Shown piece by piece: positions 1 to 64,000 of a stretch of 64,000 bases of DNA; position 1 is the first letter of the stretch; each line of letters opens with the position of its first letter. The DNA comes from Bifidobacterium asteroides (GTDB taxonomy: Bacteria > Actinomycetota > Actinomycetes > Actinomycetales > Bifidobacteriaceae). Made by a program: the position numbers and the translations under genes. The notes beneath the pieces were generated by a model that was not told the origin of the DNA, made no database searches, and worked only from the letters and a program-made list of their open reading frames with translations. The stretch covers positions 1,674,001 to 1,738,000 of the forward strand of contig NZ_CP048272.1 in the NCBI RefSeq assembly GCF_019469425.1, given 5' to 3'.

Positions 1-786
1 CTTGCGGATGCGCATGGTCGGATAGGGATAGGGCTTGCGCGACAGCTGCTCCAGAACCTGCTCCACATGGTTGTCGTAGATGTGGCAGTCGCCGCCGGTC
101 CAGACGAACTCCCCAGGCTCAAGACCTGCCTGCTGAGCCATCATTAGGGTCAGCAGGGCGTAGGAGGCGATGTTGAAAGGCACGCCTAGGAACATGTCGC
201 AGGAGCGCTGGTAGAGCTGGCAGCTCAGCCTGCCATCGGCCACATAGAACTGGAAGAGCGCATGGCAGGGAGGCAGGGCCATGCTGTCAACCTGGGCTGG
301 ATTCCAAGCAGTGACGATCATTCGGCGGGAGTCCGGGTGAGCGCGGATCAGATCCAGCACCTTGGCGATCTGGTCAATGGTGCGATGGGGGTCCTCGGGC
401 GTCGGGGCAGGCCAGCTGCGCCACTGGACCCCATAGACCGGGCCCAGATCACCGGTTTCCGGATCGGCCCATTCGTCCCAGATATGCACGCGGTTCTCCT
501 GCAACCAGCGCACGTTCTGCGACCCCTTGAGGAACCAAAGCAACTCGTAAGCGATGCCCCGGAAGTAGACCTTCTTGGTGGTGATCAGCGGGAAGGAACG
601 GGACAGATCGAATCGCATCTGCCGCCCGAACAGGGATATGGTCCCGGTGCCCGTCCTGTCGGACTTCAGGGTGCCCTCCCGCAGGACAGTGCGCATCAGG
701 TCCTCATAAGGGGTGGGGATGTCCGAGACGGGACGCTCGGGGATGCGTGTACGAATATGCTGCAGTTCTTCGGAAGTCAAGGCCAT
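1..786 (-). CDS. thyA: Thymidylate synthase (3' end outside window)
   Basis: Methylates dUMP to dTMP with methylene-tetrahydrofolate in the cytosol, for de novo dTTP supply. 262 codons are read from the ATG at 786 to the window edge with no stop. The N-terminal phosphate-binding Arg ([10 protein letters not shown]), the GRQMRFDL segment, the catalytic Cys in [12 protein letters not shown], the [16 protein letters not shown] folate/dUMP segment and HIYDNHVEQ are all present. Only the last residues of the conserved C-terminus are missing. It is divergent from the OsmC-like gene across a gap of about 140 bases. In many bacteria folA follows thyA, but that would lie outside this window. Confidence 0.96.
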
Positions 787-929
787 GCGGCCATACTATC
801 AAGTCCTCGGTCAGCTGAGCGTGCCCCAGTGACGAAACACACAGTCTGGGTTAGATTGGAGGAGCAGGTCCGGCCACAGGCTCGGATCAGGATGACGCAC
901 CCGGCCGGGTGCCGGACAAGGAGGAACAG

Positions 930-1343
930 ATGGGCAAAAGACTTTGGGTCGAACGCGACAAGGACGGCACCTGGAACGCCTATGGCGACAATGGGGCCCA
1001 CATCACCTTCGGCAAGGGCGAGGGCCAATTCAACCCGGGCGACCTAATGAAGATCGCTCTGGCCGCCTGCGGAGCCCTTTCCAGCCAATTTGCTGTGGAG
1101 AGCGCCCTGGGCAAGGACAAGGGGGCGAAAATCGTGGTGGACGGCACCTATGACGCCGACGATGACGCCTACCTGAGCTTCGACGAGCAGGTGGACGTCG
1201 ATGCCACTTCGGCCAAGCTGGCCCAGGATGATGCGGACAAGCTGGAGGAGCGAGTCCGCCGCCATATCGCCAAGTCCTGCACGGTGGCGCACACCTATCA
1301 GCGGGAGACCCCGGTCAGGATCTCCGTGAAGGTTCGCCACTGA
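930..1343 (+). CDS. OsmC/Ohr-like peroxide-detoxification family protein
   Basis: A 137-residue single-domain protein of the OsmC/Ohr superfamily, whose members reduce organic hydroperoxides with paired cysteines. Two family-typical cysteines are visible, one in the ALAACGALSS helix and one in AKSCTVAHTY. The start chosen is the ATG at 930, preceded by a good ribosome binding site (AAGGAGG at 918-924); an earlier in-frame ATG at 909 has none. It stands alone and converges on the Usp gene. The OsmC fold is well supported; the exact substrate and the Ohr versus OsmC versus YhfA subfamily are not resolved. Confidence 0.78.
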   Translation: MGKRLWVERDKDGTWNAYGDNGAHITFGKGEGQFNPGDLMKIALAACGALSSQFAVESALGKDKGAKIVVDGTYDADDDAYLSFDEQVDVDATSAKLAQDDADKLEERVRRHIAKSCTVAHTYQRETPVRISVKVRH

Positions 1344-1361
1344 TCCGACAAGACAAGAGTA

Positions 1362-1422
1362 GAGGAGCGGGGGCCCCTAGGTTCATGGAACTTCTGGTGT
1401 CTCCGCTCCTCGTCGTTGCTTT
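1362..1422 (+). terminator. Terminator-like hairpin after the OsmC-like gene
   Basis: GAGGAGCGG (1362-1370) pairs exactly with CCGCTCCTC (1403-1411). A small inner GTTC/GAAC stem lies between them, and a T-rich stretch follows on the + strand. It lies between two convergent genes and could stop transcription from both sides. Confidence 0.5.
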
Positions 1423-1440
1423 TGCCGGATTGGCCTGCCC

Positions 1441-2487
1441 TTACTCCTCGTGTTCGGGGTCGATGGTCGACTCCAGGTCGGCTAGCTGCTCCGGTCTGGC
1501 CGAATCCACAGAGACCTGCTCCACGCCGGTGATCTCAGCCACATCGGTAGTTTCAGCAGCATCGGCTGCAGCCTTGAGTCCGGACTCCTCGGCCTCCACG
1601 TACTTGCGCGGCACCACGTAGACGGGACTGACGGCATGCTGCAGGAGCCCCTGGCTGGTCGATCCCAGCAGAAGCCCGGTGAAGCCGCCGCGACCACGCG
1701 AGCCGACCACAACTACGTCGTGTGTCTTGCTGGCCTGGGTCAGAGCCTCCACAGCCGATCCCGGCACCACGGTCTTGTTGATGCGCAGATCGGGATAGGC
1801 CTTCATGAGCGGAGTGATTCGGGTATTGAGATCATCCATATAAGAGTCCATGACGCTGCGCTCCTCGGCCGAACCCGTTCCGGTCAATCCGGAGATATTG
1901 GGCACTGCCGACATGACGTCCAGTTCGGCATTCCAGCTGTCGGCGAAGGCAGCGGCGATCTGCAGGGCCTTAAGACCCCACTTGGACTCGTCGGAACCCA
2001 CGGCAACCCGCTTGATGTCGTTGCTCAAGTGCATCAGGTTGCCGTCGTCGTCGGTGTAAGGAACGACCACGATTGGGCAGTAGGCATAGGCAGGCAGGCT
2101 GGAACTGGTGGTGCCCAGCAGGCGCTCAGCCAAGCCGCCCTTGCCCCGGTTTCCGATGACAATCAGCCGGTAGTTGCGGCTCAACTCCACGAAGACCGAT
2201 GAAGGATCCCCTGTCACAATCAGCGTGGCTGCACCGACACCCTGCTCATCGGCGATGGCCTTGGCCTTGGAGAGAATCTCCTGAGCGTCGTTGTGAGCCG
2301 CTACGTCGTCCCCCATGGTGGTGTATGTCGCATCGAAGGATACAGCCGCATACGAGGGAAGAGAATATGCGCAGACGATTTGCAGGGTCAGCCCCGCATG
2401 CTTAGCGTAATTGGCGGCCCACCACGCCGCCTTGTAGCTGGCGTCCGAGCCATCGACGCCTACTAGAACAGCCTTGTCGTTGCTCAT
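1441..2487 (-). CDS. Tandem universal stress protein (two UspA domains)
   Basis: 348 residues with two UspA domains (about 5-145 and 158-297) and an acidic C-terminal tail of about 50 residues. Each domain ends in the ATP-binding signature G-2x-G-9x-G-(S/T): GNRGKGGLAERLLGTTS in the first and GSRGRGGFTGLLLGSTS in the second. The tandem layout is common in actinobacteria, where such proteins bind ATP and act in starvation or redox stress. The ATG at 2487 sits behind a purine-rich AAAGGAGG. The gene is monocistronic. The acidic tail (rich in Ala, Asp, Glu) has no recognised function. Confidence 0.92.
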   Translation of the reverse strand: MSNDKAVLVGVDGSDASYKAAWWAANYAKHAGLTLQIVCAYSLPSYAAVSFDATYTTMGDDVAAHNDAQEILSKAKAIADEQGVGAATLIVTGDPSSVFVELSRNYRLIVIGNRGKGGLAERLLGTTSSSLPAYAYCPIVVVPYTDDDGNLMHLSNDIKRVAVGSDESKWGLKALQIAAAFADSWNAELDVMSAVPNISGLTGTGSAEERSVMDSYMDDLNTRITPLMKAYPDLRINKTVVPGSAVEALTQASKTHDVVVVGSRGRGGFTGLLLGSTSQGLLQHAVSPVYVVPRKYVEAEESGLKAAADAAETTDVAEITGVEQVSVDSARPEQLADLESTIDPEHEE

Positions 2488-2612
2488 CCGACGACCTCCT
2501 TTGGACTTGGCGATGACAAACCGACACCGCTCTTTCTGCCAGAATATCTCATGCAGACCTCTTCAATAAGTCGGCAGGGGCCGACACGCGAGGAACTTCG
2601 ACTCTGAATATG

Positions 2613-2634
2613 CAAAACGCCCCCGTAGGGGCGT
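2613..2634 (-). terminator. Rho-independent terminator of the NlpC/P60 gene
   Basis: On the minus strand a perfect 7-bp stem (ACGCCCC / GGGGCGT, 2617-2634) with a 4-base loop is followed by TTTTG. It lies 24 bases past the NlpC/P60 stop codon. Confidence 0.8.
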
Positions 2635-2657
2635 CGAGCCTGCACAAAAATATGGCC

Positions 2658-3395
2658 TTAGACCAGACGACGGTAGTTGAAGGTCTGATAGACCGCCTGA
2701 ACCTTGACACTCTTGCCAGGGGACGGGGCGTGAATCATTCGTCCGCCGCCAACGTAAATGCCCACATGGCTACCATCAGGGGCAACCATCAGGTCGCCAG
2801 GCGCCGGATCGGTGACCGGCACGCCAGCCGAACCCTGGGCAGCGGCTATGCGGGGCAGGCTGATGCCGAAGTGGGCGAACACATACTGGGTGAATCCAGA
2901 GCAGTCGAAGCCCGTAGCTGGATCGGTCCCGCCAAACACATAAGGAATCCCCTGGAACTGAAGGGCGTAGTTGACCACATCAGTACCCGTGCCGGAGACG
3001 GGTGCATCGATACCTGTGCTGGTAGTGCTGGTGGTGCTGGTACGAGCAGCCGAACGACTGACCTGTTGCGAGGACTGGCGCCGACTTGCTGCAGCCTGGG
3101 CCTGCTCTTGAGCCTGCTGGGCCCTGACTTCGGCATCCTTCTCGGCCTGAGACTTGGTGGCAGGAACATTCAAAGACTCAATGCCACCCCAGCTGCTGTC
3201 CTTTTCGACAGTGGTGGCCGTCGACTCGGTCAACAGGTCGGCACGCACCTTGCTGCCGGGAGTGAATGAACGCGACGAAGTAACTACGGCTTCACTGCCG
3301 TCGCTGGCCTGAGCCACGGCGGGTATACCGATGGAAAGCATGCCGCAGATTGCGACAGCTGCCATCATACTCACAGACTTGTGTGTTTTTTTCAT
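2658..3395 (-). CDS. Secreted NlpC/P60 peptidoglycan endopeptidase
   Basis: A 245-residue exported protein. It has a signal peptide (KKTHK, a hydrophobic core, then VAQA), a low-complexity Ala/Gln/Ser/Thr linker (about 80-130) and a C-terminal NlpC/P60 domain. The catalytic Cys is in FDCSGFTQYV, the His in GSHVGIYVG and the third polar residue in MIHAP. Enzymes of this fold cut gamma-D-Glu to diamino-acid bonds in peptidoglycan stems during cell separation or wall turnover. The ATG at 3395 (MKKTHK) was chosen because it opens the signal peptide; neither it nor the GTG at 3413 has a strong ribosome binding site. A CHAP hydrolase lies just upstream on the same strand, so the two may serve the same process. 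Confidence 0.9.
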   Translation of the reverse strand: MKKTHKSVSMMAAVAICGMLSIGIPAVAQASDGSEAVVTSSRSFTPGSKVRADLLTESTATTVEKDSSWGGIESLNVPATKSQAEKDAEVRAQQAQEQAQAAASRRQSSQQVSRSAARTSTTSTTSTGIDAPVSGTGTDVVNYALQFQGIPYVFGGTDPATGFDCSGFTQYVFAHFGISLPRIAAAQGSAGVPVTDPAPGDLMVAPDGSHVGIYVGGGRMIHAPSPGKSVKVQAVYQTFNYRRLV

Positions 3396-3465
3396 CGGGC
3401 ACAATTCTATCACGTATTGGGAACAAGGACTAACTATACGAGGATACGATCTGCACAGCCAAGAA

Positions 3466-4377
3466 TCAATAGTGGATATAGCTCAGAGCATGCACATTCG
3501 ACAAGGTGCGAGAGTATGTCTTTCCGTTCATGACGGCACCACACTCAGAGGTGACGATGGAACCGTCGGGGTTGATCTTCTCGACGATGGCCACATGACC
3601 ATAGGTGGGATCCGAACCTTCCTGACCGGCCTGGAAGACCACGATGTCACCGACATTGCGCGGCGTATTGTCCACCCAATAGCCCAAGGAGCTGGCAGAG
3701 CCGGACCAGTCCTTAGCATTGCCCATGTGCGAACCCACCGGCAGTCCCAGCTGGTGACGACGGACGTAGGCCCACCAGGTGCACTGGCTGAACTCGTAGA
3801 CATTGCCCGCATCACCAGTGGCATGGTTGGGATTGAACCCTGCCGGCAGGACTGATCGGTTGGCATCCATCAGCACAGCCACGACCGGATTGTTGGCCAG
3901 TGATTTGGACATCTGTCCGGCATCAAGTTCGGATTCGCCCAGCTCCCAGCTGCCCTCGTTGCGCTGTGAGGCCGTCGGCAGGGGCTGACGGTAATCAGAT
4001 CGGGAGACTCTTGCGCCACCATTTGCGCTGGAGGAGCCAGCAGAGGATGAGGGGGTGACCAAATTGATGGCTACGCTGTCGGCCAAAGGCAGGGACCAGT
4101 CGCCCCGAGCCTGACTGACGGCCATGGAGGAGGCGGCAGCACCGACCAAAACAGTCAGGGCCGAGCCGGTCATGATATGGGAGCGACGGGCTGAGGCCTT
4201 GGCCGCCAGACGAATGGAGCGACGGGTTCGAGGGGCCACCTCGTTGAGCTTGGCAGTCAGGGCATCATCAAGACCCTCAGTGCCCGCTGCCTGGGTTACG
4301 CCTGACGATCGGCCGGTCGACCAACTGCCGACACCTGCGCCTCGCCTGGCCGAAGCCCTGTGCGCAGCATGCTTCAT
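3466..4377 (-). CDS. Membrane-anchored or secreted CHAP-domain amidase/peptidase
   Basis: 303 residues. The cytoplasmic N-terminus is long and basic (about 65 residues, with RRSIRLAAKASARR), followed by one hydrophobic segment (about 70-90), a Ser-rich linker and a C-terminal CHAP domain. The catalytic Cys is in EFSQCTWWAYVRR and the His in PTYGHVAIVEK. CHAP enzymes cleave peptidoglycan amide bonds. The ATG at 4377 has GGGAG nine bases upstream. The unusually long N-terminus before the membrane segment suggests either an inner-membrane anchor or a very long signal peptide. Related bifidobacterial CHAP proteins are secreted; the specific bond cut is unknown. Confidence 0.87.
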   Translation of the reverse strand: MKHAAHRASARRGAGVGSWSTGRSSGVTQAAGTEGLDDALTAKLNEVAPRTRRSIRLAAKASARRSHIMTGSALTVLVGAAASSMAVSQARGDWSLPLADSVAINLVTPSSSAGSSSANGGARVSRSDYRQPLPTASQRNEGSWELGESELDAGQMSKSLANNPVVAVLMDANRSVLPAGFNPNHATGDAGNVYEFSQCTWWAYVRRHQLGLPVGSHMGNAKDWSGSASSLGYWVDNTPRNVGDIVVFQAGQEGSDPTYGHVAIVEKINPDGSIVTSECGAVMNGKTYSRTLSNVHALSYIHY

Positions 4378-4670
4378 CTAGAATCACTCCCGTTTATGTT
4401 CCGACGCGACTTTCGTGCCGTATCACGAGCCATCACAAGGGAACACCATAACGCAAACGAGAACCCAGGCCAAATAACCTGAATTGTCCATACTGGTGTA
4501 CTCAAGCATGGCTTCGGTGGTCGCTCATCTTCGACAACCACGGAATACGCTAGGATTATACGGACATGAGGCGGACATGAGCAAACCCAAATGCGTGCCG
4601 TCTGTCACGGCGTGTCCATCGGTTGTGAACCCTGCTTGGTCCACCCTGAGCGAACCAGGCTCATACGAGG
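4378..4670. other. Intergenic stretch between CHAP gene and manA
   Basis: 293 bases without a convincing gene. It holds the upstream region of the CHAP gene and the 3' side of manA. I see a short direct repeat (CGGACATGAG twice, near 4560-4580) and a weak hairpin TGAGC/GCTCA near 4648-4664 that could serve as a manA terminator. Short + strand frames here have no ribosome binding site or recognisable domain. Confidence 0.5.
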
Positions 4671-6056
4671 TCAGACCGGGGTCGAAGCCAGAAGGAAGGA
4701 CCCGCCGACATCGTCGGAATTTTCAGGCATGGCGATGTCGACACGGCCATCTTCGGAGGGAATGAAGAGGGCCTGTCCCTGATTCAGCACACATGATTGG
4801 TCAGCGACTGCGCAACGGATCCGCCCATCTGTGCAGACGATGATGCGCGGTCCCCTTCGGGGAATCACCAGGCGGCGAGGCCCCAGACGCTCTATCAGAT
4901 CCCCGTAGCGCTGCTGAAGCCTGTTAAGCAGAGGCCAGCTGGCGCCACCCTCCTCCACATGTCCGTAAACCAGCATGTACTCGTTGATTTTTGGCCGGTA
5001 GGTCACCATATTATGCATGATCAAGGTGGCGATCATGGAGCTGGACGGATCGATGGGAGCTGAAGGCTGGCAGTCTAGGCTGTGCAGGAGGTTGGGAATG
5101 TCCCGATGCTTGGGGGTCATGCCGGCTCTGAGCACATTGTCGGAGTTGGTCATAATCTCTGCCGCAGTGCCATGGATGTATGCGTGAGGCGTCCCTGCGG
5201 GGATATAGACCGAATCGCCTTCCTCCAGGTCCACGGGGTTGAGCATGAGCAGACAGAGAACGGCGGGATCATCCGGAAAGGCCCGGGCGGCACACAGGGC
5301 ATGGTCCAGCACAGCTCCCGCCCGTCTGGACCGCAGCCGCCCGACGGCAGTCTCCAAGGCTTCCTCCAGGCCTCGGGCCGCCTCTGGTTCGGCAGTCACG
5401 GCGGCATGGAAGGCCCGGAAGATACGTCGGCGGGAGTCCGGCCAGATCAAGGAGGAGACCGGCATCATGGCATCAGCCGAAGCGAAGCGGGCCGGAGGAA
5501 CCCCCAAGTGGAAGGTGCGGGCGGTCAGAGCCTCGGTCATGAGCTCGGCCAGAGGGTGATCCACGGCGCGCAGGAGAGTCAGCTGCGTGGCGATGGTCGC
5601 GAAGCCTACACAGGCCTGAAAGGGCTCCAGGGCTACCACCATCTCGTTCTTGGCCAGCCTGTCGTGAAAGGAGCGGCTGGGATCGTCGTCAGGCACCCCC
5701 AGTGCATTCTCACGGTTGAAGCCGGCACGAGCCTCGAAATCGAGCGGATGCACCTGCAGGGATAGAGGGATGCGAGCTGAGATGATCTTGAACAGGTAGG
5801 GCAGGGTGGGACCGAAAAGGCGGGAGTCGCGCTCTCCCAGCATGGCCATGGGACTGTGGCGAATAGCCTCAGTCAACGGAATGAGCGAGCCATCGGGCAG
5901 GGTCAGGGTCGAGGGGGATTCGGTGTGCCCGCTGAACCACATTTCCGCCAAGGCATCCCCCTGGCGTTCGTCTGAATCATGCAGATGGAACATGCGCTGC
6001 AGTCGATCATGCGAGCCCCAGGCGTAGTGCTTCTCCACAGCTTGGATCGGATACAC
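4671..6056 (-). CDS. manA: Mannose-6-phosphate isomerase, class I
   Basis: Interconverts mannose-6-phosphate and fructose-6-phosphate with a bound Zn2+. 461 residues from the GTG at 6056, chosen because AAAGGGGAG lies directly upstream; longer readings to 6122 add non-family sequence. Zinc ligands are visible in SLQVHPLDFEA (Gln and His) and in the glutamate-bearing stretch after it. The cupin signature EGDSVYIPAGTPHAYIHG and the catalytic-Arg region (SDNVLRAGMTPKHRDI) are intact. The family core is N-terminal; the C-terminal part is a second cupin-like domain. It lies head to head with the DUF2530 gene, leaving about 140 bases for promoters. Confidence 0.93.
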   Translation of the reverse strand: MYPIQAVEKHYAWGSHDRLQRMFHLHDSDERQGDALAEMWFSGHTESPSTLTLPDGSLIPLTEAIRHSPMAMLGERDSRLFGPTLPYLFKIISARIPLSLQVHPLDFEARAGFNRENALGVPDDDPSRSFHDRLAKNEMVVALEPFQACVGFATIATQLTLLRAVDHPLAELMTEALTARTFHLGVPPARFASADAMMPVSSLIWPDSRRRIFRAFHAAVTAEPEAARGLEEALETAVGRLRSRRAGAVLDHALCAARAFPDDPAVLCLLMLNPVDLEEGDSVYIPAGTPHAYIHGTAAEIMTNSDNVLRAGMTPKHRDIPNLLHSLDCQPSAPIDPSSSMIATLIMHNMVTYRPKINEYMLVYGHVEEGGASWPLLNRLQQRYGDLIERLGPRRLVIPRRGPRIIVCTDGRIRCAVADQSCVLNQGQALFIPSEDGRVDIAMPENSDDVGGSFLLASTPV

Positions 6057-6195
6057 GCACTCCCCTTTCCACGGGAAATCCCTCCATGGGCCGGTGCATA
6101 CGAACCCACCAATCCCCGTCATGATAAGACAAGGGCCGAGGCCTGGGCAAGGCGAGGGGGTCGCCGCATGTCATTGCGAACGATACAGTGGGAGT

Positions 6196-6483
6196 ATGAA
6201 GTTGGCTCCCATTTTCGACCCGGATGCCCGCAGGCCATCGCCGCGGCCCGTGCAGGTGGACCTGCGGCGCATCTTCCTGCTCGGCACTGGCGCTTGGATT
6301 CTGGCCCTGGCCGTGGTAGGCATTCTGGCCCTGACCGGAATGACGGTCGCCAAGCCTCTGATTGTCTGCTTGGCCGGAATTGGCGTGGGCATTCTGCTGA
6401 TGATCTGGGAGCATTTCAATCGCTGGGATTATCGTCGTCTTGCCCAGCAACCGGATCCTGAGCCAGAGGAAGCATCAGCGTAA
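6196..6483 (+). CDS. DUF2530-type small membrane protein
   Basis: 95 residues from the ATG at 6196 (GGGAG just upstream). Two hydrophobic segments (about 27-47 and 53-71) form a hairpin in the membrane, followed by WEHFNRWDYRRLAQQ and an acidic tail. Length, topology and the WxxxxRWDYRR end fit the actinobacterial DUF2530 family, whose function is unknown. Its 3' end overlaps that of the facing histidine kinase by 68 bases, with both readings open. Confidence 0.75.
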   Translation: MKLAPIFDPDARRPSPRPVQVDLRRIFLLGTGAWILALAVVGILALTGMTVAKPLIVCLAGIGVGILLMIWEHFNRWDYRRLAQQPDPEPEEASA

Positions 6484-7666
6484 ATGTGCTCCCCTCTCCC
6501 GGCGCACTCCACACAGTGACCGAGCCATGGTGGGTCAGCGCCACATGCTTGACGATGGCCAGCCCCAGGCCGATGCCCACGGCAGTCTCTTCGTTCTGAT
6601 TGTCGGCGCGGTAGAAGCGCTCAAAGATCCTGCCTTGGTCGGTCTTGGATATACCTCGGCCACGATCGACCACTCTGATGATTCCGTAGTGCCCATCCTT
6701 GGAGGCCTGTGCCACCAGGGAGACGGTTGAGCCTGAAGGCGAATACGAGATAGCATTCTCCACCAGCTTGGCCAGGGCCACTCTGATCTGCTGCCCGTCG
6801 CCATGAATCGTCAGTGGCTGGTCGCATCGCCAGCGCAGGGTCACATGGGCCTGGTCGGCTCTATCCTGCTCGTCCTGCACCACCGCACTCATCTGCTCAG
6901 CCACATCAAGCACGTTCTCCCTGCTGGGTTTGATCCGTTCCTGAGCCCGGATCAGCAGAAGGAGATCCTTGAGCACGAGCCCCAGATATGCGCTGTAGCG
7001 CTGGACCGAGGAGGCATCCTTGGAGACGCTGCGCAGATGGCTGCGAAGCAGGTCTGGGTCATCACCCTCCAGATGAGAAGTGGTTTTCAGCTGCGCCGCC
7101 AACTCCTCCAAGGCCTGGACCGGCTTAAGCATCTGCTCGGATACATTGGTCATAAAGGCATCCCTGGTCCGAACGAACCTGACCGAATCGCTCACATCAT
7201 CGATAAGCACCACCACCAAGGACTGGTCGATGCGACCCAGGGTGATCTTGAGCCAGTTCCTTCTGGACACCGCCTGGGCCTGAACACGGGTCGCATCCCC
7301 AGGATTCTCGGCCTCGTCAATCTCCCAATCATCGGATTCCGTGCTCTCAGCTGCAGCATCCAGAGCGAATTCAGTGGGCGTTCGCGTAATCAGATTAAGG
7401 CTGCGTCGGCCGCCCGAAAGCCGTACTTGCGCAATGGCTTCGATGATCTTCGGATTGGAGATCTCGTCATTGCTGACGATTCCCAGCCTGTAGGCATCCG
7501 GGCTGGAGCGAACGACTTCGTCATCGCCATCAACCACAACCGTGGCGGCGGGGATAAGCGCCAGCAAGGCCTGGGTCGAGCCCTCCAAAGCCTCGCCATC
7601 GGCCTGTTCACCATCCTTGCGCCGGTTGCCTATAAGGCTGCGTAGGCGGTCCATGAACCGTCTCAT
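6416..7666 (-). CDS. SenX3/PhoR-like sensor kinase lacking the phosphoacceptor His
   Basis: 416 residues from the ATG at 7666, chosen for its GGAGGG eight bases upstream. A PAS-like N-terminal region (about 35-140) precedes a dimerisation helix and a complete HATPase domain: N box LVENAISYSPSG, G1 DRGRGISKTD, F box IFERFYRAD and G2 GIGLGLAIVKH. In SenX3 the dimerisation helix reads NVSHELKTPV. Here it is NVSEQMLKPV, so the phosphorylated His is Glu177 (codon GAG, complement of 7136-7138). No response regulator is adjacent. The gene is divergent from phoU, as in phosphate-sensing loci of other actinobacteria. It has no transmembrane segment. It may sense phosphate or PhoU status without acting as an autokinase. 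Confidence 0.85.
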   Translation of the reverse strand: MRRFMDRLRSLIGNRRKDGEQADGEALEGSTQALLALIPAATVVVDGDDEVVRSSPDAYRLGIVSNDEISNPKIIEAIAQVRLSGGRRSLNLITRTPTEFALDAAAESTESDDWEIDEAENPGDATRVQAQAVSRRNWLKITLGRIDQSLVVVLIDDVSDSVRFVRTRDAFMTNVSEQMLKPVQALEELAAQLKTTSHLEGDDPDLLRSHLRSVSKDASSVQRYSAYLGLVLKDLLLLIRAQERIKPSRENVLDVAEQMSAVVQDEQDRADQAHVTLRWRCDQPLTIHGDGQQIRVALAKLVENAISYSPSGSTVSLVAQASKDGHYGIIRVVDRGRGISKTDQGRIFERFYRADNQNEETAVGIGLGLAIVKHVALTHHGSVTVWSAPGEGSTFTLMLPLAQDPVAGQDDDNPSD

Positions 7667-7868
7667 AAGGACTTCCCTCCAGTCCGGCGCCGACCCCGGA
7701 CGCTGCGACATCAACCAAGTCTCATCGGCAGTTCCGGCTTTATTCTCGCATATCCGATTATTAATTGCCGCTTCAATGGCCCGACATTCTTCGGTTCTTG
7801 CTTTTTCTTGCCATCCCGGTCACATAGACTGGACTTATATCGTTGACCGATGCCGAAAGGGAATAACA

Positions 7869-8546
7869 ATGCGCGTGATTTTCAACGAAGAGCTGGGGCT
7901 GGTGGCCGACGATCTCGATCGGATGGCCGCCAAGGTCCGCGATGCCATCAAAAAAGCCGGGCGCTCCCTGATGGACAGCGACGTAGAGACGGCCCAGCAA
8001 GTCATCGACGGGGATGCCGATATAGACAACCTCCAGTCCAGCATCATCGATCAATGCATCAGGCTCCTGGCCAAGCAGAGCCCAGTGGCCACTGATCTGC
8101 GGGTGGTGGTCTCTACGCTGAGCCTGTCAGCCACCTTTGAACGCATGGGAGACCTAGCCAGGCACATCGCCGAGACGGCAAGGCGCTCCTACCCCGAACC
8201 GACCCTGCCCGACGAGGTCATCCCCCTGTTCAAGCAGATGCAGGACTTTCTGGACGTCATGGCCGACCGTCTGGTCGAGATGCTCTCCGACAGGGACACG
8301 ACCATAGCCGAGCAGATCATCGTCAGCGATGACAGGATGGACAAGCTCCACCAGCAGACATTCGGCTATGCCCTCTCAGACGACTGGAAGGGGACCAGGC
8401 AGCAGCTGATCGACCTGGTTCTGGTGGCACGGTTTATGGAGCGTCTGGGAGACCATGGCGTCTCGGCGGCCCGGCGCGTGGTCTACATCGTCTCGGGTTT
8501 CGACCCCTCCAAGGACCCCAAGGACCTCGACCTCGATCTGGACTGA
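7869..8546 (+). CDS. phoU: Phosphate-signalling protein PhoU
   Basis: 225 residues, the usual length. It has two three-helix PhoU repeats (about 10-105 and 115-210), each with the E/D-rich metal-binding motif: FERMGDLARHIAE in the first and MERLGDHGVSAARR in the second. PhoU links the Pst phosphate transporter to the PhoR/SenX3 kinase and restrains phosphate uptake. No pst genes are in the window. It is transcribed away from the SenX3-like gene, with about 200 bases between them holding both promoters. The C-terminal DLDLDLD tail is short and acidic. A strong terminator follows. Confidence 0.95.
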   Translation: MRVIFNEELGLVADDLDRMAAKVRDAIKKAGRSLMDSDVETAQQVIDGDADIDNLQSSIIDQCIRLLAKQSPVATDLRVVVSTLSLSATFERMGDLARHIAETARRSYPEPTLPDEVIPLFKQMQDFLDVMADRLVEMLSDRDTTIAEQIIVSDDRMDKLHQQTFGYALSDDWKGTRQQLIDLVLVARFMERLGDHGVSAARRVVYIVSGFDPSKDPKDLDLDLD

Positions 8547-8562
8547 ACAGACAGCAACTGTG

Positions 8563-8604
8563 CGGCCTGTCACCTGACAGTTAATCAGGTGACAGGCCGT
8601 TTTT
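8563..8604 (+). terminator. Strong Rho-independent terminator after phoU
   Basis: GGCCTGTCACCTGA pairs perfectly with TCAGGTGACAGGCC around a 7-base loop and is followed by G and TTTTT. Confidence 0.93.
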
Positions 8605-8631
8605 ACTTCCCCAACCGCCAGGAATGAATAC

Positions 8632-8671
8632 GAAAGGCGGTGCCTTCCACAAAGGGAGAGGGCACCGCCCA
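8632..8671 (-). terminator. Terminator of gpmA
   Basis: On the minus strand GGGCGGTGCC pairs with GGCACCGCC (8661-8670 with 8636-8644), followed by TTTCG. It lies about 65 bases past the gpmA stop. Confidence 0.75.
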
Positions 8672-8736
8672 ATCAGCTTGGATGCTCTGCATTCAAAGTC
8701 CGACTCACATCATCGGATAAATCTATCTAAAAGATC

Positions 8737-9477
8737 TCACTTCTGGCCCTGGGCCGCCACAGCAGCAGCACCGGCGGCGGCGGCCTCCGGATCCAGGTAC
8801 TCGCCGCGAGGCTTGATGGGCTTGAAGTTCTCGTCCAGCTCGTAGACCAGGGGGATGGCCGTGGGAATGTTGACCTTGGCGATCTCGTCCTCAGTTAGGT
8901 TGTCGAGCATCTTGACGATGGCCCTCAGGGAATTGCCGTGGGCAGCGATCAGGACGGTCTTGCCGGTCTTGAGTTCCGGGACAATGTCACTCTCCCAGTA
9001 GGGGGTGACGCGCTTGACCACGTTGGCCAGCGCCTCGGCGCGAGGTACAGGCGCTCCAGCATACCGTGGGTCATGGGACTGCGAGTATTCGTCGTCAGGG
9101 TCGATCTCGGGCGGCGGGGTGGCATAGGAGCGACGCCAGAGCATGAACTTCTCGTCGCCGTACTTCTCGCGGATCTCGGTCTTGTTCTTACCCTGCAATG
9201 CTCCGTAGTGACGCTCGTTCAGCCTCCAGTCGCGCTTGACTGGGATCCAAAGGCGGTCTGCCTCGTCCAAGGCGATGTTGGCGGTGTTGATGGCGCGGCG
9301 CAGCAGTGAGGTGAAGACGATGTCGGGCAGAACACCCTTATCCTTGAGCAGCTTGCCGCCCTTACGAGCCTCCTGCTCGCCCTGCTCGGTCAGCGGGACG
9401 TCCACCCAGCCGGTGAATTGATTGGTGTTGTTCCATGCGCTCTGGCCATGCCTGAGCAATACTAGTTTGTAGGTCAT
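8737..9477 (-). CDS. gpmA: 2,3-bisphosphoglycerate-dependent phosphoglycerate mutase
   Basis: Converts 3-phosphoglycerate to 2-phosphoglycerate in glycolysis. 246 residues, the standard length. The phosphohistidine motif LRHGQSAWN is at 8-16, with the dPGM signature [13 protein letters not shown] and the second catalytic His in [11 protein letters not shown]. The C-terminal tail ([16 protein letters not shown]) is Ala-rich, as is common in high-GC relatives. Monocistronic, with its own terminator. Confidence 0.96.
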
Positions 9478-9543
9478 ACTAAGAATTCTAAGACCTAAGA
9501 GGGACTGTTTGGAGACCTACAGCTTCCCTTGCAGAGCGACCAC

Positions 9544-10491
9544 TTAAAGCAGGCATACACCCAGCCAGCAGAACCCTGTCAGCAGATCAGTATAGCCCGA
9601 CAGCGCGAACGCCCTGCTGAAGCGGTTCCGGCAGCTGGCCACTGCGGTGGCAATGGCTAGGATCAGGATAGGCAGCAGGCAGAGCAGGCGGGGCCAGGCC
9701 TCTGCAAGAGGGCCGTCAGACAGGGACCATGACTCGAACACACCCAGGATCACAGCCAGGGCATAGCAGGACCCCATCAGAATCAGCGTGCCTTTGGCTC
9801 CGATGAATGAAGACAGCGTGTACTTGCCGGCCAGAGGGTCCGCGTCAATGTCCCGATAGTTGTTGATCTCCAGAACGGGGATGCAGACAAGACCGCCGAC
9901 CAAGGCACCGATGAACCCGTGAGGGTCGATGCCGCCGGTCTCCAGGTATTGGGTGGCCAGCACGCCCACCAGGCCGAAGAAGATCATGATGCTCAGTTCG
10001 CCCATGGCCCTATAGCCGTAGGGGTGTTTGCCTCCCGTGTAAAACCAGGCTCCCAGCAGACAGAAGATGCCGACCAGGATCATCCACCAGTGGCCAGTCA
10101 CCCAGCAGAGAATCAGACCGGACAGGCAGGCCATAAGGATGTTGAGGTAGGCAGACAGCAGGACCTTGCGAGGCTCCACGCCACCAGCCACCCCTCTTCT
10201 GGGCAGATCGGGCACCGAGCCGTCAGCGCCTGCGGCCGAAAGGCTGCTCCGGCCCTCGTCAGTACCTCTGATGCCGTCGAAATAGTCATTGGCCAGATTG
10301 CAGGTGCTATGAATGAATACAGCAGTAAGACAGCATAAGAGGACGATCAGCCAGAAGCGCGCATCCGGCACCAGCCCTTGGTTGAACAGCTGCCGCAGTG
10401 CCACCGCCGTGCCGATCAGAACCGGCGTGGGCGAGCAGAGCAATGCCGAGGGCCGCAGTGCGTCCTTGTATTCATGAAGTGTGATAAACAT
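9544..10491 (-). CDS. UbiA/MenA-family prenyltransferase, copy 1
   Basis: 315 residues, all-helical with about eight or nine membrane segments. It has the two Asp-rich Mg2+/polyprenyl-diphosphate motifs of UbiA enzymes: NDYFDGIRGTD (about 68-78) and NNYRDIDADPLAGKYT (about 210-225). MenA homologues join dihydroxynaphthoate to a polyprenyl chain. The block GHWWMILVGI...HPYGY is shared almost word for word with the next gene, marking the two as tandem paralogues. I use the ATG at 10491; an in-frame GTG at 10509 is possible, and neither has a strong ribosome binding site. The acceptor is unproven: menaquinone genes are not otherwise in this window. Confidence 0.8.
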   Translation of the reverse strand: MFITLHEYKDALRPSALLCSPTPVLIGTAVALRQLFNQGLVPDARFWLIVLLCCLTAVFIHSTCNLANDYFDGIRGTDEGRSSLSAAGADGSVPDLPRRGVAGGVEPRKVLLSAYLNILMACLSGLILCWVTGHWWMILVGIFCLLGAWFYTGGKHPYGYRAMGELSIMIFFGLVGVLATQYLETGGIDPHGFIGALVGGLVCIPVLEINNYRDIDADPLAGKYTLSSFIGAKGTLILMGSCYALAVILGVFESWSLSDGPLAEAWPRLLCLLPILILAIATAVASCRNRFSRAFALSGYTDLLTGFCWLGVCLL

Positions 10492-10556
10492 GATTGCCTG
10501 ATTATGCACTTAATCGCTCGAATGTCGGGCTACTCTCCTACGAGAGGGCCAAGATT

Positions 10557-11537
10557 TCACAGCTGCAGGAGCAGTCCCGCCGACCAGCATAGGGCTGAGA
10601 CCAGGGTACCCTTGCCTGCCATGCCGAAGGCCTTGGGCACCTGGCCACGGGCAAAGGCTCGGCAGATCAGCAGGAAGACAGCGGCCACTGGCAGGAGGAC
10701 CAGCACAAGAGGAAAGCCGGGCAGGCCACGTCGCATGACAGCCGGAACGAACTGGATTAGGCCCAGAACCAAGCTCAAGATGTAGACCAAGTAAATGGAA
10801 ACAGCCGCTGCGCGCGCTCCCACCAGAACCGCGTATGTGTGCTTGCCGGCACGACAGTCGTCATCCAGGTCCCGGTAATTGTTGAGCATGAGCAGGCCCA
10901 CGGCATTGAGTCCGCAGGCGCAGGCGCCCAGGATGCCGGCGACATCAACCCTATTTATGAGAAAGTACTCAGTGCCCAGGGTGGCCACCAGACCGAAGAA
11001 GATGAAGACGCTGACCTCACCCAGCCCGTGGTAGCCGTATGGATGCGGGCCGCCCACGTAACACCAGCCGGCGACCAGGCAGCAGATCCCAACCAGAATC
11101 ATCCACCAGTGACCGGTCAGCGCCATGACTGCCAGACCCATCAGACAGGTGAAGGCCGCCGAGATCATGGTGGCGTAAAGCACCTTCCTGGGCGGCACGC
11201 CGGCGGCCACCAAACGCCTCGGTCTGCCGGAGACGACCTCTTCGCCGCCACGACCGGAATCAGTGCCGCGAACACCATCGGCATAATCATTGGCAAAGTT
11301 GGCTGCAATCTGCATAGACAGGGCGAGCAGGACCAACAAGATAACGATCAAGGCCAACCGTCCCGGTGTGGCCGCCTTCAGGGCGGGGTCGACAGGCGTG
11401 GGCGAGCATGAGCTGGTGCACTGTTCCAGAAGCCGTGACCGCTCCAAGAGTGCAGCCGAAGCGCCCACGCAGACAGGCGCCACCGAGGCAGGCAGCGTTC
11501 TGGGACGCATACCATCCACCCACAGCCTGATATTCAT
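10557..11537 (-). CDS. UbiA/MenA-family prenyltransferase, copy 2
   Basis: 326 residues with multiple membrane segments. The motifs are NDYADGVRGTDSGRG and NNYRDLDDDCRAGKHT, both complete. NIRLWVDGMRPRTLPASVAPV at the N-terminus is the classical MenA opening, so this copy is the better candidate for 1,4-dihydroxy-2-naphthoate polyprenyltransferase. The ATG at 11537 follows GGAGAGGG. It lies 65 bases upstream of copy 1 and 34 bases downstream of lysS on the same strand. The assignment to MenA rather than another UbiA acceptor is an inference from sequence similarity. Confidence 0.83.
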   Translation of the reverse strand: MNIRLWVDGMRPRTLPASVAPVCVGASAALLERSRLLEQCTSSCSPTPVDPALKAATPGRLALIVILLVLLALSMQIAANFANDYADGVRGTDSGRGGEEVVSGRPRRLVAAGVPPRKVLYATMISAAFTCLMGLAVMALTGHWWMILVGICCLVAGWCYVGGPHPYGYHGLGEVSVFIFFGLVATLGTEYFLINRVDVAGILGACACGLNAVGLLMLNNYRDLDDDCRAGKHTYAVLVGARAAAVSIYLVYILSLVLGLIQFVPAVMRRGLPGFPLVLVLLPVAAVFLLICRAFARGQVPKAFGMAGKGTLVSALCWSAGLLLQL

Positions 11538-11571
11538 GACCGTCCCTCTCCTGCTATCATCTCAGGCTGAC

Positions 11572-13200
11572 TCAGATCAGCGGCTTGACCAGGGGGAAGG
11601 TGATGGTCTCGCGGATGGATGCGCCGGTAAGGGCGATCAGCAGACGATCAATGCCCATGCCCATGCCACCAGCGGGAGGCATGCCTACGCCCAGGGCCTC
11701 CAGGAAGTCCTCGTCAATGTCCATGGCCTCGACATCGCCGCGGCTGGCCATCTTGGCCTGCTCGACGAACCGCTGCCGCTGGACCACCGGATCGTTCAGC
11801 TCGGAGTAGCCCGTTGCTAGCTCGAACCCGCGAACATAAAGGTCCCACTTCTCAACGACACCCCGCTTGGTGCGGTGGGCCTTGACCAGGGGCGAGGTCT
11901 CGACAGGAAAATCACGCACGAAGGTCGGCTCGTACAGCTTGTCCTGCCAGAAGTGCTCCCAGAGGTGTTCGACAAGCTTGCCGTGGTTTTCAGCCGGCTC
12001 CTCCTCCAGGCCCAGTCTGTCAGCGATGGTCCGCAGATGGTCCACGCTGGTCTGCGGGGTGATCTCCTCGCCCAGGGACTCGGAAAGGGACTCATACATG
12101 CTGATCTGGCGCCAGTCCCCGCCGAAGTCGTACTGGCTGCCATCCTGCAGGGTCACCTTCAGCGATCCTGCCGTAGCCATGGCCGCCTTCTGGATCAGCT
12201 CCTTGGTCAGTTCTCCGATGGTGTCGTAGGTACCGTAGGCCTGATAGGCCTCCAACATGGTGAACTCCGGGGCATGGGTGGCATCCACGCCCTCATTGCG
12301 GAAGTCACGGTTAATCTCGAAGACCCGCTCAATGCCACCAACCAAGCAGCGCTTGAGGAAGAGTTCAGGGGCGATGCGCAGGTAGAGGTCGATGTCGAAG
12401 GCGTTCATATGGGTGGTGAATGGCCGGGCCGCAGCGCCGCCATGCACAGTCTGAAGCATGGGGGTCTCGACCTCCATGAAGTCGTGGTCCTCAAAGGTAC
12501 GCCTCAGGGAGGAGACGGCCTTGGAACGGCGGCGGACCATGGCCCGCACATCCTCATCGGCGATCATGGCCAGGTAGGGCTTGCGGGTACGCTGCTCCTC
12601 GGTCAGTTCCTTGTGAAGAGCAGGCAGTGGCTGCAGTGCCTTGGCTGCAATGTTCCACTCGGTGGCGAAGACGGAGAGCTCGCCGGTCTTGGAGGCGACC
12701 ACGCGGCCGCGCAGGTATAGGTGATCGCCGAGGTCGACCAGCTGCTTGAACCGCTTCAGAGAATCAGCGCCAATCTCACGCTTGGAGATCATGCCTTGGA
12801 TGCGGGTGCCGTCGCCCGCCGCCAGCTGAACGAAGCAGAGGCCGCCGCCGTTGCGCAGGAAGAGTACCCTGCCGGCGATGCCAACCACATCCTCGGTCTC
12901 CTGGCCTGGCTCCAGGCGGTCCTGATACTTGCGGCGCACATCCTCGATGCGATCGGTTACATCCAGATGGACCGGGTAGGGTTCGAGGCCCTCCTTGAGC
13001 ATGAGCGCCCTCTTGGCCACGCGCATGCGCACCTGTTCGGGATGGCCTTCAGCACCGTCCGTCAAATTGTCGGGATCGATGGCGTCATCCAGCTGGGCGC
13101 CCTGATCGATCTTCTCCGTGATGGCCATATCCTGATCCAGCAGCACCTGAGCGCGTTCGACCGTCGTCAAACGAGGAGTTTCTTCCGATGAGTCATTCAT
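11572..13200 (-). CDS. lysS: Lysyl-tRNA synthetase, class II
   Basis: Charges tRNA-Lys. 542 residues, with a 50-residue N-terminal extension before the core. The OB-fold anticodon-binding domain (about 105-215) includes GRVLFLRNGGGLCFVQL. The class II motifs follow: motif 1 MEVETPMLQ, motif 2 FEINRDFRNEG...HAPEFTMLEAY and motif 3 GMGMGIDRLLIAL. The ATG at 13200 is the only plausible start. The gene probably shares a transcript with the two prenyltransferase genes downstream. Confidence 0.96.
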   Translation of the reverse strand: MNDSSEETPRLTTVERAQVLLDQDMAITEKIDQGAQLDDAIDPDNLTDGAEGHPEQVRMRVAKRALMLKEGLEPYPVHLDVTDRIEDVRRKYQDRLEPGQETEDVVGIAGRVLFLRNGGGLCFVQLAAGDGTRIQGMISKREIGADSLKRFKQLVDLGDHLYLRGRVVASKTGELSVFATEWNIAAKALQPLPALHKELTEEQRTRKPYLAMIADEDVRAMVRRRSKAVSSLRRTFEDHDFMEVETPMLQTVHGGAAARPFTTHMNAFDIDLYLRIAPELFLKRCLVGGIERVFEINRDFRNEGVDATHAPEFTMLEAYQAYGTYDTIGELTKELIQKAAMATAGSLKVTLQDGSQYDFGGDWRQISMYESLSESLGEEITPQTSVDHLRTIADRLGLEEEPAENHGKLVEHLWEHFWQDKLYEPTFVRDFPVETSPLVKAHRTKRGVVEKWDLYVRGFELATGYSELNDPVVQRQRFVEQAKMASRGDVEAMDIDEDFLEALGVGMPPAGGMGMGIDRLLIALTGASIRETITFPLVKPLI

Positions 13201-13290
13201 AAGCCGCTATTTTACGCATGAGCCAGTACTTGGCCCAGGTACCGACGAAGGACAAGCGGTTGCACGGTCGCGCCGCGCAGGCAATGGCGT

Positions 13291-13318
13291 TTGGCCGACG
13301 GTACGTGTACTATATAGA
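13291..13318 (+). promoter_or_regulatory. Promoter of tRNA-Pro
   Basis: TTGGCC at 13291-13296, a 16-base spacer, then TATAGA at 13313-13318. It ends 9 bases before the tRNA 5' end. Confidence 0.6.
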
Positions 13319-13327
13319 ACGTTGTCA

Positions 13328-13401
<74 letters not shown>

Positions 13402-13407
13402 CAATTT

Positions 13408-13440
13408 ATTCCGGTCCTCATGGGTGGGGCCGGTATTTCT
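13408..13440 (+). terminator. Terminator-like hairpin after tRNA-Pro
   Basis: CCGGTCC (13411-13417) pairs with GGGCCGG (one G-T pair) around an 8-base loop, then TATTTCT. Confidence 0.6.
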
Positions 13441-13679
13441 GCGTTCGTAACTTTTATATCCGGGTGTATGCACGAATATAAGCTTTGCCTATTTCTTCCT
13501 CTTTTTCAAGAAACAAAAGCGACTCTCTTTTTTGCACTTTTTATAAGTTCGTGATCACGACCCCAACAATCCTGAAAAAATCTACCGCATCAGTATTTAG
13601 CTTCATCGACGCATAAAAAAAACCAATCATCAGCATCCAGATGTAGTATATAAACAAATATTCTGTTCAAAGGAGCATA
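13441..13679. other. AT-rich leader of the ATPase/TOPRIM pair
   Basis: About 240 AT-rich bases, in clear contrast to the surrounding GC-rich genes. No coding frame stands out. A TATATA-type -10 element lies near 13647-13655 and AAAGGAG lies just before the ATG at 13680. I found no copy of the tRNA-Pro 3' end that would mark an attachment-site duplication. Confidence 0.5.
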
Positions 13680-14888
13680 ATGCGGATCTTAGCCTTTGAC
13701 CTCAAAGGACTTCGCCTATACGACAAGGGCACACTACGCATGATCCTGTTCGCTGAGGATAGGATTACCAACGGCAGCTTCACCTATCGCCTTCAAGGCA
13801 CCACCTCACCGCTTGGCATCGTCACAGCCATTGGCATCTCCGGCATCAATGCCTCCGGCAAAACCACTGATCTACGCCTGCTTTCTCTAATCATCAACAT
13901 TGCCAGAGGCACTTCTTTGGGAACTCAACGCTTTACCATCGATCCGCTGATGGACATTCTTGAGCCCACGATTACAGCACGCATTATCTTCGAGGAAAGC
14001 GGCGAAGCTTGGCTGCTCGATGCCACCCTCCGGCGCGCAGACCAAAACGAGACCACCGCCGACTCCCCCTTGGTTTTCGAAAGGGAACGGCTGTGCCACT
14101 ATACGGGCAAGAGCCTGAGCAAGATTCGTTTGAAAAGAACAATTGATGGTAACGAGGAATCTTGGCTGACTGTAGCGACTCGAGGAGTGAATAAGTCCGG
14201 CGACGAAAAGGAGTTGGCTGATGATGTCAAGAGATTTTTACCCCCCGACCGCTCTCTGACGACCGGAATTCTGCGCACCAAGAAGACCATGGTCACCATC
14301 TGTCTGCAAAATCCGCCGCAAATGTCGATTCCTGTCACTCCCCCACCGCAAGTGGTACGTCTATTCGATCCGACCATCGAACACTTGGAAGTAAGCGATC
14401 ACCAGTTCCATATCAAGTTCCGCAATGAAAAGGTTGAGCGTGACTGTGATCCCTCTCAAGCTATGGCCATGATATCGGCGGGAACATTCCGTGGAACCTC
14501 CTTAGCGCAACATGCTATCGAAACACTTGCGCAAGGAGGCTACCTACTATTCGACGAAATCGAAAACAGCATAAACAAGCAGTTGGTCTTCGCCATCATC
14601 GACTTGTTCTCCTCTCCTGCTACTAACCCAAATGGGGCGGTGCTCGTTTTTTCTACGCACTATCCTGAGTTGCTGGATCATTTCACCAGAAAGGACAACA
14701 TTTGGTTCGCGGTCAGGCATGATAACACCGGATTCCAACTGGTCCGATACAACGAGTTGGTGACCCGAGGTGAGCTCAAGAAGAGCGTTCAGTTCATGTC
14801 AGGGGCCCTGCAAGGAACAGCACCTTCTGCTGCTTCCATCCGCGCCTTGCGAAGCTACGTCAGGGAAAAGGTAAGAGTTCATGGATAA
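13680..14888 (+). CDS. AAA15/RloA-like ATPase of a two-gene system
   Basis: 402 residues. Walker A is SGINASGKTT (about 54-63), Walker B YLLFDEIENS (about 288-297, with D292 and E293) and the switch His is in VFSTHYPELLD (H327). The order Walker A near residue 60, a long insert, then ISAGT...GGYLLFDEIENS...NPNGAVLVFSTH...NIWF is that of the AAA15 (COG1106) ATPases, which include RloA and the PARIS protein AriA. It overlaps the next gene by 8 bases, so the two are translationally coupled. Low GC and position behind tRNA-Pro suggest horizontal gain. The family call is an inference from motif order; the function (defence) is not proven. Confidence 0.75.
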   Translation: MRILAFDLKGLRLYDKGTLRMILFAEDRITNGSFTYRLQGTTSPLGIVTAIGISGINASGKTTDLRLLSLIINIARGTSLGTQRFTIDPLMDILEPTITARIIFEESGEAWLLDATLRRADQNETTADSPLVFERERLCHYTGKSLSKIRLKRTIDGNEESWLTVATRGVNKSGDEKELADDVKRFLPPDRSLTTGILRTKKTMVTICLQNPPQMSIPVTPPPQVVRLFDPTIEHLEVSDHQFHIKFRNEKVERDCDPSQAMAMISAGTFRGTSLAQHAIETLAQGGYLLFDEIENSINKQLVFAIIDLFSSPATNPNGAVLVFSTHYPELLDHFTRKDNIWFAVRHDNTGFQLVRYNELVTRGELKKSVQFMSGALQGTAPSAASIRALRSYVREKVRVHG

Positions 14889-15462
14889 TCAAGCGATATT
14901 CAAGGAACCTACATTGGTTGTCTGCGAAGGAGCCGCCGAAAGTGTCATCTTTGAACTCCTACTGGCAAGAGGGAAACTGATCATACCTGCAGATTCCCTT
15001 ATTGAAGATCCACAGACTGGCCGGCTTTACACTCGCTGCCGTAAAAATAGGGAGATTGAGGAACGGTTCCTTTCCGTTACCTATGATTCTCCATGTGTAA
15101 ATATCATCCGTATTATTGACTCTGCAAATGAACGCTTTCAATTGTCGCCTCTGTACCAGTCTAAAGCCCGTGTATTCACGCTGACTACCCGTCCGGAGAT
15201 TGAGATTTTGGCAATCATCAAAGAGGGCGCTTATAGGGATTGGGCACATGTCAATAACATGAAACCCAGTGAATTCTGCAAGGAGCGGCTGGGACTGCAC
15301 AAGATCAAGCAGTACGCTTTCTTACGCCAATATTGGAATGATGCAGACGAACTCTGTCATGTCATTGACCAGTACCGAAGTTACCATCACTTCCAAAACC
15401 GTGAGCGATGTTTGGCAGAAATACTCATTGCTCATTCGAGCAGAGGCACCGATCAGGTGTGA
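14881..15462 (+). CDS. Putative TOPRIM-like (RloB-type) partner protein
   Basis: 193 residues, no membrane segment. The opening TLVVCEGAAESVIFELLL resembles the TOPRIM glutamate motif (E16). IIRIIDSANERF (D80) would be the Asp motif, although the second Asp expected in DxD is missing or shifted. TLTTRPEIEILAI resembles the NPcFElWLL segment of RloB proteins. RloB proteins are about 200 residues and sit directly downstream of an RloA ATPase, exactly this layout. The role would be a nuclease or nucleotide-acting effector controlled by the ATPase. The family link rests on short motifs and the gene pair; it could be a new TOPRIM subfamily or an unrelated fold. Confidence 0.55.
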   Translation: MDNQAIFKEPTLVVCEGAAESVIFELLLARGKLIIPADSLIEDPQTGRLYTRCRKNREIEERFLSVTYDSPCVNIIRIIDSANERFQLSPLYQSKARVFTLTTRPEIEILAIIKEGAYRDWAHVNNMKPSEFCKERLGLHKIKQYAFLRQYWNDADELCHVIDQYRSYHHFQNRERCLAEILIAHSSRGTDQV

Positions 15463-15501
15463 CCTAGACGACGTAACCGACCGAGGTTCACCAAAGACCA
15501 T

Positions 15502-15513
15502 CAGTCTAGACTG
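15502..15513. promoter_or_regulatory. Perfect 12-bp palindrome upstream of the TPR-DUF4037 gene
   Basis: CAGTCTAGACTG, a perfect dyad, lies 78 bases before the start codon. It could be a regulator binding site; no regulator gene adjoins it. Confidence 0.35.
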
Positions 15514-15590
15514 GTAGGTAGAAGCAACTAGGGCGCTGGGGCTCCATGAGGAATCCGCACCTTCAGATACCCTGACAGTAAGGGAGCCAA

Positions 15591-17609
15591 ATGAGCCAGG
15601 ACCAGACACCGATCACAGGCAGCAAGCAGAAAGAGCCCCAACCGTCCTACATGCAACCGGACGGCAGCTTCGACACCCAGGCCTTCCTGGACGGACTGGA
15701 TGTCATCTTCAACGCCGGCAAGGCCCGCGATCAGGCCGGACCCTACCTGCAGCAGGCGCTGGTGGATGCGGAGAATGCGGGCGATGACACCGGACTGCTG
15801 ACCGTGCTGAACGAAACCATGGGCTTCTACCGGTCCCAGGGTCGCCACCAGGAGAACATGTGGATAATCCAGCGCACCATCGAGCTGGCCACACGCATGC
15901 GCATCGAAGGGTCCGAGGCCTGGACGACCACCCTGATCAATGCAGCCACAGGTCTGCGGGCAGCCAAGAAGTACGACCAAGCTGAAGACCTCTACCGGCA
16001 GGCGCTTGCCTCCGCAGCCAAAACTCTTGGGCCCAGGGACCGACGGCTGGCCGCCCTGCACAACAACCTGTCCATGCTCTACAGCGAAACCAAGCGGCCC
16101 GACAAGGCCGAGCAGGAGCTGCGCCGGGCCATGGGCATCCTGGAGAATTCCAGTACTGATCCTTCCCGGGATCTGGATCTGGCCTCCACCCACACCAATC
16201 TTGCCCTCCTGCTCATGCAGAGCAAGGACAATCCGCAGGCTCTGCAAGAGGCTTGGAACCAGGCCCGCACCGCCCTTAGCATCTATCGAACCGGCCACCT
16301 GGAGAACAGCGCACACTATGCCTCGGCCCTGGCAGGCTTCGCCCAGGTCTGCTACATGACCGGTCGTTTCAGCCAGTCGGCAGACACCTACCGCAAGGCC
16401 CTAGCCATCATTGAGGACCGGTACGGCAAGGGCAGCGATTACTACCAGGTCACAAAGGCCAATCTGGACCAGGCCCAGTACGCAGCCGAAGAGGCCGGGG
16501 ACAAAGATCTATCCGATCAGACTGGCGAAGCAGCATCCAGCCAGCCGAAGACCAGGTACCAGAACGATGACAACGATCGGCATGACTCCCGCCCGGATAT
16601 TCAAGGGCTGGATCTGGCCAAGGCCTACTGGGAGCAGGTGGGTCGCCCCATGCTGGAGGAACGCTACCCTCAATATCGCGGCAGGATTGCCGTGGGCTTG
16701 ATGGGCCATGGCTCGGACTGCTATGGGTTTGACGATGCCATCTCCCGAGACCATGATTTCGGCCCGGGCTTCTGTCTGTGGCTGACCAGCGAGGATTACC
16801 AGGCCATTGGCGACCAGCTGCAGAAGGACTATGAGACCCTGCCCGCTGAGTTCATGGGGTTCGGTGCGCGGACCGACAGCGTCAGAGCAAAAGGAAGCAA
16901 CCGGCGCGTAGGCGTCTTCGAGATCGGCGCCTTCTTCGAATCCCTGACCGGCTACCGGCAGGCGCCCCCGGAAGATCACTCCCACGAGTGGCTGCTCCTG
17001 GACGAGGCGACGCTGGCGGCGGCCACCAACGGCAGGATTTTCGCAGATCCTCTAGGACAGATGCTGGCCACCCGGCAGGGGTTCAAGGCGATGCCCGACG
17101 ATGTGCGATTCTGCCTAATCTCCCGTCGGCTGGGCATGATCGCCCAGGCAGGCCAGTACAACCTGCCGCGGAGTCTGCAACGGGGCGACGGGGCTGCAGC
17201 CATGCTGTCAATCAACGAATTCGTGCAGGCCTGTGCCTCCCTGATCTTCCTGATCAACAATCCGTTGACAGTCGGGTATCTGCCCTACTACAAGTGGACC
17301 TTCGCGGCCCTGCGGCGACTGAGCGGACGAATGGCCACCAGGCTGTCCGATCTGACCGAGCAACTGGAAGACATCCTGCGCCTGGCTTCGGCTGCCTGCT
17401 ACGGGGGGCAAGGCTTTGGCGAAGGCGGCAAGGGATCCCGACCGGCCGCCGAACGCGTCACCAAACTTGTAGAGTCCATCTGCGCAAGAATCGTAGAAGA
17501 GTTGCAAGCCGAAGGCTTGACCAACAGCCCGGAAACCTTCCTGGAATGGCAGCGCCCCTATGTCGAAGCCCACATCTCTAGCGAGGATCCGATTCTGCAC
17601 AGCATCTGA
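15591..17609 (+). CDS. TPR protein with C-terminal DUF4037 nucleotidyltransferase-like domain
   Basis: 672 residues in two halves. Residues about 40-310 are TPR repeats of the kinesin-light-chain/NPHP3 kind, such as YDQAEDLYRQALA, KAEQELRRAMGIL and FSQSADTYRKALAIIE. After an acidic hydrophilic linker, residues about 340-665 form a DUF4037 domain that opens with a nucleotidyltransferase-like motif: a Gly-Ser step (MGHGSDCYGFDD) and then RDHDFGPGFCLWL, giving the D-x-D pair. That part of the fold suggests transfer of a nucleotide or binding of one. The ATG at 15591 follows AGGGAGCC. The DUF4125 gene starts 12 bases downstream. The biological role is unknown to me. Confidence 0.8.
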   Translation: MSQDQTPITGSKQKEPQPSYMQPDGSFDTQAFLDGLDVIFNAGKARDQAGPYLQQALVDAENAGDDTGLLTVLNETMGFYRSQGRHQENMWIIQRTIELATRMRIEGSEAWTTTLINAATGLRAAKKYDQAEDLYRQALASAAKTLGPRDRRLAALHNNLSMLYSETKRPDKAEQELRRAMGILENSSTDPSRDLDLASTHTNLALLLMQSKDNPQALQEAWNQARTALSIYRTGHLENSAHYASALAGFAQVCYMTGRFSQSADTYRKALAIIEDRYGKGSDYYQVTKANLDQAQYAAEEAGDKDLSDQTGEAASSQPKTRYQNDDNDRHDSRPDIQGLDLAKAYWEQVGRPMLEERYPQYRGRIAVGLMGHGSDCYGFDDAISRDHDFGPGFCLWLTSEDYQAIGDQLQKDYETLPAEFMGFGARTDSVRAKGSNRRVGVFEIGAFFESLTGYRQAPPEDHSHEWLLLDEATLAAATNGRIFADPLGQMLATRQGFKAMPDDVRFCLISRRLGMIAQAGQYNLPRSLQRGDGAAAMLSINEFVQACASLIFLINNPLTVGYLPYYKWTFAALRRLSGRMATRLSDLTEQLEDILRLASAACYGGQGFGEGGKGSRPAAERVTKLVESICARIVEELQAEGLTNSPETFLEWQRPYVEAHISSEDPILHSI

Positions 17610-17621
17610 AAGGAGCCGAGG

Positions 17622-18278
17622 ATGGCAAACGACGAGCAATGCCAGGATGAGGGATTTCTGCGCGAGCGGATCGTCCACCACGAATGGGAACAGTTCCAGC
17701 AGGTCAACAATGAGGGAGGTCCGGCCAACTGTCAGGGCAACTGGCCCATGTTCCACCAGATGCGCCTGAGCCAGTTTCTGACCTGGCCGCATCCCCTGCT
17801 GTCCAGCTATGCGGACGACCTGGACCAGGCCGACAAAGAGGGGCGCAACCTGTTGACCGAGAAGTACGGTCGGATGATGGAATCCACAGCCCCGGACCAG
17901 TACCACGACACCATCGCCCCCTACCTGCCCAGGCTGGGCCTGGATCGCCAGGAGCAGCAGGAGCGCATCATCAACAAGCAGGTGGCCTGGGCCAAAAGCT
18001 TCAGCGAGCGTTACCCCCGCTTAGGTCAGGAGATGCGGGTCCTGCGCACCAGCGAAGACACGCCGGAGACCACCTCCTTCGAAACATACCTGCGTGGCGA
18101 ACTCGGCACCTACTCGGCCCGAACACTGGACCTCTACCAGTCCATGGTGGCCCAGATCGAGGCCCGGGGCGGCAATCTCACCGAGGAAACCATTTTGGCC
18201 ACGGTGCAGATGAACGGCTTTGAGACCCTGGACGAGGCCGAACAGGCCCAGGACCGACTACCTGAACCACGATCATAA
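17622..18278 (+). CDS. DUF4125-family protein
   Basis: 218 residues, soluble and mostly helical. The N-terminal block EWEQFQQVNNEGGPANCQGNWPMFHQMR and the C-terminal block FETYLRGELGTYSARTLDLY fit the DUF4125 family, whose role is unknown. AAGGAG lies seven bases before the ATG. It is 12 bases behind the TPR-DUF4037 gene, so the two are almost certainly co-transcribed and may act in one complex. No catalytic motif is obvious; the repeated Trp, Asn and His residues in the N-terminal block are the best candidates. Confidence 0.75.
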   Translation: MANDEQCQDEGFLRERIVHHEWEQFQQVNNEGGPANCQGNWPMFHQMRLSQFLTWPHPLLSSYADDLDQADKEGRNLLTEKYGRMMESTAPDQYHDTIAPYLPRLGLDRQEQQERIINKQVAWAKSFSERYPRLGQEMRVLRTSEDTPETTSFETYLRGELGTYSARTLDLYQSMVAQIEARGGNLTEETILATVQMNGFETLDEAEQAQDRLPEPRS

Positions 18279-18322
18279 GGTCCATCTCTGCAACCAGTCG
18301 AGCAGTCGGGTAGAGTTGACGG

Positions 18323-19879
18323 GTGCAAAAGCTGAAAAGGGCGGGCTTAACTGCCGCCTCCTTTGTGGTCATCCTGCTGGTCGTGCTTCTTTTGGGCCAA
18401 GCCATGACGCCGGACTGGCAGGTGGAACCCTACCGCGACCATCTGCATGTCTCGACCCGCTCCACTGCCGTCGCATCGAGTTTGGGCCCCACTACCCCTG
18501 AGGGCACCCACCCAGTCAGGGAACGGAAGATCAGGATCACTCTGGATGGAGGAGTTCGTGTCCAAGCCATCGTCAGAGAGCCAAGCGACCGAAAGGGCAC
18601 CGGACCAGCCTGTCTGTTCATCCATGGTGCCGGAACAGGCAAATCCTCCGAGGTGTATGGCGACCTGGCTTCAGCCATGGCCTCAGCCGGCATCACCACC
18701 CTGGTGCCCGACAAGCGCTTGGACACCTATACCGCTTTCCACCGTGATTATCAGGCCATGGCCGCAGACTACGGGCGTTCCCTTAGCCATCTGCGCTCTT
18801 GGCCAGGCGTAGATCCGACCAAAGTGGGCCTGTACGCCGAGTCCGAGGGCACTTGGATATCGACCATCATGACCGCCAAGGATCCCAGCATCGCCTTTTC
18901 CATCCTGACCTCGCCTCCCGTCTACCCGGGGCGGCGGCAGATGGCCATGGCGGCCACCAGCTACTTGGACCTGATTGACGCACCCAAGGGGATCCGCAAC
19001 GTGATACCTAGGCTCATGGGCATGGACCTGTCCCTTCTGGGCCTGGAATACGCCGACTTCCCCTCCCTGCCCTATCTGGATAAGCTGCATATGCCGGTCA
19101 TGATCAACTTCGGCACTATGGATGTCTCCATGCCGGTCGAGCAGGGGGCGCGCGAGATCATCCGCAGAACCCATGCAAGCGGCAACGACAACGTAACCCT
19201 GCGCTACTACCCCACCAACCATCAGATCCGCACCGGCAGCAGGCTGGCCAAGGCCGGGTTGCCCCTGGAACCTCGATATACCCATAATCTGGAAGACTGG
19301 ATCAATGCTGTAGCACAGGGCACCCAGGCCGACCAGTGGTCCACTCCCATGATTGCCGGCAGCCAGCCCCGCCAGCTCAATCGGGTACCTGATCGCACCG
19401 ACGCCGGGCTCCTTTCCTCATTGACTGCCCTGTTGATGTTGATGGCCAGCGGCCCCTGTCTGCTGGCTGCCGCCCTGGTGTCTGCTCTAATCGGAGCTTT
19501 GAACTCACATCTGCGAGCGCGGCAGAATGACCGAGAACGGCCCGGTTTCAGCAAAGGCCTGACGGGACGGCTCTGGTCACTGGCCCTGCTCGCCGCAGGA
19601 CTGATGACGGCCCTGCTGGCCTATGCCCTTACTACGGTCCGTCAGGCACTCGGCCTGGTTCATCTGTCCTCAGTAATGACATCCTGCTGGCCCTTCTTAT
19701 CGGTCCTCTGCCTGGTGCTCACCATGCTCTTGGCGAGCACCATGACTTCTATCGTCAGCCGATCCGACAAAGAGCCAGCTGTGGCCGGGGCTGGCCACTG
19801 GCTGACACTGGCTCTGACCCTGCTGGGGTCACTGGCCATCCTTGGCAGCTTGATCTTCTGGAACGTCCTGGCGGTTTGA
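18323..19879 (+). CDS. Membrane-anchored alpha/beta hydrolase with C-terminal membrane domain
   Basis: 518 residues. One N-terminal membrane segment (about 9-28) is followed by an extracytoplasmic alpha/beta-hydrolase domain (about 65-345). Its oxyanion strand is CLFIHGAGTGKSSE, the nucleophile elbow GLYAESEGTW (Ser in G-x-x-x-S-x-G context) and the acid is probably in NFGTMDVSMP; the final His is in PTNHQIRTG. Four hydrophobic segments follow (about 368-390, 415-437, 447-470 and 490-515). The start is a GTG with no strong ribosome binding site. The substrate is unknown; related proteins are annotated as esterases or dienelactone-hydrolase-like. Its 3' end overlaps the facing gene by 51 bases. 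Confidence 0.78.
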   Translation: MQKLKRAGLTAASFVVILLVVLLLGQAMTPDWQVEPYRDHLHVSTRSTAVASSLGPTTPEGTHPVRERKIRITLDGGVRVQAIVREPSDRKGTGPACLFIHGAGTGKSSEVYGDLASAMASAGITTLVPDKRLDTYTAFHRDYQAMAADYGRSLSHLRSWPGVDPTKVGLYAESEGTWISTIMTAKDPSIAFSILTSPPVYPGRRQMAMAATSYLDLIDAPKGIRNVIPRLMGMDLSLLGLEYADFPSLPYLDKLHMPVMINFGTMDVSMPVEQGAREIIRRTHASGNDNVTLRYYPTNHQIRTGSRLAKAGLPLEPRYTHNLEDWINAVAQGTQADQWSTPMIAGSQPRQLNRVPDRTDAGLLSSLTALLMLMASGPCLLAAALVSALIGALNSHLRARQNDRERPGFSKGLTGRLWSLALLAAGLMTALLAYALTTVRQALGLVHLSSVMTSCWPFLSVLCLVLTMLLASTMTSIVSRSDKEPAVAGAGHWLTLALTLLGSLAILGSLIFWNVLAV

Positions 19880-20263
19880 ATCCTGGCGGGTACGCTTTGA
19901 TGATGCCAACCAGCACAATATGGCCACGCCAATCAGAACCACGCCCAGTCCGATCAGAATGAAAGGCAGAATCCGCTGCCAGGGTATGGTCATGGTCAGG
20001 TACGGACCGTAACGCAGAAAGACTAATCCCAAGGCCAGCATAGCCAGAGCCAGAAGTCCGACCAGGACACCCAAAATGATAGTGGGAACGCTGGGGCCGC
20101 TCGGACGGACCGGTTCCGGCGGCTGCATCCGGACTTGGTATATCGGCGGGGGCGTCTGCGTGTCATGCGCCTGTCCCGACTGGGAAGCGGTCGGCATGGC
20201 CGTGGTGTTCCGACCCTGAGGATCCAGCGGCTGGCTTTCTCCTAATTGTTGCTTGTCAGTCAT
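19829..20263 (-). CDS. Small membrane protein of the PspC locus
   Basis: 144 residues from the ATG at 20263. The N-terminus is hydrophilic and rich in Gln and Pro (to about residue 57). Two membrane segments (about 59-82 and 96-118) and a charged tail follow. The start overlaps the PspC gene stop by 8 bases, so translation is probably coupled and the product may assemble with the PspC protein. No family recognised. Confidence 0.68.
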   Translation of the reverse strand: MTDKQQLGESQPLDPQGRNTTAMPTASQSGQAHDTQTPPPIYQVRMQPPEPVRPSGPSVPTIILGVLVGLLALAMLALGLVFLRYGPYLTMTIPWQRILPFILIGLGVVLIGVAILCWLASSKRTRQDSNRQDVPEDQAAKDGQ

Positions 20264-22160
20264 CTTCCTGATCCTCCTCCTGCCACCAGGCGTGGTAGCC
20301 GTAATCCCAATATTCGCTGATTGGTCCGTTGTCGGCATGCGCCCGCTCCGGCTGGGTGACGCTCCCGCGGGCTTGTACAGTTACCCGGCCACCCTTCAAT
20401 AGACTGGCGTCGACGATCAACTCAGGCTGGTCAGGCATATGCTGCTGATCCTCCTGGGTGGCTCGCAGGTCTTCCTCCCAATCGCGTCGTTCAGCTGATG
20501 GCAACGAATCGCCCCACCACATCCAGCTTCCCCGATCAGTCTGGGTTATCCAGTCGCCCACGCCTGACCCAAAGACCCTGTAGAGGTCGGAATGCTCCCG
20601 GTAGAACAGGCTGCATCCTTTAGGAATGAGTAGACGGACATCAGCATAGACCACCGCCAGTCGGACGGTGCCGGTCGGGCAGCCTGAGACCGTACTCGCC
20701 GCATCAGCCATCACCTGGACCCGGTGGGTGCCGTGTTCGTGCTCGTAGCCAGTAAGGTCGATGACGGCGCTTCCCTGATCGTGCGGGTCGCCGACCAGCT
20801 TGATGCCACGGTGGTAACGCCTCATGTCGCTGCTACTTGCTCCCAGCGTGCGCCCATGATTGCCTCCGTTGACTCGAATAGCGGCATAGTCGGCCATGAC
20901 CCTGCGGTTCTGTCTCTGCTCAATGCCTGCCACGGCCGAACCGATGCCCAGACTGATGACGACCAGGCATGCCACCAGAGCAATTGGTGTCAGCCCTCCC
21001 GCCCTGCGACCCATCAAGCCCAGGATCAGGATGACTACTCCCAGGATCAGCGTGACGCCTCCAGCCCATATCAGGGCATAGATCAAGGCCGCATTCACCC
21101 CGCGATAGGGATTCGTGGCCATCAACCAGACTGCCGCTCCAGAGACCAGGATCAGCCCCGACAACAAACTGACCAGCACAGGTCCGGCAGGGCGGCGCCG
21201 CACCCTGGGCGGAACTGACGGACCATTACCGACCATTCCTGGCCCAGCCGAGAATGATCCAGCTGCGCCATAGCCCGGCCAGGCGCCGAATCCGTCCGGC
21301 TGAATCATGTCCCCGGCGCGTTCTGCAGAACCGTCTGTCTCCATACAGCCTCCGGAAGGTGCACCGGCAATGGGATTCTCCCCACCCTGCGCATTATTCG
21401 AATCGCTGCCAGTGTTTGCCGAATCCTCTGTTCCGAAAAAAGGTCCAGAAGAGGTCACATCCCCTTGTTGTCCCCAAGTTCCATACGAATCGGAATGCTC
21501 TGGCTGGTCCTTGTATCCTTCCGAACCCGGATTGCTCGCTGACTGTGTATTGCTTTGTGTGCCTGTGTAATCCTGGTATCCCTCATACCCCGAAAAGCTC
21601 GGATACTCAGGCTGACTCGAATGCCATCGCGGATCCGCACCGCGCGGGCGTTGCGAATACTGCGGTCCCATCATCCAAGGATCACCCGAAACCGGTCTGT
21701 CTGCATTCGGCCCACTCCCGTAATCTCTTTGATGCTGCAGGGCCTTATTGCGGCTCCACCGGATAAGAAGAAACAGGATCAGCGCGCCCAAAGCCAAGGA
21801 AAAAAGTCCGACTCCAGGAATCAGAATGGCCAGCAGCCAATAAATAATGATACCCACCATGGAAGCGTGCCAAATCCCGTGAATCAGCTCTTGGGCGATG
21901 ATGACCCCACGCCGGTCCGGCAAGACGAACCAGGCAAAACCGTAAAAGGCGGCACCGGCGCCGAAGAGAAAGACCGCCAGAATCATCAGCGCTCTGACCA
22001 GGGTCACGCTCCAGCCCAGCCGACGGGCCAAGGCTACGCAGACACCGCCGATCCATCCTTGGTCGCGGATCAGATAGGACTCTCTACAGGCGCGGAAGAA
22101 CCTGTCGGACTTCCACTGCCAACCATTATCGGGGCCATTGCCGTTCATCTCGCTACTCAT
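20256..22160 (-). CDS. Large PspC-domain membrane protein
   Basis: 634 residues. The N-terminal PspC domain (about 20-82) carries GWIGGVCVALARRLGWSVTLVRALMIL and YGFAWFVLPD. Two more membrane segments follow (about 95-135), then a long low-complexity cytoplasmic linker rich in Tyr, Gly, Ser and Gln (about 140-320). Four membrane segments (about 325-430) lead to an extracytoplasmic domain (about 430-600) resembling the DUF4097/LiaF C-terminal beta domains. The C-terminal tail is acidic. PspC/LiaF proteins sense or respond to envelope damage. It is divergent from the PspC-kinase gene. Confidence 0.82.
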   Translation of the reverse strand: MSSEMNGNGPDNGWQWKSDRFFRACRESYLIRDQGWIGGVCVALARRLGWSVTLVRALMILAVFLFGAGAAFYGFAWFVLPDRRGVIIAQELIHGIWHASMVGIIIYWLLAILIPGVGLFSLALGALILFLLIRWSRNKALQHQRDYGSGPNADRPVSGDPWMMGPQYSQRPRGADPRWHSSQPEYPSFSGYEGYQDYTGTQSNTQSASNPGSEGYKDQPEHSDSYGTWGQQGDVTSSGPFFGTEDSANTGSDSNNAQGGENPIAGAPSGGCMETDGSAERAGDMIQPDGFGAWPGYGAAGSFSAGPGMVGNGPSVPPRVRRRPAGPVLVSLLSGLILVSGAAVWLMATNPYRGVNAALIYALIWAGGVTLILGVVILILGLMGRRAGGLTPIALVACLVVISLGIGSAVAGIEQRQNRRVMADYAAIRVNGGNHGRTLGASSSDMRRYHRGIKLVGDPHDQGSAVIDLTGYEHEHGTHRVQVMADAASTVSGCPTGTVRLAVVYADVRLLIPKGCSLFYREHSDLYRVFGSGVGDWITQTDRGSWMWWGDSLPSAERRDWEEDLRATQEDQQHMPDQPELIVDASLLKGGRVTVQARGSVTQPERAHADNGPISEYWDYGYHAWWQEEDQEDD

Positions 22161-22273
22161 ATCTTCATTACAGCACCCAGCGAGCGCAAATCTTATGGGG
22201 GAACACCCTGATTGGACCCTGATTCCTTCCGCTTATTGCCCTATCGGTACCCTCGGGAAACAATAATGGAGGC

Positions 22274-23587
22274 ATGAACGCACCCATGCAGGAAGAACAA
22301 ATGTTGAGGGAACCACCTCCTCTGCACCCTGCACGCATGCCCCTGATGAGGCCGCATAAGGGCAGGATTCTATGCGGAGTCTGCAAGGGCATCAGCCTGC
22401 ACCTGGGTATTCCCGTCTTCTGGATCCGCCTGCTCATGGTGCTCCTGGCTCCCAAAATGATCACCTGCGTGGTTTACTGCTTTCTTTGGCTGACGCTGCC
22501 CCAGGGCGATCCCACCCAGGCAATCCAGTCGAATGACCCGCGGTCGGCCCCGCTGGCGCCCAGCATCCTGACTGAACAGTCAGGTCAAAAGGAGAATCGC
22601 AGCATCACCCCCGGGCGGATAACCAGATTGTTGGCAGGCCTGGGCATCATCCTCCTCCTGTCTGCGGTCATTCTGCTCAAGAGCGGCATGCGTCCCGCCT
22701 TGGTCGTCCCCTGCTTGCTTTTCTGTGCCGGACTGGTCCTGGCCTGGCTGAGGCCGGAAAACCAAGGAGCCGGCTACCACTTGTCGGCCCTGATCGGCAG
22801 CCTGGCTCTGATCCTGTCGGCAGCAGTGATCTTCCTGCTATCCACACAGGAATTGTCTTGGGCTCTGACCCTGATAGTCCTGGCCGGCCTGCTTCTTGTG
22901 GGCGTGACCGCAGTGGTCGTGCCCTGGATCGGCTCAATCCTCAGTCAGCTGGGCGACGAGCGCGCCATGAAGGAGCGCGAGGAGGAGCGGGCCGATATGG
23001 CAGCCCACCTGCACGATGGCGTTCTGCAGACCCTGGCCCTGATTCAGCTGCATGCCGACGACCCGCATACCGTCTTCACCCTGGCTCGATCCCAGGAGCG
23101 CGATCTGCGCAACTGGCTCTATCAGGAACGCACTCCCTCGGATCGGTCAGTCAGCACAGGGCTGAGCCAGATAGCCGCGCAGGTGGAGGACGAATCCGGC
23201 AAGCCGATCGAGGTGGTCACCGTGGGCGATGCCATGCCCTGCGCCCAGACCGATGCCCTGCTTAACGCGGCCCGGCAGGCCCTGGTCAATGCCGTCACCC
23301 ACGGCGGTGAACCCATCTCCGTGTATTGCGAGGCGCGCAGGAATCAGGTCGAAGTCTACGTGCGCGACCACGGTTCGGGCTTTGATATGGATGCGATTCC
23401 AGCTGATCGCCTGGGAATCCGAGAGTCCATCATCGGCCGGATTCGTCGGCGGGGCGGCAGGGTCGAGATCGTCTCCCGTCCTGGTTGGGGCACCGAGGTC
23501 AGGATGCACATGCCGCTGTCCGAAGCCAGCCAGCACCAGGAGGGCAAGGTTGGTCGAGCTGAAAAAGGGACTGATGCCGAGCAATGA
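22274..23587 (+). CDS. PspC-domain sensor histidine kinase (NarL/LiaS type)
   Basis: 437 residues. The N-terminal PspC domain (about 20-80; KGRILCGVCKGISLHLGIPVFWIRLLMV) precedes four membrane segments (about 118-230). The HisKA_3 box is ERADMAAHLHDGVLQTL, with His247 in the phosphorylated position. The ATPase domain has an N box (ARQALVNAVTHGG) and G box DHGSGFDMD, ending in a GWGTEVRMHMPL strand. It will phosphorylate the response regulator 100 bases downstream. PspC fused to a kinase is a bifidobacterial/actinobacterial version of the LiaS sensor. Confidence 0.92.
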   Translation: MNAPMQEEQMLREPPPLHPARMPLMRPHKGRILCGVCKGISLHLGIPVFWIRLLMVLLAPKMITCVVYCFLWLTLPQGDPTQAIQSNDPRSAPLAPSILTEQSGQKENRSITPGRITRLLAGLGIILLLSAVILLKSGMRPALVVPCLLFCAGLVLAWLRPENQGAGYHLSALIGSLALILSAAVIFLLSTQELSWALTLIVLAGLLLVGVTAVVVPWIGSILSQLGDERAMKEREEERADMAAHLHDGVLQTLALIQLHADDPHTVFTLARSQERDLRNWLYQERTPSDRSVSTGLSQIAAQVEDESGKPIEVVTVGDAMPCAQTDALLNAARQALVNAVTHGGEPISVYCEARRNQVEVYVRDHGSGFDMDAIPADRLGIRESIIGRIRRRGGRVEIVSRPGWGTEVRMHMPLSEASQHQEGKVGRAEKGTDAEQ

Positions 23588-23686
23588 TAGGATGCATGGT
23601 GAACCATTCATTCACAGACGCATGCCGGTCCGATCCCACCCGTACTTGAGGACCCGCGTCGGGGAAAGGCGGGCTGAATCACGCCC

Positions 23687-24388
23687 ATGACCACGACTGC
23701 CGCAGAGCCCCATCAAGCCGAGGATGGGTCCGCAAACATTCGCGTAGCCGTCGTCGACGACCATGAGATGTTCCGTACCGGCGTCATCACCACCCTGCAG
23801 CCGCATTTTCACATCGTGGGTCAGGCGGCAGACGTGGAATCCTCCATCCTTATGGTCAGGCAGACCCGCCCCGATGTGGTTCTGCTGGATGTGCATGTGC
23901 CCGGTGGCCAGGGCGGCGGAGGCGCCGAAATCTTAAGCCGCTCCCACCCCCTCTCCCCGCAGTCGGTCTTTCTGGCACTTTCCGTATCCGACTCACCCAG
24001 GGACGTCGGCTCGGTCATCCGCGCCGGAGCCCGTGGTTACGTGACCAAGACAATCTCCGCCAAGGATCTGGTTTCTTCAATCCGCCAGGTGCACGAAGGA
24101 TACGCTGTCTTCTCGCCCAAGCTGGCTGGATTCGTGCTCTCCGCCTTCCAGGAGGACGAGGCCGCAGATACCGGCCTGGCAGAAGACGACGAACTGGACC
24201 GGCTCTCCGCGCGCGAGCAGGAGGTCATGCGTCTTATCGCCCGGGGCTACACCTACCGCGAGGTGGCTTCAGAGCTTTTCATCTCCATCAAGACGGTTGA
24301 GACCCACGTCTCCAACGTCCTGCGCAAACTCCAGCTATCCAACCGAACCGAACTGACCCGCTGGGCTGCAGACCGCCGTATCGTCTGA
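23687..24388 (+). CDS. LuxR/NarL-family response regulator
   Basis: 233 residues. The receiver domain (about 18-140) has acidic pair VVDDHE, phosphoacceptor Asp68 in VVLLDVHVPGG, switch Ser/Thr (LALSVSD) and Lys in YVTKTIS. The output HTH (about 165-230) is a typical LuxR domain: LSAREQEVMRLIARGYTYREVASELFISIKTVETHVSNVL. It is co-directional with the PspC-kinase and forms its partner by position. Likely targets are the divergent PspC gene and its own operon. The receiver insert GGQGGGGAEIL after the phospho-site is Gly-rich. Confidence 0.93.
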   Translation: MTTTAAEPHQAEDGSANIRVAVVDDHEMFRTGVITTLQPHFHIVGQAADVESSILMVRQTRPDVVLLDVHVPGGQGGGGAEILSRSHPLSPQSVFLALSVSDSPRDVGSVIRAGARGYVTKTISAKDLVSSIRQVHEGYAVFSPKLAGFVLSAFQEDEAADTGLAEDDELDRLSAREQEVMRLIARGYTYREVASELFISIKTVETHVSNVLRKLQLSNRTELTRWAADRRIV

Positions 24389-24396
24389 AAGTCCGC

Positions 24397-25116
24397 TCAA
24401 CAGGCCACGCCGTGCTGGCGAAGAAGCTGACGCAGACTGCTGATGTCACGGGCAACAATCCCTTCCATGCCCAGCCGGTCAGCCACAGCAACATGCACAG
24501 GGTCTGCATCAACGAAGATCGTATGCCCCGGGCTGATGGCGAAACGGCGCAGGGCTAGACGATAGAGGACCGAATCGGAGAGGTCCAGATGCTCCTGGGA
24601 TGAGATCAGGACACCTTTCAAGGCAGAGAGCGGTGAAAGCAGCTCGGATACCGACTCGATCAGCTGACCAGTGGATGCCGCCAGGCCCCAAAGGGCCAGG
24701 CCAGCTCGCCGCAGATCCTCCAGCAGCTCCGACGCTCCGGGAAGCAGGCCCTTCACTGCCAGGGCGTAGTTTTCCAGACAGACGCGAACCACCCAGGCGA
24801 CTGCAGGCCCGTGAGTGGTTTCATAGTCGGCCAGTGCTTGCTGCGGGTCCACGCCCAGATTGATCTGTCTGCTGACACAGGCGAAGCCCCAAGGGTCCTT
24901 CGGGTCCAGCACCATATCGATCACACTGTCAGGGTACTGCCCGACCAGGGCCCGACGCGGATCCCAATCCACTAAGGTCCCGGGCAATGCGAAGAGGATG
25001 CTCCCGCCTGGGGCCGCTGGATCGAAGCGGTCATCGCTGGATGTATCCTCACCTGGCAGGTCGCCCGATACGCCTTGACCAGATCCCTGCTGGAATTCCT
25101 GATGCTGCCTTGCCAT
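24397..25116 (-). CDS. HAD-superfamily protein lacking the nucleophilic Asp
   Basis: 239 residues from the ATG at 25116; a TTG at 25179 is a poorer alternative. The fold is HAD subfamily IA with an N-terminal hydrophilic extension (about 35 residues). Motif I should read FDxDGTLxD but is LFALPGTLVDWDP, with Ala43 (codon GCA, complement of 24988-24990) where the nucleophile belongs. Motif II is ASTGQ, motif III has no clear Lys, and motif IV is IFVDADPVHVAVADRLGMEG. WGFACVSRQINLGVD resembles the cap domain of haloacid dehalogenase-like enzymes. It is probably a non-catalytic HAD protein with a binding or regulatory role. It faces the regulator gene at its 3' end. Confidence 0.8.
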   Translation of the reverse strand: MARQHQEFQQGSGQGVSGDLPGEDTSSDDRFDPAAPGGSILFALPGTLVDWDPRRALVGQYPDSVIDMVLDPKDPWGFACVSRQINLGVDPQQALADYETTHGPAVAWVVRVCLENYALAVKGLLPGASELLEDLRRAGLALWGLAASTGQLIESVSELLSPLSALKGVLISSQEHLDLSDSVLYRLALRRFAISPGHTIFVDADPVHVAVADRLGMEGIVARDISSLRQLLRQHGVAC

Positions 25117-25288
25117 GTCCCCAGAGTAGACATCTGGACCTACAGGGCCTAGGGCAGATTCCAGTCGACATGTTGTCAATCACTCAGCGGAGGCCATTGC
25201 ATGGATATATTGGGTTCAGCAATAATCGGATTTCACGCTTTGCCACCTGTCCAGGGCGGAAGTCCCGCCTGGTACGAAAGGAGCCGTC

Positions 25289-25900
25289 ATGCGTCGGCTG
25301 CTGCTCACATCCTCGTTCCCCGCTACCGCTGACAGGTTGCCCACCTTCCTCGAGAGCTCCCCCAAGAACCATACGGTGGCCTTCATCCCAACGGCCAACC
25401 TTCCACAGCGTTCGGATGGTTACGTCCAGGAAGCTCGCAAGGCATTCACCGATATGGGATGCCGGATCGACGATCTGGAAGTCTCGACCGCCGATCCTGA
25501 GGCCATACGCCGGAGCCTGGAGGAGGATGATCTCATCTACCTGTCGGGCGGCAACACCTTCTTTCTGCTGCAGGAGCTGCGTCGCTCGGGAGCTGCTGAC
25601 CTGATCAGGCAACAGGTGGATCAGGGCAAGCCCTACATCGGCGAATCGGCCGGCGCGGTCGTGGCCGGTCCCGATATCGGCTATCTGGATGCCATGGATC
25701 CACGCTCGGCCGCCCCGGATCTGGACTCCACGGCCGGCTTGGGGCTGGTGGACTTCCGCCTCCTCCCCCACCTGGATTCCGAGCCTTTCGCCGACGTGAC
25801 CGGTCGCATTCTGAATCGCTACTGCGACGATCAACCTATGGTGGCCATCAGCAACACCCAGGCCGTGGCAATCCGCGGGCGATGCCTGACCATTCTTTAG
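25289..25900 (+). CDS. Peptidase S51 family (dipeptidase E/cyanophycinase-like)
   Basis: 203 residues. The nucleophilic Ser is in IGESAGAVVAGPDI, the GxSAG elbow typical of S51, preceded by LIYLSGGNTFFLLQEL. The His of the triad is probably in LLPHLDSEP. Family members cleave Asp-X dipeptides or cyanophycin; no cyanophycin synthetase is present, so a dipeptidase role is more likely. AAAGGAG precedes the ATG. It is divergent from the HAD gene and ends 12 bases short of the facing ClC gene. Confidence 0.85.
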   Translation: MRRLLLTSSFPATADRLPTFLESSPKNHTVAFIPTANLPQRSDGYVQEARKAFTDMGCRIDDLEVSTADPEAIRRSLEEDDLIYLSGGNTFFLLQELRRSGAADLIRQQVDQGKPYIGESAGAVVAGPDIGYLDAMDPRSAAPDLDSTAGLGLVDFRLLPHLDSEPFADVTGRILNRYCDDQPMVAISNTQAVAIRGRCLTIL

Positions 25901-25912
25901 GGAGAAGACCGC

Positions 25913-27514
25913 TCAGCGACAGAGGCCTTCCATGACCTGGCGGGCCTGATCCAGTCGATCGCCCGGACAGAGCAGGATGACGTCATCCCCAGCAAGCAGC
26001 CGCAGATCACCTGCAGGAATCAGCCTATGCTCGCCCCTGCGCAGACCGACGACGGCGCATCCGTTCGGCCAGGGGACCTGCCCCAGCAGACGACCAGCCG
26101 CCGGACTGCCATGCTCTATGGGAAACTCCACGGTGATCCTGTCAGGGACCTGGGCATCGGGAGCATGCCCTCGGCGGTAACGCTCCAACAGAGCCTCGTA
26201 AATAGGCTGGACACCCAGCAGATCAGACACCATCAGGGCTGTGAAGGCGCACAGAGCCACGGGGAGCATATGGACCAGAGAGCCGGACATCTCCACTGTC
26301 AGCAGGATGGAGGTTATTGGGGCCTTGACCGAGGCCGTCAGAGTGCCTGCCATGGCGCAGACCGCACAGACCGGAATGATCCGGACAGGCATTCCCAAGG
26401 CTGCCGCGCCCATCCCGCATAGGGATCCAGCCAGCGTACCGACTGCCAGGATGGGCATGAAGATGCCGCCAGGGACGCCGCTGCCGAAGGAAGTGGCTGT
26501 AAAGAGCATCTTGACCAGCAGCAGAACCAGCAGGTTGATGGCCACCGACCAGGCCACCTCACGAACGCCTTCCGCCTTGCCGATCAAGTCCTCGCCACCA
26601 CCCAGAATAGCAGGCAGCAGCAATCCGACCGGAAGGGCAAGGAAGAGGGAGATCACCGGTCCCAGCTTTGAGGGCAGATGGCTGTATAGGCTCTGCGCAA
26701 CCAACAGCAGACGGTTCATGGCAACCCCCACCAGGCCGGCCATCAGCCCCAGGGGAATCATCAGCAGATACTGGGCGATGGTCAGCTGGGGCAACGCAGT
26801 GAAGTCCAGGACAGGACGCAGGCCGAAACGGTTCTTGGCGATAAAATCGGCGCTCAGGCAGGCCATGGCCGCCGACAGAAGGATCATGGGAGAGAAGGAC
26901 CGGTGGATCTCCTCCAGAGCGAAGACCATTCCCGACAGCGGCGCATTGAATGCTGCAGACAGACCGGCAGCCGCGCCGGAGGTCACCAGGCAGGTCTCCT
27001 CCACACGATCTCGGCGCAATCCTCGGGAAACCAGCTGGGAACCAGCCGCGCCGATCTGCACCGATGGGCCCTCGCGGCCCAGGGACAGGCCGAACATGCC
27101 GCAGGCCAGACCACCCAGAAATCGTATGCCCAGCACAGGCAGGGCGGGCATGCGCATGCCGCGGATGACCACCCCCTCCACCTGCGGAATGCCGGAGCCG
27201 GAGGCCATGGGAACCCGACCGACCATCCAGGCCAGGGCAAGACCTACCGCCAGGACGGCCAGCAGCCATGGAAGAATCATCAGAGGCTGGTCACGCATCT
27301 GCGAGTAGGCCCATCGAGCGAACCTGGTGCCATAGCCGATGCCCTGCCGGTAGAGCACCACCAGCACTCCCACCAACAGTCCGCAACAGGCCGCCCTGAA
27401 CGCCACAAGCCACCGGCCTGCCCGACCTGGTCTGGTCACCCGCATCGGTCGGTGACGACAATCCTGATCCTCATTATCTGCCGACTTCCTTCTCCAAGGC
27501 AGATTCCGCCTCAC
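25913..27514 (-). CDS. ClC-family chloride channel/antiporter with TrkA-C-like tail
   Basis: 533 residues. The ClC selectivity motifs are intact: GSGIPQ, GREGPSVQ (with the gating Glu) and SGVPGGIFMPILA. About 10-12 membrane helices span residues 35-440, and a C-terminal RCK_C/TrkA-C-like domain (about 455-533; PAAGRLLGQVPWPNGCAVV) replaces the usual CBS pair. ClC proteins exchange chloride for protons or conduct it, helping acid resistance or pH balance. Fluoride-specific variants carry a different GxxxP string, so chloride is more likely. Ends facing the S51 gene. Confidence 0.9.
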   Translation of the reverse strand: MRRNLPWRRKSADNEDQDCRHRPMRVTRPGRAGRWLVAFRAACCGLLVGVLVVLYRQGIGYGTRFARWAYSQMRDQPLMILPWLLAVLAVGLALAWMVGRVPMASGSGIPQVEGVVIRGMRMPALPVLGIRFLGGLACGMFGLSLGREGPSVQIGAAGSQLVSRGLRRDRVEETCLVTSGAAAGLSAAFNAPLSGMVFALEEIHRSFSPMILLSAAMACLSADFIAKNRFGLRPVLDFTALPQLTIAQYLLMIPLGLMAGLVGVAMNRLLLVAQSLYSHLPSKLGPVISLFLALPVGLLLPAILGGGEDLIGKAEGVREVAWSVAINLLVLLLVKMLFTATSFGSGVPGGIFMPILAVGTLAGSLCGMGAAALGMPVRIIPVCAVCAMAGTLTASVKAPITSILLTVEMSGSLVHMLPVALCAFTALMVSDLLGVQPIYEALLERYRRGHAPDAQVPDRITVEFPIEHGSPAAGRLLGQVPWPNGCAVVGLRRGEHRLIPAGDLRLLAGDDVILLCPGDRLDQARQVMEGLCR

Positions 27515-27586
27515 CGGCCTGCTCCCTTCCTTCCCGCGTGCACGACAGCTTCCAGCTTCCTCCGGGGCGGAGACCCGAGGATGATT

Positions 27587-28186
27587 TCAGTCGACGACAT
27601 CATTCATGGGGAGTATGAACACCCGAGAGACCAGCTTGCGGGCAAGGTCCGGCAGGCAGGAGCCAGGCAGGCAGATAGACACATCATCAGAGCCCAGCGG
27701 CAGCGCGGTCTGTTCATCAGTCGCCGTCAGATCACCGTCCAGGACGACGGTGTCCACCTGGCCTTGATGACCCACAAGATCCAGCAGCGAGACACGGCCC
27801 GGCATTGTATCCAGACATTTGCGCAAGGTGGCAGCCGAGGCCATGTGCAGCCTCCGGCATCCGACAAGTTCCCGCACCTGCCGCAGATCAGGACGCCTTA
27901 TGCCCTTGGCCACCATGAGCATCAGCAGCCCTCCGGCATCCTCCAGCAACAGGAACTTGGACAGGTTATCGGCAGACAGTCCCAGTATGTCGGCAATGCC
28001 CAGAGCCAAGCCCTGGTCAATGGTGTCCAAAGGGGGATGCTGAGCAAGGCGCCAACTCGCCCCTGAATCATCCAGAAGGGTTCGCACGTCCGCTGGCACA
28101 AGCTTTTCATTCAGATGAGCAACGCCGGGTTCGGGGGCTGACCATGATCCGCGGCCTCCCGTTTTCACAGACGCCGTGTCATTCAT
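27587..28186 (-). CDS. YbaK/ProX-like editing-domain protein
   Basis: 199 residues. The YbaK/aminoacyl-tRNA deacylase fold is indicated by LSKFLLLEDAGGLLMLMVAKG, with the conserved Lys, and by VGCRRLHMASAATLRKCLDTMPGRVSLL, which matches the C-terminal pattern of ProX (free-standing prolyl-tRNA editing) rather than YbaK. It would remove wrongly charged Ala or Cys from tRNA-Pro. The start has a full GGAGG six bases upstream and overlaps the preceding stop by 8 bases. The substrate is inferred from the subfamily. Confidence 0.8.
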   Translation of the reverse strand: MNDTASVKTGGRGSWSAPEPGVAHLNEKLVPADVRTLLDDSGASWRLAQHPPLDTIDQGLALGIADILGLSADNLSKFLLLEDAGGLLMLMVAKGIRRPDLRQVRELVGCRRLHMASAATLRKCLDTMPGRVSLLDLVGHQGQVDTVVLDGDLTATDEQTALPLGSDDVSICLPGSCLPDLARKLVSRVFILPMNDVVD

Positions 28187-28748
28187 CGATCACCTCCGAA
28201 TCAGGCTTCAGCTCCTTTTCCTTCCGTCCGATGCGCTTCCGGTTGATGCGGTAATAGGCGTTGAACAGACCGCCGGCGGTCAGCGCAACAACCAGGAGGA
28301 TCAGTAACCAAATGTTCTTTTCTATGTCAACGGTTTCAAGCAGTTCATAAGCAGATGAGATCATCTTCAGCCAGCCTGCAACTGACACGTAGTACCAGGC
28401 GGTCGCCTGATCAAGGAAGCTCAGGGCGCGTCGACGCTCGGACCTGGTTCTGGTAGCCTGGCGAAGAATTTCATACCCGCGTTGACGCTCCTGCTTGATC
28501 TTGACACTGGGGACTAGCCACCACCAGGGCGAGATTTTGCTCCAATTCTTGCTGATCTGGTCGAAGCCATCCAAAAGCTCCCGATATTCCTGCAGCTCCA
28601 TCAGTCCTTGGAAAAGTGGGAAGCTGAAAAGCAACCAATCTCCGAGCAGCGAAACGATGGCGATGAATAGATGCACAGCCTGGCCTTTCCTCGCAAAGAC
28701 GACGCACAACAGTCGGTTCCCATGACTGATCACGGGCCCTTTTATCAT
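28179..28748 (-). CDS. Small membrane protein of unknown function
   Basis: 189 residues from the ATG at 28748; a TTG four codons upstream is also open. Two membrane segments (about 24-45 and about 142-163) enclose a charged region containing WSKISPWWWLVPSVKIKQERQRGYEILRQATRT. The C-terminus (KRIGRKEKELKPDSEVIDE) is cytoplasmic and charged. It overlaps the YbaK-like gene by 8 bases, so the two are translationally coupled. No family recognised. It may be SLATT- or Rv-type small membrane protein-like, but I could not confirm that. Confidence 0.65.
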   Translation of the reverse strand: MIKGPVISHGNRLLCVVFARKGQAVHLFIAIVSLLGDWLLFSFPLFQGLMELQEYRELLDGFDQISKNWSKISPWWWLVPSVKIKQERQRGYEILRQATRTRSERRRALSFLDQATAWYYVSVAGWLKMISSAYELLETVDIEKNIWLLILLVVALTAGGLFNAYYRINRKRIGRKEKELKPDSEVIDE

Positions 28749-28835
28749 TGTAGACGCCAAAGTTCAGTCCGGACCGTCACCATGCCCATGCTTCTGCCCT
28801 GATGCCATGACAAATCGCAGCCATGGATGCGAGAA

Positions 28836-28859
28836 TGCCCCGAGATCACTCTCAGGGCA
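28836..28859 (-). terminator. Hairpin after tRNA-Ser(UGA)
   Basis: TGCCCTGAGA pairs with TCTCGGGGCA (one G-T pair) around GTGA on the minus strand; a weak TTCTC follows. It lies 10 bases past the tRNA 3' end. Confidence 0.65.
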
Positions 28860-28868
28860 CTGATCAGG

Positions 28869-28953
28869 CGGACAGGGCGGGATTCGAACCCGCGGTGACT
28901 TGCGCCACAACGGTTTTCAAGACCGTCTCTTTCGACCGCTCAGACACCTGTCC
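28869..28953 (-). tRNA. tRNA-Ser (anticodon TGA)
   Basis: 85 bases with the long class II variable arm of tRNA-Ser. The acceptor is GGACAGG/CCTGTCC with G discriminator. The anticodon stem ACGGT/ACCGT holds loop CTTGAAA, giving UGA (reads UCA and UCG). CCA is not encoded. A perfect 8-bp hairpin (GGCGTGCC/GGCACGCC, 28958-28978) stands just 5' of it, and a -10-like TATGAT (28983-28988) upstream suggests a promoter of its own as well as read-through from serS. Confidence 0.96.
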
Positions 28954-29045
28954 ATTAGGCGTGCCGATTAGGCACGCCATTTATCATACGGCATCAGACT
29001 CCATCAGACCACCGCCGGAATGTCGGCGAATCCTGACACAACGAC

Positions 29046-30332
29046 TCAGCCCTCCCAGGCCCTGGGCTCAATGACCTCCTTGCCGCCCACATAGGAGCGC
29101 ATGGCCTCAGGCACGACGATGGAGCCGTCGGCGTTCTGGTGGTTCTCCAGGATGGCGACCAGCCATCGGGTGGTGGCCAGGGTCCCATTGAGCGTGCTGA
29201 CAGGACGAGTGGAACCGTCCTCCAGCCGCTCACGCTCATTGAGGCGACGGGCCTGGAACTCGGTGCAGTTGGAGGTTGATGTCAGCTCACGATACCGACC
29301 CTGGGTGGGCACCCAGGCCTCGCAATCGAACTTGCGGGCTGCCGAGGATCCAAGGTCTCCTGCGGCAGTGTCGATGATCCTGTAGGGCACGTCCACCTTG
29401 GCCAGCATCTCCTGCTCCATGGCCAGCAGCTGCTTGTGCTGGTCGCGGGAGTCCTCCTGCTTGCAGTAAACGAACATCTCCACCTTGTCGAACTGGTGGA
29501 CGCGGATGATGCCCATGGTGTCCTTGCCGGCGGAACCAGCCTCGCGCCGGTAGCAGCTGGACCAGCCGCAGTAGCGCAGCGGGCCCTTGCTCAGATCCAG
29601 GATCTCATCCTCATGCATGCCTGCCAGGGAGACTTCAGAGGTGCCTACCAGATACTGGTCGTCAGGCTCGCGCAGACGGTAGATCTCGTCAGCATGGGAA
29701 TCGAGGAATCCGGTGCCGGCCATGATTTCGGGACGGACCAGAGTGGGTGTGATCGTAGGAATGAAGTTATGCTCCATGGCCTGATCCACGGCCATGGTCA
29801 GCATGGCTATCTCCAGCCGTGCCACATCGCCACGCAGGAAGTAGAAGCGGGAACCTGAGATCTTGACGCCCCTGCGCATGTCGATTCCAGCGACGCCCTC
29901 GCCCAGCTCCAGATGGTTCTTGGGCTGGAAGCCCTCCTTGGCGAAGTCACGTGGAGTGCCGACCTTCTTGACAACCACGTAGTCATCTTCGCCGCCCTCG
30001 GGAGCTTCGGGTTCTACCAGGTTGCTGAACTTCCACATGAGGTCGGTGTACTTGGCGTTGGCCTCATCAGAGGCTGACTTGCTGGCGTTCACCTTGTCCG
30101 ACAGGCTCTTGGTCTGTGCCAACAGCTCGGCCTTGTCATCTGGGGAGGCCGACGCCACGCGCTTGCCAAGCGACTTCTGCTCGGCTCTGGAGCTCTCATA
30201 ATCCTGGAGTGCGACTCTGCGCTCTTCGTCCGCCTTGAGCACCTCGTCGACGAGTTCGACGGATTCGCCACGCTTGCGCTGTGATTCACGGACCACATCC
30301 GGATGTTCCTGAATGAATCTAATATCTAACAT
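29046..30332 (-). CDS. serS: Seryl-tRNA synthetase
   Basis: Charges tRNA-Ser and tRNA-Sec. 428 residues. The N-terminal long antiparallel coiled coil (about 27-105) clamps the variable arm of the tRNA. Class II motif 2 is CYRREAGSAGKDTMGIIRVHQFDKVEMF and motif 3 lies in NGTLATTRWLVAILENH. The start ATG is followed by LDIRFIQEHPD, the family's usual opening. The AAAGGA ribosome binding site sits about 12 bases upstream, a long spacing. A tRNA-Ser gene lies 92 bases downstream and serine catabolism genes upstream. Confidence 0.97.
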   Translation of the reverse strand: MLDIRFIQEHPDVVRESQRKRGESVELVDEVLKADEERRVALQDYESSRAEQKSLGKRVASASPDDKAELLAQTKSLSDKVNASKSASDEANAKYTDLMWKFSNLVEPEAPEGGEDDYVVVKKVGTPRDFAKEGFQPKNHLELGEGVAGIDMRRGVKISGSRFYFLRGDVARLEIAMLTMAVDQAMEHNFIPTITPTLVRPEIMAGTGFLDSHADEIYRLREPDDQYLVGTSEVSLAGMHEDEILDLSKGPLRYCGWSSCYRREAGSAGKDTMGIIRVHQFDKVEMFVYCKQEDSRDQHKQLLAMEQEMLAKVDVPYRIIDTAAGDLGSSAARKFDCEAWVPTQGRYRELTSTSNCTEFQARRLNERERLEDGSTRPVSTLNGTLATTRWLVAILENHQNADGSIVVPEAMRSYVGGKEVIEPRAWEG

Positions 30333-30360
30333 ATCTGAATTGTATTCCTTTCAAAGGACA

Positions 30361-30419
30361 CGGGATCCGTCCGGACCCTTCCGGATCCTGCAACGCATCG
30401 AGAAAGCGGACGGATCCCG
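30361..30419 (-). promoter_or_regulatory. Long inverted repeat in the serS leader
   Basis: CGGGATCCGTCCG (30361-30373) pairs perfectly with CGGACGGATCCCG (30407-30419). Inside it the palindrome TCCGGA occurs twice. It lies between the transporter stop and serS. Lack of a T-run argues against a simple terminator, and I see no T-box AGGGTGGNACCGCG motif. It may separate expression of serS from that of the transporter. Confidence 0.5.
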
Positions 30420-30438
30420 CAGCGCCTCACAACCTCAC

Positions 30439-31761
30439 TCAGACGAACAAGTGAACAATATTGTAGAAGATTGCACTGACTGCGATCAAACCAATGACCA
30501 CAATGAAGACGTTGCTGGCCTTGCCTGAATATTTCTTGAGCGAAGGCACTGTATGGATGGCATACATGGGCATGAGGAAGAGAACGAAGGCGATAATAGG
30601 GCCGATCATGGTTTCGATCATGTTCATGACTGAGAAGTTGGCCCAGGCCACCAGCCAAGCCACCAGAAGGATGAAGCCCTCCACCATGAACTGCATGGTC
30701 TTTTCAGGCACTCGACGGTCAGCCTTCTTGGCTACCTTCCTGATGATGCCGCTCAATCCCTCGCTGGTGCCCAGATAATGGCCCAGGAAGGATTTCGCGA
30801 TGGCGACGAAGGCTATGAAGGGCGCTACATAGTTGATGATGGGATTGTTGAAGTGGTTGGCGATATAAGTCAGGATCGACACATTCTGAGCCTTTGCCTG
30901 GGCAAGGTCCGCCGGCGACAGCGAAAGCACGCAGCTGAAGACGAAGAACATGACCACGCTGACCATGAGCAGTTCAGCACGCTTGAGAATGCTGGTCACC
31001 TTGCCGTCGACATACTTGTCGCCGTATTCCTCTCGCTCGGCGACCGAGAAGGAGGAGATGATAGGCGAATGATTGAATGCGAAGACCATGACGGGAATGA
31101 GCAGCCAAAGGCTTTCCAGCAGGCCGGAAATGCTGAAACCACCTGCGCTGTTGCGAGGGAAGCTGGAGAAGATGGCGGTGTTCCAGTGAGGAATCAAATA
31201 GAGGGAGAAGAGCACCAACACGGCAACGAAGGGATAGACAAGGATGCTCATCACCTTGGTGGTGACTGCGGTGCCCAGGCGGACAATAGCCATGAGCACG
31301 ACGACAAGCACCAGGGATAGAAGCCACCGCGGAGGAGCCGACATGTGCATCTGGTTGACGATGAAACTTTCAGCCGTGTTGGTGATGGAAATGCCGTAGA
31401 CCAGCAGGATCGGGAAAATCGACAGGAAATATATGATCGTGAAGATCAAGCCAAAACCGTAGCCGTAGTGCTCCTCCACCACGTCAGTGATGTCATCGCC
31501 TGGCTTATCGGCTGAGAGCACGAACCTGCTCATGGCTCTATGGGCGAAGAAAGTAGTCGGGAAGGCAATAATCAGCATGAAGATCAGCCCGATGATGCCG
31601 CCGCTGCCCGCATCGATAGGCAAGAAGAGCACTCCGGCTCCGATGGCGGTGCCGAACAGGCTCAGCATCCATACCGTATCGCCCTTATGCCATTTGGCAG
31701 CATATTCCTTGGTCCCCTTTGCCGCTTCAACGCGGGCAGTCGGGTTTTCCGCATTCGTCAT
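30439..31761 (-). CDS. Serine/threonine transporter (SdaC/HAAAP family)
   Basis: 440 residues with about 11 membrane segments. It belongs to the hydroxy/aromatic amino acid permease family (SdaC, TdcC): GDTVWMLSLFGTAIGAGVLFLPIDAG at the N-terminus is the family opening, and SPIISSFSV is typical of the mid-region. It is a proton- or sodium-coupled serine importer by family. AAAGG lies 8 bases upstream of the ATG. It sits between serine deaminase and serS, which supports serine as substrate. Confidence 0.9.
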   Translation of the reverse strand: MTNAENPTARVEAAKGTKEYAAKWHKGDTVWMLSLFGTAIGAGVLFLPIDAGSGGIIGLIFMLIIAFPTTFFAHRAMSRFVLSADKPGDDITDVVEEHYGYGFGLIFTIIYFLSIFPILLVYGISITNTAESFIVNQMHMSAPPRWLLSLVLVVVLMAIVRLGTAVTTKVMSILVYPFVAVLVLFSLYLIPHWNTAIFSSFPRNSAGGFSISGLLESLWLLIPVMVFAFNHSPIISSFSVAEREEYGDKYVDGKVTSILKRAELLMVSVVMFFVFSCVLSLSPADLAQAKAQNVSILTYIANHFNNPIINYVAPFIAFVAIAKSFLGHYLGTSEGLSGIIRKVAKKADRRVPEKTMQFMVEGFILLVAWLVAWANFSVMNMIETMIGPIIAFVLFLMPMYAIHTVPSLKKYSGKASNVFIVVIGLIAVSAIFYNIVHLFV

Positions 31762-31798
31762 ACCGGAACCTTTCTTCTTTCTTCTTCAAACCTCTTCG

Positions 31799-32674
31799 TT
31801 ACTTGTCAAACACGGTCCTGCGGAACCGCTTGCCGGTAGGGGTGCCCGCCAAACCGCCAATGCCCGTTTCCCGCAATGAGGAGGGCATGCTCTCGCCGAT
31901 GGACTTCATTGCTCCAATAACCTCATCAGCCGGAATCCTGCTCACGCCGCCCGAGAGCGCAATATCGGCAGCTACAAGAGCGTTGGCAGTACCTATGGCA
32001 TTGCGCTTGACACAGGGGATCTCCACCAAACCAGCGACAGGATCACAGACCAGACCCAGCAGGTTGCTCAATGCGATGGCGAAGGCCTGGGCACATGTGG
32101 AGGAATCCCCCCCGGCCCCCTCTACCGCCGCTGCGGCCGCCATGCCGGAAGCGCTGCCCACCTCGGCCTGGCAGCCGCCTGTGGCCCCGGCGATCATGGC
32201 CTGGTTGGCTGTGACAAGCCCAAAGGCACCGGCAGTGAACAGACAACGAATCAGTTTATCATCATCTAATCCCAACCGGTTCTTGAGAACGGTGATCACA
32301 CCAGGCAACGTGCCCGAAGAACCCGCGGTAGGGGTCGCGCAGATGATCCCCATGGCAGCATTGACCTCGTTTGTCGCCATTGCAGCCACGACGGCTTCCA
32401 GCATGGCATCGCCGCTCAGGCTGGTCCGCGTCTTCCTGTAATGCTCCAGCAGGGCTGCCTCGCCACCGGTCAAGCCGGTCTTGGAGAACACGCCCTTGCC
32501 TTGGGAGCCCCTGTCCACGGCTGATTTCATCGTTTGCAGATTCTTGGACATCTTCGCCCAAACTTCCTCGCGGGTCTCATGATATCGACGCATCTCCTCG
32601 TCAATCGCTATATCCGATATCGACAGGCCGCGATCTTGGGCCATACCCACCAATTCGGCGATCGAGCTGAACAT
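31799..32674 (-). CDS. sdaAA: L-serine dehydratase, iron-sulfur-dependent, alpha subunit
   Basis: Deaminates L-serine to pyruvate and ammonia with an oxygen-sensitive [4Fe-4S] cluster. 291 residues from the ATG at 32674; the ATG at 32680 is too close to AGGAGG to be used. Core motifs: AMGIICATPTAGSSGTLPGV and LLGLVCDPVAGLVEIPCVKRN, which supplies cluster cysteines, then NALVAADIALSGG. The stop codon of the beta subunit (TAG) is part of this gene's AGGAGG site, so translation is coupled. The alpha and beta subunits together make one enzyme. Confidence 0.95.
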   Translation of the reverse strand: MFSSIAELVGMAQDRGLSISDIAIDEEMRRYHETREEVWAKMSKNLQTMKSAVDRGSQGKGVFSKTGLTGGEAALLEHYRKTRTSLSGDAMLEAVVAAMATNEVNAAMGIICATPTAGSSGTLPGVITVLKNRLGLDDDKLIRCLFTAGAFGLVTANQAMIAGATGGCQAEVGSASGMAAAAAVEGAGGDSSTCAQAFAIALSNLLGLVCDPVAGLVEIPCVKRNAIGTANALVAADIALSGGVSRIPADEVIGAMKSIGESMPSSLRETGIGGLAGTPTGKRFRRTVFDK

Positions 32675-32685
32675 TTCCATGCCTC

Positions 32686-33363
32686 CTAGTCGATGTAGAT
32701 CATCCGGGACGAGTGACCGGCGATCTCTTGCTGCATCTGTGCCGACAATGGGTTGTCCAGATCGAAGTCATAGAGCGTCATGCCAGGCCGATCCCCGGAC
32801 TCGTACCGGGTCTGTTTCGTCACGCCTGCTTCATGGAGCCGGTCCTGCATCTGCTCCAACCAACCGTCTCCGTCATTTTCAGACTGATCGCGTTCCACCA
32901 AAAGAATGGGCAGAAGCCCGGAGGGGGTGATTGCGCATCCGTCCAGTCTGATGCGACGCACCTCAATGGTCCCGCCCCCGATGGAACAGGCCGCATAAGT
33001 CACCCGGCCGCCGTCACCAAGCAGGTCAACAACTGCAGTATTGGGGTGGCCAATGGGACTGGACCCTTCTTCCTCGTGAAAAGCCAGCGTCATACCCTGT
33101 TTTTGGGCGATCTCGACAGCTTCGGGAACACGGGTGTCGTCAGGCGCAAAACCGAGCAAACCGCCAACTATGGCGTAGTCAGTGCCGTGCCCCTTGTGGG
33201 TTTGCGCGAAGGAATCATAATAGTGGATATCGGCTCGACGCGGCGCCCCTCCTATAAGGATATGGCCGACCCGTCCGATAGCCACCGCTCCAGCCGTATG
33301 CGAACTTGAAGGACCTATCATAATGGGGCCGATGATGTCAAATACGCTTTTGTATTTACCCAT
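32686..33363 (-). CDS. sdaAB: L-serine dehydratase, iron-sulfur-dependent, beta subunit
   Basis: 225 residues from the ATG at 33363 (MGKYKSVFDIIGP). The serine-binding motif IGPSSSHTAGA lies at the N-terminus, and FAQTHKGHGTDYAIVGGLLG and SIGGGTIEV follow. The C-terminal ACT-like part found in longer relatives is reduced. It is the first gene of the serine cluster; the alpha gene begins 11 bases downstream. A convincing promoter lies about 100 bases upstream. Confidence 0.94.
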   Translation of the reverse strand: MGKYKSVFDIIGPIMIGPSSSHTAGAVAIGRVGHILIGGAPRRADIHYYDSFAQTHKGHGTDYAIVGGLLGFAPDDTRVPEAVEIAQKQGMTLAFHEEEGSSPIGHPNTAVVDLLGDGGRVTYAACSIGGGTIEVRRIRLDGCAITPSGLLPILLVERDQSENDGDGWLEQMQDRLHEAGVTKQTRYESGDRPGMTLYDFDLDNPLSAQMQQEIAGHSSRMIYID

Positions 33364-33459
33364 GCCTACTTCCTCTTCCCGTTCCGCCAGGCGTTGAAGT
33401 TTCATGCTTTGCGATTACCGCTGCTGCACCACACTGACGGGTCCGAGCGGACCACATTC

Positions 33460-33488
33460 ATCCTACATTTGCAATTTTCATATCACAA
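33460..33488 (-). promoter_or_regulatory. Promoter of the serine operon
   Basis: On the minus strand TTGTGA (complement of 33483-33488), a 17-base spacer and TAGGAT (complement of 33460-33465). It fits the sigma-70 pattern and points to sdaAB. A GGTCC/GGACC hairpin (33440-33454) lies in the leader. Confidence 0.6.
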
Positions 33489-33537
33489 ATCAAAAAATTT
33501 ATCATGAGTCTCAGGAGTGTTACATCAGCGGATGTTG

Positions 33538-33548
33538 CCCCCCCCCCC
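33538..33548. repeat. Tract of 11 C bases between divergent genes
   Basis: Eleven consecutive C bases (3 at the end of one row and 8 at the start of the next) in the gap between the serine operon and the lipid kinase gene. Long homopolymers of this kind in bacteria are prone to slippage. Confidence 0.9.
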
Positions 33549-33621
33549 GCATACGTAGAGGGTTCGTTCACGTCGGACACGCCCAAGGGCTTCGGGTCGG
33601 CACCGCGCGCACAATGGAATC

Positions 33622-34716
33622 ATGCCAATTCCAGCGATCGTCATCCTCGGCATCCTGGCGGTGGCGGCCATTGTCGTCACGGCGGTGGTGCTGGTTTTTC
33701 GCGTCCAAAGGCGGCATAGGTTCGCCATGCAGATCCTGGCCCGGGACGACGACCAGCTCAGCTACGCCTTCGTCATCAACCCCTCCAAGCCACAGGCGGC
33801 TGCCGCCCGCGAGCGCATCCAGCAATACTGCCGCGACAAGGGCATCCGCGAATTCAGCTTCATCGAAACCCGGCTGGATCGGGACGGGAGGACCTGCGCC
33901 CGCATGGCACTGGACTGCGGAGCCAATGTAGTCGTGGCCGTGGGCGGGGACGGAACCGTACGCACCGTGGCCAGCGCCATGGCATCCAGCGATCATGTCA
34001 TGGGCATCATCCCTATCGGGACCGGCAACCTCTTTGCTCGGAACATGGGCATTCCCGTAGGCGATCTGGATGCCGCCCTGGCCGTGGCTACCTCGCACGG
34101 ATCCACCCAGGTCGACGTAGGGCGCATGGCTCTGCTGGACCAGGAGGATCAGGAGCGACGACGGGGCCATGCCTTCCTGATCATCGCCGGCATCGGATTT
34201 GATGCCTTGATGATCGACGACACCGACCCCAATCTGAAGAAGACGGTCAGCTGGCTGGCATACTTCATCAGCGGCGCTAAGCATCTGTTCGCACCCAAGT
34301 ACACGGCCGACATCGCCATCACACGACCCGACCAGGTCACGCAGACCAATACCTCGGTTACCTTCCGCACCTTCATGGCTGGCAACTGCGGGGAGATTCC
34401 CGGATTCTCCCTCATGCCCGCCGCCTCCTATGAGGACGGCATCCTGGACTTCGAGATCATCGACACCTCAGCTGGCCTGATCGGCTGGGCCAACCTCTTT
34501 GGAGATGTCATGCATCAGACCATCACCCGCAAAGCCAGCCAGAGCCCCCTATCCACCAACTCCACCATCGTCCAGCTGCAAGGATCCAAGGCCGAGATCC
34601 GCCTGGAGAAGCCCGCTTTGGCCCAAGTGGACGGCGACATTCTGGGCGAGACACGCCATATTGCGCTCAGCGTGGAGCACCGGGCCCTGAACGTGCGGGT
34701 GCCCCGGTCCGACTGA
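33622..34716 (+). CDS. Diacylglycerol/sphingosine kinase-family lipid kinase
   Basis: 364 residues. One membrane segment (about 5-27) is followed by a DAGK catalytic domain. The nucleotide-binding GGDGT motif sits in [14 protein letters not shown], with [16 protein letters not shown] next. It is related to DgkB/YegS. It would phosphorylate diacylglycerol or a related lipid at the membrane for lipid turnover. The N-terminal anchor is an addition to the usual YegS-like core. Divergent from the serine operon across the C tract. Confidence 0.87.
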
Positions 34717-34766
34717 GACTGGGAGAGCCTGTTGCCCCTCTGTCCGCTTTCTCATGCCGGGGTGGC

Positions 34767-36452
34767 ATGATGGGAGCCATGACAGCACAGAACGCAGGCA
34801 GGCCTGCCAGCCCAGAAGATCTGATCAACGTCGACGATCTGATTGGCAGGTACTACGATCTCATCCCCGACCCTTCCATCCCCTCCCAGCGCGTGTCCTT
34901 CGGCACCTCCGGGCATCGTGGCTCCGCCCTGACAACCTCCTTCAACGAGGCCCACATCGTGGCCATCAGCCAGGCCATAGCCGAACAGCGAGCCAAGGAC
35001 GGGGCCACCGGACCGCTCTACCTGGGCCGCGACACCCACGCCCTCTCCCTGCCCGCCTGGAAGACGGCCATCGAGGTCCTGACAGCAAACAGGGTACGGG
35101 TGCGCATTGACGCCAATGATGACTACACGCCCACACCCACCGTCTCCCAGGCCATCCTGACGCACAACCGGGCGGCCGACGGCACCCAACGCTTCTCCGG
35201 CAAGGATTTGGCTGACGGCATCGTGGTCACCCCCTCTCATAACCCACCCACTGACGGCGGATTCAAGTATGACCCGCCCACAGGCGGTCCGGCTTCGGCC
35301 GAAACCACAAACGCCATAGCGCAACGGGCCAATGAGCTTCTGGGCGACTACAAGCGGGTCAAGCGGATTCCCTTTGAGGATGCCATTAAATCCGACCTCG
35401 TGGAGCGCTTCGACTACCGGGAACACTACGTGGCTGACCTGGGCAATGTCATCGACTTTGATCTGCTCAGATCTTCCGGGGTACGTCTGGGCATCGATCC
35501 GCTGGGCGGCGCCTCGGTCAACTACTGGCCGCTGATCAATGAAAAGTACGGCCTGAACATCGGCATCGTCAACCCAGAAGTGGATCCGACCTGGCGGTTC
35601 ATGACCATTGACCACGATGGGAAAATCCGCATGGATCCCAGCTCACCTTATGCCATGAAGGGTCTGGTTGATCGCCTCAACGCCGGGGCCTGGGACTCCT
35701 ACGACCTGGTGGGCGGCACCGATCCGGATGCCGATCGGCATGGCATCGTCTGTCCAGGAACCGGCGTTATGAACCCCAACCACTACATCGCCGTCTGCGC
35801 GGAATACCTCTTCTCGGGCAACCGACCCGGATGGCCCCAAGGTGCCGGCATCGGCAAAACCCTGGTCTCCTCCTCCCTGATCGACCGCGTGGCTGCCTCC
35901 ATCGGCGCCAGGCTGATCGAGGTGCCTGTAGGCTTCAAGTGGTTTGTCAACCCCCTCTTCAAGGGCGAGGTGGCCTTCGGCGGCGAGGAGAGCTCCGGGA
36001 TGAGCTTCCTGCGCCGGGACGGCCGTGTCTGGACAACGGACAAGGACGGGCTGATCCCTGACCTCTTGGCTGCCGAAATCACAGCCAAGACCGGAAAGAA
36101 TCCGGCTCAGCTCCACCAGGAGCAGGTGGAACGCTTCGGCCAAAGCTGGTACAAGCGAGTGGACACCCCTGCCACGTTGGAGCAGAAGCAGAAGTTCGCT
36201 CAGTTGAACGGCGACGATGTGACGGCTTCCACCCTGGCGGGCGAGCCCATCACTGCCAAGCTGACCGAGGCCCCGGGCAATGGGGCCAAAATCGGAGGCA
36301 TCAAGGTAACCACCGAGAACAACTGGTTCGCCGCCCGCCCCTCCGGCACCGAGAACATCTACAAGGTCTACGCCGAATCCTTCGTTTCCCCTGAGACCCT
36401 GGATCAGGTTCTGGACGATGCCGACCAGGTGGTCACCAAGGCTCTGGGCTGA
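34767..36452 (+). CDS. pgm: Phosphoglucomutase (alpha-D-glucose phosphate-specific)
   Basis: 561 residues, a full-length alpha-phosphohexomutase. The phosphoserine loop is [13 protein letters not shown], the metal loop [11 protein letters not shown], the sugar-binding loop [10 protein letters not shown] and the phosphate-binding loop [10 protein letters not shown]. It interconverts glucose-1- and glucose-6-phosphate, linking glycogen and sugar-nucleotide synthesis to the fructose-6-phosphate shunt. Three ATGs (34767, 34770, 34779) lie close together; the first is given. GGGAG precedes the third at too short a distance to decide. Followed by a terminator. Confidence 0.96.
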
Positions 36453-36464
36453 GCTTCAGACAAG

Positions 36465-36516
36465 ACCCCTGCCCTCCTCCGCGACAGTCATCGCTGGGGC
36501 GGGGGTTCTCTATTTT
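36465..36516 (+). terminator. Terminator after pgm
   Basis: ACCCC-T-GCCC pairs with GGGC-G-GGGGT across a 23-base loop, then TCTCTATTTT. Confidence 0.7.
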
Positions 36517-36534
36517 CCTGTTTAAACTGAAACT

Positions 36535-37554
36535 ATGACCAATGACAAGAATCTGGTCGTCTCCACCGACGGCAGTGCACTGAGCAATCCCAATGGCCCC
36601 ATGGGTTGGGCTTGGGCCGATCACCAGGGCGGCGACGCAGATGCAGGCGGCGCCAGCAACGGCACCAATCAGATTGGCGAACTGTGCGCCGTGCTGCAGG
36701 CCCTGCGCGCCCACCCAGGCGAGCGCCCGCTGGTCATCGAAACCGACTCCCAATACGCCATCAACTGCTCCACCACCTGGGTGCCCGGGTGGAGGAAGAA
36801 AGGGTGGAAGAACTCCCAGGGCAAGCCGGTCAAGAACCGCCCGCTTATTGAAGCCATCGACCAGGCGATCCAGGCACGGGCGGGATCGGTCAGGTTTGTC
36901 TGGGTCAAGGGCCACGCCGGCAACACATTCAACGAAAAAGTGGACACCCTGGCCCGCGGCTACGCCACAGCTGCAGGCAAGGGCGACCGGGAAGGCTGTC
37001 TTCCTATCGAAGGCTGGCGTTCGCTGCTGGCCTCCCCCTATGCCAAAGGCACGCAGGTACCGCCCGCAGTCAAGGAGGAGCTGGACGCAGGACCCCGAGT
37101 TCTGGACGAGCTGGGCCGCAAGAAGGTTCGCCTGGACCAGGAAGAGCAGAAAGATCTAGCCGAAACCGCCGTCGAGTCCCAGGCTGTGAATCCCGAGCAG
37201 GCCGAATCTGTAGAAGCAACAGCTGATGCAGACGATGATGCGAAGCCCGAGGCCATCAATGGCATGCCCGACCCCGACTTAACCGATGGTCAGGAAGACG
37301 AACTCGGGCCGGCTTTCAAGGGCACCTCGGACGCCGATGCAGCTGACCAGGAGACCAAGGACTCCGGGGCCCGGGGACTGAGAGCCAGCGGTCGCATCCG
37401 CATCACGCCGCCTCCTTCCGGCAGCAGCATGTTCACGGGACAGGACCTGCATATCGTCGGCAGCATCGATATAGATGCGGACATTGACCCTGACGGCTTC
37501 GTGACCATCCAGGAGGCGCCTTTCCGCCTGCATGCCATCGAAGTGGAGGATTAA
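36535..37554 (+). CDS. RNase HI with long acidic C-terminal extension
   Basis: 339 residues. Residues 1-150 are RNase HI, which cuts RNA in RNA-DNA hybrids. The metal-binding residues are visible: Asp in VVSTDGSAL, Glu in NQIGELCAVL, Asp in IETDSQYAIN and Asp in NEKVDTLARG. The handle region WVPGWRKKGWKN is present. Residues about 190-290 are acidic and low-complexity (rich in Glu, Asp, Ala). A small ordered part (about 295-335; GQDLHIVGSIDIDADID) has no recognised family. The usual length is about 150, so more than half is extra. No other gene is coupled to it; rpiA follows. Confidence 0.9.
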   Translation: MTNDKNLVVSTDGSALSNPNGPMGWAWADHQGGDADAGGASNGTNQIGELCAVLQALRAHPGERPLVIETDSQYAINCSTTWVPGWRKKGWKNSQGKPVKNRPLIEAIDQAIQARAGSVRFVWVKGHAGNTFNEKVDTLARGYATAAGKGDREGCLPIEGWRSLLASPYAKGTQVPPAVKEELDAGPRVLDELGRKKVRLDQEEQKDLAETAVESQAVNPEQAESVEATADADDDAKPEAINGMPDPDLTDGQEDELGPAFKGTSDADAADQETKDSGARGLRASGRIRITPPPSGSSMFTGQDLHIVGSIDIDADIDPDGFVTIQEAPFRLHAIEVED

Positions 37555-37660
37555 GCGGCTTCTGGACCGTCAGGGGCCATCGTCTAAACTGGAGTGAACC
37601 TGAACCAACAAGACCCGCAGACATCAGCTGTTAAGCGCATGCGGGCATGAAGGAGCGTGT

Positions 37661-38359
37661 ATGGACAAGACCGAGCAGGACAGACTGAAGAAGGCCGCCG
37701 GCATCGAAGCAGCCAAGCTGGTCGAGAACGGCATGACCGCCGGGCTGGGCACCGGATCCACGGTTCGGTTCTTCGTGGATGAACTGGGACGGCGCGTCAA
37801 GGAAGAGGGTTTGGAGTTCACCGGCGTGACCACCTCCCGGCGGACCAAGGAACAGGCTGAAGGCTATGGAATCCGCATCGTCGACATCGACCAGGTGGAT
37901 CACATCGATGTCACCATCGACGGGGCCGACGAGGTCGACAGGGACTTCAACGGCATCAAGGGCGGCGGCGCAGCCCTGCTCTGGGAGAAAATCGTGGCCG
38001 TCAACTCTCGACGGATCGTCTGGATCGTGGACGAGTCCAAGGTGGTCGACACCATCGGCCGCTTCCCCCTGCCCGTGGAGGTCATCCCCTTCGGCGAGCG
38101 CCACGTCCTGGATCGCTTTAAGGAACGCGGCTATAACCCTGTCCTGCGGATGGACGGCCAAGGGCAGCCGGTTCTGACAGACGAGCACAACCACATCATT
38201 GATCTGCATCTGAAGCGGATTGATCACCCACAGGATCTGGCCCAAGACCTGATCACCACCGTGGGAGTCGTGGAACACGGCCTCTTCCTCAACATGGTCG
38301 ACACGGTCATCGTGGGCGATCCCAACGGGCCCCGGGTCATGACCAACGCCAACAAGTGA
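37661..38359 (+). CDS. rpiA: Ribose-5-phosphate isomerase A
   Basis: Interconverts ribose-5-phosphate and ribulose-5-phosphate in the pentose phosphate pathway and the bifid shunt. 232 residues. Core motifs: GLGTGSTVRFFVDELGRRV, DVTIDGADEVD and KGGGAALLWEKIV, which includes the catalytic Glu context. AAGGAG lies just upstream of the ATG. Confidence 0.96.
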   Translation: MDKTEQDRLKKAAGIEAAKLVENGMTAGLGTGSTVRFFVDELGRRVKEEGLEFTGVTTSRRTKEQAEGYGIRIVDIDQVDHIDVTIDGADEVDRDFNGIKGGGAALLWEKIVAVNSRRIVWIVDESKVVDTIGRFPLPVEVIPFGERHVLDRFKERGYNPVLRMDGQGQPVLTDEHNHIIDLHLKRIDHPQDLAQDLITTVGVVEHGLFLNMVDTVIVGDPNGPRVMTNANK

Positions 38360-38429
38360 GCATCAGCTATCATCCCGCATCCTGGCTGGAAGTATCCGGC
38401 TGGCCACGATGACCGGCGATGATATGCAT

Positions 38430-38466
38430 GAAGCCCCCTGCGTCCATTCGATGCGGGGGGCTTCGT
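38430..38466. terminator. Hairpin between rpiA and the bS22 gene
   Basis: GAAGCCCCC pairs with GGGGGGCTTC over a 16-base loop. It lies between two convergent genes and can act in both directions; no T-run is seen. Confidence 0.6.
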
Positions 38467-38492
38467 CGGCCCTGAGGGCCAAAGTCATAAAG

Positions 38493-38582
38493 CTACTTGC
38501 GCTGGTGACGAGTCTTGCGCAGCAGTTTGCGGTGCTTCTTCTTGCTCATCCGCTTGCGGCGCTTCTTGATGACAGAACCCAT
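38493..38582 (-). CDS. Small basic ribosomal protein bS22 (AURKAIP1/COX24-type)
   Basis: 29 residues, extremely basic: MGSVIKKRRKRMSKKKHR followed by KLLRKTRHQRK. This matches the actinobacterial AURKAIP1/COX24-domain peptide known as ribosomal protein bS22 in mycobacteria. GGAGG lies five bases upstream of the ATG (complement of 38580-38582), and the frame closes with TAG. The mycobacterial version is about 33 residues and ends RRKLGK; this one ends four residues earlier. It is transcribed alone, opposite to rpiA. Confidence 0.88.
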   Translation of the reverse strand: MGSVIKKRRKRMSKKKHRKLLRKTRHQRK

Positions 38583-38649
38583 CCGAGCCTCCGATCCTTA
38601 GTTACCTGGAAGTGTCCAACTTGCTTATCCTACACCGCTTACGGGACGA

Positions 38650-39303
38650 CTAGAGCGGGAAGGCCTTGTAGAAAGCCTCCAGTGCAGCCCGCTGGCCCTG
38701 AGCGCGGAAGACCACCGTATCATTCTGCCAGATGACCAATGCCTTGTGCTCGTCGCTGCCATCCGCCTTCTCCAGGTAGGATCCGGTGACCGTGCCGCCG
38801 CTGCGAACATTGCCCGAGGCCAGCTCCTTGCCGGACATGCCCGTGGACTGGCTGTCATAGAGCGCCTTGGCATCTTCGCTCCTGGACCACTGAGCCAGGT
38901 GGAGGCTCACATCCCCGCCCGACCTGCCGGTGGAGTAGACCAGGTTGTACTCCTCGATAGGCGTACGGGTGCTCCATTCGCTGTCAGAATCCGCTTTGAC
39001 GCGGGCGAACTCGCCCACCGTATCAGGCATGGCCTTGAGCAACTCGGAAGCCGAATCAGGAAGGGGCGCCGCCGTGGCCTTGGGGCTGCTGGCTTGCGGG
39101 GGTTGAGAGGAAGCGGAAGCCGAGTCCTGGGCGACGGACTCTTGGCTGCGCACCGCCCAGTGAGGCCAGACGAAGGCCGATAGAAGCACTAGGACGACCA
39201 CCGCTGCAAGGGCGATGACCAGACCGATCCGTCGACGGCGCTGCCTGGCATGCGCGGAGGAGTCAGAGGAAGAGGACACGGATGCAGAAGGATTGTCAGC
39301 CAT
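38650..39303 (-). CDS. Membrane-anchored extracytoplasmic protein, unknown
   Basis: 217 residues. A short cytoplasmic N-terminus rich in Ser and Arg (QRRRRIG) leads into one membrane segment (about 27-46) and an extracytoplasmic Ser/Ala/Pro linker. The remaining domain (about 80-215) contains MPDTVGEFARVKADSDSEWS and YSTGRSGGDVSLHLAQW. No cysteine for lipidation. The layout resembles a small secreted sensor or binding domain; I recognise no family. Divergent from radA. Confidence 0.8.
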   Translation of the reverse strand: MADNPSASVSSSSDSSAHARQRRRRIGLVIALAAVVVLVLLSAFVWPHWAVRSQESVAQDSASASSQPPQASSPKATAAPLPDSASELLKAMPDTVGEFARVKADSDSEWSTRTPIEEYNLVYSTGRSGGDVSLHLAQWSRSEDAKALYDSQSTGMSGKELASGNVRSGGTVTGSYLEKADGSDEHKALVIWQNDTVVFRAQGQRAALEAFYKAFPL

Positions 39304-39393
39304 GTCTCCATTCTCTCATGGGCAGGGTGTCGGCACTGCGAAGATGCCGTAAAAGCCCAGCTCATCGTCCCTGAATCCCGATAGCGTGCAGGT

Positions 39394-40803
39394 ATGGCCA
39401 AGACGACGACGCAATATGTGTGCACGGAGTGCGGATGGACCGGCGGCAAATGGTTCGGACGCTGCCCGGAATGCGGCCAGTGGGGAACGATCGAGGAATT
39501 CCATGAAGCCCGTCTCGTAGGTGCGGGCGGGGGTCTGTCCACCTCCGGCGGCAGCCATACGGCACCTGCGCCCCCGAAGAACGGCCTGGCCCGGCCCATC
39601 ACCCGGGTAGGCACGGACCTGGTAAAGCGCATTCCCACAGGATTCGAGGAATTCGACCGGGTCCTGGGCGGAGGCATCGTGCCCGGGTCAGTCATCCTCT
39701 TGGCCGGCGAGCCGGGCATAGGCAAGTCCACCCTCCTGCTGGAGACCGCCGGCCGCGTGGCCGACCGGGGAGGCGGAAAAGGCAAGGTGCTCTATCTGTC
39801 AGGCGAGGAGTCCCAGGCCCAGGTGCGGATGCGGGCCAGTCGGGTGGGAGCGCTCAAGGACCCACTATTGCTGGCTTCGACGACCGACCTTGCCACGGTG
39901 CTTGGGCTGATCGAGCGCGAGAAGCCGACACTGGCCATTGTGGACTCCGCCCAGACCATCGTCTCCAGCCAGGTTGACGGCATCTCCGGGGGCTCCACCC
40001 AGGTACGCGAGGTGGCCATCAGCCTGATCGACATGGCCAAATCGCACGACATCCCCATCCTCCTGGTTGGCCACGTGACCAAGGACGGCTCCATCGCCGG
40101 GCCGCGGACCCTGGAGCATCTGGTCGATGTGGTCTGCCAGTTCGAGGGCGATTCCCAGACCGCGTTACGCCTGTTGAGAGCCGTCAAGAACCGTTTCGGC
40201 CCCACCGACGAGGTTGGCTGCTTCGACATGGGCGAGCAGGGCATTGAGGAGGTCAGCGATCCCACTGGGCTCTTCCTGTCCACGACCGGGCAAGAGGTTG
40301 AGGGCACCTGTGTGACCTTCACCTTGGACGGCCACCGCAGCCTGCCCATCGAGATCCAGGCCTTGGTTACTTCGTCTGTCCTGCCCACGCCCAGGCGCAA
40401 CACCAACGGGATCGACGCCAACCGTCTGGCCATGCTAGCTGCGGTGCTCTACCGCCACGGTCGCGTCAACCTGCTGACACGGGACCTGTATGTGTCCACC
40501 ATCGCCGGCGGGCTGGCCAAGGAACCCGGATGTGATCTGGCCATCGTGGCCGCCCTGGCCAGTGCAGCCAAGTCCCGACCCATCCAGCGCACGACCTGTG
40601 CCATGGGCGAGATATCGCTGACCGGGCAGGTCAGGCCAGTGCCTCAACTCAATCACCGGCTGCAGGAGGCCACTCGACTGGGATTCACCCGGGCACTGGT
40701 CCCGCCCGACCGGCATTCAGGAGCCCGAAAGCCCATCCAGGGACTGGAAGTGGTCGAGGTCAACTATCTGGCCGAGGCACTGGACGCCCTGGGGCTGGTC
40801 TGA
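39394..40803 (+). CDS. radA: DNA repair protein RadA
   Basis: 469 residues, the usual size. An N-terminal C4 zinc finger (CTECGWTGGKWFGRCPEC) precedes a RecA-like domain with Walker A GEPGIGKSTLL and Walker B LAIVDSAQTI. The RadA KNRFG motif is present (VKNRFGPTDEVG), and a C-terminal Lon-like domain follows. It acts as a branch-migration helicase in recombination and repair. No ribosome binding site stands out beyond GCAGG. It stands alone. Confidence 0.96.
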   Translation: MAKTTTQYVCTECGWTGGKWFGRCPECGQWGTIEEFHEARLVGAGGGLSTSGGSHTAPAPPKNGLARPITRVGTDLVKRIPTGFEEFDRVLGGGIVPGSVILLAGEPGIGKSTLLLETAGRVADRGGGKGKVLYLSGEESQAQVRMRASRVGALKDPLLLASTTDLATVLGLIEREKPTLAIVDSAQTIVSSQVDGISGGSTQVREVAISLIDMAKSHDIPILLVGHVTKDGSIAGPRTLEHLVDVVCQFEGDSQTALRLLRAVKNRFGPTDEVGCFDMGEQGIEEVSDPTGLFLSTTGQEVEGTCVTFTLDGHRSLPIEIQALVTSSVLPTPRRNTNGIDANRLAMLAAVLYRHGRVNLLTRDLYVSTIAGGLAKEPGCDLAIVAALASAAKSRPIQRTTCAMGEISLTGQVRPVPQLNHRLQEATRLGFTRALVPPDRHSGARKPIQGLEVVEVNYLAEALDALGLV

Positions 40804-40923
40804 GCCCGGTGGCCGCAGGGCCCTATCGCACCCTATGGCGCTCACCTGCCGACTCGTTAACCTGCCAGACTAGGATGGAGTCGCTGGAAGACCGACACCC
40901 ATCATCACGAGGAGCAGATCAGC

Positions 40924-41787
40924 ATGACCATCTTCACCAGGAAAACCTTACGCAGGCTGACGACGGCCGTACTCACGACAGTCACGCTCATGGTCGGCGC
41001 GGCCTGCGGCTCCTCGTCGAGCAGCAGTGGACAGTCAGCGGCTAAGCAGGACATCACCCAGCAAACCATCAAACCTGGCACCCTGACCATTGCCACTGGA
41101 GACCCGGCCTACGCCCCCTACGTGCAGGACAACAAGCCCGAATCCGGCAAGGGCTACGAGGCAGCCGTTGCCTATGCAGTAGCAGAGAAAATGGGATTCG
41201 ACAAGGCGCACGTCACCTGGACCAGGACCACCTTCGATGCCGCCATCGCCCCGGGAAGCAAGGACTACGACCTGAACATCCAGCAGTTCTCCATCACCCC
41301 GGAACGTCGACAGGCTGTGGACTTCACTCCCAGCTATTACAACTCCACCCAGTCGCTGGTGGTCAGAAACGACTCCTCATACGCTTCCGCCACCTCCCTC
41401 GCCCAAATCAAGGACGCCAAGATAGGAGCCATGGTCGGCTCCACCTCCTATGAGATGGCCCACAAGCTTGTCAAGCCTGACATCGATACCTTCAACGACG
41501 ATGTGGCCTCGTCCCAGGCCTTGGACACCAACCAGATCGACGCGCTTGTCGTGGACACCCCCTCAGCTGTGACCATGGTCGATTCCGGGCAGGTCAAGAA
41601 CGCCAAGATCCTCGGGCAGATCAAGGGTTCGCAGGACCCGGAGGGCATGGGCATGGTCCTGCCCAAAGGCTCCACACTGACCCCGGTTGCTTCCAAGGCT
41701 GTCACCACCCTGAAGAAGGATGGAACCTTGGACAAGCTGCAGAACCAGTGGCTGCATGTCTACACCTCCCTGCCTACCCTGGGCTGA
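40924..41787 (+). CDS. Polar amino-acid ABC transporter substrate-binding lipoprotein
   Basis: 287 residues. The signal peptide ends in the lipobox VGAACGSSS, so it is anchored to the outer face of the membrane. Ligand-binding domain family 3 (Glu/Gln/Arg/His/Cys type) is indicated by PAYAPYVQDNKPESGKGYEAAVAYAVAEKMG and IAPGSKDYDLNIQQFSITPERRQAVDFTPSYY. The substrate cannot be told. First gene of a three-gene operon; GAGGAG lies upstream of the ATG. Confidence 0.9.
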   Translation: MTIFTRKTLRRLTTAVLTTVTLMVGAACGSSSSSSGQSAAKQDITQQTIKPGTLTIATGDPAYAPYVQDNKPESGKGYEAAVAYAVAEKMGFDKAHVTWTRTTFDAAIAPGSKDYDLNIQQFSITPERRQAVDFTPSYYNSTQSLVVRNDSSYASATSLAQIKDAKIGAMVGSTSYEMAHKLVKPDIDTFNDDVASSQALDTNQIDALVVDTPSAVTMVDSGQVKNAKILGQIKGSQDPEGMGMVLPKGSTLTPVASKAVTTLKKDGTLDKLQNQWLHVYTSLPTLG

Positions 41788-41812
41788 GAGAAGAAAGGAA
41801 ACCTAGTCGTTC

Positions 41813-42670
41813 ATGGCCACCTCGGCACAAGACGCGGTCAGCGATATTCAACGGGAACGGGAACGCTACGGTCGTCGGCAGAATCTGCGCTCAGTGGCGG
41901 TCAGCATCGCCAGCACGCTTGTACTGGCCCTGCTGATTGCTCTGGGGCTGCACGCCTCACCTGGCTGGCCCCGGGTCAAGCAGTCGTTTTTCTCCGGCGC
42001 TTACTTCGCCCAAGCCTTCCCCAAGGTCCTTCGGGGACTCTGGCTCAATCTGGAGGTCCTCTTCTTCGCGGTCATCGGCGTGGCCTTGCTGGGCACCCTG
42101 CTGGCCATGATCCGCACCAGCCGGAACCCGCTGCTCTTCCCCCTACGGGTGCTGGCCCAGGTCTACACCACGATCATGAGGGGGATCCCCATGATCGTGG
42201 TCCTCTACCTGATCGGCTTCGGCATCCCTGGTCTGGCCATCTTCAACCGGATCCCGGCAGCCCTGCTGGGCACCGTGGCGATCATCCTCTCCTATTCGGC
42301 CTACATCGCCGAGGTCCTGAGGGCCGGCTTCCAGGACGTCGGCCCCTCCCAGAGGGCCTCGGCGCGTTCACTGGGCTTGACCTCGGGACAGACCATGCGT
42401 CTGGTAGTCATCCCCCAGGCCCTGCGCAAGGTGGCTCCGGCACTGATGAACGACTTCATCTCCATGCAGAAGGACGTGGGGCTGATTTCAGTTCTAGGAG
42501 CGGTCGACGCGGTCAGGGCGGCCCAGATCATCGTGGCCACCTCCTACAACTTCACCCCCTACGTGGTGGCCTCGGTGCTCTTCATCGCCACCTCGGTCCC
42601 CTTCATTCTTCTCAATGACTGGTATTCCAACCGGCTGCGCAAGCGCGAACAGAGCGGAGGCATGGTATGA
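41813..42670 (+). CDS. Polar amino-acid ABC transporter permease
   Basis: 285 residues. A hydrophilic N-terminus (about 28 residues) precedes about five membrane segments. It has the HisM/GlnP-type permease domain, with the EAA loop EVLRAGFQDVGPSQRASARSLGLTSGQTMRLVVIPQALR. It forms the membrane channel with the neighbouring ATPase. The GTATGA sequence at its end overlaps the next gene by four bases. Confidence 0.93.
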   Translation: MATSAQDAVSDIQRERERYGRRQNLRSVAVSIASTLVLALLIALGLHASPGWPRVKQSFFSGAYFAQAFPKVLRGLWLNLEVLFFAVIGVALLGTLLAMIRTSRNPLLFPLRVLAQVYTTIMRGIPMIVVLYLIGFGIPGLAIFNRIPAALLGTVAIILSYSAYIAEVLRAGFQDVGPSQRASARSLGLTSGQTMRLVVIPQALRKVAPALMNDFISMQKDVGLISVLGAVDAVRAAQIIVATSYNFTPYVVASVLFIATSVPFILLNDWYSNRLRKREQSGGMV

Positions 42671-43434
42671 GCGAACAGGCAGGCGCCGATCAGGACCAGC
42701 CAGTGCTCCGTTTGGAGGATGTACGTAAGACCTACCCTGGGGGCAACAAGGTTCTGCGCGGCATCTCCATGACCATCATGCCTCATGAGACCGTGGCCCT
42801 GCTGGGCCCCTCGGGGTCAGGCAAGTCCACTCTGATGAAGTGCATCAACCTGCTGGAGACCGTCAACGACGGCAGGATCTGGCTGGGCGGCACCGACATC
42901 ACCGATCCCAGGATCGACCAAGATGCCTGCCGTGCCAGAATCGGCGTGGTCTTCCAGCAATTCAACCTCTTCCCCCACATGAACGTCCTGAAAAATGTGA
43001 CTCTGGGAGCCGTCAAGGTCCACGGCATGCCCAAGGACCAGGCCAGGGAGCGGGCCCTAGAACTGCTGGACCGGATCGGCATGAGGAAGAAGGCCGGAGC
43101 ATACCCCGACCAGCTCTCCGGCGGCCAGCAGCAGCGGGTGGCCATCGTCCGGGCCCTGATGACCGATCCGGAACTGCTCCTGCTGGATGAGATCACCTCA
43201 GCCTTGGACCCCATGCTGGTGGGCGAGGTCCTGGCCATGGTCTCGGAGCTGACCGCCGGTGGCACCACCATACTCATGGCCACCCACGAAATGAGTTTCG
43301 CCCATCACGCAGCCAACCGAGTGGTTCTGCTGCTGGACGGTGTCATCGCTGAGAACGGAACGCCGCAAGAGGTGATGGACGAGTCGGAGAATCCGCGCAC
43401 CAGGGAGTTCTTCAGCCACTTCCGAGGGCTGTGA
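42667..43434 (+). CDS. Polar amino-acid ABC transporter ATPase
   Basis: 255 residues. Walker A GPSGSGKST, Q-loop VVFQQFNLFPHMNV, ABC signature LSGGQQQRVAIVRAL and Walker B LLLLDEITSALD, switch His in MATHEMSF. This is the GlnQ/HisP type. The start overlaps the permease stop (ATGA). It drives uptake of the amino acid bound by the lipoprotein. Confidence 0.95.
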   Translation: MSEQAGADQDQPVLRLEDVRKTYPGGNKVLRGISMTIMPHETVALLGPSGSGKSTLMKCINLLETVNDGRIWLGGTDITDPRIDQDACRARIGVVFQQFNLFPHMNVLKNVTLGAVKVHGMPKDQARERALELLDRIGMRKKAGAYPDQLSGGQQQRVAIVRALMTDPELLLLDEITSALDPMLVGEVLAMVSELTAGGTTILMATHEMSFAHHAANRVVLLLDGVIAENGTPQEVMDESENPRTREFFSHFRGL

Positions 43435-43455
43435 GTTCCCGAGTACCTTCAGCTT

Positions 43456-44589
43456 TCAATTGGCGGAAAACACCTTTCCTGAAGCCTTGGTCAGCTCCAG
43501 GGTGCGATCGGCGTCCAAGACCAGCTGTCGTTTGAGCGGCTCCTCGCCCGCATACCGTCTCTGACCGCGCAGACGGCTGAGGAACTCCACTCGTACCCGG
43601 TGACCGTACAGGTCCACCCAATCCGGCCGGACGGCATTGGCCTCCAGGATTCTCGGCATCTGCTCGCCTGGGGCCAGGAAGGTCTCCTTGGTGCCGATGG
43701 AGATGGCGGCGGGCATCCGCCAAGGCGAGCCCTGAGCCAGCCGACCCTCCCGGCACTCCGAGGTCGCCATGGGATCCGTAGGCAGACCCAGGTCGACCAA
43801 CCAGCCTGCATAGACTCCATCTGCGGGCATCATCCCCTGGCTGTCGGGAGCAAGGTTGGCAGTCGGGAAGCCCAAGCGGCGACCACGCTGCTCCCCATGG
43901 ACCACCGTGCCTTGGACCATGTGCGGCCGGCCCAGAATATCCAGGGCCGCATCCACATCGCCGTCAAGGATCAACTGCCGAAGGTGGGAGCTGCTCCAGG
44001 CTCTTGCCCGATGTCGCTCCAGGCTGTCAGCGTTAGGCAGGGTGCAGTCGCCTGGACCCTGGTCGTCCACGACTTCCAAATCGAACAGTCCTGTGTCCGC
44101 CAGGTCGCCAATGGCCTTGATATCGCCGATTCGTCCTGCGCCCATCTGCGCATCGCGGCCCAGGACCAACGTGCGCATGGCCAGCTGTTCGGTAAGCTGC
44201 TTGAGGAAGAACCGATAGGATTTGGCAGCGAAGGCCAGCGTGTACCGCACCACCACAGCCTGTTCCAGCCCCAGCTGGGCCATCAGCCGCAAGCGCTCAT
44301 CTAGCGGCATGATCTGGTCAGGGTCATGGTGAACCAGGCTTAGAGATGGTTCAGTCATGTCATGGCTGTCAGCATAGCTGTGGACCAGTTTGGGACTGGG
44401 GTCGAAGACCAGAGCCATAGGCCAATCCTGGCCCTTGGCAGCGAACTCTACCACCCGGCGCAGGAGGGCCTGATGACCCCGATGCATGCCATCGAAGACA
44501 CCAATAGTGACCACGCTGGGCCGGGTCCCCAAGGTTCCCGGCCACCTGACGATCCCCGACTCATCCGGGCTGACCTGGCTGACCTTCAT
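43456..44589 (-). CDS. ribF: Bifunctional riboflavin kinase/FAD synthetase
   Basis: 377 residues, two domains. The N-terminal FAD synthetase (about 1-200) has the nucleotidyltransferase motif IGVFDGMHRGHQALL. The C-terminal riboflavin kinase has VVHGEQRGRRLGFPTANLAP. It makes FMN and FAD. Last gene of the nusA-infB-rbfA-truB-ribF series; a 119-base gap separates it from truB. The ATG at 44589 opens MKVSQVSPDESG. Confidence 0.94.
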   Translation of the reverse strand: MKVSQVSPDESGIVRWPGTLGTRPSVVTIGVFDGMHRGHQALLRRVVEFAAKGQDWPMALVFDPSPKLVHSYADSHDMTEPSLSLVHHDPDQIMPLDERLRLMAQLGLEQAVVVRYTLAFAAKSYRFFLKQLTEQLAMRTLVLGRDAQMGAGRIGDIKAIGDLADTGLFDLEVVDDQGPGDCTLPNADSLERHRARAWSSSHLRQLILDGDVDAALDILGRPHMVQGTVVHGEQRGRRLGFPTANLAPDSQGMMPADGVYAGWLVDLGLPTDPMATSECREGRLAQGSPWRMPAAISIGTKETFLAPGEQMPRILEANAVRPDWVDLYGHRVRVEFLSRLRGQRRYAGEEPLKRQLVLDADRTLELTKASGKVFSAN

Positions 44590-44708
44590 CCGCTTCCCAT
44601 CACTTAGTCATGGCGGCCCCCGAACCCGGGCACCGATAATTCCTTAAGCACTGTATTCCCGCCGTCGCGCCCTGACAAGACCCTTGGGCTAAATCCGAGC
44701 CTGCACAC

Positions 44709-45767
44709 TCAGGCCTCGGGGTGGAAGACCGCATCCGGCTTGGCCCCGCCTCGTGAACTGGGCGCTAGGATGGCAGCCAAGCGTTGCCTGCCCTCAGGTC
44801 CGGCCAGGGCGGCCGTGGGCCCGGCGACAGGCAGATCCAAAAATCCTCCGTTAGCCACCCTGGCTGCCTGATTGGCATCCAGGTTCAGGACAGGCATGCT
44901 CATGCGTGCCGCCTGCGCCAGACTTAGAGAGCCATCCAACATCCCCTGCCGGTCGCGGTCCGGAACCATACGACTGCGAACAACCGTCTGACCTTGTCGG
45001 TTCCGGTAGGTGTGAGGGACCACCTGACCGCCCAAAACCCTGGACGCCAGGTCGGGATCCTCCAAGTCGAACGGGCCCACACGAACCCTTCTTAGGGCGA
45101 TCAGGTAGCCGCCCAGATCCAGCCGCTCGCCCAGGTCACGAGCCAGGGCCCTGATGTAGGTGCCACTGGAGCAGGTCACCTCCACATCCGCATCGACCAC
45201 CCTGGCGCCCTGGTCGGGCAGATCTACACGGCGAAAACCAAGCAGACGGAAGGATACGATCCGAATGCGGCGGGGCTCCAGCCTGACCTCCTGGCCTGCG
45301 CGAGCCAGGTCATAGGCCCGTCTGCCCTTGACCTTGATGGCGGAGAAGGCATCTGGCACCTGGTCGATCCAGCCGGTGAAGCAATGGTCAATCAAATCCT
45401 GCAGACCCTGGGCTGTCAGTTCGTCGACCTTCTGCGCAGCTCCAGGACGCGCCGGCAGCAAATCCCCGTCCGCATCGTCCGTGTTGGTGCCCAGTCCCAG
45501 GCGCATGGTGGCACGGTAGGTTTTGTCATGGCCGACGATGACCGTCAGCAGCCGCGTAGCCTGGCCGAACCCTACGATCAGGAGGCCAGTAGCCATAGGA
45601 TCCAAGGTCCCGGCATGGCCCACGCGACGCATGCCAAGGCCAGAGCGGACGGCTGCCACCACATCATGGCTGGTTACACCGCTCGGCTTGTCAACAAGGA
45701 TGATGCCCGAGGTCGGTTCATCATGGCCAGAATCCATCACGTCCGATGACTCAGCGGTCGGCTTCAT
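44709..45767 (-). CDS. truB: tRNA pseudouridine(55) synthase TruB
   Basis: 352 residues from the ATG at 45767, chosen because AGGGG sits six bases upstream; this start overlaps rbfA by 17 bases. The catalytic Asp is in RVGHAGTLDPMATGLL, and SGIILVDKPSGVTSHDVV opens the domain. A C-terminal PUA-like domain follows. It makes pseudouridine 55 in the T loop of elongator tRNAs. Confidence 0.94.
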   Translation of the reverse strand: MKPTAESSDVMDSGHDEPTSGIILVDKPSGVTSHDVVAAVRSGLGMRRVGHAGTLDPMATGLLIVGFGQATRLLTVIVGHDKTYRATMRLGLGTNTDDADGDLLPARPGAAQKVDELTAQGLQDLIDHCFTGWIDQVPDAFSAIKVKGRRAYDLARAGQEVRLEPRRIRIVSFRLLGFRRVDLPDQGARVVDADVEVTCSSGTYIRALARDLGERLDLGGYLIALRRVRVGPFDLEDPDLASRVLGGQVVPHTYRNRQGQTVVRSRMVPDRDRQGMLDGSLSLAQAARMSMPVLNLDANQAARVANGGFLDLPVAGPTAALAGPEGRQRLAAILAPSSRGGAKPDAVFHPEA

Positions 45768-46254
45768 CCGCATCCCCTGCCGCAGGTTCGTCAGGGACGG
45801 AGCCTGACTCATCGGTCTTTTCTTCATCGTCATGCCTATATGGATCGGGGTCGCCGGCATAGCTGGCATTGACTCGCGCCTTGGCCATGGCCTCGTCCCG
45901 ATGACGGGCCGCGGTCAGCACATCCTCAATCTCGGTAGCCTCGGCAGGCACCTCATCGTAGATGAAGCGCAAGGTAGGCGTCAGCCGCAGACCGGCCCGA
46001 GCACCGACAAGGGTGCGCAGCCTGCCGGAGGCCTGCCTCAGGGCCTGCTGGGCACGCTTGCGTTCCCCGGCCTCGTGTCCGGACCGGCCCAGCTGAGTCC
46101 AGTAGATCTTGGCTATCTGCAGATCGTTGGTGACCCGAACCTCAGTGACGGTGACCCCTGCCAGGCGCTTGTCGTGCATCTGGGACTCCAGCGCAGAGGC
46201 CACAACCCGTTGTATCAGGGCTGCTATGCGTACAGCGCGGGGATTTCCAGCCAT
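45751..46254 (-). CDS. rbfA: 30S ribosome-binding factor RbfA
   Basis: 167 residues from the ATG at 46254 (AAAGGA six bases upstream); in-frame readings to 46377 lack family sequence. The KH-like fold is seen in NPRAVRIAALIQRVVASALES, VTVTEVRVTNDLQIAKIYWTQL and LTPTLRFIYDEVPAEATEIEDVL. The C-terminal tail is acidic and Ser/Glu-rich. It helps 16S 5' maturation and cold adaptation. The 3' end overlaps the truB start. Confidence 0.94.
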   Translation of the reverse strand: MAGNPRAVRIAALIQRVVASALESQMHDKRLAGVTVTEVRVTNDLQIAKIYWTQLGRSGHEAGERKRAQQALRQASGRLRTLVGARAGLRLTPTLRFIYDEVPAEATEIEDVLTAARHRDEAMAKARVNASYAGDPDPYRHDDEEKTDESGSVPDEPAAGDADEADR

Positions 46255-46303
46255 CATGATTCCTTTCTCGAACCGTCCATGACCAATCTTTGCATTCATG
46301 GAC

Positions 46304-46341
46304 ATCCGCCCCGGCCGGGGAGTACCCGGACCGGGGCGGAT
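46304..46341 (-). promoter_or_regulatory. Stable hairpin between infB and rbfA
   Basis: ATCCGCCCCGG (46304-46314) pairs with CCGGGGCGGAT (46331-46341), with a further CCGGG/CCCGG step inside. There is no T-run. It may set the ratio of infB to rbfA message or mark a processing site. Confidence 0.5.
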
Positions 46342-46383
46342 CGCCATGGACCCTCCGACATGTGGTCGGATGGTCAACAGGTC

Positions 46384-49155
46384 CTACTTACGTTCCACTT
46401 CCTGCATCTCGTAGGTCTCGATGATGTCGCCCACCTCGATGTCGTTGAAGGAGCCCAGGTTGATACCAGCCTCGTAGCCTTCGGACACCTCGTTGACGTC
46501 GTCCTTGAACCGACGCAGGGAGGAGATCTCCAAGTCGTTGATGGTGACCACCCCGTTGCGGGCAATGCGAGCCTTGGTGCCCCGCTTGACGGTGCCGTCC
46601 TGGACCATGACGCCCGCGATGTTGCCGAACTTGGAGGAGCGGAAGATCTCGCGGATCTCGGAGTGGGAGGTGGTGACCTCCTCGTACTCCGGCTTGAGCA
46701 TGCCCTTGAGCGCAGCCTCGATGTCTTCGATGGCATTGTAGATGACCGAGTAGTACTTGATCTCCACACCCTCGCGGTCGGCCAGGTCCTGGACCTGCCT
46801 GTTGGGCCGGACGTTGAAGCCGATGATGACGGCCTTGTCGACCGTAGCCAGGTTGACATCGTTCTGGGTGATAGCGCCCACGCCCCGGTGGATGACCTGG
46901 ATCCCGACCTCGTCGGAGACCTCGATCTTCATCAGGGAGTCTTCCAGGGCCTCGACCGAGCCGGAGGAGTCGCCCTTGATGACAATGTTGAGCATGTCCA
47001 CCTCGGACTTGGCGAACTGCTCCTTCAGGCTCTCCAGAGAGACCACCTTGCGGCGCTTGGCGAGCTGGGCGGCACGGGCCGAAGCCTCACGCTTCTCGGC
47101 AATCTGACGAGCAGTGCGGTCGTCGGGAGCGACCAGGAAGAGGTCGCCGGCGGTAGGCACCGAGGTAAGACCCAGCACCTGGACGGGCGTGGAAGGACCG
47201 GCAGCATCCATCTGCCGGCCGTTCTCGTCCAGCATGGCGCGCACACGGCCATAGGCCGATCCAGCCACAATGGCATCGCCCACATGCAAGGTCCCCTGCT
47301 GGACCAGCACAGTGGCCACAGCTCCACGTCCCTTGTCCAGACGGGCCTCGACCGTGGCGCCGCGAGCGTCCATGTCAGGGTTGGCCCGAAGGTCAAGGTC
47401 TGCATCGGCAGTCAGCAGGACGGCCTCCAGGAGCTTGTCCACATTGGTGCCCAGCTTGGCAGAGATGTCGACGAACATGGTGTCGCCACCGTACTCTTCG
47501 GATACCAGCCCGAACTCAGTCAGCTGGCCACGCACCTTCTGGGGGTTGGCCCCCTCGACATCAATCTTGTTGACAGCCACCACGATGGGTACATGGGCGG
47601 CCTGTGCATGGTTGATGGCCTCCACGGTCTGCGGCATAACGCCGTCGTCCGCAGCCACCACCAGGATAGCCACATCGGTCAGCTCAGCACCACGGGCACG
47701 CATGGCCGTAAAGGCCTCGTGGCCAGGGGTGTCCAGGAAGGTGATCTTGCGATCCTCCCCGTCCAGGGTGACTGTGGCCTGGTAGGCCCCGATGCGCTGG
47801 GTGATGCCCCCAGCCTCCTTGGTGGTCGTGTTGGTCTTGCGAATGGTGTCCAGCAGCCGGGTCTTGCCGTGGTCGACATGGCCCATGACCGTGACCACCG
47901 GGGGCCTGGGCTGCAGGTTCTTGTCATCCTGGTCCTCACGTTCTTCGTCCAGGTTGATGTCGAACTGCTGAAGGAGCTCCTTGTCCTCCTCCTCGGCGGA
48001 GACGATGCGGATCTTCCACCCGATCTCGTCGCCCAGAATCTGGAATGTGGCCTCATCCAGGGACTGGGTGGCCGTAGCCATCTCGCCCAGGTGGAAGAGC
48101 ACCGTGACCAAGGCAGCAGGGTTGACATTGATCTTGTCGGCCAGGTCAGCCAAGGTCGCGCCCTGACGAAGTTTGACGGTACGTCCATTGCCCGCGGGGA
48201 TGCGCACACCGCCGATGACGGGTGCCTTCATCTCCTGGAATTCATGCCTCTTGGCCATCCGATTCTTGCGGGCCTTGGAGGACTTGCCTCCCTGGCGACC
48301 GAATGCTCCAGCAGCGCCGCCGCGACCGCGACCACCACGGCCTGAACCGCCGCGGAAGCCGCCTGAGGGCGCCGACGAAGCGCCGCCGAAACGACCGCCG
48401 CCGCCCTGATGTGTCTGCTGACCTGGACGGCTATGGCCCCACTGCCCTGGACGGGCACCCTGTCCGGATCGGCCACCACGACCGTTGCGGAATCCACCCC
48501 GGCCCCTGCGGGAGTCGTTGACGGTTGGCCTGGCCATAGGATGCGGCCTGGGAATGTCCGAAGGCATAGGGGCCTTCATCCCCTGTTTGCGGCTGAAAGG
48601 ATTGTTGCCTGGACGAGGCGTGGATGCCCCCGGCCTTGCGCCATGCCGCATCGCCGCAGCGTTGGAACCGCCGGAACGGCCGTTGTTGCGCGAGCCTTGG
48701 GGGCCGGGCCTGCCCATGGCTGAAGGCTTGGGCCCACGGGACTGGTTGCGCCGCTCATGCTCGTTGCGGCTGCCCTGGGAGGCACCGGGCTTGGGGAAGC
48801 GGCCACCAGGACGCTGCTGACCCCGTGGCGCCTCGCCGTCGTCCGAGGGCCGGTGGTTCTGTCCGGGCTTGGGCCCAGGTGTGGACTGCTGGGTGCCGCC
48901 GGACTGCGAACGGCCATGCAGACCCTGGCCGCCTCCATGATCAGGGCTGCCGGGGCGGGCATTTCGTGCAGCGGCCTGACCAGCGTCGCCCTGTCCCTTT
49001 TGAGGGAAAGCGTTCTTGAGTCGACGAACCACAGGGGCCTCGACAGTAGAGGATGCGGACTTGACGAACTCGCCCATGTCCTTCAATTTCGCCAGAACAG
49101 TCTTGCTGTCTACGCCAAATTCCTTGGCCAGCTCATACACGCGTGCTTTGGGCAC
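46384..49155 (-). CDS. infB: Translation initiation factor IF-2
   Basis: 923 residues. The N-terminal IF2_N domain ([20 protein letters not shown]) is followed by a Gly/Arg/Pro/Gln-rich disordered stretch (about 70-300) with several arginine-glycine repeats, then a second IF2_N domain and the GTPase domain (G1 [20 protein letters not shown]). Domains II to IV follow. The start is GTG with GGAGAAAG upstream. It directs fMet-tRNA to the 30S subunit. Confidence 0.97.
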
Positions 49156-49338
49156 TTACTTTCTCCTTACCGGACCGCGCGTATGACCGGCGCGATCACT
49201 CTTTGATGACGGCGAACATATCCTGTCTCATCGTGCGACCATGATCGTGTTACCTCGTCTCTGTGCCGGGGCCGACGGCATGAACCACCGGACTCGGAAT
49301 ACTGGGTCCAGCATACTCGCGTCGTCGGATGTTTGCTC

Positions 49339-50397
49339 TCAGGCGTCTTCTCCAGCAGCCGAAGCCGTTTGCGCCTGCAGCTCACGCAATTTTTGCTGGT
49401 GGGCCTCCTCGGACTCGATGCCAATCTTCCAGCCGGTCAGCTTGGCGGCCAGACGGGCATTCTGGCCCTCTTTGCCAATGGCCAGGGAGAGCTGGGCGTC
49501 CTTGATGAAGGCAATGGCCGTGCGGTTGGACTCGCTGACGATCTGCACCTGGCGGACCACAGCCGGAGACAAGGCCGCAGCCACAAACTCGGCAGGATCC
49601 TTGGACCAGTCCACAATGTCGATCTTCTCAGGTCCAAGATTCTCCATGACGGCACGGACGCGAGCGCCCGCCGGGCCGATCAGCGCGCCCTTGGGATTGA
49701 CCCCCTTGGTGTTGGCACGGACCGCGATCTTGGTTCTGGCCCCGGCTTCACGAGCAATGGCCATGATGGAGACCGCACCGGAGACCAGCTCAGGCACCTC
49801 CCGCTCAAAGAGGCGGCGAACCAGCTCCGGGTGGGAACGCGACACGATGATTTCCGGCCCCTTGAGCCCACGGGAGACATTGACCACGTAGACGCGAATC
49901 CGCTGGCCGTGCCGGTAATGCTCTCCAGGCACCTGCTCGCGGCGGGGCAGAATGGCCTCGACATTATCTACAGCCACATGCACATTGCCAGGATCGCTGG
50001 CATCCTGCTGCACGACTCCGGTGATCAGATGGCCCTTCTGACCCGAGAAAGCCCCGAAGACCCGCTCGTCATCGGCCTGGCGGAAGAGCTGGCGGATGAC
50101 CTGGCGGGCTGTGGAAGCCGCCAGCCGATCGAAGTCCTTCGGTGTGTCGTCGTATTCCTCGCCCAGATCATATCCTGGTTCGGACTCTTCGGGGGTGGCC
50201 TCACGAGGAATTTCATCCTGTGCCCAGATGGTAAAAGTACCCGCACGTTCGTCCAGCTCCACCCGTGCATGTTTGGCTGCGTGAGGCGACTTCTGGTAGG
50301 CCAGAAGAAGAGCCTCGCTCAGTGCTTGATCCAAGGTCTCGGCATCAATCCCTTGTTCGTGTGCCAGCTGATGAATTTCAGCCAGGTCCAGTTCCAT
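49339..50397 (-). CDS. nusA: Transcription termination/antitermination factor NusA
   Basis: 352 residues, short like other actinobacterial NusA, lacking the C-terminal acidic repeats of E. coli. Order: N-terminal polymerase-binding domain, S1 (EQVPGEHYRHGQRIRVYVVNVS), KH1 (ISRSHPELVRRLFEREVPE) and KH2 (GPAGARVRAVMENLGPEKIDIV). The ATG is preceded by GGAGGTC. First gene of the translation operon. No ylxR is seen between it and infB. Confidence 0.95.
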   Translation of the reverse strand: MELDLAEIHQLAHEQGIDAETLDQALSEALLLAYQKSPHAAKHARVELDERAGTFTIWAQDEIPREATPEESEPGYDLGEEYDDTPKDFDRLAASTARQVIRQLFRQADDERVFGAFSGQKGHLITGVVQQDASDPGNVHVAVDNVEAILPRREQVPGEHYRHGQRIRVYVVNVSRGLKGPEIIVSRSHPELVRRLFEREVPELVSGAVSIMAIAREAGARTKIAVRANTKGVNPKGALIGPAGARVRAVMENLGPEKIDIVDWSKDPAEFVAAALSPAVVRQVQIVSESNRTAIAFIKDAQLSLAIGKEGQNARLAAKLTGWKIGIESEEAHQQKLRELQAQTASAAGEDA

Positions 50398-50468
50398 GTC
50401 AAGACCTCCTATGAAGTTATTCAGGCCGCGCTTCTTTTAGTCTGCAATGTCTACTATTCTAGCCTTTC

Positions 50469-51350
50469 ATGCAGACACAGCCGGTTCCTGAATACCAAGG
50501 GTGGGCGAGTCGTAGGCCAGCGATCCTGGCGCGACGGATGAGAGCCGGCATCACAGTGCTTCTGCTGGCTGTCACAATCTCAGGATGCACACCCTCAGCC
50601 GTGCACGTCAGTCAGCACGATCCCAATAATCTCCGTCCTACTGCCTGCGAACAGGCATGGACGCAAGCCAAGCAGCCAGAACGACTTCAAAAGAACAAGG
50701 CCGACAACCGAGCCCAGGCCTGGATCAAAGCGGCCCGCGAGTGCCCTGCCAGGCTGGATGAAGCCACAGTGCACGCAGCCCAGGCTTTGACGGCATCCCA
50801 AGGCGGGCAGGCCAATCGTCAAACGGCTATGCTCAGACTGGTCCAGGCTGCACAACGGTTGGATCCGCTGTCCAAGGCGCTGCCCGTCGAATTGGCCGAT
50901 CAGGCCATCACAGGCGAAGACCGTTCCGGATTCGAACTTTCGGTCCTCGCGGCCCGTAAGACGGATGCCGCATGGATGCTCACCCTAGCCGATGCGCACA
51001 CTGCGGCCGCGCAGATTCTGGTCGGCCACACCAAGCACGATCCTCGACAGGGGGTGTATCCCACCACTGATCTGCTGGCTCACCCTGACGAGTCCATCGA
51101 CCCCGCCAACGGAATACAGACACCTACCCCTGCCCTGATCGAGATGGATACGGCCCGGACCCTTCTGGCCGTGGGGAGGAAACTGAACGGCTCCTCAGGC
51201 ACCATACGGACTGATGCCAGCCAGAACGCGAAAAGCCGCCAGCAGTCCACATCGGCCCTGGTCGATATGATCGTAGCCCACTTGTTCATGGCCATGAACC
51301 TCGGCTACCCGGCTACTTCGTCAGCCCTCCTGCAGGCACCAAAACACTGA
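50469..51350 (+). CDS. Putative lipoprotein, unknown function
   Basis: 293 residues. A signal peptide of about 30 residues ends in the lipobox TISGCTPS, so it should be a membrane lipoprotein. The mature part is helical, with many Ala, Gln and Asn residues and no recognised domain. It is divergent from nusA over about 70 bases; its early reading (MQTQPVPEYQGW) has no clear ribosome binding site, and a later start at 50535 (MRAGITVLLL) would also leave a full signal peptide. Confidence 0.72.
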   Translation: MQTQPVPEYQGWASRRPAILARRMRAGITVLLLAVTISGCTPSAVHVSQHDPNNLRPTACEQAWTQAKQPERLQKNKADNRAQAWIKAARECPARLDEATVHAAQALTASQGGQANRQTAMLRLVQAAQRLDPLSKALPVELADQAITGEDRSGFELSVLAARKTDAAWMLTLADAHTAAAQILVGHTKHDPRQGVYPTTDLLAHPDESIDPANGIQTPTPALIEMDTARTLLAVGRKLNGSSGTIRTDASQNAKSRQQSTSALVDMIVAHLFMAMNLGYPATSSALLQAPKH

Positions 51351-51848
51351 CTTCTAGGACAGGCCGGCCCACCCATGGGTTGCGCTGATCGCACTCGCAA
51401 GCTTTCTCATCTGTATATACGAGCAACCCTGGCAAGTCATGCCCAAACCTGTCCAATGGCGAAGATCGACCATCCAACAGAACTAATTCACTATCGCTTA
51501 CTGCAGATTTCACAAACTGTACGGGTGACGTCAAAGGCTCGGGTGGTGATATTATAGAACGTGTTCTATAGGAGCATTCCTTAGGAACGCGGGGGGTATA
51601 AACCCGTGCAATGTAGGAGGCGACTGGTGCTGACTACCATATCGCCTTCTGCATTGGACGGTCTTTTATTTGCTCAGCATCAAAGCTCATGGCCATGCCA
51701 GACTGCCTGCGGTATTACGTCGCGTGGCCAGCCACATTGCATGTCCGGCAACCGCTACAACATTGCCGGAAATGCATCGCTAATTATGCCAGGCACCCGA
51801 CTCAGCCGGCAAACCGGCATCGAGCTGAAAAGATGCGGCCGTCCTTGT
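51351..51848. other. Hairpin-rich intergenic region (498 bases)
   Basis: No convincing gene. It holds four inverted repeats: ATAGAAC/GTTCTAT (51554-51569), a 15-bp stem with two G-T pairs (51608-51659), a 14-bp stem with one mismatch around TCCGGCAA/TTGCCGGA (about 51739-51777), and GCCGG/CCGGC (about 51807-51821). A -10-like TATAGA lies in the first repeat. A GTG frame at about 51629 behind AGGAGG runs 76 codons but has no family and overlies the stem. It lies at the 3' side of the alpha-xylosidase gene. Confidence 0.6.
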
Positions 51849-54269
51849 TCAATCTGCTGACAGAACCAGACGCCCGTTCCAGGAAGGCTTCCACTCGCCC
51901 ACCCCCAGGCAGCCAGTGAATTCCCGCCCGTCCGAGGAAGTGATAGTTACTGCACTTCCCGAGCGTTCCGCCTGAAAAACAAGGCTGCTTCCATCTTCCT
52001 CGCTTACCGTCGCAGTGGCTCTTCCGTCGTGAGCAAGGAAAACTGAGACCTGGGAATCGGTTCCATATGCATATTCGGTCGATTCCTGTCCCTGGCGAGT
52101 GACCAAAACAGTGCCATCACGCACCCAGAGCGGAACCGTGTCGAAGCCATGCTTTTCATGCATCCACTGGCCGGACTGTCGGCAGTCCACCTGGCGGCCG
52201 GTGAACCAATCCGTCCATACCCCCTGGGGCAGGTAGTATTCCACATCACCCGTGTACGAGAAGACCGGCGCCACCAAAAGCGATGGCCCCAGCATATACT
52301 GTCGGTCGCAATCCAGCGCCGTCCTGTCGTCAGGGAACTCCATGAACATGGAACGCATGACCGGGACGCCGTGCTCGTGTGCACCAAGTCCGACCTGGTA
52401 CAGGTACGGCATCATGGATATCTTCAACCTGGTGAACTTTCTCAGCACGTTCACTGCGGTCTGCTCAGGGGGATTGACTACTCCCCTGCGCTCATCCTCC
52501 TCATCGAAGAGCCAAGGGACTCTGTAGACGGTAGAGCCGTGCAGCCTGGAGTGAGAGGAGAGCAGGCCGAAAGCTATCCACCGTTTATAAACAGCAGGGT
52601 CAGGCCTCGCTCCTTCAAAACCGCCGATATCGTGGCTCCAGAAACCAAAACCGGAACTTGCCAGCGACAGGCCAGCCCGCAAAGTCTGTGCCATGCCATT
52701 GAAGGTGGACTCACAGTCACCACCCCAATGAACGGGTTGCTGTTGGCCTCCCACCGTGGCAGATCGGGCATACAGGCAGGCCTGCCCCTTTCCGTACACC
52801 TCTTCGATGGCCTGGAAGACGGTCTGATTATATAGTTGCGTATACCAGTTATGCATGCTGGCAGGATCCGAACCATCAGACCAGACCACATCAGCAGGAA
52901 TGCGTTCACCGAAATCAGTCTTGATGGCATCTACGCCTTGCTTGAGCAGATGCTTGACTTTCTCTTTGAACCACTTGCAGGCGTCTGGATTGGTGAAATC
53001 CACCAACCCCATGCCGGCTTGCCAAAGATCGGTCTGCCATATGTCCCCGTTGGGCTTGCGAACCAGGTAGCCCTTGTCTGCGGCCTGATCAAAGAGGGCG
53101 CTTTCCTGCCCGATGTATGGATTGATCCAGACACAAACATGCAGCCCCTTCTCGCGATGGAGACGTCCCAGTGTCCCCTCTATATCAGGGAAGAAGCGTC
53201 GATCCCATTGGAGGTCGGTCCAGTGGAATTCCCTCATCCAATAGCAGTCGTAGTGAAATACGCTCAGGGGAATATGCCGCTGAGCCATGCCGTCAATCAT
53301 GGATGTGACGGTCTTCTCGTCATATTTTGTGGTGAAGGATGTGGTCAGCCAGAGTCCATATGACCAGGCAGGGACCATGGCCGGACAACCCACCAAGGCC
53401 GTGTATCGTTCCAGGATTCGTTCGGGATTCGGCCCAGCAATCAGATAGAAGTCCAGAGCCTCGCCGGGCACGCTAAACTGCACGGTCTCCGTGTTCTCCG
53501 TGGCCACTTCGAAGGAGACATGTCCGCGGTTGTTGACCAGAACACCATAACCTTTGCTGGTCATGTAGAAGGGAATGTCCTTGTAGCCTTGTCCGCTGGC
53601 TGTGCCCCCATCTTCATTCCAGATGTCTATACTCTGCCCGTTCTTCAGATATGGGCCAAACCTTTCGCCAAAGCCGTAGACTCTTTCCCCGACCGACAGT
53701 CCAAGCTGAATGGCAGTGAAAACCGGAGATTCATCATAGGCCCTGGCCGTGGGCGCTACGCCGAACTCCCCCGCCGGTTGCGTACTTACGGCAGCGTCGG
53801 GAGCCAAAGCGAACCTTGCCAGAGACTTGCCCCTGGCATGGGTGAGCTCCTTGCCCTCACATGCAAAAGCCATATCGAAGACAGGTCCCTTGGTCATGGT
53901 CAGACTCAGATTGCTTGAAGCCAGAGTCACCGAAGCCCCATCTTCTCCGACCTCCCCGTCGCCAGCGCCTTGGGCACTAGCCTTCACGAATCCGGAACTC
54001 GAATCCTGTTCGTGAACAGGGAAGCCCGGACAGGTCCTGGTCCCCTTCCAATGGGTTGCCTGCACTCGGATAATTCCTTCAGCAGGCGAAGTGGCATGGA
54101 TTCTGAAGGTCGGCAGGTTCAAAGTGTCGGCCCGGCCGGCCACAACCCTCGTCGCAGCCAGGACATCGATGCTCCTCCCATCTGGCCTCACCGATAATTC
54201 ATAGGGAGAACGTGCGTAGAGAGCCTCGACGCCTGGCCGAGTCAGCCAATATCCATCGGTGAACTTCAT
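51849..54269 (-). CDS. GH31 alpha-xylosidase (YicI type)
   Basis: 806 residues. The YicI-style catalytic motif KTDFGERIPAD supplies nucleophile Asp452, and HWGGDCES supplies acid/base Asp518. FHYDCYWMREFHWTDLQWD matches the substrate-binding loop that in YicI-like enzymes prefers xylose at the non-reducing end. N-terminal beta-sandwich and (beta/alpha)8 barrel are of normal length. No signal peptide, so it is cytoplasmic and works on imported oligosaccharides such as isoprimeverose from xyloglucan. The start is one base after the permease stop. The substrate is inferred from the subfamily signature. Confidence 0.85.
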   Translation of the reverse strand: MKFTDGYWLTRPGVEALYARSPYELSVRPDGRSIDVLAATRVVAGRADTLNLPTFRIHATSPAEGIIRVQATHWKGTRTCPGFPVHEQDSSSGFVKASAQGAGDGEVGEDGASVTLASSNLSLTMTKGPVFDMAFACEGKELTHARGKSLARFALAPDAAVSTQPAGEFGVAPTARAYDESPVFTAIQLGLSVGERVYGFGERFGPYLKNGQSIDIWNEDGGTASGQGYKDIPFYMTSKGYGVLVNNRGHVSFEVATENTETVQFSVPGEALDFYLIAGPNPERILERYTALVGCPAMVPAWSYGLWLTTSFTTKYDEKTVTSMIDGMAQRHIPLSVFHYDCYWMREFHWTDLQWDRRFFPDIEGTLGRLHREKGLHVCVWINPYIGQESALFDQAADKGYLVRKPNGDIWQTDLWQAGMGLVDFTNPDACKWFKEKVKHLLKQGVDAIKTDFGERIPADVVWSDGSDPASMHNWYTQLYNQTVFQAIEEVYGKGQACLYARSATVGGQQQPVHWGGDCESTFNGMAQTLRAGLSLASSGFGFWSHDIGGFEGARPDPAVYKRWIAFGLLSSHSRLHGSTVYRVPWLFDEEDERRGVVNPPEQTAVNVLRKFTRLKISMMPYLYQVGLGAHEHGVPVMRSMFMEFPDDRTALDCDRQYMLGPSLLVAPVFSYTGDVEYYLPQGVWTDWFTGRQVDCRQSGQWMHEKHGFDTVPLWVRDGTVLVTRQGQESTEYAYGTDSQVSVFLAHDGRATATVSEEDGSSLVFQAERSGSAVTITSSDGREFTGCLGVGEWKPSWNGRLVLSAD

Positions 54270-54270
54270 G

Positions 54271-55128
54271 CTATTTCACAGCTCCTGTAGTAATGCCCTT
54301 GGAAAGGGTTCTTTGGAAGATCAGATAGAAGATCAGCGTCGGTACGATGCTGATCAGCGAGGCCGCAGCGGTGGTGGTCACATCCATCAGCCTGTCTCCA
54401 GTCAACGACGCGATGGCGATGGGCACCGTCTGCTTGGAATTATCGATTAGGAAGGCCATGGGAATCATGTACTCATTCCAGGTCCAGATGAAGAAGAAGA
54501 CCAGCATGACATTCAACGTGGGTTTGGAGATGGGGAAGACGATGTCTTTGAGAATTCTCCACCGACTGGCCCCATCTATGGCAGCAGCTTCCAGAATGGC
54601 CTTGGGGAAGGTTCCGTAGACGCTGGACAGAAGATAGGTGCCGAACGCGCTCTGGATGACCGTAAATATGATTACGATCGACCATTGCGAGTTGTACAGG
54701 CCCATGGCCTTGAACATGATATAGAGCGGATAGAGCAGGGCTTCCTGCGGCATCATATTGGCCAACATAATCAGCAGGACGATCCAGCGCCTGCCCTTGA
54801 CGCGGCCGATGCCCAGGGCGAAGGAGTTCAGTACCGACAGTCCAACAGCCAGGAATGCCACCAGCGTGCAAATCCACATGCTGTTCCAAACTTTCTGTGG
54901 GAATCGGACTCTGGTCCAGAATTTCACTAGTCCGACAGCGCTGAATTCGTGCGGCCAGGAAAGAGGACCTGAGGCATTGTAGTCCGCCGTGGTTTTGAAG
55001 GCGTTCAGCAGAAGAACAAAAAACGGAAAGAGCATGATCAGTCCGCCGACAATCAGGAAGGCCAGGATTACCCAATCTCCTGTCGTCCGATTGTTCCGTG
55101 CTTTGGGAATCTTGCTTACAGCTGTCAT
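54271..55128 (-). CDS. Sugar ABC transporter permease (MalG type)
   Basis: 285 residues, about six membrane segments. The EAA loop is EAAAIDGASRWRILKDIVFPISKPTLNVM. It is the MalG-type partner of the permease upstream, with a four-base gap between them. It ends one base before the alpha-xylosidase. Confidence 0.93.
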   Translation of the reverse strand: MTAVSKIPKARNNRTTGDWVILAFLIVGGLIMLFPFFVLLLNAFKTTADYNASGPLSWPHEFSAVGLVKFWTRVRFPQKVWNSMWICTLVAFLAVGLSVLNSFALGIGRVKGRRWIVLLIMLANMMPQEALLYPLYIMFKAMGLYNSQWSIVIIFTVIQSAFGTYLLSSVYGTFPKAILEAAAIDGASRWRILKDIVFPISKPTLNVMLVFFFIWTWNEYMIPMAFLIDNSKQTVPIAIASLTGDRLMDVTTTAAASLISIVPTLIFYLIFQRTLSKGITTGAVK

Positions 55129-55132
55129 GGTG

Positions 55133-56101
55133 CTACTCCTCGTCCTCTTGCTCGACCCGTTGCTGGACGTTGGTGAAAACGACAGAGATCACGATGATGA
55201 CGATGGTCAGAGCCGTGGATATGGCCGCGCCATAGCCGACCTGTTGAGATTGGAAGAACTGTGTGTACGAATAGTAAGAAGGTACGATAGTGCTGTCGCC
55301 AGGCCCTCCCTTGGTCAGCATGTACACCGGAGCAAAGACCTTCAAGGCCGCAATGGTGCAAGTCAGAGCCACCACAAAGATTTCCGGCTTGATGGCTGGC
55401 AGGGTGATGACTCTGAACCGCTGCCACCAATTTGCCCCGTCCAAACTCGCCGCCTCGTAAAGCTCAGGATCGACACGCTGCAGTCCGGACATGAATATGA
55501 CCAGGGGATAACCCAGCTGAATCCAAATCATGATGATCATCAGGAATACCAAGGCGGTATCGGGCGAGCCCAGCCAGTTGTGCTGAAAACGTCCCAGCCC
55601 TAGTCCTTTGAGTATGGCATTCAGCGCGCCGTTCTCGGGGCGGAATATCCAACCCATGACCAGAGCCGCCACCGAGATGGGCAGGAGCTGAGGGAAGTAG
55701 TAAACTGCGCGCATGGTTGAAGCTGTCTTGGCTCCGAACCGTTTTTGGACCACATCGAAGACCAGGGAGGCCAAGACCAGACCGATCAGGATGGGGATGA
55801 CGACCATGGCCACGATCATCCATATGGAGTTGCGGAAGGAGGCCCAGAACGTGGCATCCTTGACCAGCCGCGACCAGTTGTCAATGCCGGCCCACCGTGG
55901 AGGCCGTATCCCCCGGTAGTTGGTGAAGCTCAGATAGATGTTCCAGATTGCCGGCACGATGATGATCCATAAAAGAACCAGTAACCCCGGTATCAGATAC
56001 CACCAGAACCGATTGGAGGGATTGCCTGGTATCCTGGACATCCCTCGTTCCTGATCGGTCTTGGCAGCGATCGGTGCAGGATTTGCACTTCGAGACCCCA
56101 T
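55133..56101 (-). CDS. Sugar ABC transporter permease (MalF type)
   Basis: 322 residues. A hydrophilic N-terminus leads into six membrane segments. The EAA loop is YEAASLDGANWWQRFRVITLPAIKP. It pairs with the MalG-type permease. The ATPase is not encoded here; such importers usually share a common MsmK-like ATPase made elsewhere. Confidence 0.93.
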   Translation of the reverse strand: MGSRSANPAPIAAKTDQERGMSRIPGNPSNRFWWYLIPGLLVLLWIIIVPAIWNIYLSFTNYRGIRPPRWAGIDNWSRLVKDATFWASFRNSIWMIVAMVVIPILIGLVLASLVFDVVQKRFGAKTASTMRAVYYFPQLLPISVAALVMGWIFRPENGALNAILKGLGLGRFQHNWLGSPDTALVFLMIIMIWIQLGYPLVIFMSGLQRVDPELYEAASLDGANWWQRFRVITLPAIKPEIFVVALTCTIAALKVFAPVYMLTKGGPGDSTIVPSYYSYTQFFQSQQVGYGAAISTALTIVIIVISVVFTNVQQRVEQEDEE

Positions 56102-56140
56102 TGTTCGTTTCTCCTCAGCCTGAAAATATGTCTATCAGGG

Positions 56141-56205
56141 TCCGCTGCAGATAGCAGCGGAGCGGAGGCCGACGGCTGCCTGATCAAGTGCGCAACCGTC
56201 GGCCT
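56141..56205 (-). promoter_or_regulatory. Two hairpins between binding protein and permease genes
   Basis: TCCGCTGC/GCAGCGGA (56141-56161) and AGGCCGACGG/CCGTCGGCCT (56166-56205), both perfect. Neither is followed by a long T-run. They probably stabilise the binding-protein message or lower permease expression. Confidence 0.65.
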
Positions 56206-56214
56206 ATGGTTTGA

Positions 56215-57531
56215 CTACTTCCTGAGACCCGATGTCTCGACGCCTTTGTCATACTTGCCCTGAAGCTCAGTAAGCACAGCCTTGGTGTCCTTGGTCCCGT
56301 TGACCAATTCCTGCAGGCCTGCATTGAGCTCGTCATAGAAGGTCGAGGTCGGCCAATCCGGATAGTAGCCCAGACGATCATCCTTGATGACCTGGTTGAA
56401 ACCGGCGATCAGCTCCTTGCTCTTAGGGTCGCTTATCTGGGCAGGATCAGCAGCAATGGGCAATCCGCCGGAGTTTCCCATCAGGTTCTGATTTTCTTTG
56501 CTCAACGTCATGTCAATGAACTTCGCAGCAGCGTCCTTTTTCTTGGAACGCTCGGGAATCACCCAGATGTTGCCGGACCCGCCAGGGATCTTCTTGGTTT
56601 CAGGGAAGAGACCGACCTCCCAATTGACGTTGGGAATGTCGCTTTGGAAACGGCCGAACCACCAAGAGCCCGAGAACAGCATGGGGTAGGTCCCCTTCAT
56701 GAAGTTCTGTCCGGCATCCTCAGCTTTCAGGCCCGTCGAGTCTTTGCTGATGTATCCCTTGTCCACCCAGTCCTTAATGGTTTCAGTGGCATAGGTCATG
56801 GCAGGGCCTTGCCAGTCCACCTTGCCGTCGTAGCGCTGATAGGCGTTGATTAACCGCTGATCGGCTTTTTGAAGGACCAACTGCCACCAGAGATGTTGGA
56901 GCGGGTATTCAGCCACACCCTCGGACAGGGCCGTGACACCGTTGTCCCTGAACTTTTGCATGGCCTGTTCCAATTCAGGCATAGTCTTTGGTATGGCTAT
57001 GCCGTACTTGTCGAACATGTCCTTGTTGTAGTACATCATCACCTCTTCGCCATAGGTGGTGATGCCATACCAGTCGCCCGATCCCATGACGCCCTTTTCG
57101 TCGTATCGGCCCGGGACAGCCAAAGATCCAGTGATCTTCTTGTTCCAGTGGTATTTCTTGACATAGTCGTTAAGGTTGGATAGCAAACCCTGGCTTGAGA
57201 GCAAACCTGCAGTAGCATTGCCCTTGTTGTATTCCATTACATCCGGGGCGTCATCAGAGTTGAGGATCTGGCTGGCGTTTTGCCTGATTTGCTCGAAGGT
57301 CTTCTTCTCGAAGTTGACCTTGATACCGGTCTTCTTCTGAAAATCAGCAATGGCCTGCTTCCAGGCCTTGCCCTGGGCGCCGTTATCCTCCTCGTAGTAC
57401 CAGATCTTGATGGAATCGGGATGCTCCTCTTGGGCGCTGTCGCTGCCGCCGCATCCGGATAAGGCCATGATGCCCGCCAGACTTGCCACAGCCGTAACAG
57501 CTGCCATGATTTTCCGGGGAAACTTCATCAC
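56215..57531 (-). CDS. Sugar ABC transporter substrate-binding lipoprotein
   Basis: 438 residues. Signal peptide with lipobox MALSGCGGSD; family 1 extracellular solute-binding domain (IKVNFEKKTFEQIRQNASQIL, KGTYPMLFSGSWWFGRFQ). GGAGTG lies upstream of the ATG. First gene of the alpha-xylosidase operon. Confidence 0.93.
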   Translation of the reverse strand: MMKFPRKIMAAVTAVASLAGIMALSGCGGSDSAQEEHPDSIKIWYYEEDNGAQGKAWKQAIADFQKKTGIKVNFEKKTFEQIRQNASQILNSDDAPDVMEYNKGNATAGLLSSQGLLSNLNDYVKKYHWNKKITGSLAVPGRYDEKGVMGSGDWYGITTYGEEVMMYYNKDMFDKYGIAIPKTMPELEQAMQKFRDNGVTALSEGVAEYPLQHLWWQLVLQKADQRLINAYQRYDGKVDWQGPAMTYATETIKDWVDKGYISKDSTGLKAEDAGQNFMKGTYPMLFSGSWWFGRFQSDIPNVNWEVGLFPETKKIPGGSGNIWVIPERSKKKDAAAKFIDMTLSKENQNLMGNSGGLPIAADPAQISDPKSKELIAGFNQVIKDDRLGYYPDWPTSTFYDELNAGLQELVNGTKDTKAVLTELQGKYDKGVETSGLRK

Positions 57532-57599
57532 TCCTCTTTTCCTAGCTTCATCGCTTGACTGTCTCTTTACTGGACAACCATTCTTAATTTAATGATTTG

Positions 57600-57618
57600 A
57601 CTATACTTGGCATAGTAT
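57600..57618 (-). promoter_or_regulatory. Candidate LacI operator over the sugar operon promoter
   Basis: ACTATACTTGGCATAGTAT is an imperfect dyad: ATACT and AGTAT arms, and nested ACTAT and ATAGT arms. On the minus strand it includes TATAGT, a possible -10 element. It lies 69 bases before the binding-protein ATG. It is AT-rich and unlike classical LacI sites with a central CG. Confidence 0.45.
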
Positions 57619-57706
57619 TTCGACGTTTTTCGATAACCTATGGCGCTGGATGACAGCTGGTATCAGCCTTGTGCGACAGTGCACGAAGAATCACAGCTTG
57701 CAGTTC

Positions 57707-58735
57707 TCAGCTATGCAGCCGGACCGGGCCAACAGATCCCCTGCGCTTATAGTCGGAATGAATCAGCTCCACTGTCCCCGGCTTTTCCCCCACGCCTTCC
57801 AAACACTCCATCAGCATGTCCACCCCGCGAGAGCATGTTTCATGTGGCCTCATGGGAATCTCATCAAGAGGACGTTCAAGAACAGAGGCATTGCCAAAAG
57901 TGCTTAACGCCAGCATGGAAATATCCTTTGGAATCGAAAGGCCCTGTTTTGAAAGAGCAACGATGATGTTGTTCATGTGACTGATGCTGGTCTGGGCCAT
58001 GATTGCCGTGATCTCGGGATCCAGCTGAAAAGCCCGGCCAATCAATTGACCGACATGCCTGGCATCGTCACCGATGGAGCATAGAAAAGTCATCTTCATA
58101 CCCAGCACCCGGGCCCTGTCTATGGCAGCCTTTTTGGTCCGAACCAGAAAGTTGGATCCTTTCTCATAGGACTGACTGTTGGCCCCCACCATGAGCAGAT
58201 GTCGATGGCCCATCCGATAAAGCTCATCGACAGCGCGTCGGCCCATGGCATGAAAATCAACGTCAACGGAAATCAGATTGGCTGGATTCCTGGCATAGCC
58301 GATAGAGACATAGGGCACTAGGGAGGTATGAGCCTGGGCTACACGCGGATCCTCCATGGTCACATCCAACAGAAGAACGCCATCGATCATTCCGCTGTAT
58401 GACATTCGCAGGAGTTCGTCCGTGTCATCTTCATCCATTAAAAGCACCACGTTGTAGTGGTAGTGTCTAGCCCTGGCGACCACGGCAAAGAAAAAGGTAG
58501 CATAGTTCGAATAGTCGGTATAAGGATGCATGGGCGAGCTCAACGCGATCAGATGTGTTCTGCGCTCCCTTCGGAGCATGGCGGCTCCTGATCCTGGATG
58601 ATAATCCAATTGCTGGGCTGCCTTGAGAACCCTGATCTTTGTCGCATCGCTTACAGGTCGCTTGCCCGAGAATACATAGGAAACAGTACTTATGGAAATT
58701 CCCGCCAAAGCGGCAACATCCTTGATACCGGCCAA
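57707..58735 (-). CDS. LacI-family regulator of the alpha-xylosidase operon
   Basis: 342 residues. The HTH (about 1-55) is MAGIKDVAALAGISISTVSY...RPVSDATKIRVLKAAQQLDYHPG. A periplasmic-binding-protein-like effector domain follows, with AIMAQTSISHMNNIIVAL. It starts with TTG behind AAAGGAGG. It is upstream of the ABC genes on the same strand. The likely effector is a xylose-containing sugar. Confidence 0.9.
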   Translation of the reverse strand: MAGIKDVAALAGISISTVSYVFSGKRPVSDATKIRVLKAAQQLDYHPGSGAAMLRRERRTHLIALSSPMHPYTDYSNYATFFFAVVARARHYHYNVVLLMDEDDTDELLRMSYSGMIDGVLLLDVTMEDPRVAQAHTSLVPYVSIGYARNPANLISVDVDFHAMGRRAVDELYRMGHRHLLMVGANSQSYEKGSNFLVRTKKAAIDRARVLGMKMTFLCSIGDDARHVGQLIGRAFQLDPEITAIMAQTSISHMNNIIVALSKQGLSIPKDISMLALSTFGNASVLERPLDEIPMRPHETCSRGVDMLMECLEGVGEKPGTVELIHSDYKRRGSVGPVRLHS

Positions 58736-58760
58736 AGGACCTCCTTTAGCAGGAAGGCAT

Positions 58761-58775
58761 AAGATGCCCTATCTT
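58761..58775 (-). promoter_or_regulatory. Inverted repeat before the LacI gene
   Basis: AAGAT/ATCTT with a five-base spacer, 26 bases before the TTG start; a possible autoregulatory site. Confidence 0.35.
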
Positions 58776-58831
58776 AAGATTCGGTCTTGCACACCAGGGC
58801 TCAAGCGCATGCCCTCACCAGAAAGTATATG

Positions 58832-58860
58832 AAAAAGGCCCCGGCCGTCGGGCCGGGACC
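58832..58860 (-). terminator. Terminator after tRNA-Ser(CGA)
   Basis: CCCGGCC/GGCCGGG stem (58840-58857) with a CGAC loop, then GCC and TTTTT on the minus strand. Confidence 0.85.
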
Positions 58861-58867
58861 AATGGGG

Positions 58868-58953
58868 CGGTTGAGGCGAGATTCGAACTCGCGGAGGGAG
58901 TTGCCCTCACACGCTTTCGAGGCGTGCTCCTTAGACCGCTCGGACACTCAACC
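58868..58953 (-). tRNA. tRNA-Ser (anticodon CGA)
   Basis: 86 bases, class II fold with a long variable arm. The acceptor is GGTTGAG/CTCAACC and the anticodon stem CACGC/GCGTG with loop CTCGAAA, giving CGA (reads UCG). CCA is not encoded. It stands alone between the LacI gene and truA. Confidence 0.96.
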
Positions 58954-58991
58954 ATGGTCGTTGCCCGACACTGCCGAACAACAACTTTTCT

Positions 58992-59019
58992 ATTATGCCA
59001 CAGAGTCCCTACCTGGCAA
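58992..59019 (-). promoter_or_regulatory. Promoter of tRNA-Ser(CGA)
   Basis: On the minus strand TTGCCA, a 16-base spacer and CATAAT; it reads toward the tRNA. Confidence 0.55.
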
Positions 59020-59061
59020 ACGGCGTGGCGCAGTCAACCGGCACAAAAAACAACCCTGACG

Positions 59062-60024
59062 TCAAAGTGTACGGCGGGCTCGGATGGCCTGCGCCCGTTC
59101 AGCAAGCCGGTCATCAGGCGGGTAGGCCACATGTTCCAGGGTCAGGCCTCGAGCATCTATGGGACCGGTGGAACCTTCGCGCAGGGGGTAGGCCACCTTG
59201 TCGGCAAACCATTGCACGGACCGGCGTCCCCGACCCACCTGAATGCAGGCCGCGACCAGTGAGCGGACCATGTTATGGGCAAATGCATCGGCAACAATCC
59301 GAAAGACGGTAATCCCAGACTCCATGAAGGACGGAATATATCCTACGGCACTCTGCCCCGGAGCAACTTCTAACAGATTCACGGCTGGGACCAGTTCCCA
59401 ATGCGCGGCCAGGACCTTGCGTATAGTCGTGCCGCCGGGGTTTGGCCGGGCGAAGGAGCCGAAGTCATGCAGGCCGATGCACTTCGCTGCAGCCTCATTC
59501 ATAGCCTGCAGATCCAGGCTTCCCTCCAGGTTCAGCACATAGCCCCGCATGCGCGGATCCTCTGGCTGACCCCCCTGGCTGACCCGATAGACATAGGTGC
59601 GTTCCAGGGCGGAGAAGCGGGCATCGAAGCCTGTGGGAGCGGCTCTGAGTCCAAGTAGAGCAATGTCAGCCGGCAACAGGTGCCGAAGACGGCGTTCCAA
59701 GGCCGAAGCACCATCGACCCCCATATGTCCCTTACAGGATTCAAGCACAGCGTCGGGAACGTCCAGGTGTGCCACCTGGTGAGATGCGTGGACCCCAGTG
59801 TCGGTCCTACCAGCCACAACCAGCCTTGGTTCCCAGACGTCTTGGCTATGGGAAACCTCACCATTCGATCTGCGGGCTCCAGTGATCAGAGACAGGGCAT
59901 GCTCGATGCAGCCCTGGACCGTGCGCAGCCCAGGCTGCCGGGCCCAGCCATGGAAGCCGCCGCCGTCGTAGGCCAGGTCCATGCGCAGTCTGACAAGGGA
60001 CATCTCCCCTTCCCGATCTTCCAT
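59062..60024 (-). CDS. truA: tRNA pseudouridine(38-40) synthase TruA
   Basis: 320 residues from the ATG at 60024 (GGGAGG five bases upstream); the ATG at 60003 is a second possibility. The catalytic Asp is in VVAGRTDTGVHASHQVAH, and LDLAYDGGGF-like opening (MDLAYDGGGFHGWARQPG) is typical. SYSFHHNMVRSL-type motif appears as AHNMVRSLVAACIQVGRG. It modifies the anticodon arm of many tRNAs. It follows rplQ, as in other bacteria. Confidence 0.95.
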   Translation of the reverse strand: MEDREGEMSLVRLRMDLAYDGGGFHGWARQPGLRTVQGCIEHALSLITGARRSNGEVSHSQDVWEPRLVVAGRTDTGVHASHQVAHLDVPDAVLESCKGHMGVDGASALERRLRHLLPADIALLGLRAAPTGFDARFSALERTYVYRVSQGGQPEDPRMRGYVLNLEGSLDLQAMNEAAAKCIGLHDFGSFARPNPGGTTIRKVLAAHWELVPAVNLLEVAPGQSAVGYIPSFMESGITVFRIVADAFAHNMVRSLVAACIQVGRGRRSVQWFADKVAYPLREGSTGPIDARGLTLEHVAYPPDDRLAERAQAIRARRTL

Positions 60025-60102
60025 CACGACCTCCCTGGCACCAATGACAAACGAGGCCGGAGAGCCACGCTCCCCGACCCCGTCATCAGATGCAAAGACC
60101 GA

Positions 60103-60747
60103 TTACTCGGCGGCCTTCTCGGCATCCTCAGCCACGTCGGCATCCTCCTCAGCCTGAGCTTCCGCCTGATCTGCCTTGTTGGCGGTCTGCTCCAGATCCT
60201 CGGCGGCCTGGTCAGCTTGAGCCACGTCCTGATCGGACTCGTTGGCCTCGACGGCCTGGTCGACCGCATCCTTGGCAGCGCCTTCGGCGACGGCGGCATC
60301 AGTGGCTGCTGCCACCTCGGCGTTGTCGTCCTTGGCAGCCACCTTGGCTGCGGACTCAGCCTCCTTGACAACGGCCTTCTTGGCCGACAGGGGCTCGGTG
60401 ACCAGCTCGATCACAGCCTGCGGGGAGTTGTCTCCTCGGCGGGGCGCGATCTTAGTAATGCGGGTGTAACCACCCTCACGCTGCTGCATCTGCTCGGCAA
60501 TCTGCGTGAACAGGCTATGGACCACAGACTTATCACGAATGACGCGCATGACGCGGCGACGGGCGGGCAGATCCCCGCGCTTGGCGAAGGTGATCAGCCG
60601 CTCAGCCAGCGGACGCAGACGCTTGGCCTTGGGCAGGGTGGTCGTGATACGACCGTTGGCGAAGAGGCTGGTGGCCATGTTGGCCAGCATAAGCCGCTCG
60701 TGCGCCGGACTAGAGGCCAGACGTGGGCCCTTGCTAGGTTTTGGCAT
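60103..60747 (-). CDS. rplQ: 50S ribosomal protein L17 with acidic tail
   Basis: 214 residues. The first about 118 residues are L17 ([33 protein letters not shown]). The rest is a tail of Ala, Glu, Asp, Val and Gln with little complexity, nearly doubling the usual size. GTAAGGAGA precedes the ATG. The Ala/Glu/Asp tail has no recognised role; it also occurs in relatives, with varied length. Confidence 0.94.
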
Positions 60748-60872
60748 TGGATTATCTCCTTACGGCCCGGGAGGACAGGTGGGCATACGCCCGAACATCC
60801 GACTTCCCGGAATTGCTGTCAGCAGGCGACGGAACCCTTCCCCTCGCCTGCTCATACGAAGGCTGCGATCCT

Positions 60873-61865
60873 TCACTCGTCGTCAGGCGAGAAGAAGGTG
60901 CCTCCCTCGAGATTATTGGTGTCGAAGCCCAGCGGGGAGGCCTTCAACGACAGCCCCATGCCCTCAAGCTTCTCCTTGACCTCGTCGATGGACTTCATGC
61001 CGAAGTTGCGGATGTCCAGCAGATCCTGCTCAGTATGCGAGACCAGCTCACCGATGGTGTGGATTCCTTCGCGCTTGAGGCAGTTGTAGGAACGCTGCGT
61101 CAGGTTCAGGTCCTCAATCGGCACGGACATCTGCGGATCGGCCTCTTCCACCACAGGCTCGGGTCCGACCTCCACGCCCTCAGCCTGGGTGTTGAGTTCA
61201 CGGCAGAGGCCGAAAAGCTCGACCAGGGTCGACCCAGCGGATGCCACCGCGTCACGCGGCGAAATGGCAGGCTTGGTCTCCACATCCAGGATCAGTTTGT
61301 CGAAATCCGTGCGCTGTTCGACACGGGTGGCCTCGACCTTGTAGCTGACCTTGAGCACAGGAGAGTAGATGGAATCGACCGGGATGCGGCCAATCTCATC
61401 GTTGTCCTGCTTGTTGAGCTGGGCCTGGACGTATCCACGCCCGCGCTCCACCGTGAACTCGATCTCCAGCTCGCCATCCTCAGCCAGGGTCGCGATATGC
61501 AGATCAGGATTGGCCACTGTGACGCCGGCCGGCGGGGTGATATCCCCGGCGGTGGCCTCGCCCTTGCCGCTCTTGCGCAAATACATGACCACAGGCTCGT
61601 CGTACTCGCTGGTCAGCACGATTCCTTTGATGTTGAGCAGGATCTCAGTGACGTCCTCCTCCACACCTGGCAACGTGGTGAACTCGTGCAGGGCACCCGA
61701 GATGCGGACCGAGGTCACAGCCGCACCGGGTATGGAGCTCAGCAGGGTACGACGCAGGGAGTTGCCCAAGGTGTACCCAAATCCCGGCTCCAACGGCTCG
61801 ATGGTGAAACGGGAGCGCTGGGCATTGACGACTTCTTCAGTAAGAGTCGGACGCTGTGCAATAAG
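60873..61865 (-). CDS. rpoA: RNA polymerase alpha subunit
   Basis: 330 residues from the GTG at 61865 (AAAGGATAG upstream). The N-terminal dimerisation domain contains [27 protein letters not shown] in its local form ([19 protein letters not shown]). The C-terminal DNA-binding domain has [22 protein letters not shown] and [17 protein letters not shown]. The C-terminus ends acidic. Confidence 0.97.
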
Positions 61866-61943
61866 CACTGTTGCTATCCTTTCAGCTCCGACCGGTGGTG
61901 CACTCACCAGTCTTCGCGGGTGGATTCATGGGTTTTCTAGTGC

Positions 61944-62342
61944 TCAGACGCGACGGCGCTTGGGAGGACGAACGCCATTGTGTGCCTGTGGGGTCACATC
62001 GGAGATGGAACCGACCTCCAGGCCTGCGGACTGCAGGGAACGGATGGCGGTCTCACGGCCCGAGCCCGGGCCCTTGACGAAGACATCCACCTTTTTGACC
62101 CCGTGCTCCATAGCCTTGCGGGCTGCGGATTCGGCGGCCATGCCCGCTGCGTAAGGAGTAGACTTACGGGAGCCCTTGAAGCCTACATCGCCGCCAGAAG
62201 CCCAGGCTACTACAGCACCGGAAGGATCGGTGATGGAGATGATGGTGTTGTTGAATGTTGACTTGATATGCGCCTGCCCGACCGGAACCGACTTGCGATC
62301 CCGACGACGAGGCTTGCGCGCGGCCTGCTTTGCTGCTGCCAT
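61944..62342 (-). CDS. rpsK: 30S ribosomal protein S11
   Basis: 132 residues from the ATG at 62342 (GAGGATC upstream). Motifs: [32 protein letters not shown] and [19 protein letters not shown]. Core 30S platform protein. The gene order rpsM-rpsK-rpoA lacks rpsD between rpsK and rpoA. Confidence 0.97.
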
Positions 62343-62422
62343 TGATCCTCGTTTCCTTGTCACGAATAACTGATTGCTAGTGCGAACCATCGGGGACCCT
62401 CATCCCCGCTTCGCATACGGCC

Positions 62423-62800
62423 TTACTTGGTCGCCTTCTTCTTTCCGGCGACGGTGCGCTTGGGTCCCTTGCGGGTGCGGGCGTTGGTCTTGGTCCGCTG
62501 ACCGCGCACAGGCAGGCCCCGGCGATGGCGCTGGCCCTGATAGCAATTGATCTGGATCTTACGGCGAATATCAGCGTCGATCTCACGACGCAGATCACCC
62601 TCGATCTTGTAGTTTCCCTCGAGGTAATCACGCAGCGTAATGAGCTGCTCGTCCGTGAGATCCTTGACGCGGGTGTCCGGATTCACTCCGGTCGCGGCAA
62701 GTGTTTCCTTGGCGCGAGTACGCCCCACACCGAAGATGTAGGTGAGGGCTATCTCTATGCGCTTCTCGTTGGGGATGTCGACTCCGGCAAGACGTGCCAT
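62423..62800 (-). CDS. rpsM: 30S ribosomal protein S13
   Basis: 125 residues, opening [20 protein letters not shown] and ending [23 protein letters not shown] precedes the ATG. It contacts tRNA in the P site region of the 30S head. Confidence 0.97.
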
Positions 62801-62933
62801 TGCGATTCCTTTTTTGCTCTACGCAGGTCGTGCACCGAGTCTTCCGGTCTCCCGGCCCGGGCCTGCGCACCCGGGGTTCAGCCTATCGGCTGTGACTCAG
62901 CGCCTTTGGTGTTCGTTGCCGCTGGGAATCCGC

Positions 62934-63047
62934 TCAGCCCTGGCGCTGCTTGTGGCGTGGGTTTTTGCAGATCACCATGACGCGGCCGTGACGACGAATC
63001 ACGCGGCAGTTCTCGCAGATTCTCTTCACACTAGGGCTGACCTTCAT
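62934..63047 (-). CDS. rpmJ: 50S ribosomal protein L36
   Basis: 37 residues: [20 protein letters not shown] followed by [17 protein letters not shown]. The zinc-ribbon ligands Cys-Cys-Cys-His (C11, C14, C27, H32) identify the Zn-binding C+ form. AAAGGAAAACC is upstream. It is followed by a 133-base gap to rpsM, longer than usual in this cluster. Confidence 0.95.
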
Positions 63048-63072
63048 GGTTTTCCTTTGCTTGTGTACCTTG

Positions 63073-63291
63073 TTACTTGTACCGGTACGTAATCCGTCCG
63101 CGGTTCAGATCATAGGGGCTCATTTCGAGCACCACCCGATCCTGGGGCAGAATGCGGATGTAGTTCTTGCGCATCTTGCCGGAAATGGTGGCCAGCACCA
63201 GGTGCTTGTTCTCGAGCTCGACGCGGAACATCGCATTCGGCAGGGCCTCAACCACACGCCCTTCCACCTCGATCACACCATCTTTTGCCAT
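63073..63291 (-). CDS. infA: Translation initiation factor IF-1
   Basis: 72 residues, standard. The OB fold is seen in [40 protein letters not shown] and [21 protein letters not shown]. The start follows an AAGGCTT-type site. It opens the rpmJ-rpsM-rpsK-rpoA-rplQ cluster. An extended -10 element lies 62 bases upstream. Confidence 0.97.
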
Positions 63292-63352
63292 AAGCCTTCT
63301 ATCCGATCCTCGGCCGGTTACACAGCGCGCCGAAAGACACGCCAAATGATAA

Positions 63353-63361
63353 GTATAGCAT
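63353..63361 (-). promoter_or_regulatory. Extended -10 element before infA
   Basis: TGCTATACT on the minus strand. No good -35 at 16-18 bases, so it is a weak call for the ribosomal cluster promoter. Confidence 0.4.
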
Positions 63362-63399
63362 TGATGGACCCAAAACTGGGCAATAGCGTGTTGACACGA

Positions 63400-63421
63400 C
63401 AAAAGGGCCGTCTGAACGGCT
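63400..63421 (-). terminator. Terminator of the Hsp20 gene
   Basis: GCCGT/ACGGC stem with TCAG loop, then CCTTTTGT, on the minus strand. It sits between the Hsp20 stop and infA. Confidence 0.7.
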
Positions 63422-63475
63422 GTCACTCAATCAGTATAGCAGTCGTTCAGGCGGTCCGATAAGGACCGGAATTCC

Positions 63476-63937
63476 TCAGTCCTCAATAGCGATGTTCTGC
63501 GTGTTGTCAGCCGGCTCGATGCTGGTCTTGGGCAGGGTCACCTCCAGAGTGCCGTTGGCATAGTGGGCATGGATGTCCTCCTGGCGAACCTTGTCGCCCA
63601 CGTAGAAGCTACGGGAGCAGGACCCGGTGTAGCGCTCACGCCGAATCCACCGTCCCTGGTCGTCCTTGTCGCCCTGATCACCGTTCTTCTGGGCAGAGAC
63701 AATCAGGTAGCCATCCTCCAGCCGCAGGCCGATGTCCTTCTTGTCGAAGCCGGGCATGTCGATGGAAAGCTGGTACTGTCCATCCTTCTCACGCACATCC
63801 GTGCTCATCAAGGGGCTGTTCAGTGCGTTCTTTGCGCCCTGTCCCTGCCGACGCCCGTCGCGCCAGTTGTTGAAGAAGGGATCGTCGAAGAAATCGCCGA
63901 AAATCGAATTGTTCATCAAGGCGGGAAACATAGCCAT
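63476..63937 (-). CDS. Hsp20/small heat-shock protein
   Basis: 153 residues with an alpha-crystallin domain (about 43-140): QYQLSIDMPGFDKKDIGLRLEDGYLIV and ANGTLEVTLPKT, with RYTGSCSRSFYV. It prevents protein aggregation under heat or oxidative stress. AGGAGATGCGATT precedes the ATG. No clear HAIR/CIRCE element is present in the 63 bases left upstream of it. Confidence 0.94.
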   Translation of the reverse strand: MAMFPALMNNSIFGDFFDDPFFNNWRDGRRQGQGAKNALNSPLMSTDVREKDGQYQLSIDMPGFDKKDIGLRLEDGYLIVSAQKNGDQGDKDDQGRWIRRERYTGSCSRSFYVGDKVRQEDIHAHYANGTLEVTLPKTSIEPADNTQNIAIED

Positions 63938-64000
63938 AATCGCATCTCCTGATTCTCTAAGTCAATAGTTTTTGCGGACCGGAACCCCAGGCGGACATCC

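Follow-up and report, generated by a model that had tools for sequence, protein, structure and literature searches.

We have identified a pair of overlapping genes beside a tRNA-Pro gene of Bifidobacterium asteroides that is most likely a distinct branch of the RloAB/AbiL class and an anti-phage alarm. The first gene encodes an ATPase and the second a putative Toprim-like partner; the pair most likely works like RloAB/AbiL, yet judged by the available partner models it is not a member. The window, by which we mean the whole stretch of 64,000 nucleotides analysed, comes from a genome of 2.23 Mb in one contig, and the features of the locus are as follows.

13328..13402, + strand: tRNA-Pro (CGG), left border of the variable site, outside the module
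13403..13679, no strand: AT-rich leader (GC 0.379), 5' of the ATPase gene
13680..14888, + strand: ABC/AAA15-type ATPase gene, AbiLi/RloA-like, 402 aa (motifs, PADLOC, model)
14881..15462, + strand: partner gene, putative Toprim-like family, 193 aa (alignment, model pLDDT 89.4)
14881..14888, + strand: 8-base overlap of the ATPase and partner genes
15591..17609, + strand: TPR-repeat-like gene, named by reading, right border of the variable site, outside the module

An earlier sequence-only reading had described overlapping genes of 402 and 193 residues in an AT-rich stretch right after tRNA-Pro. Both open reading frames and the 8-base overlap were confirmed, and GC content is 0.484 for positions 13403-15462 versus 0.598 for the whole window. 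Neither gene appears to be a chance open reading frame, given that dN/dS between the window and close orthologues is 0.12-0.15 for the ATPase gene (five comparisons) and 0.14-0.18 for the partner gene (four comparisons); the pair is under purifying selection. The + strand of the leader (13403-13679) gave no sigma-70-like match. A terminator-like hairpin follows the tRNA at 13411-13433, one having been found in the scanned region versus 1.9 in shuffled sequences.

The Walker A, Walker B (with its DE) and switch His that had been read in the first gene proved invariant across 28 aligned ATPases, the window's included: G60, K61 and T62 of Walker A, D292 and E293 of Walker B and H327 as the switch His, together with S266, G268 and T269 of an S-x-G-T signature. 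The predicted structure is of a Rad50/PtuA-type fold. In PADLOC the window ATPase best matches the AbiLi model (8.6e-31) and matches AriA more weakly (3.3e-11), and the AbiLi model PDLC02335 is matched by all 28 family ATPases at E <= 1e-5. The window ATPase is absent from the matches of a second AbiLi model, PDLC02336, a model that matched 13 of 14 control genomes and is uninformative. Profile-profile alignment of the family ATPases with six canonical RloA gave 1.7e-29; in a tree, however, the two kinds (28 and 6 rows, respectively) lie on opposite sides of one long branch with support of 100/100. Alignments A3 and A4 (28 rows each) combine the window with 27 of the 30 named loci; excluded were L034, whose partner is broken, L044, whose partner is shortened near a contig end, and L061, a broken orphan.

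The partner behaves quite differently in database searches. At E values up to 1 the window partner had no match in Pfam, PADLOC or NCBIfam. When 28 members of its family were scanned singly, PADLOC and Pfam gave no consistent match but scattered single weak ones, SIR2 (0.001), GajA (0.0066) and OLD-like_TOPRIM (0.12) among them, and PHROGs (E up to 0.001) and NCBIfam (E up to 0.01) gave none. None of the 28 matched PF13707 (RloB) or PDLC02337 (AbiLii) at E <= 1, whereas a canonical RloB from the same genome, our positive control, matched these models at 9e-36 and 5.1e-25, respectively. PDLC02337 also matched two plasmid RloB; as this model catches canonical RloB, the failure of the partner to match reflects a real difference and not a gap in the library. 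The earlier suggestion of a divergent RloA/RloB-like ATPase-Toprim pair, possibly of a new subtype, is supported by the AbiLi and RloA profile matches of the first protein and, for the second, by the likeness of its model to OLD Toprim regions and the 0/28 result. A search of the partner profile against PDB sequences returned one row (E 0.66), which we judged irrelevant, and phage records gave no match to two partner-family members. Among the titles listed by literature searches, mostly outside subscription papers, we recognised no published description of the family.

Conservation within the partner family would fit a modified Toprim. In 47 distinct partner sequences, all of them spanning the motif region from end to end, E16, G17 and D80 are invariant, as are T103, P105, E106, I107 and E108 of a T-x-P-E-I-E block, and E20 is kept in 46; K143 is a further residue of note. 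The sequence-only reading had noted an N-terminal E motif, an Asp motif and a RPEIEIL segment in this gene. The same reading had remarked on the want of a clear DxD, unlike standard RloB, and indeed the second Asp of the motif (D80 +2) is missing in 45/47 sequences and present in 2/47, whereas D91 and D93 are invariant in the seven rows of canonical RloB in alignment A5 (one row, L188, is annotated without its N-terminus). The invariant Glu that follows the first strand of a Toprim domain is present as E16 (47/47), the model having a strand at residues 11-15. The model of the partner is confident (pLDDT 89.4) and resembles the Toprim regions of OLD nucleases at a level below that which proves a fold; structure prediction, proposed earlier as a check for a TOPRIM fold, thus came out Toprim-like and not decisive. 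Equivalences between partner and OLD residues were inferred from order and spacing, the rows of the fold comparison being ranges and not a superposition. The sequence link to OLD is weak (E 0.0044), and comes from an alignment of 10 of 29 OLD loci (a simple motif rule found the start in 12, and L206 and L207 were dropped by eye as off target). The partner belongs to an undescribed, conserved family, which is Toprim-like on the model.

The closest named relative of the pair is AbiL/RloAB rather than PARIS. The likeness to RloA/RloB and AbiL is that: (i) there are two adjacent genes with the ATPase first; (ii) the ATPase matches both AbiLi PDLC02335 and the RloA profile and (iii) a [S/T]-x3-[F/I]-E block with equal spacing occurs in both partners (T103...I107-E108 here, S116...F120-E121 in RloB). 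A setting next to type I restriction genes, seen in four other bifidobacterial loci although not in the window, may be a further likeness; operons of this type are known to contain RloB, according to the accessible part of a published account (PMC10440598). The differences lie in the partner, unmatched by the RloB and AbiLii models and mostly without the second Asp, and in the long branch between the ATPases. Elsewhere in the window's genome, around G000:C1:2119212-2120236 (L015, L085), we observed a canonical RloA (AbiLi 5.3e-82) with an RloB (PF13707 9e-36); a PF13707 match occurs in only this one of the 27 genus genomes.

The pair shares with PARIS the split into an ATPase and a Toprim effector. 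We rejected PARIS as the family name because AbiLi is the better ATPase match and we saw no AriB-type match of the partner in Pfam or PADLOC. Neither AriB nor DUF4435 (we take AriB to be of the DUF4435 type) was matched by the 28 partner members with such models as Pfam and PADLOC contain, and AriB is absent from the 50 entries listed in the fold comparison, which excludes nothing. Of the two relations proposed in the earlier reading, that to RloA/RloB has stood and that to PARIS is less close. OLD (classes 1-3) and GajA differ in having ATPase and Toprim in a single polypeptide, in place of the two reading frames found here, as well as in the second DxD Asp. In Septu/retron PtuA-PtuB the second protein is HNH, as stated in the accessible parts of two reports (PMC10440598, PMC12409363), and not Toprim-like.

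The two genes travel together. The ATPase lies directly upstream of the partner in 29/30 named loci (several from the same genomes), the exception being L061, an orphan partner broken over two frames, and a start codon allowing gene overlap is present in 38/41 rows. Within the genus 10/27 genomes carry the family in 12 cases, all with the ATPase followed by the partner, one partner being broken; on viral contigs the ATPase accompanies the partner in 7/8, and the eighth starts at the contig end. Protein distances of the two families correlate (r 0.905, 28 pairs). In G022 (L006/L021/L026) the partner gene is split over two frames and the ATPase frame is open. A second version of the pair, whose ATPase is ~38% identical to that of the window, was seen in L007, L008, L011 and L012, as well as L009/L013, in several genus genomes; the gene immediately upstream of it reads as a metal P-type ATPase, and G018 and G020 carry both versions.

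In wider samples the family matches 4/396 genomes of the phylum, of which one is the window's own, and 15/149 genomes of relatives, one weakly (6.5e-4). The named loci come from bifidobacterial, Coriobacteriaceae/Atopobiaceae-type, clostridial, selenomonad, lactobacillar and spirochaete genomes. Three plasmids carry copies (pMP7017 of B. breve, one B. longum plasmid and one L. salivarius plasmid), and plasmid searches with two further family members returned the same three records and no others. On viral contig L194 terminase and portal genes lie beside the pair. In four Bifidobacterium loci (L035 B. primatium, L036 B. simiiventris, L044 B. catulorum and L055 B. stellenboschense) the pair directly follows HsdR-HsdM-HsdS, identified with Pfam for L035 (where only the later part of HsdR is in the locus) and with tblastn for the other three. 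When 68 of the 169 neighbour proteins were scanned with PADLOC, 153 families were matched, type I restriction parts foremost; each family had at most two members, so the pair is not generally found inside dense defence islands.

The tRNA-Pro region was found in 27/27 genus genomes and the TPR-like gene at its right border in 26/27. Comparison with close genomes, suggested earlier as a check, placed the pair at this site in six of the 27 and showed that it is not universal: G000 (the window's own), G004, G018, G020, G007 and G022. In G007 (L180) and G022 (L181) we noted ~2.8 and ~2.5 kb, respectively, of other DNA between tRNA-Pro and the pair, with no long clear genes. The intervals compared cover 20 loci in 19 genomes (G002, G006, G017 and G021 fall outside, and G026 and parts of G001 and G012 are not described). 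In place of the pair G008 and G009 have ~0.4 and ~0.6 kb, respectively, and similarity to the window resumes at most 8 bases from the partner's stop codon; G013, G014 and G016 have ~0.2-0.3 kb at the site. Other contents include a sugar kinase, LacI regulator and PTS permease in G010 (similar ORFs in G011, G019 and G003), an alcohol dehydrogenase in G025 and an MFS transporter in G015 (similar ORFs in G023 and G024). A phage-type integrase adjoins the tRNA in G003 (L167/L168), where 26 bases on another contig match the tRNA end; in G005 (L179) an integrase is accompanied by a copy of 21 bases of the tRNA end at a distance of 8.4 kb. These integrases and repeats suggest that tRNA-Pro serves the genus as an attachment site, and the differing contents together with the integrases make the locus a variable, integration-prone site of which the pair is one of several contents. 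In the window itself the last 26 bases of tRNA-Pro have no second copy on either strand at up to 4 mismatches, and we noticed no integrase beside the pair; we therefore set aside a mobile element with its own integrase. The earlier remark that neither an integrase nor a duplicated tRNA end is visible in the window is accurate, but two sister genomes have both. Low GC argues only weakly for recent arrival, because the short sites that lack the pair are also AT-rich (0.477 in G008 and 0.505 in G009) and five orthologues occupy the same place. The five orthologous copies may reflect inheritance within a clade, with loss or replacement as well.

We favor, and consider fairly probable, the reading that the pair is one anti-phage module of the RloAB/AbiL kind with a Toprim nuclease as partner; its defence role, sensing, nuclease activity and substrate are what we infer. 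The pair probably acts in abortive-infection defence. The ATPase would dimerise on ATP, sense infection and hold or arm the partner, which would be a nuclease of Toprim fold whose metal site is altered (E16, E20, D80, E106/E108 and K143, without the second DxD Asp). Upon infection the ATPase would release or activate the partner for the cutting of nucleic acid. The target would probably be RNA of the cell, for example tRNA, with DNA as the alternative, and growth or translation would stop before phages are made. We propose this route from sensing to growth arrest because of the analogy with PARIS, in which AriA senses and AriB is a Toprim two-metal ribonuclease that cuts tRNA, as described in the accessible part of PMC12409363. 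Published accounts of toxic AbiLii and of Toprim/OLD toxins neutralised by ATPases, taken up below, speak for such a mechanism, whereas those of non-toxic L. lactis components and of an ATPase that fails to neutralise its AbiLii speak against it.

Alternatively the pair might be mainly a toxin-antitoxin or addiction module, keeping islands and plasmids stable, with any phage defence as a by-product. We think this unlikely, although copies do occur on three plasmids and in a variable site. Toprim/OLD toxins neutralised by ATPases are reported (PMC10440598, accessible part), and F. nucleatum AbiLii has proved toxic to E. coli; on the other hand L. lactis AbiLi and AbiLii showed no toxicity, and the ATPase of F. 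nucleatum failed to neutralise the AbiLii that goes with it (all from the accessible part of PMC3985639). In four named loci the pair follows type I restriction genes, a position that fits defence better. As a matter of general knowledge, the ATPase is also large for a simple antitoxin.

Slightly less likely again, to our minds, is a partner that has no catalytic role: as a Toprim-like regulator or adaptor, it would dock the ATPase, itself the effector, to a target. The missing second Asp would suit such a role and the invariant T-x-P-E-I-E block could serve as a docking surface, but E16, D80, E106, E108 and (with one exception) E20 are kept as would be expected of a metal site. Moreover, single changes of metal ligands in Bp OLD had no discernible effect on cleavage (PMC6755086, accessible part), so one missing ligand need not abolish activity. 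A housekeeping role has precedent in the archaeal OLD-family ATPase Cran1, which acts in cell-cycle progression according to the accessible part of PMC12796447, and purifying selection on the pair would agree with it. We regard it as very improbable here, since a pair found in 10/27 genus and 4/396 phylum genomes, at differing places, on plasmids and on viral-collection contigs, is not a core gene.

Beyond the anti-phage module that we favor, we entertain a broader hypothesis, more tentatively: that the partner founds a new family of Toprim-derived effectors with a rebuilt metal site, in which the invariant P-E-I-E block takes over the function of the second DxD Asp. Such an effector would be a distinct nuclease, perhaps an RNase that cuts tRNA. 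It would have evolved together with a separate clade of AbiLi-like ATPases, and type I restriction operons, plasmids and prophages would have captured it again and again, in bifidobacteria and other Actinomycetota as well as in Bacillota and spirochaetes.

Annotation tools seek both parts of two-gene ATPase-Toprim systems; since only one model recognises the ATPase and no model the partner, these loci would be scored as orphan AbiLi or missed. The family also lends itself to testing whether a Toprim effector requires the full DxD, and what it is that the ATPases linked to type I restriction watch for. A likely phage-defence gene is added to the bifidobacteria of the asteroides group, the bee-gut group that includes B. 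apousia, B. mizhiense, B. polysaccharolyticum, B. asteroides and B. choladohabitans.

A further stretch of the window, 51849-58735 (GC 0.51-0.57), reads as a glycosidase, a sugar ABC transporter and a LacI-type regulator and adjoins tRNA-Ser at 58865-58954; by reading only, it is perhaps an acquired sugar-use island.
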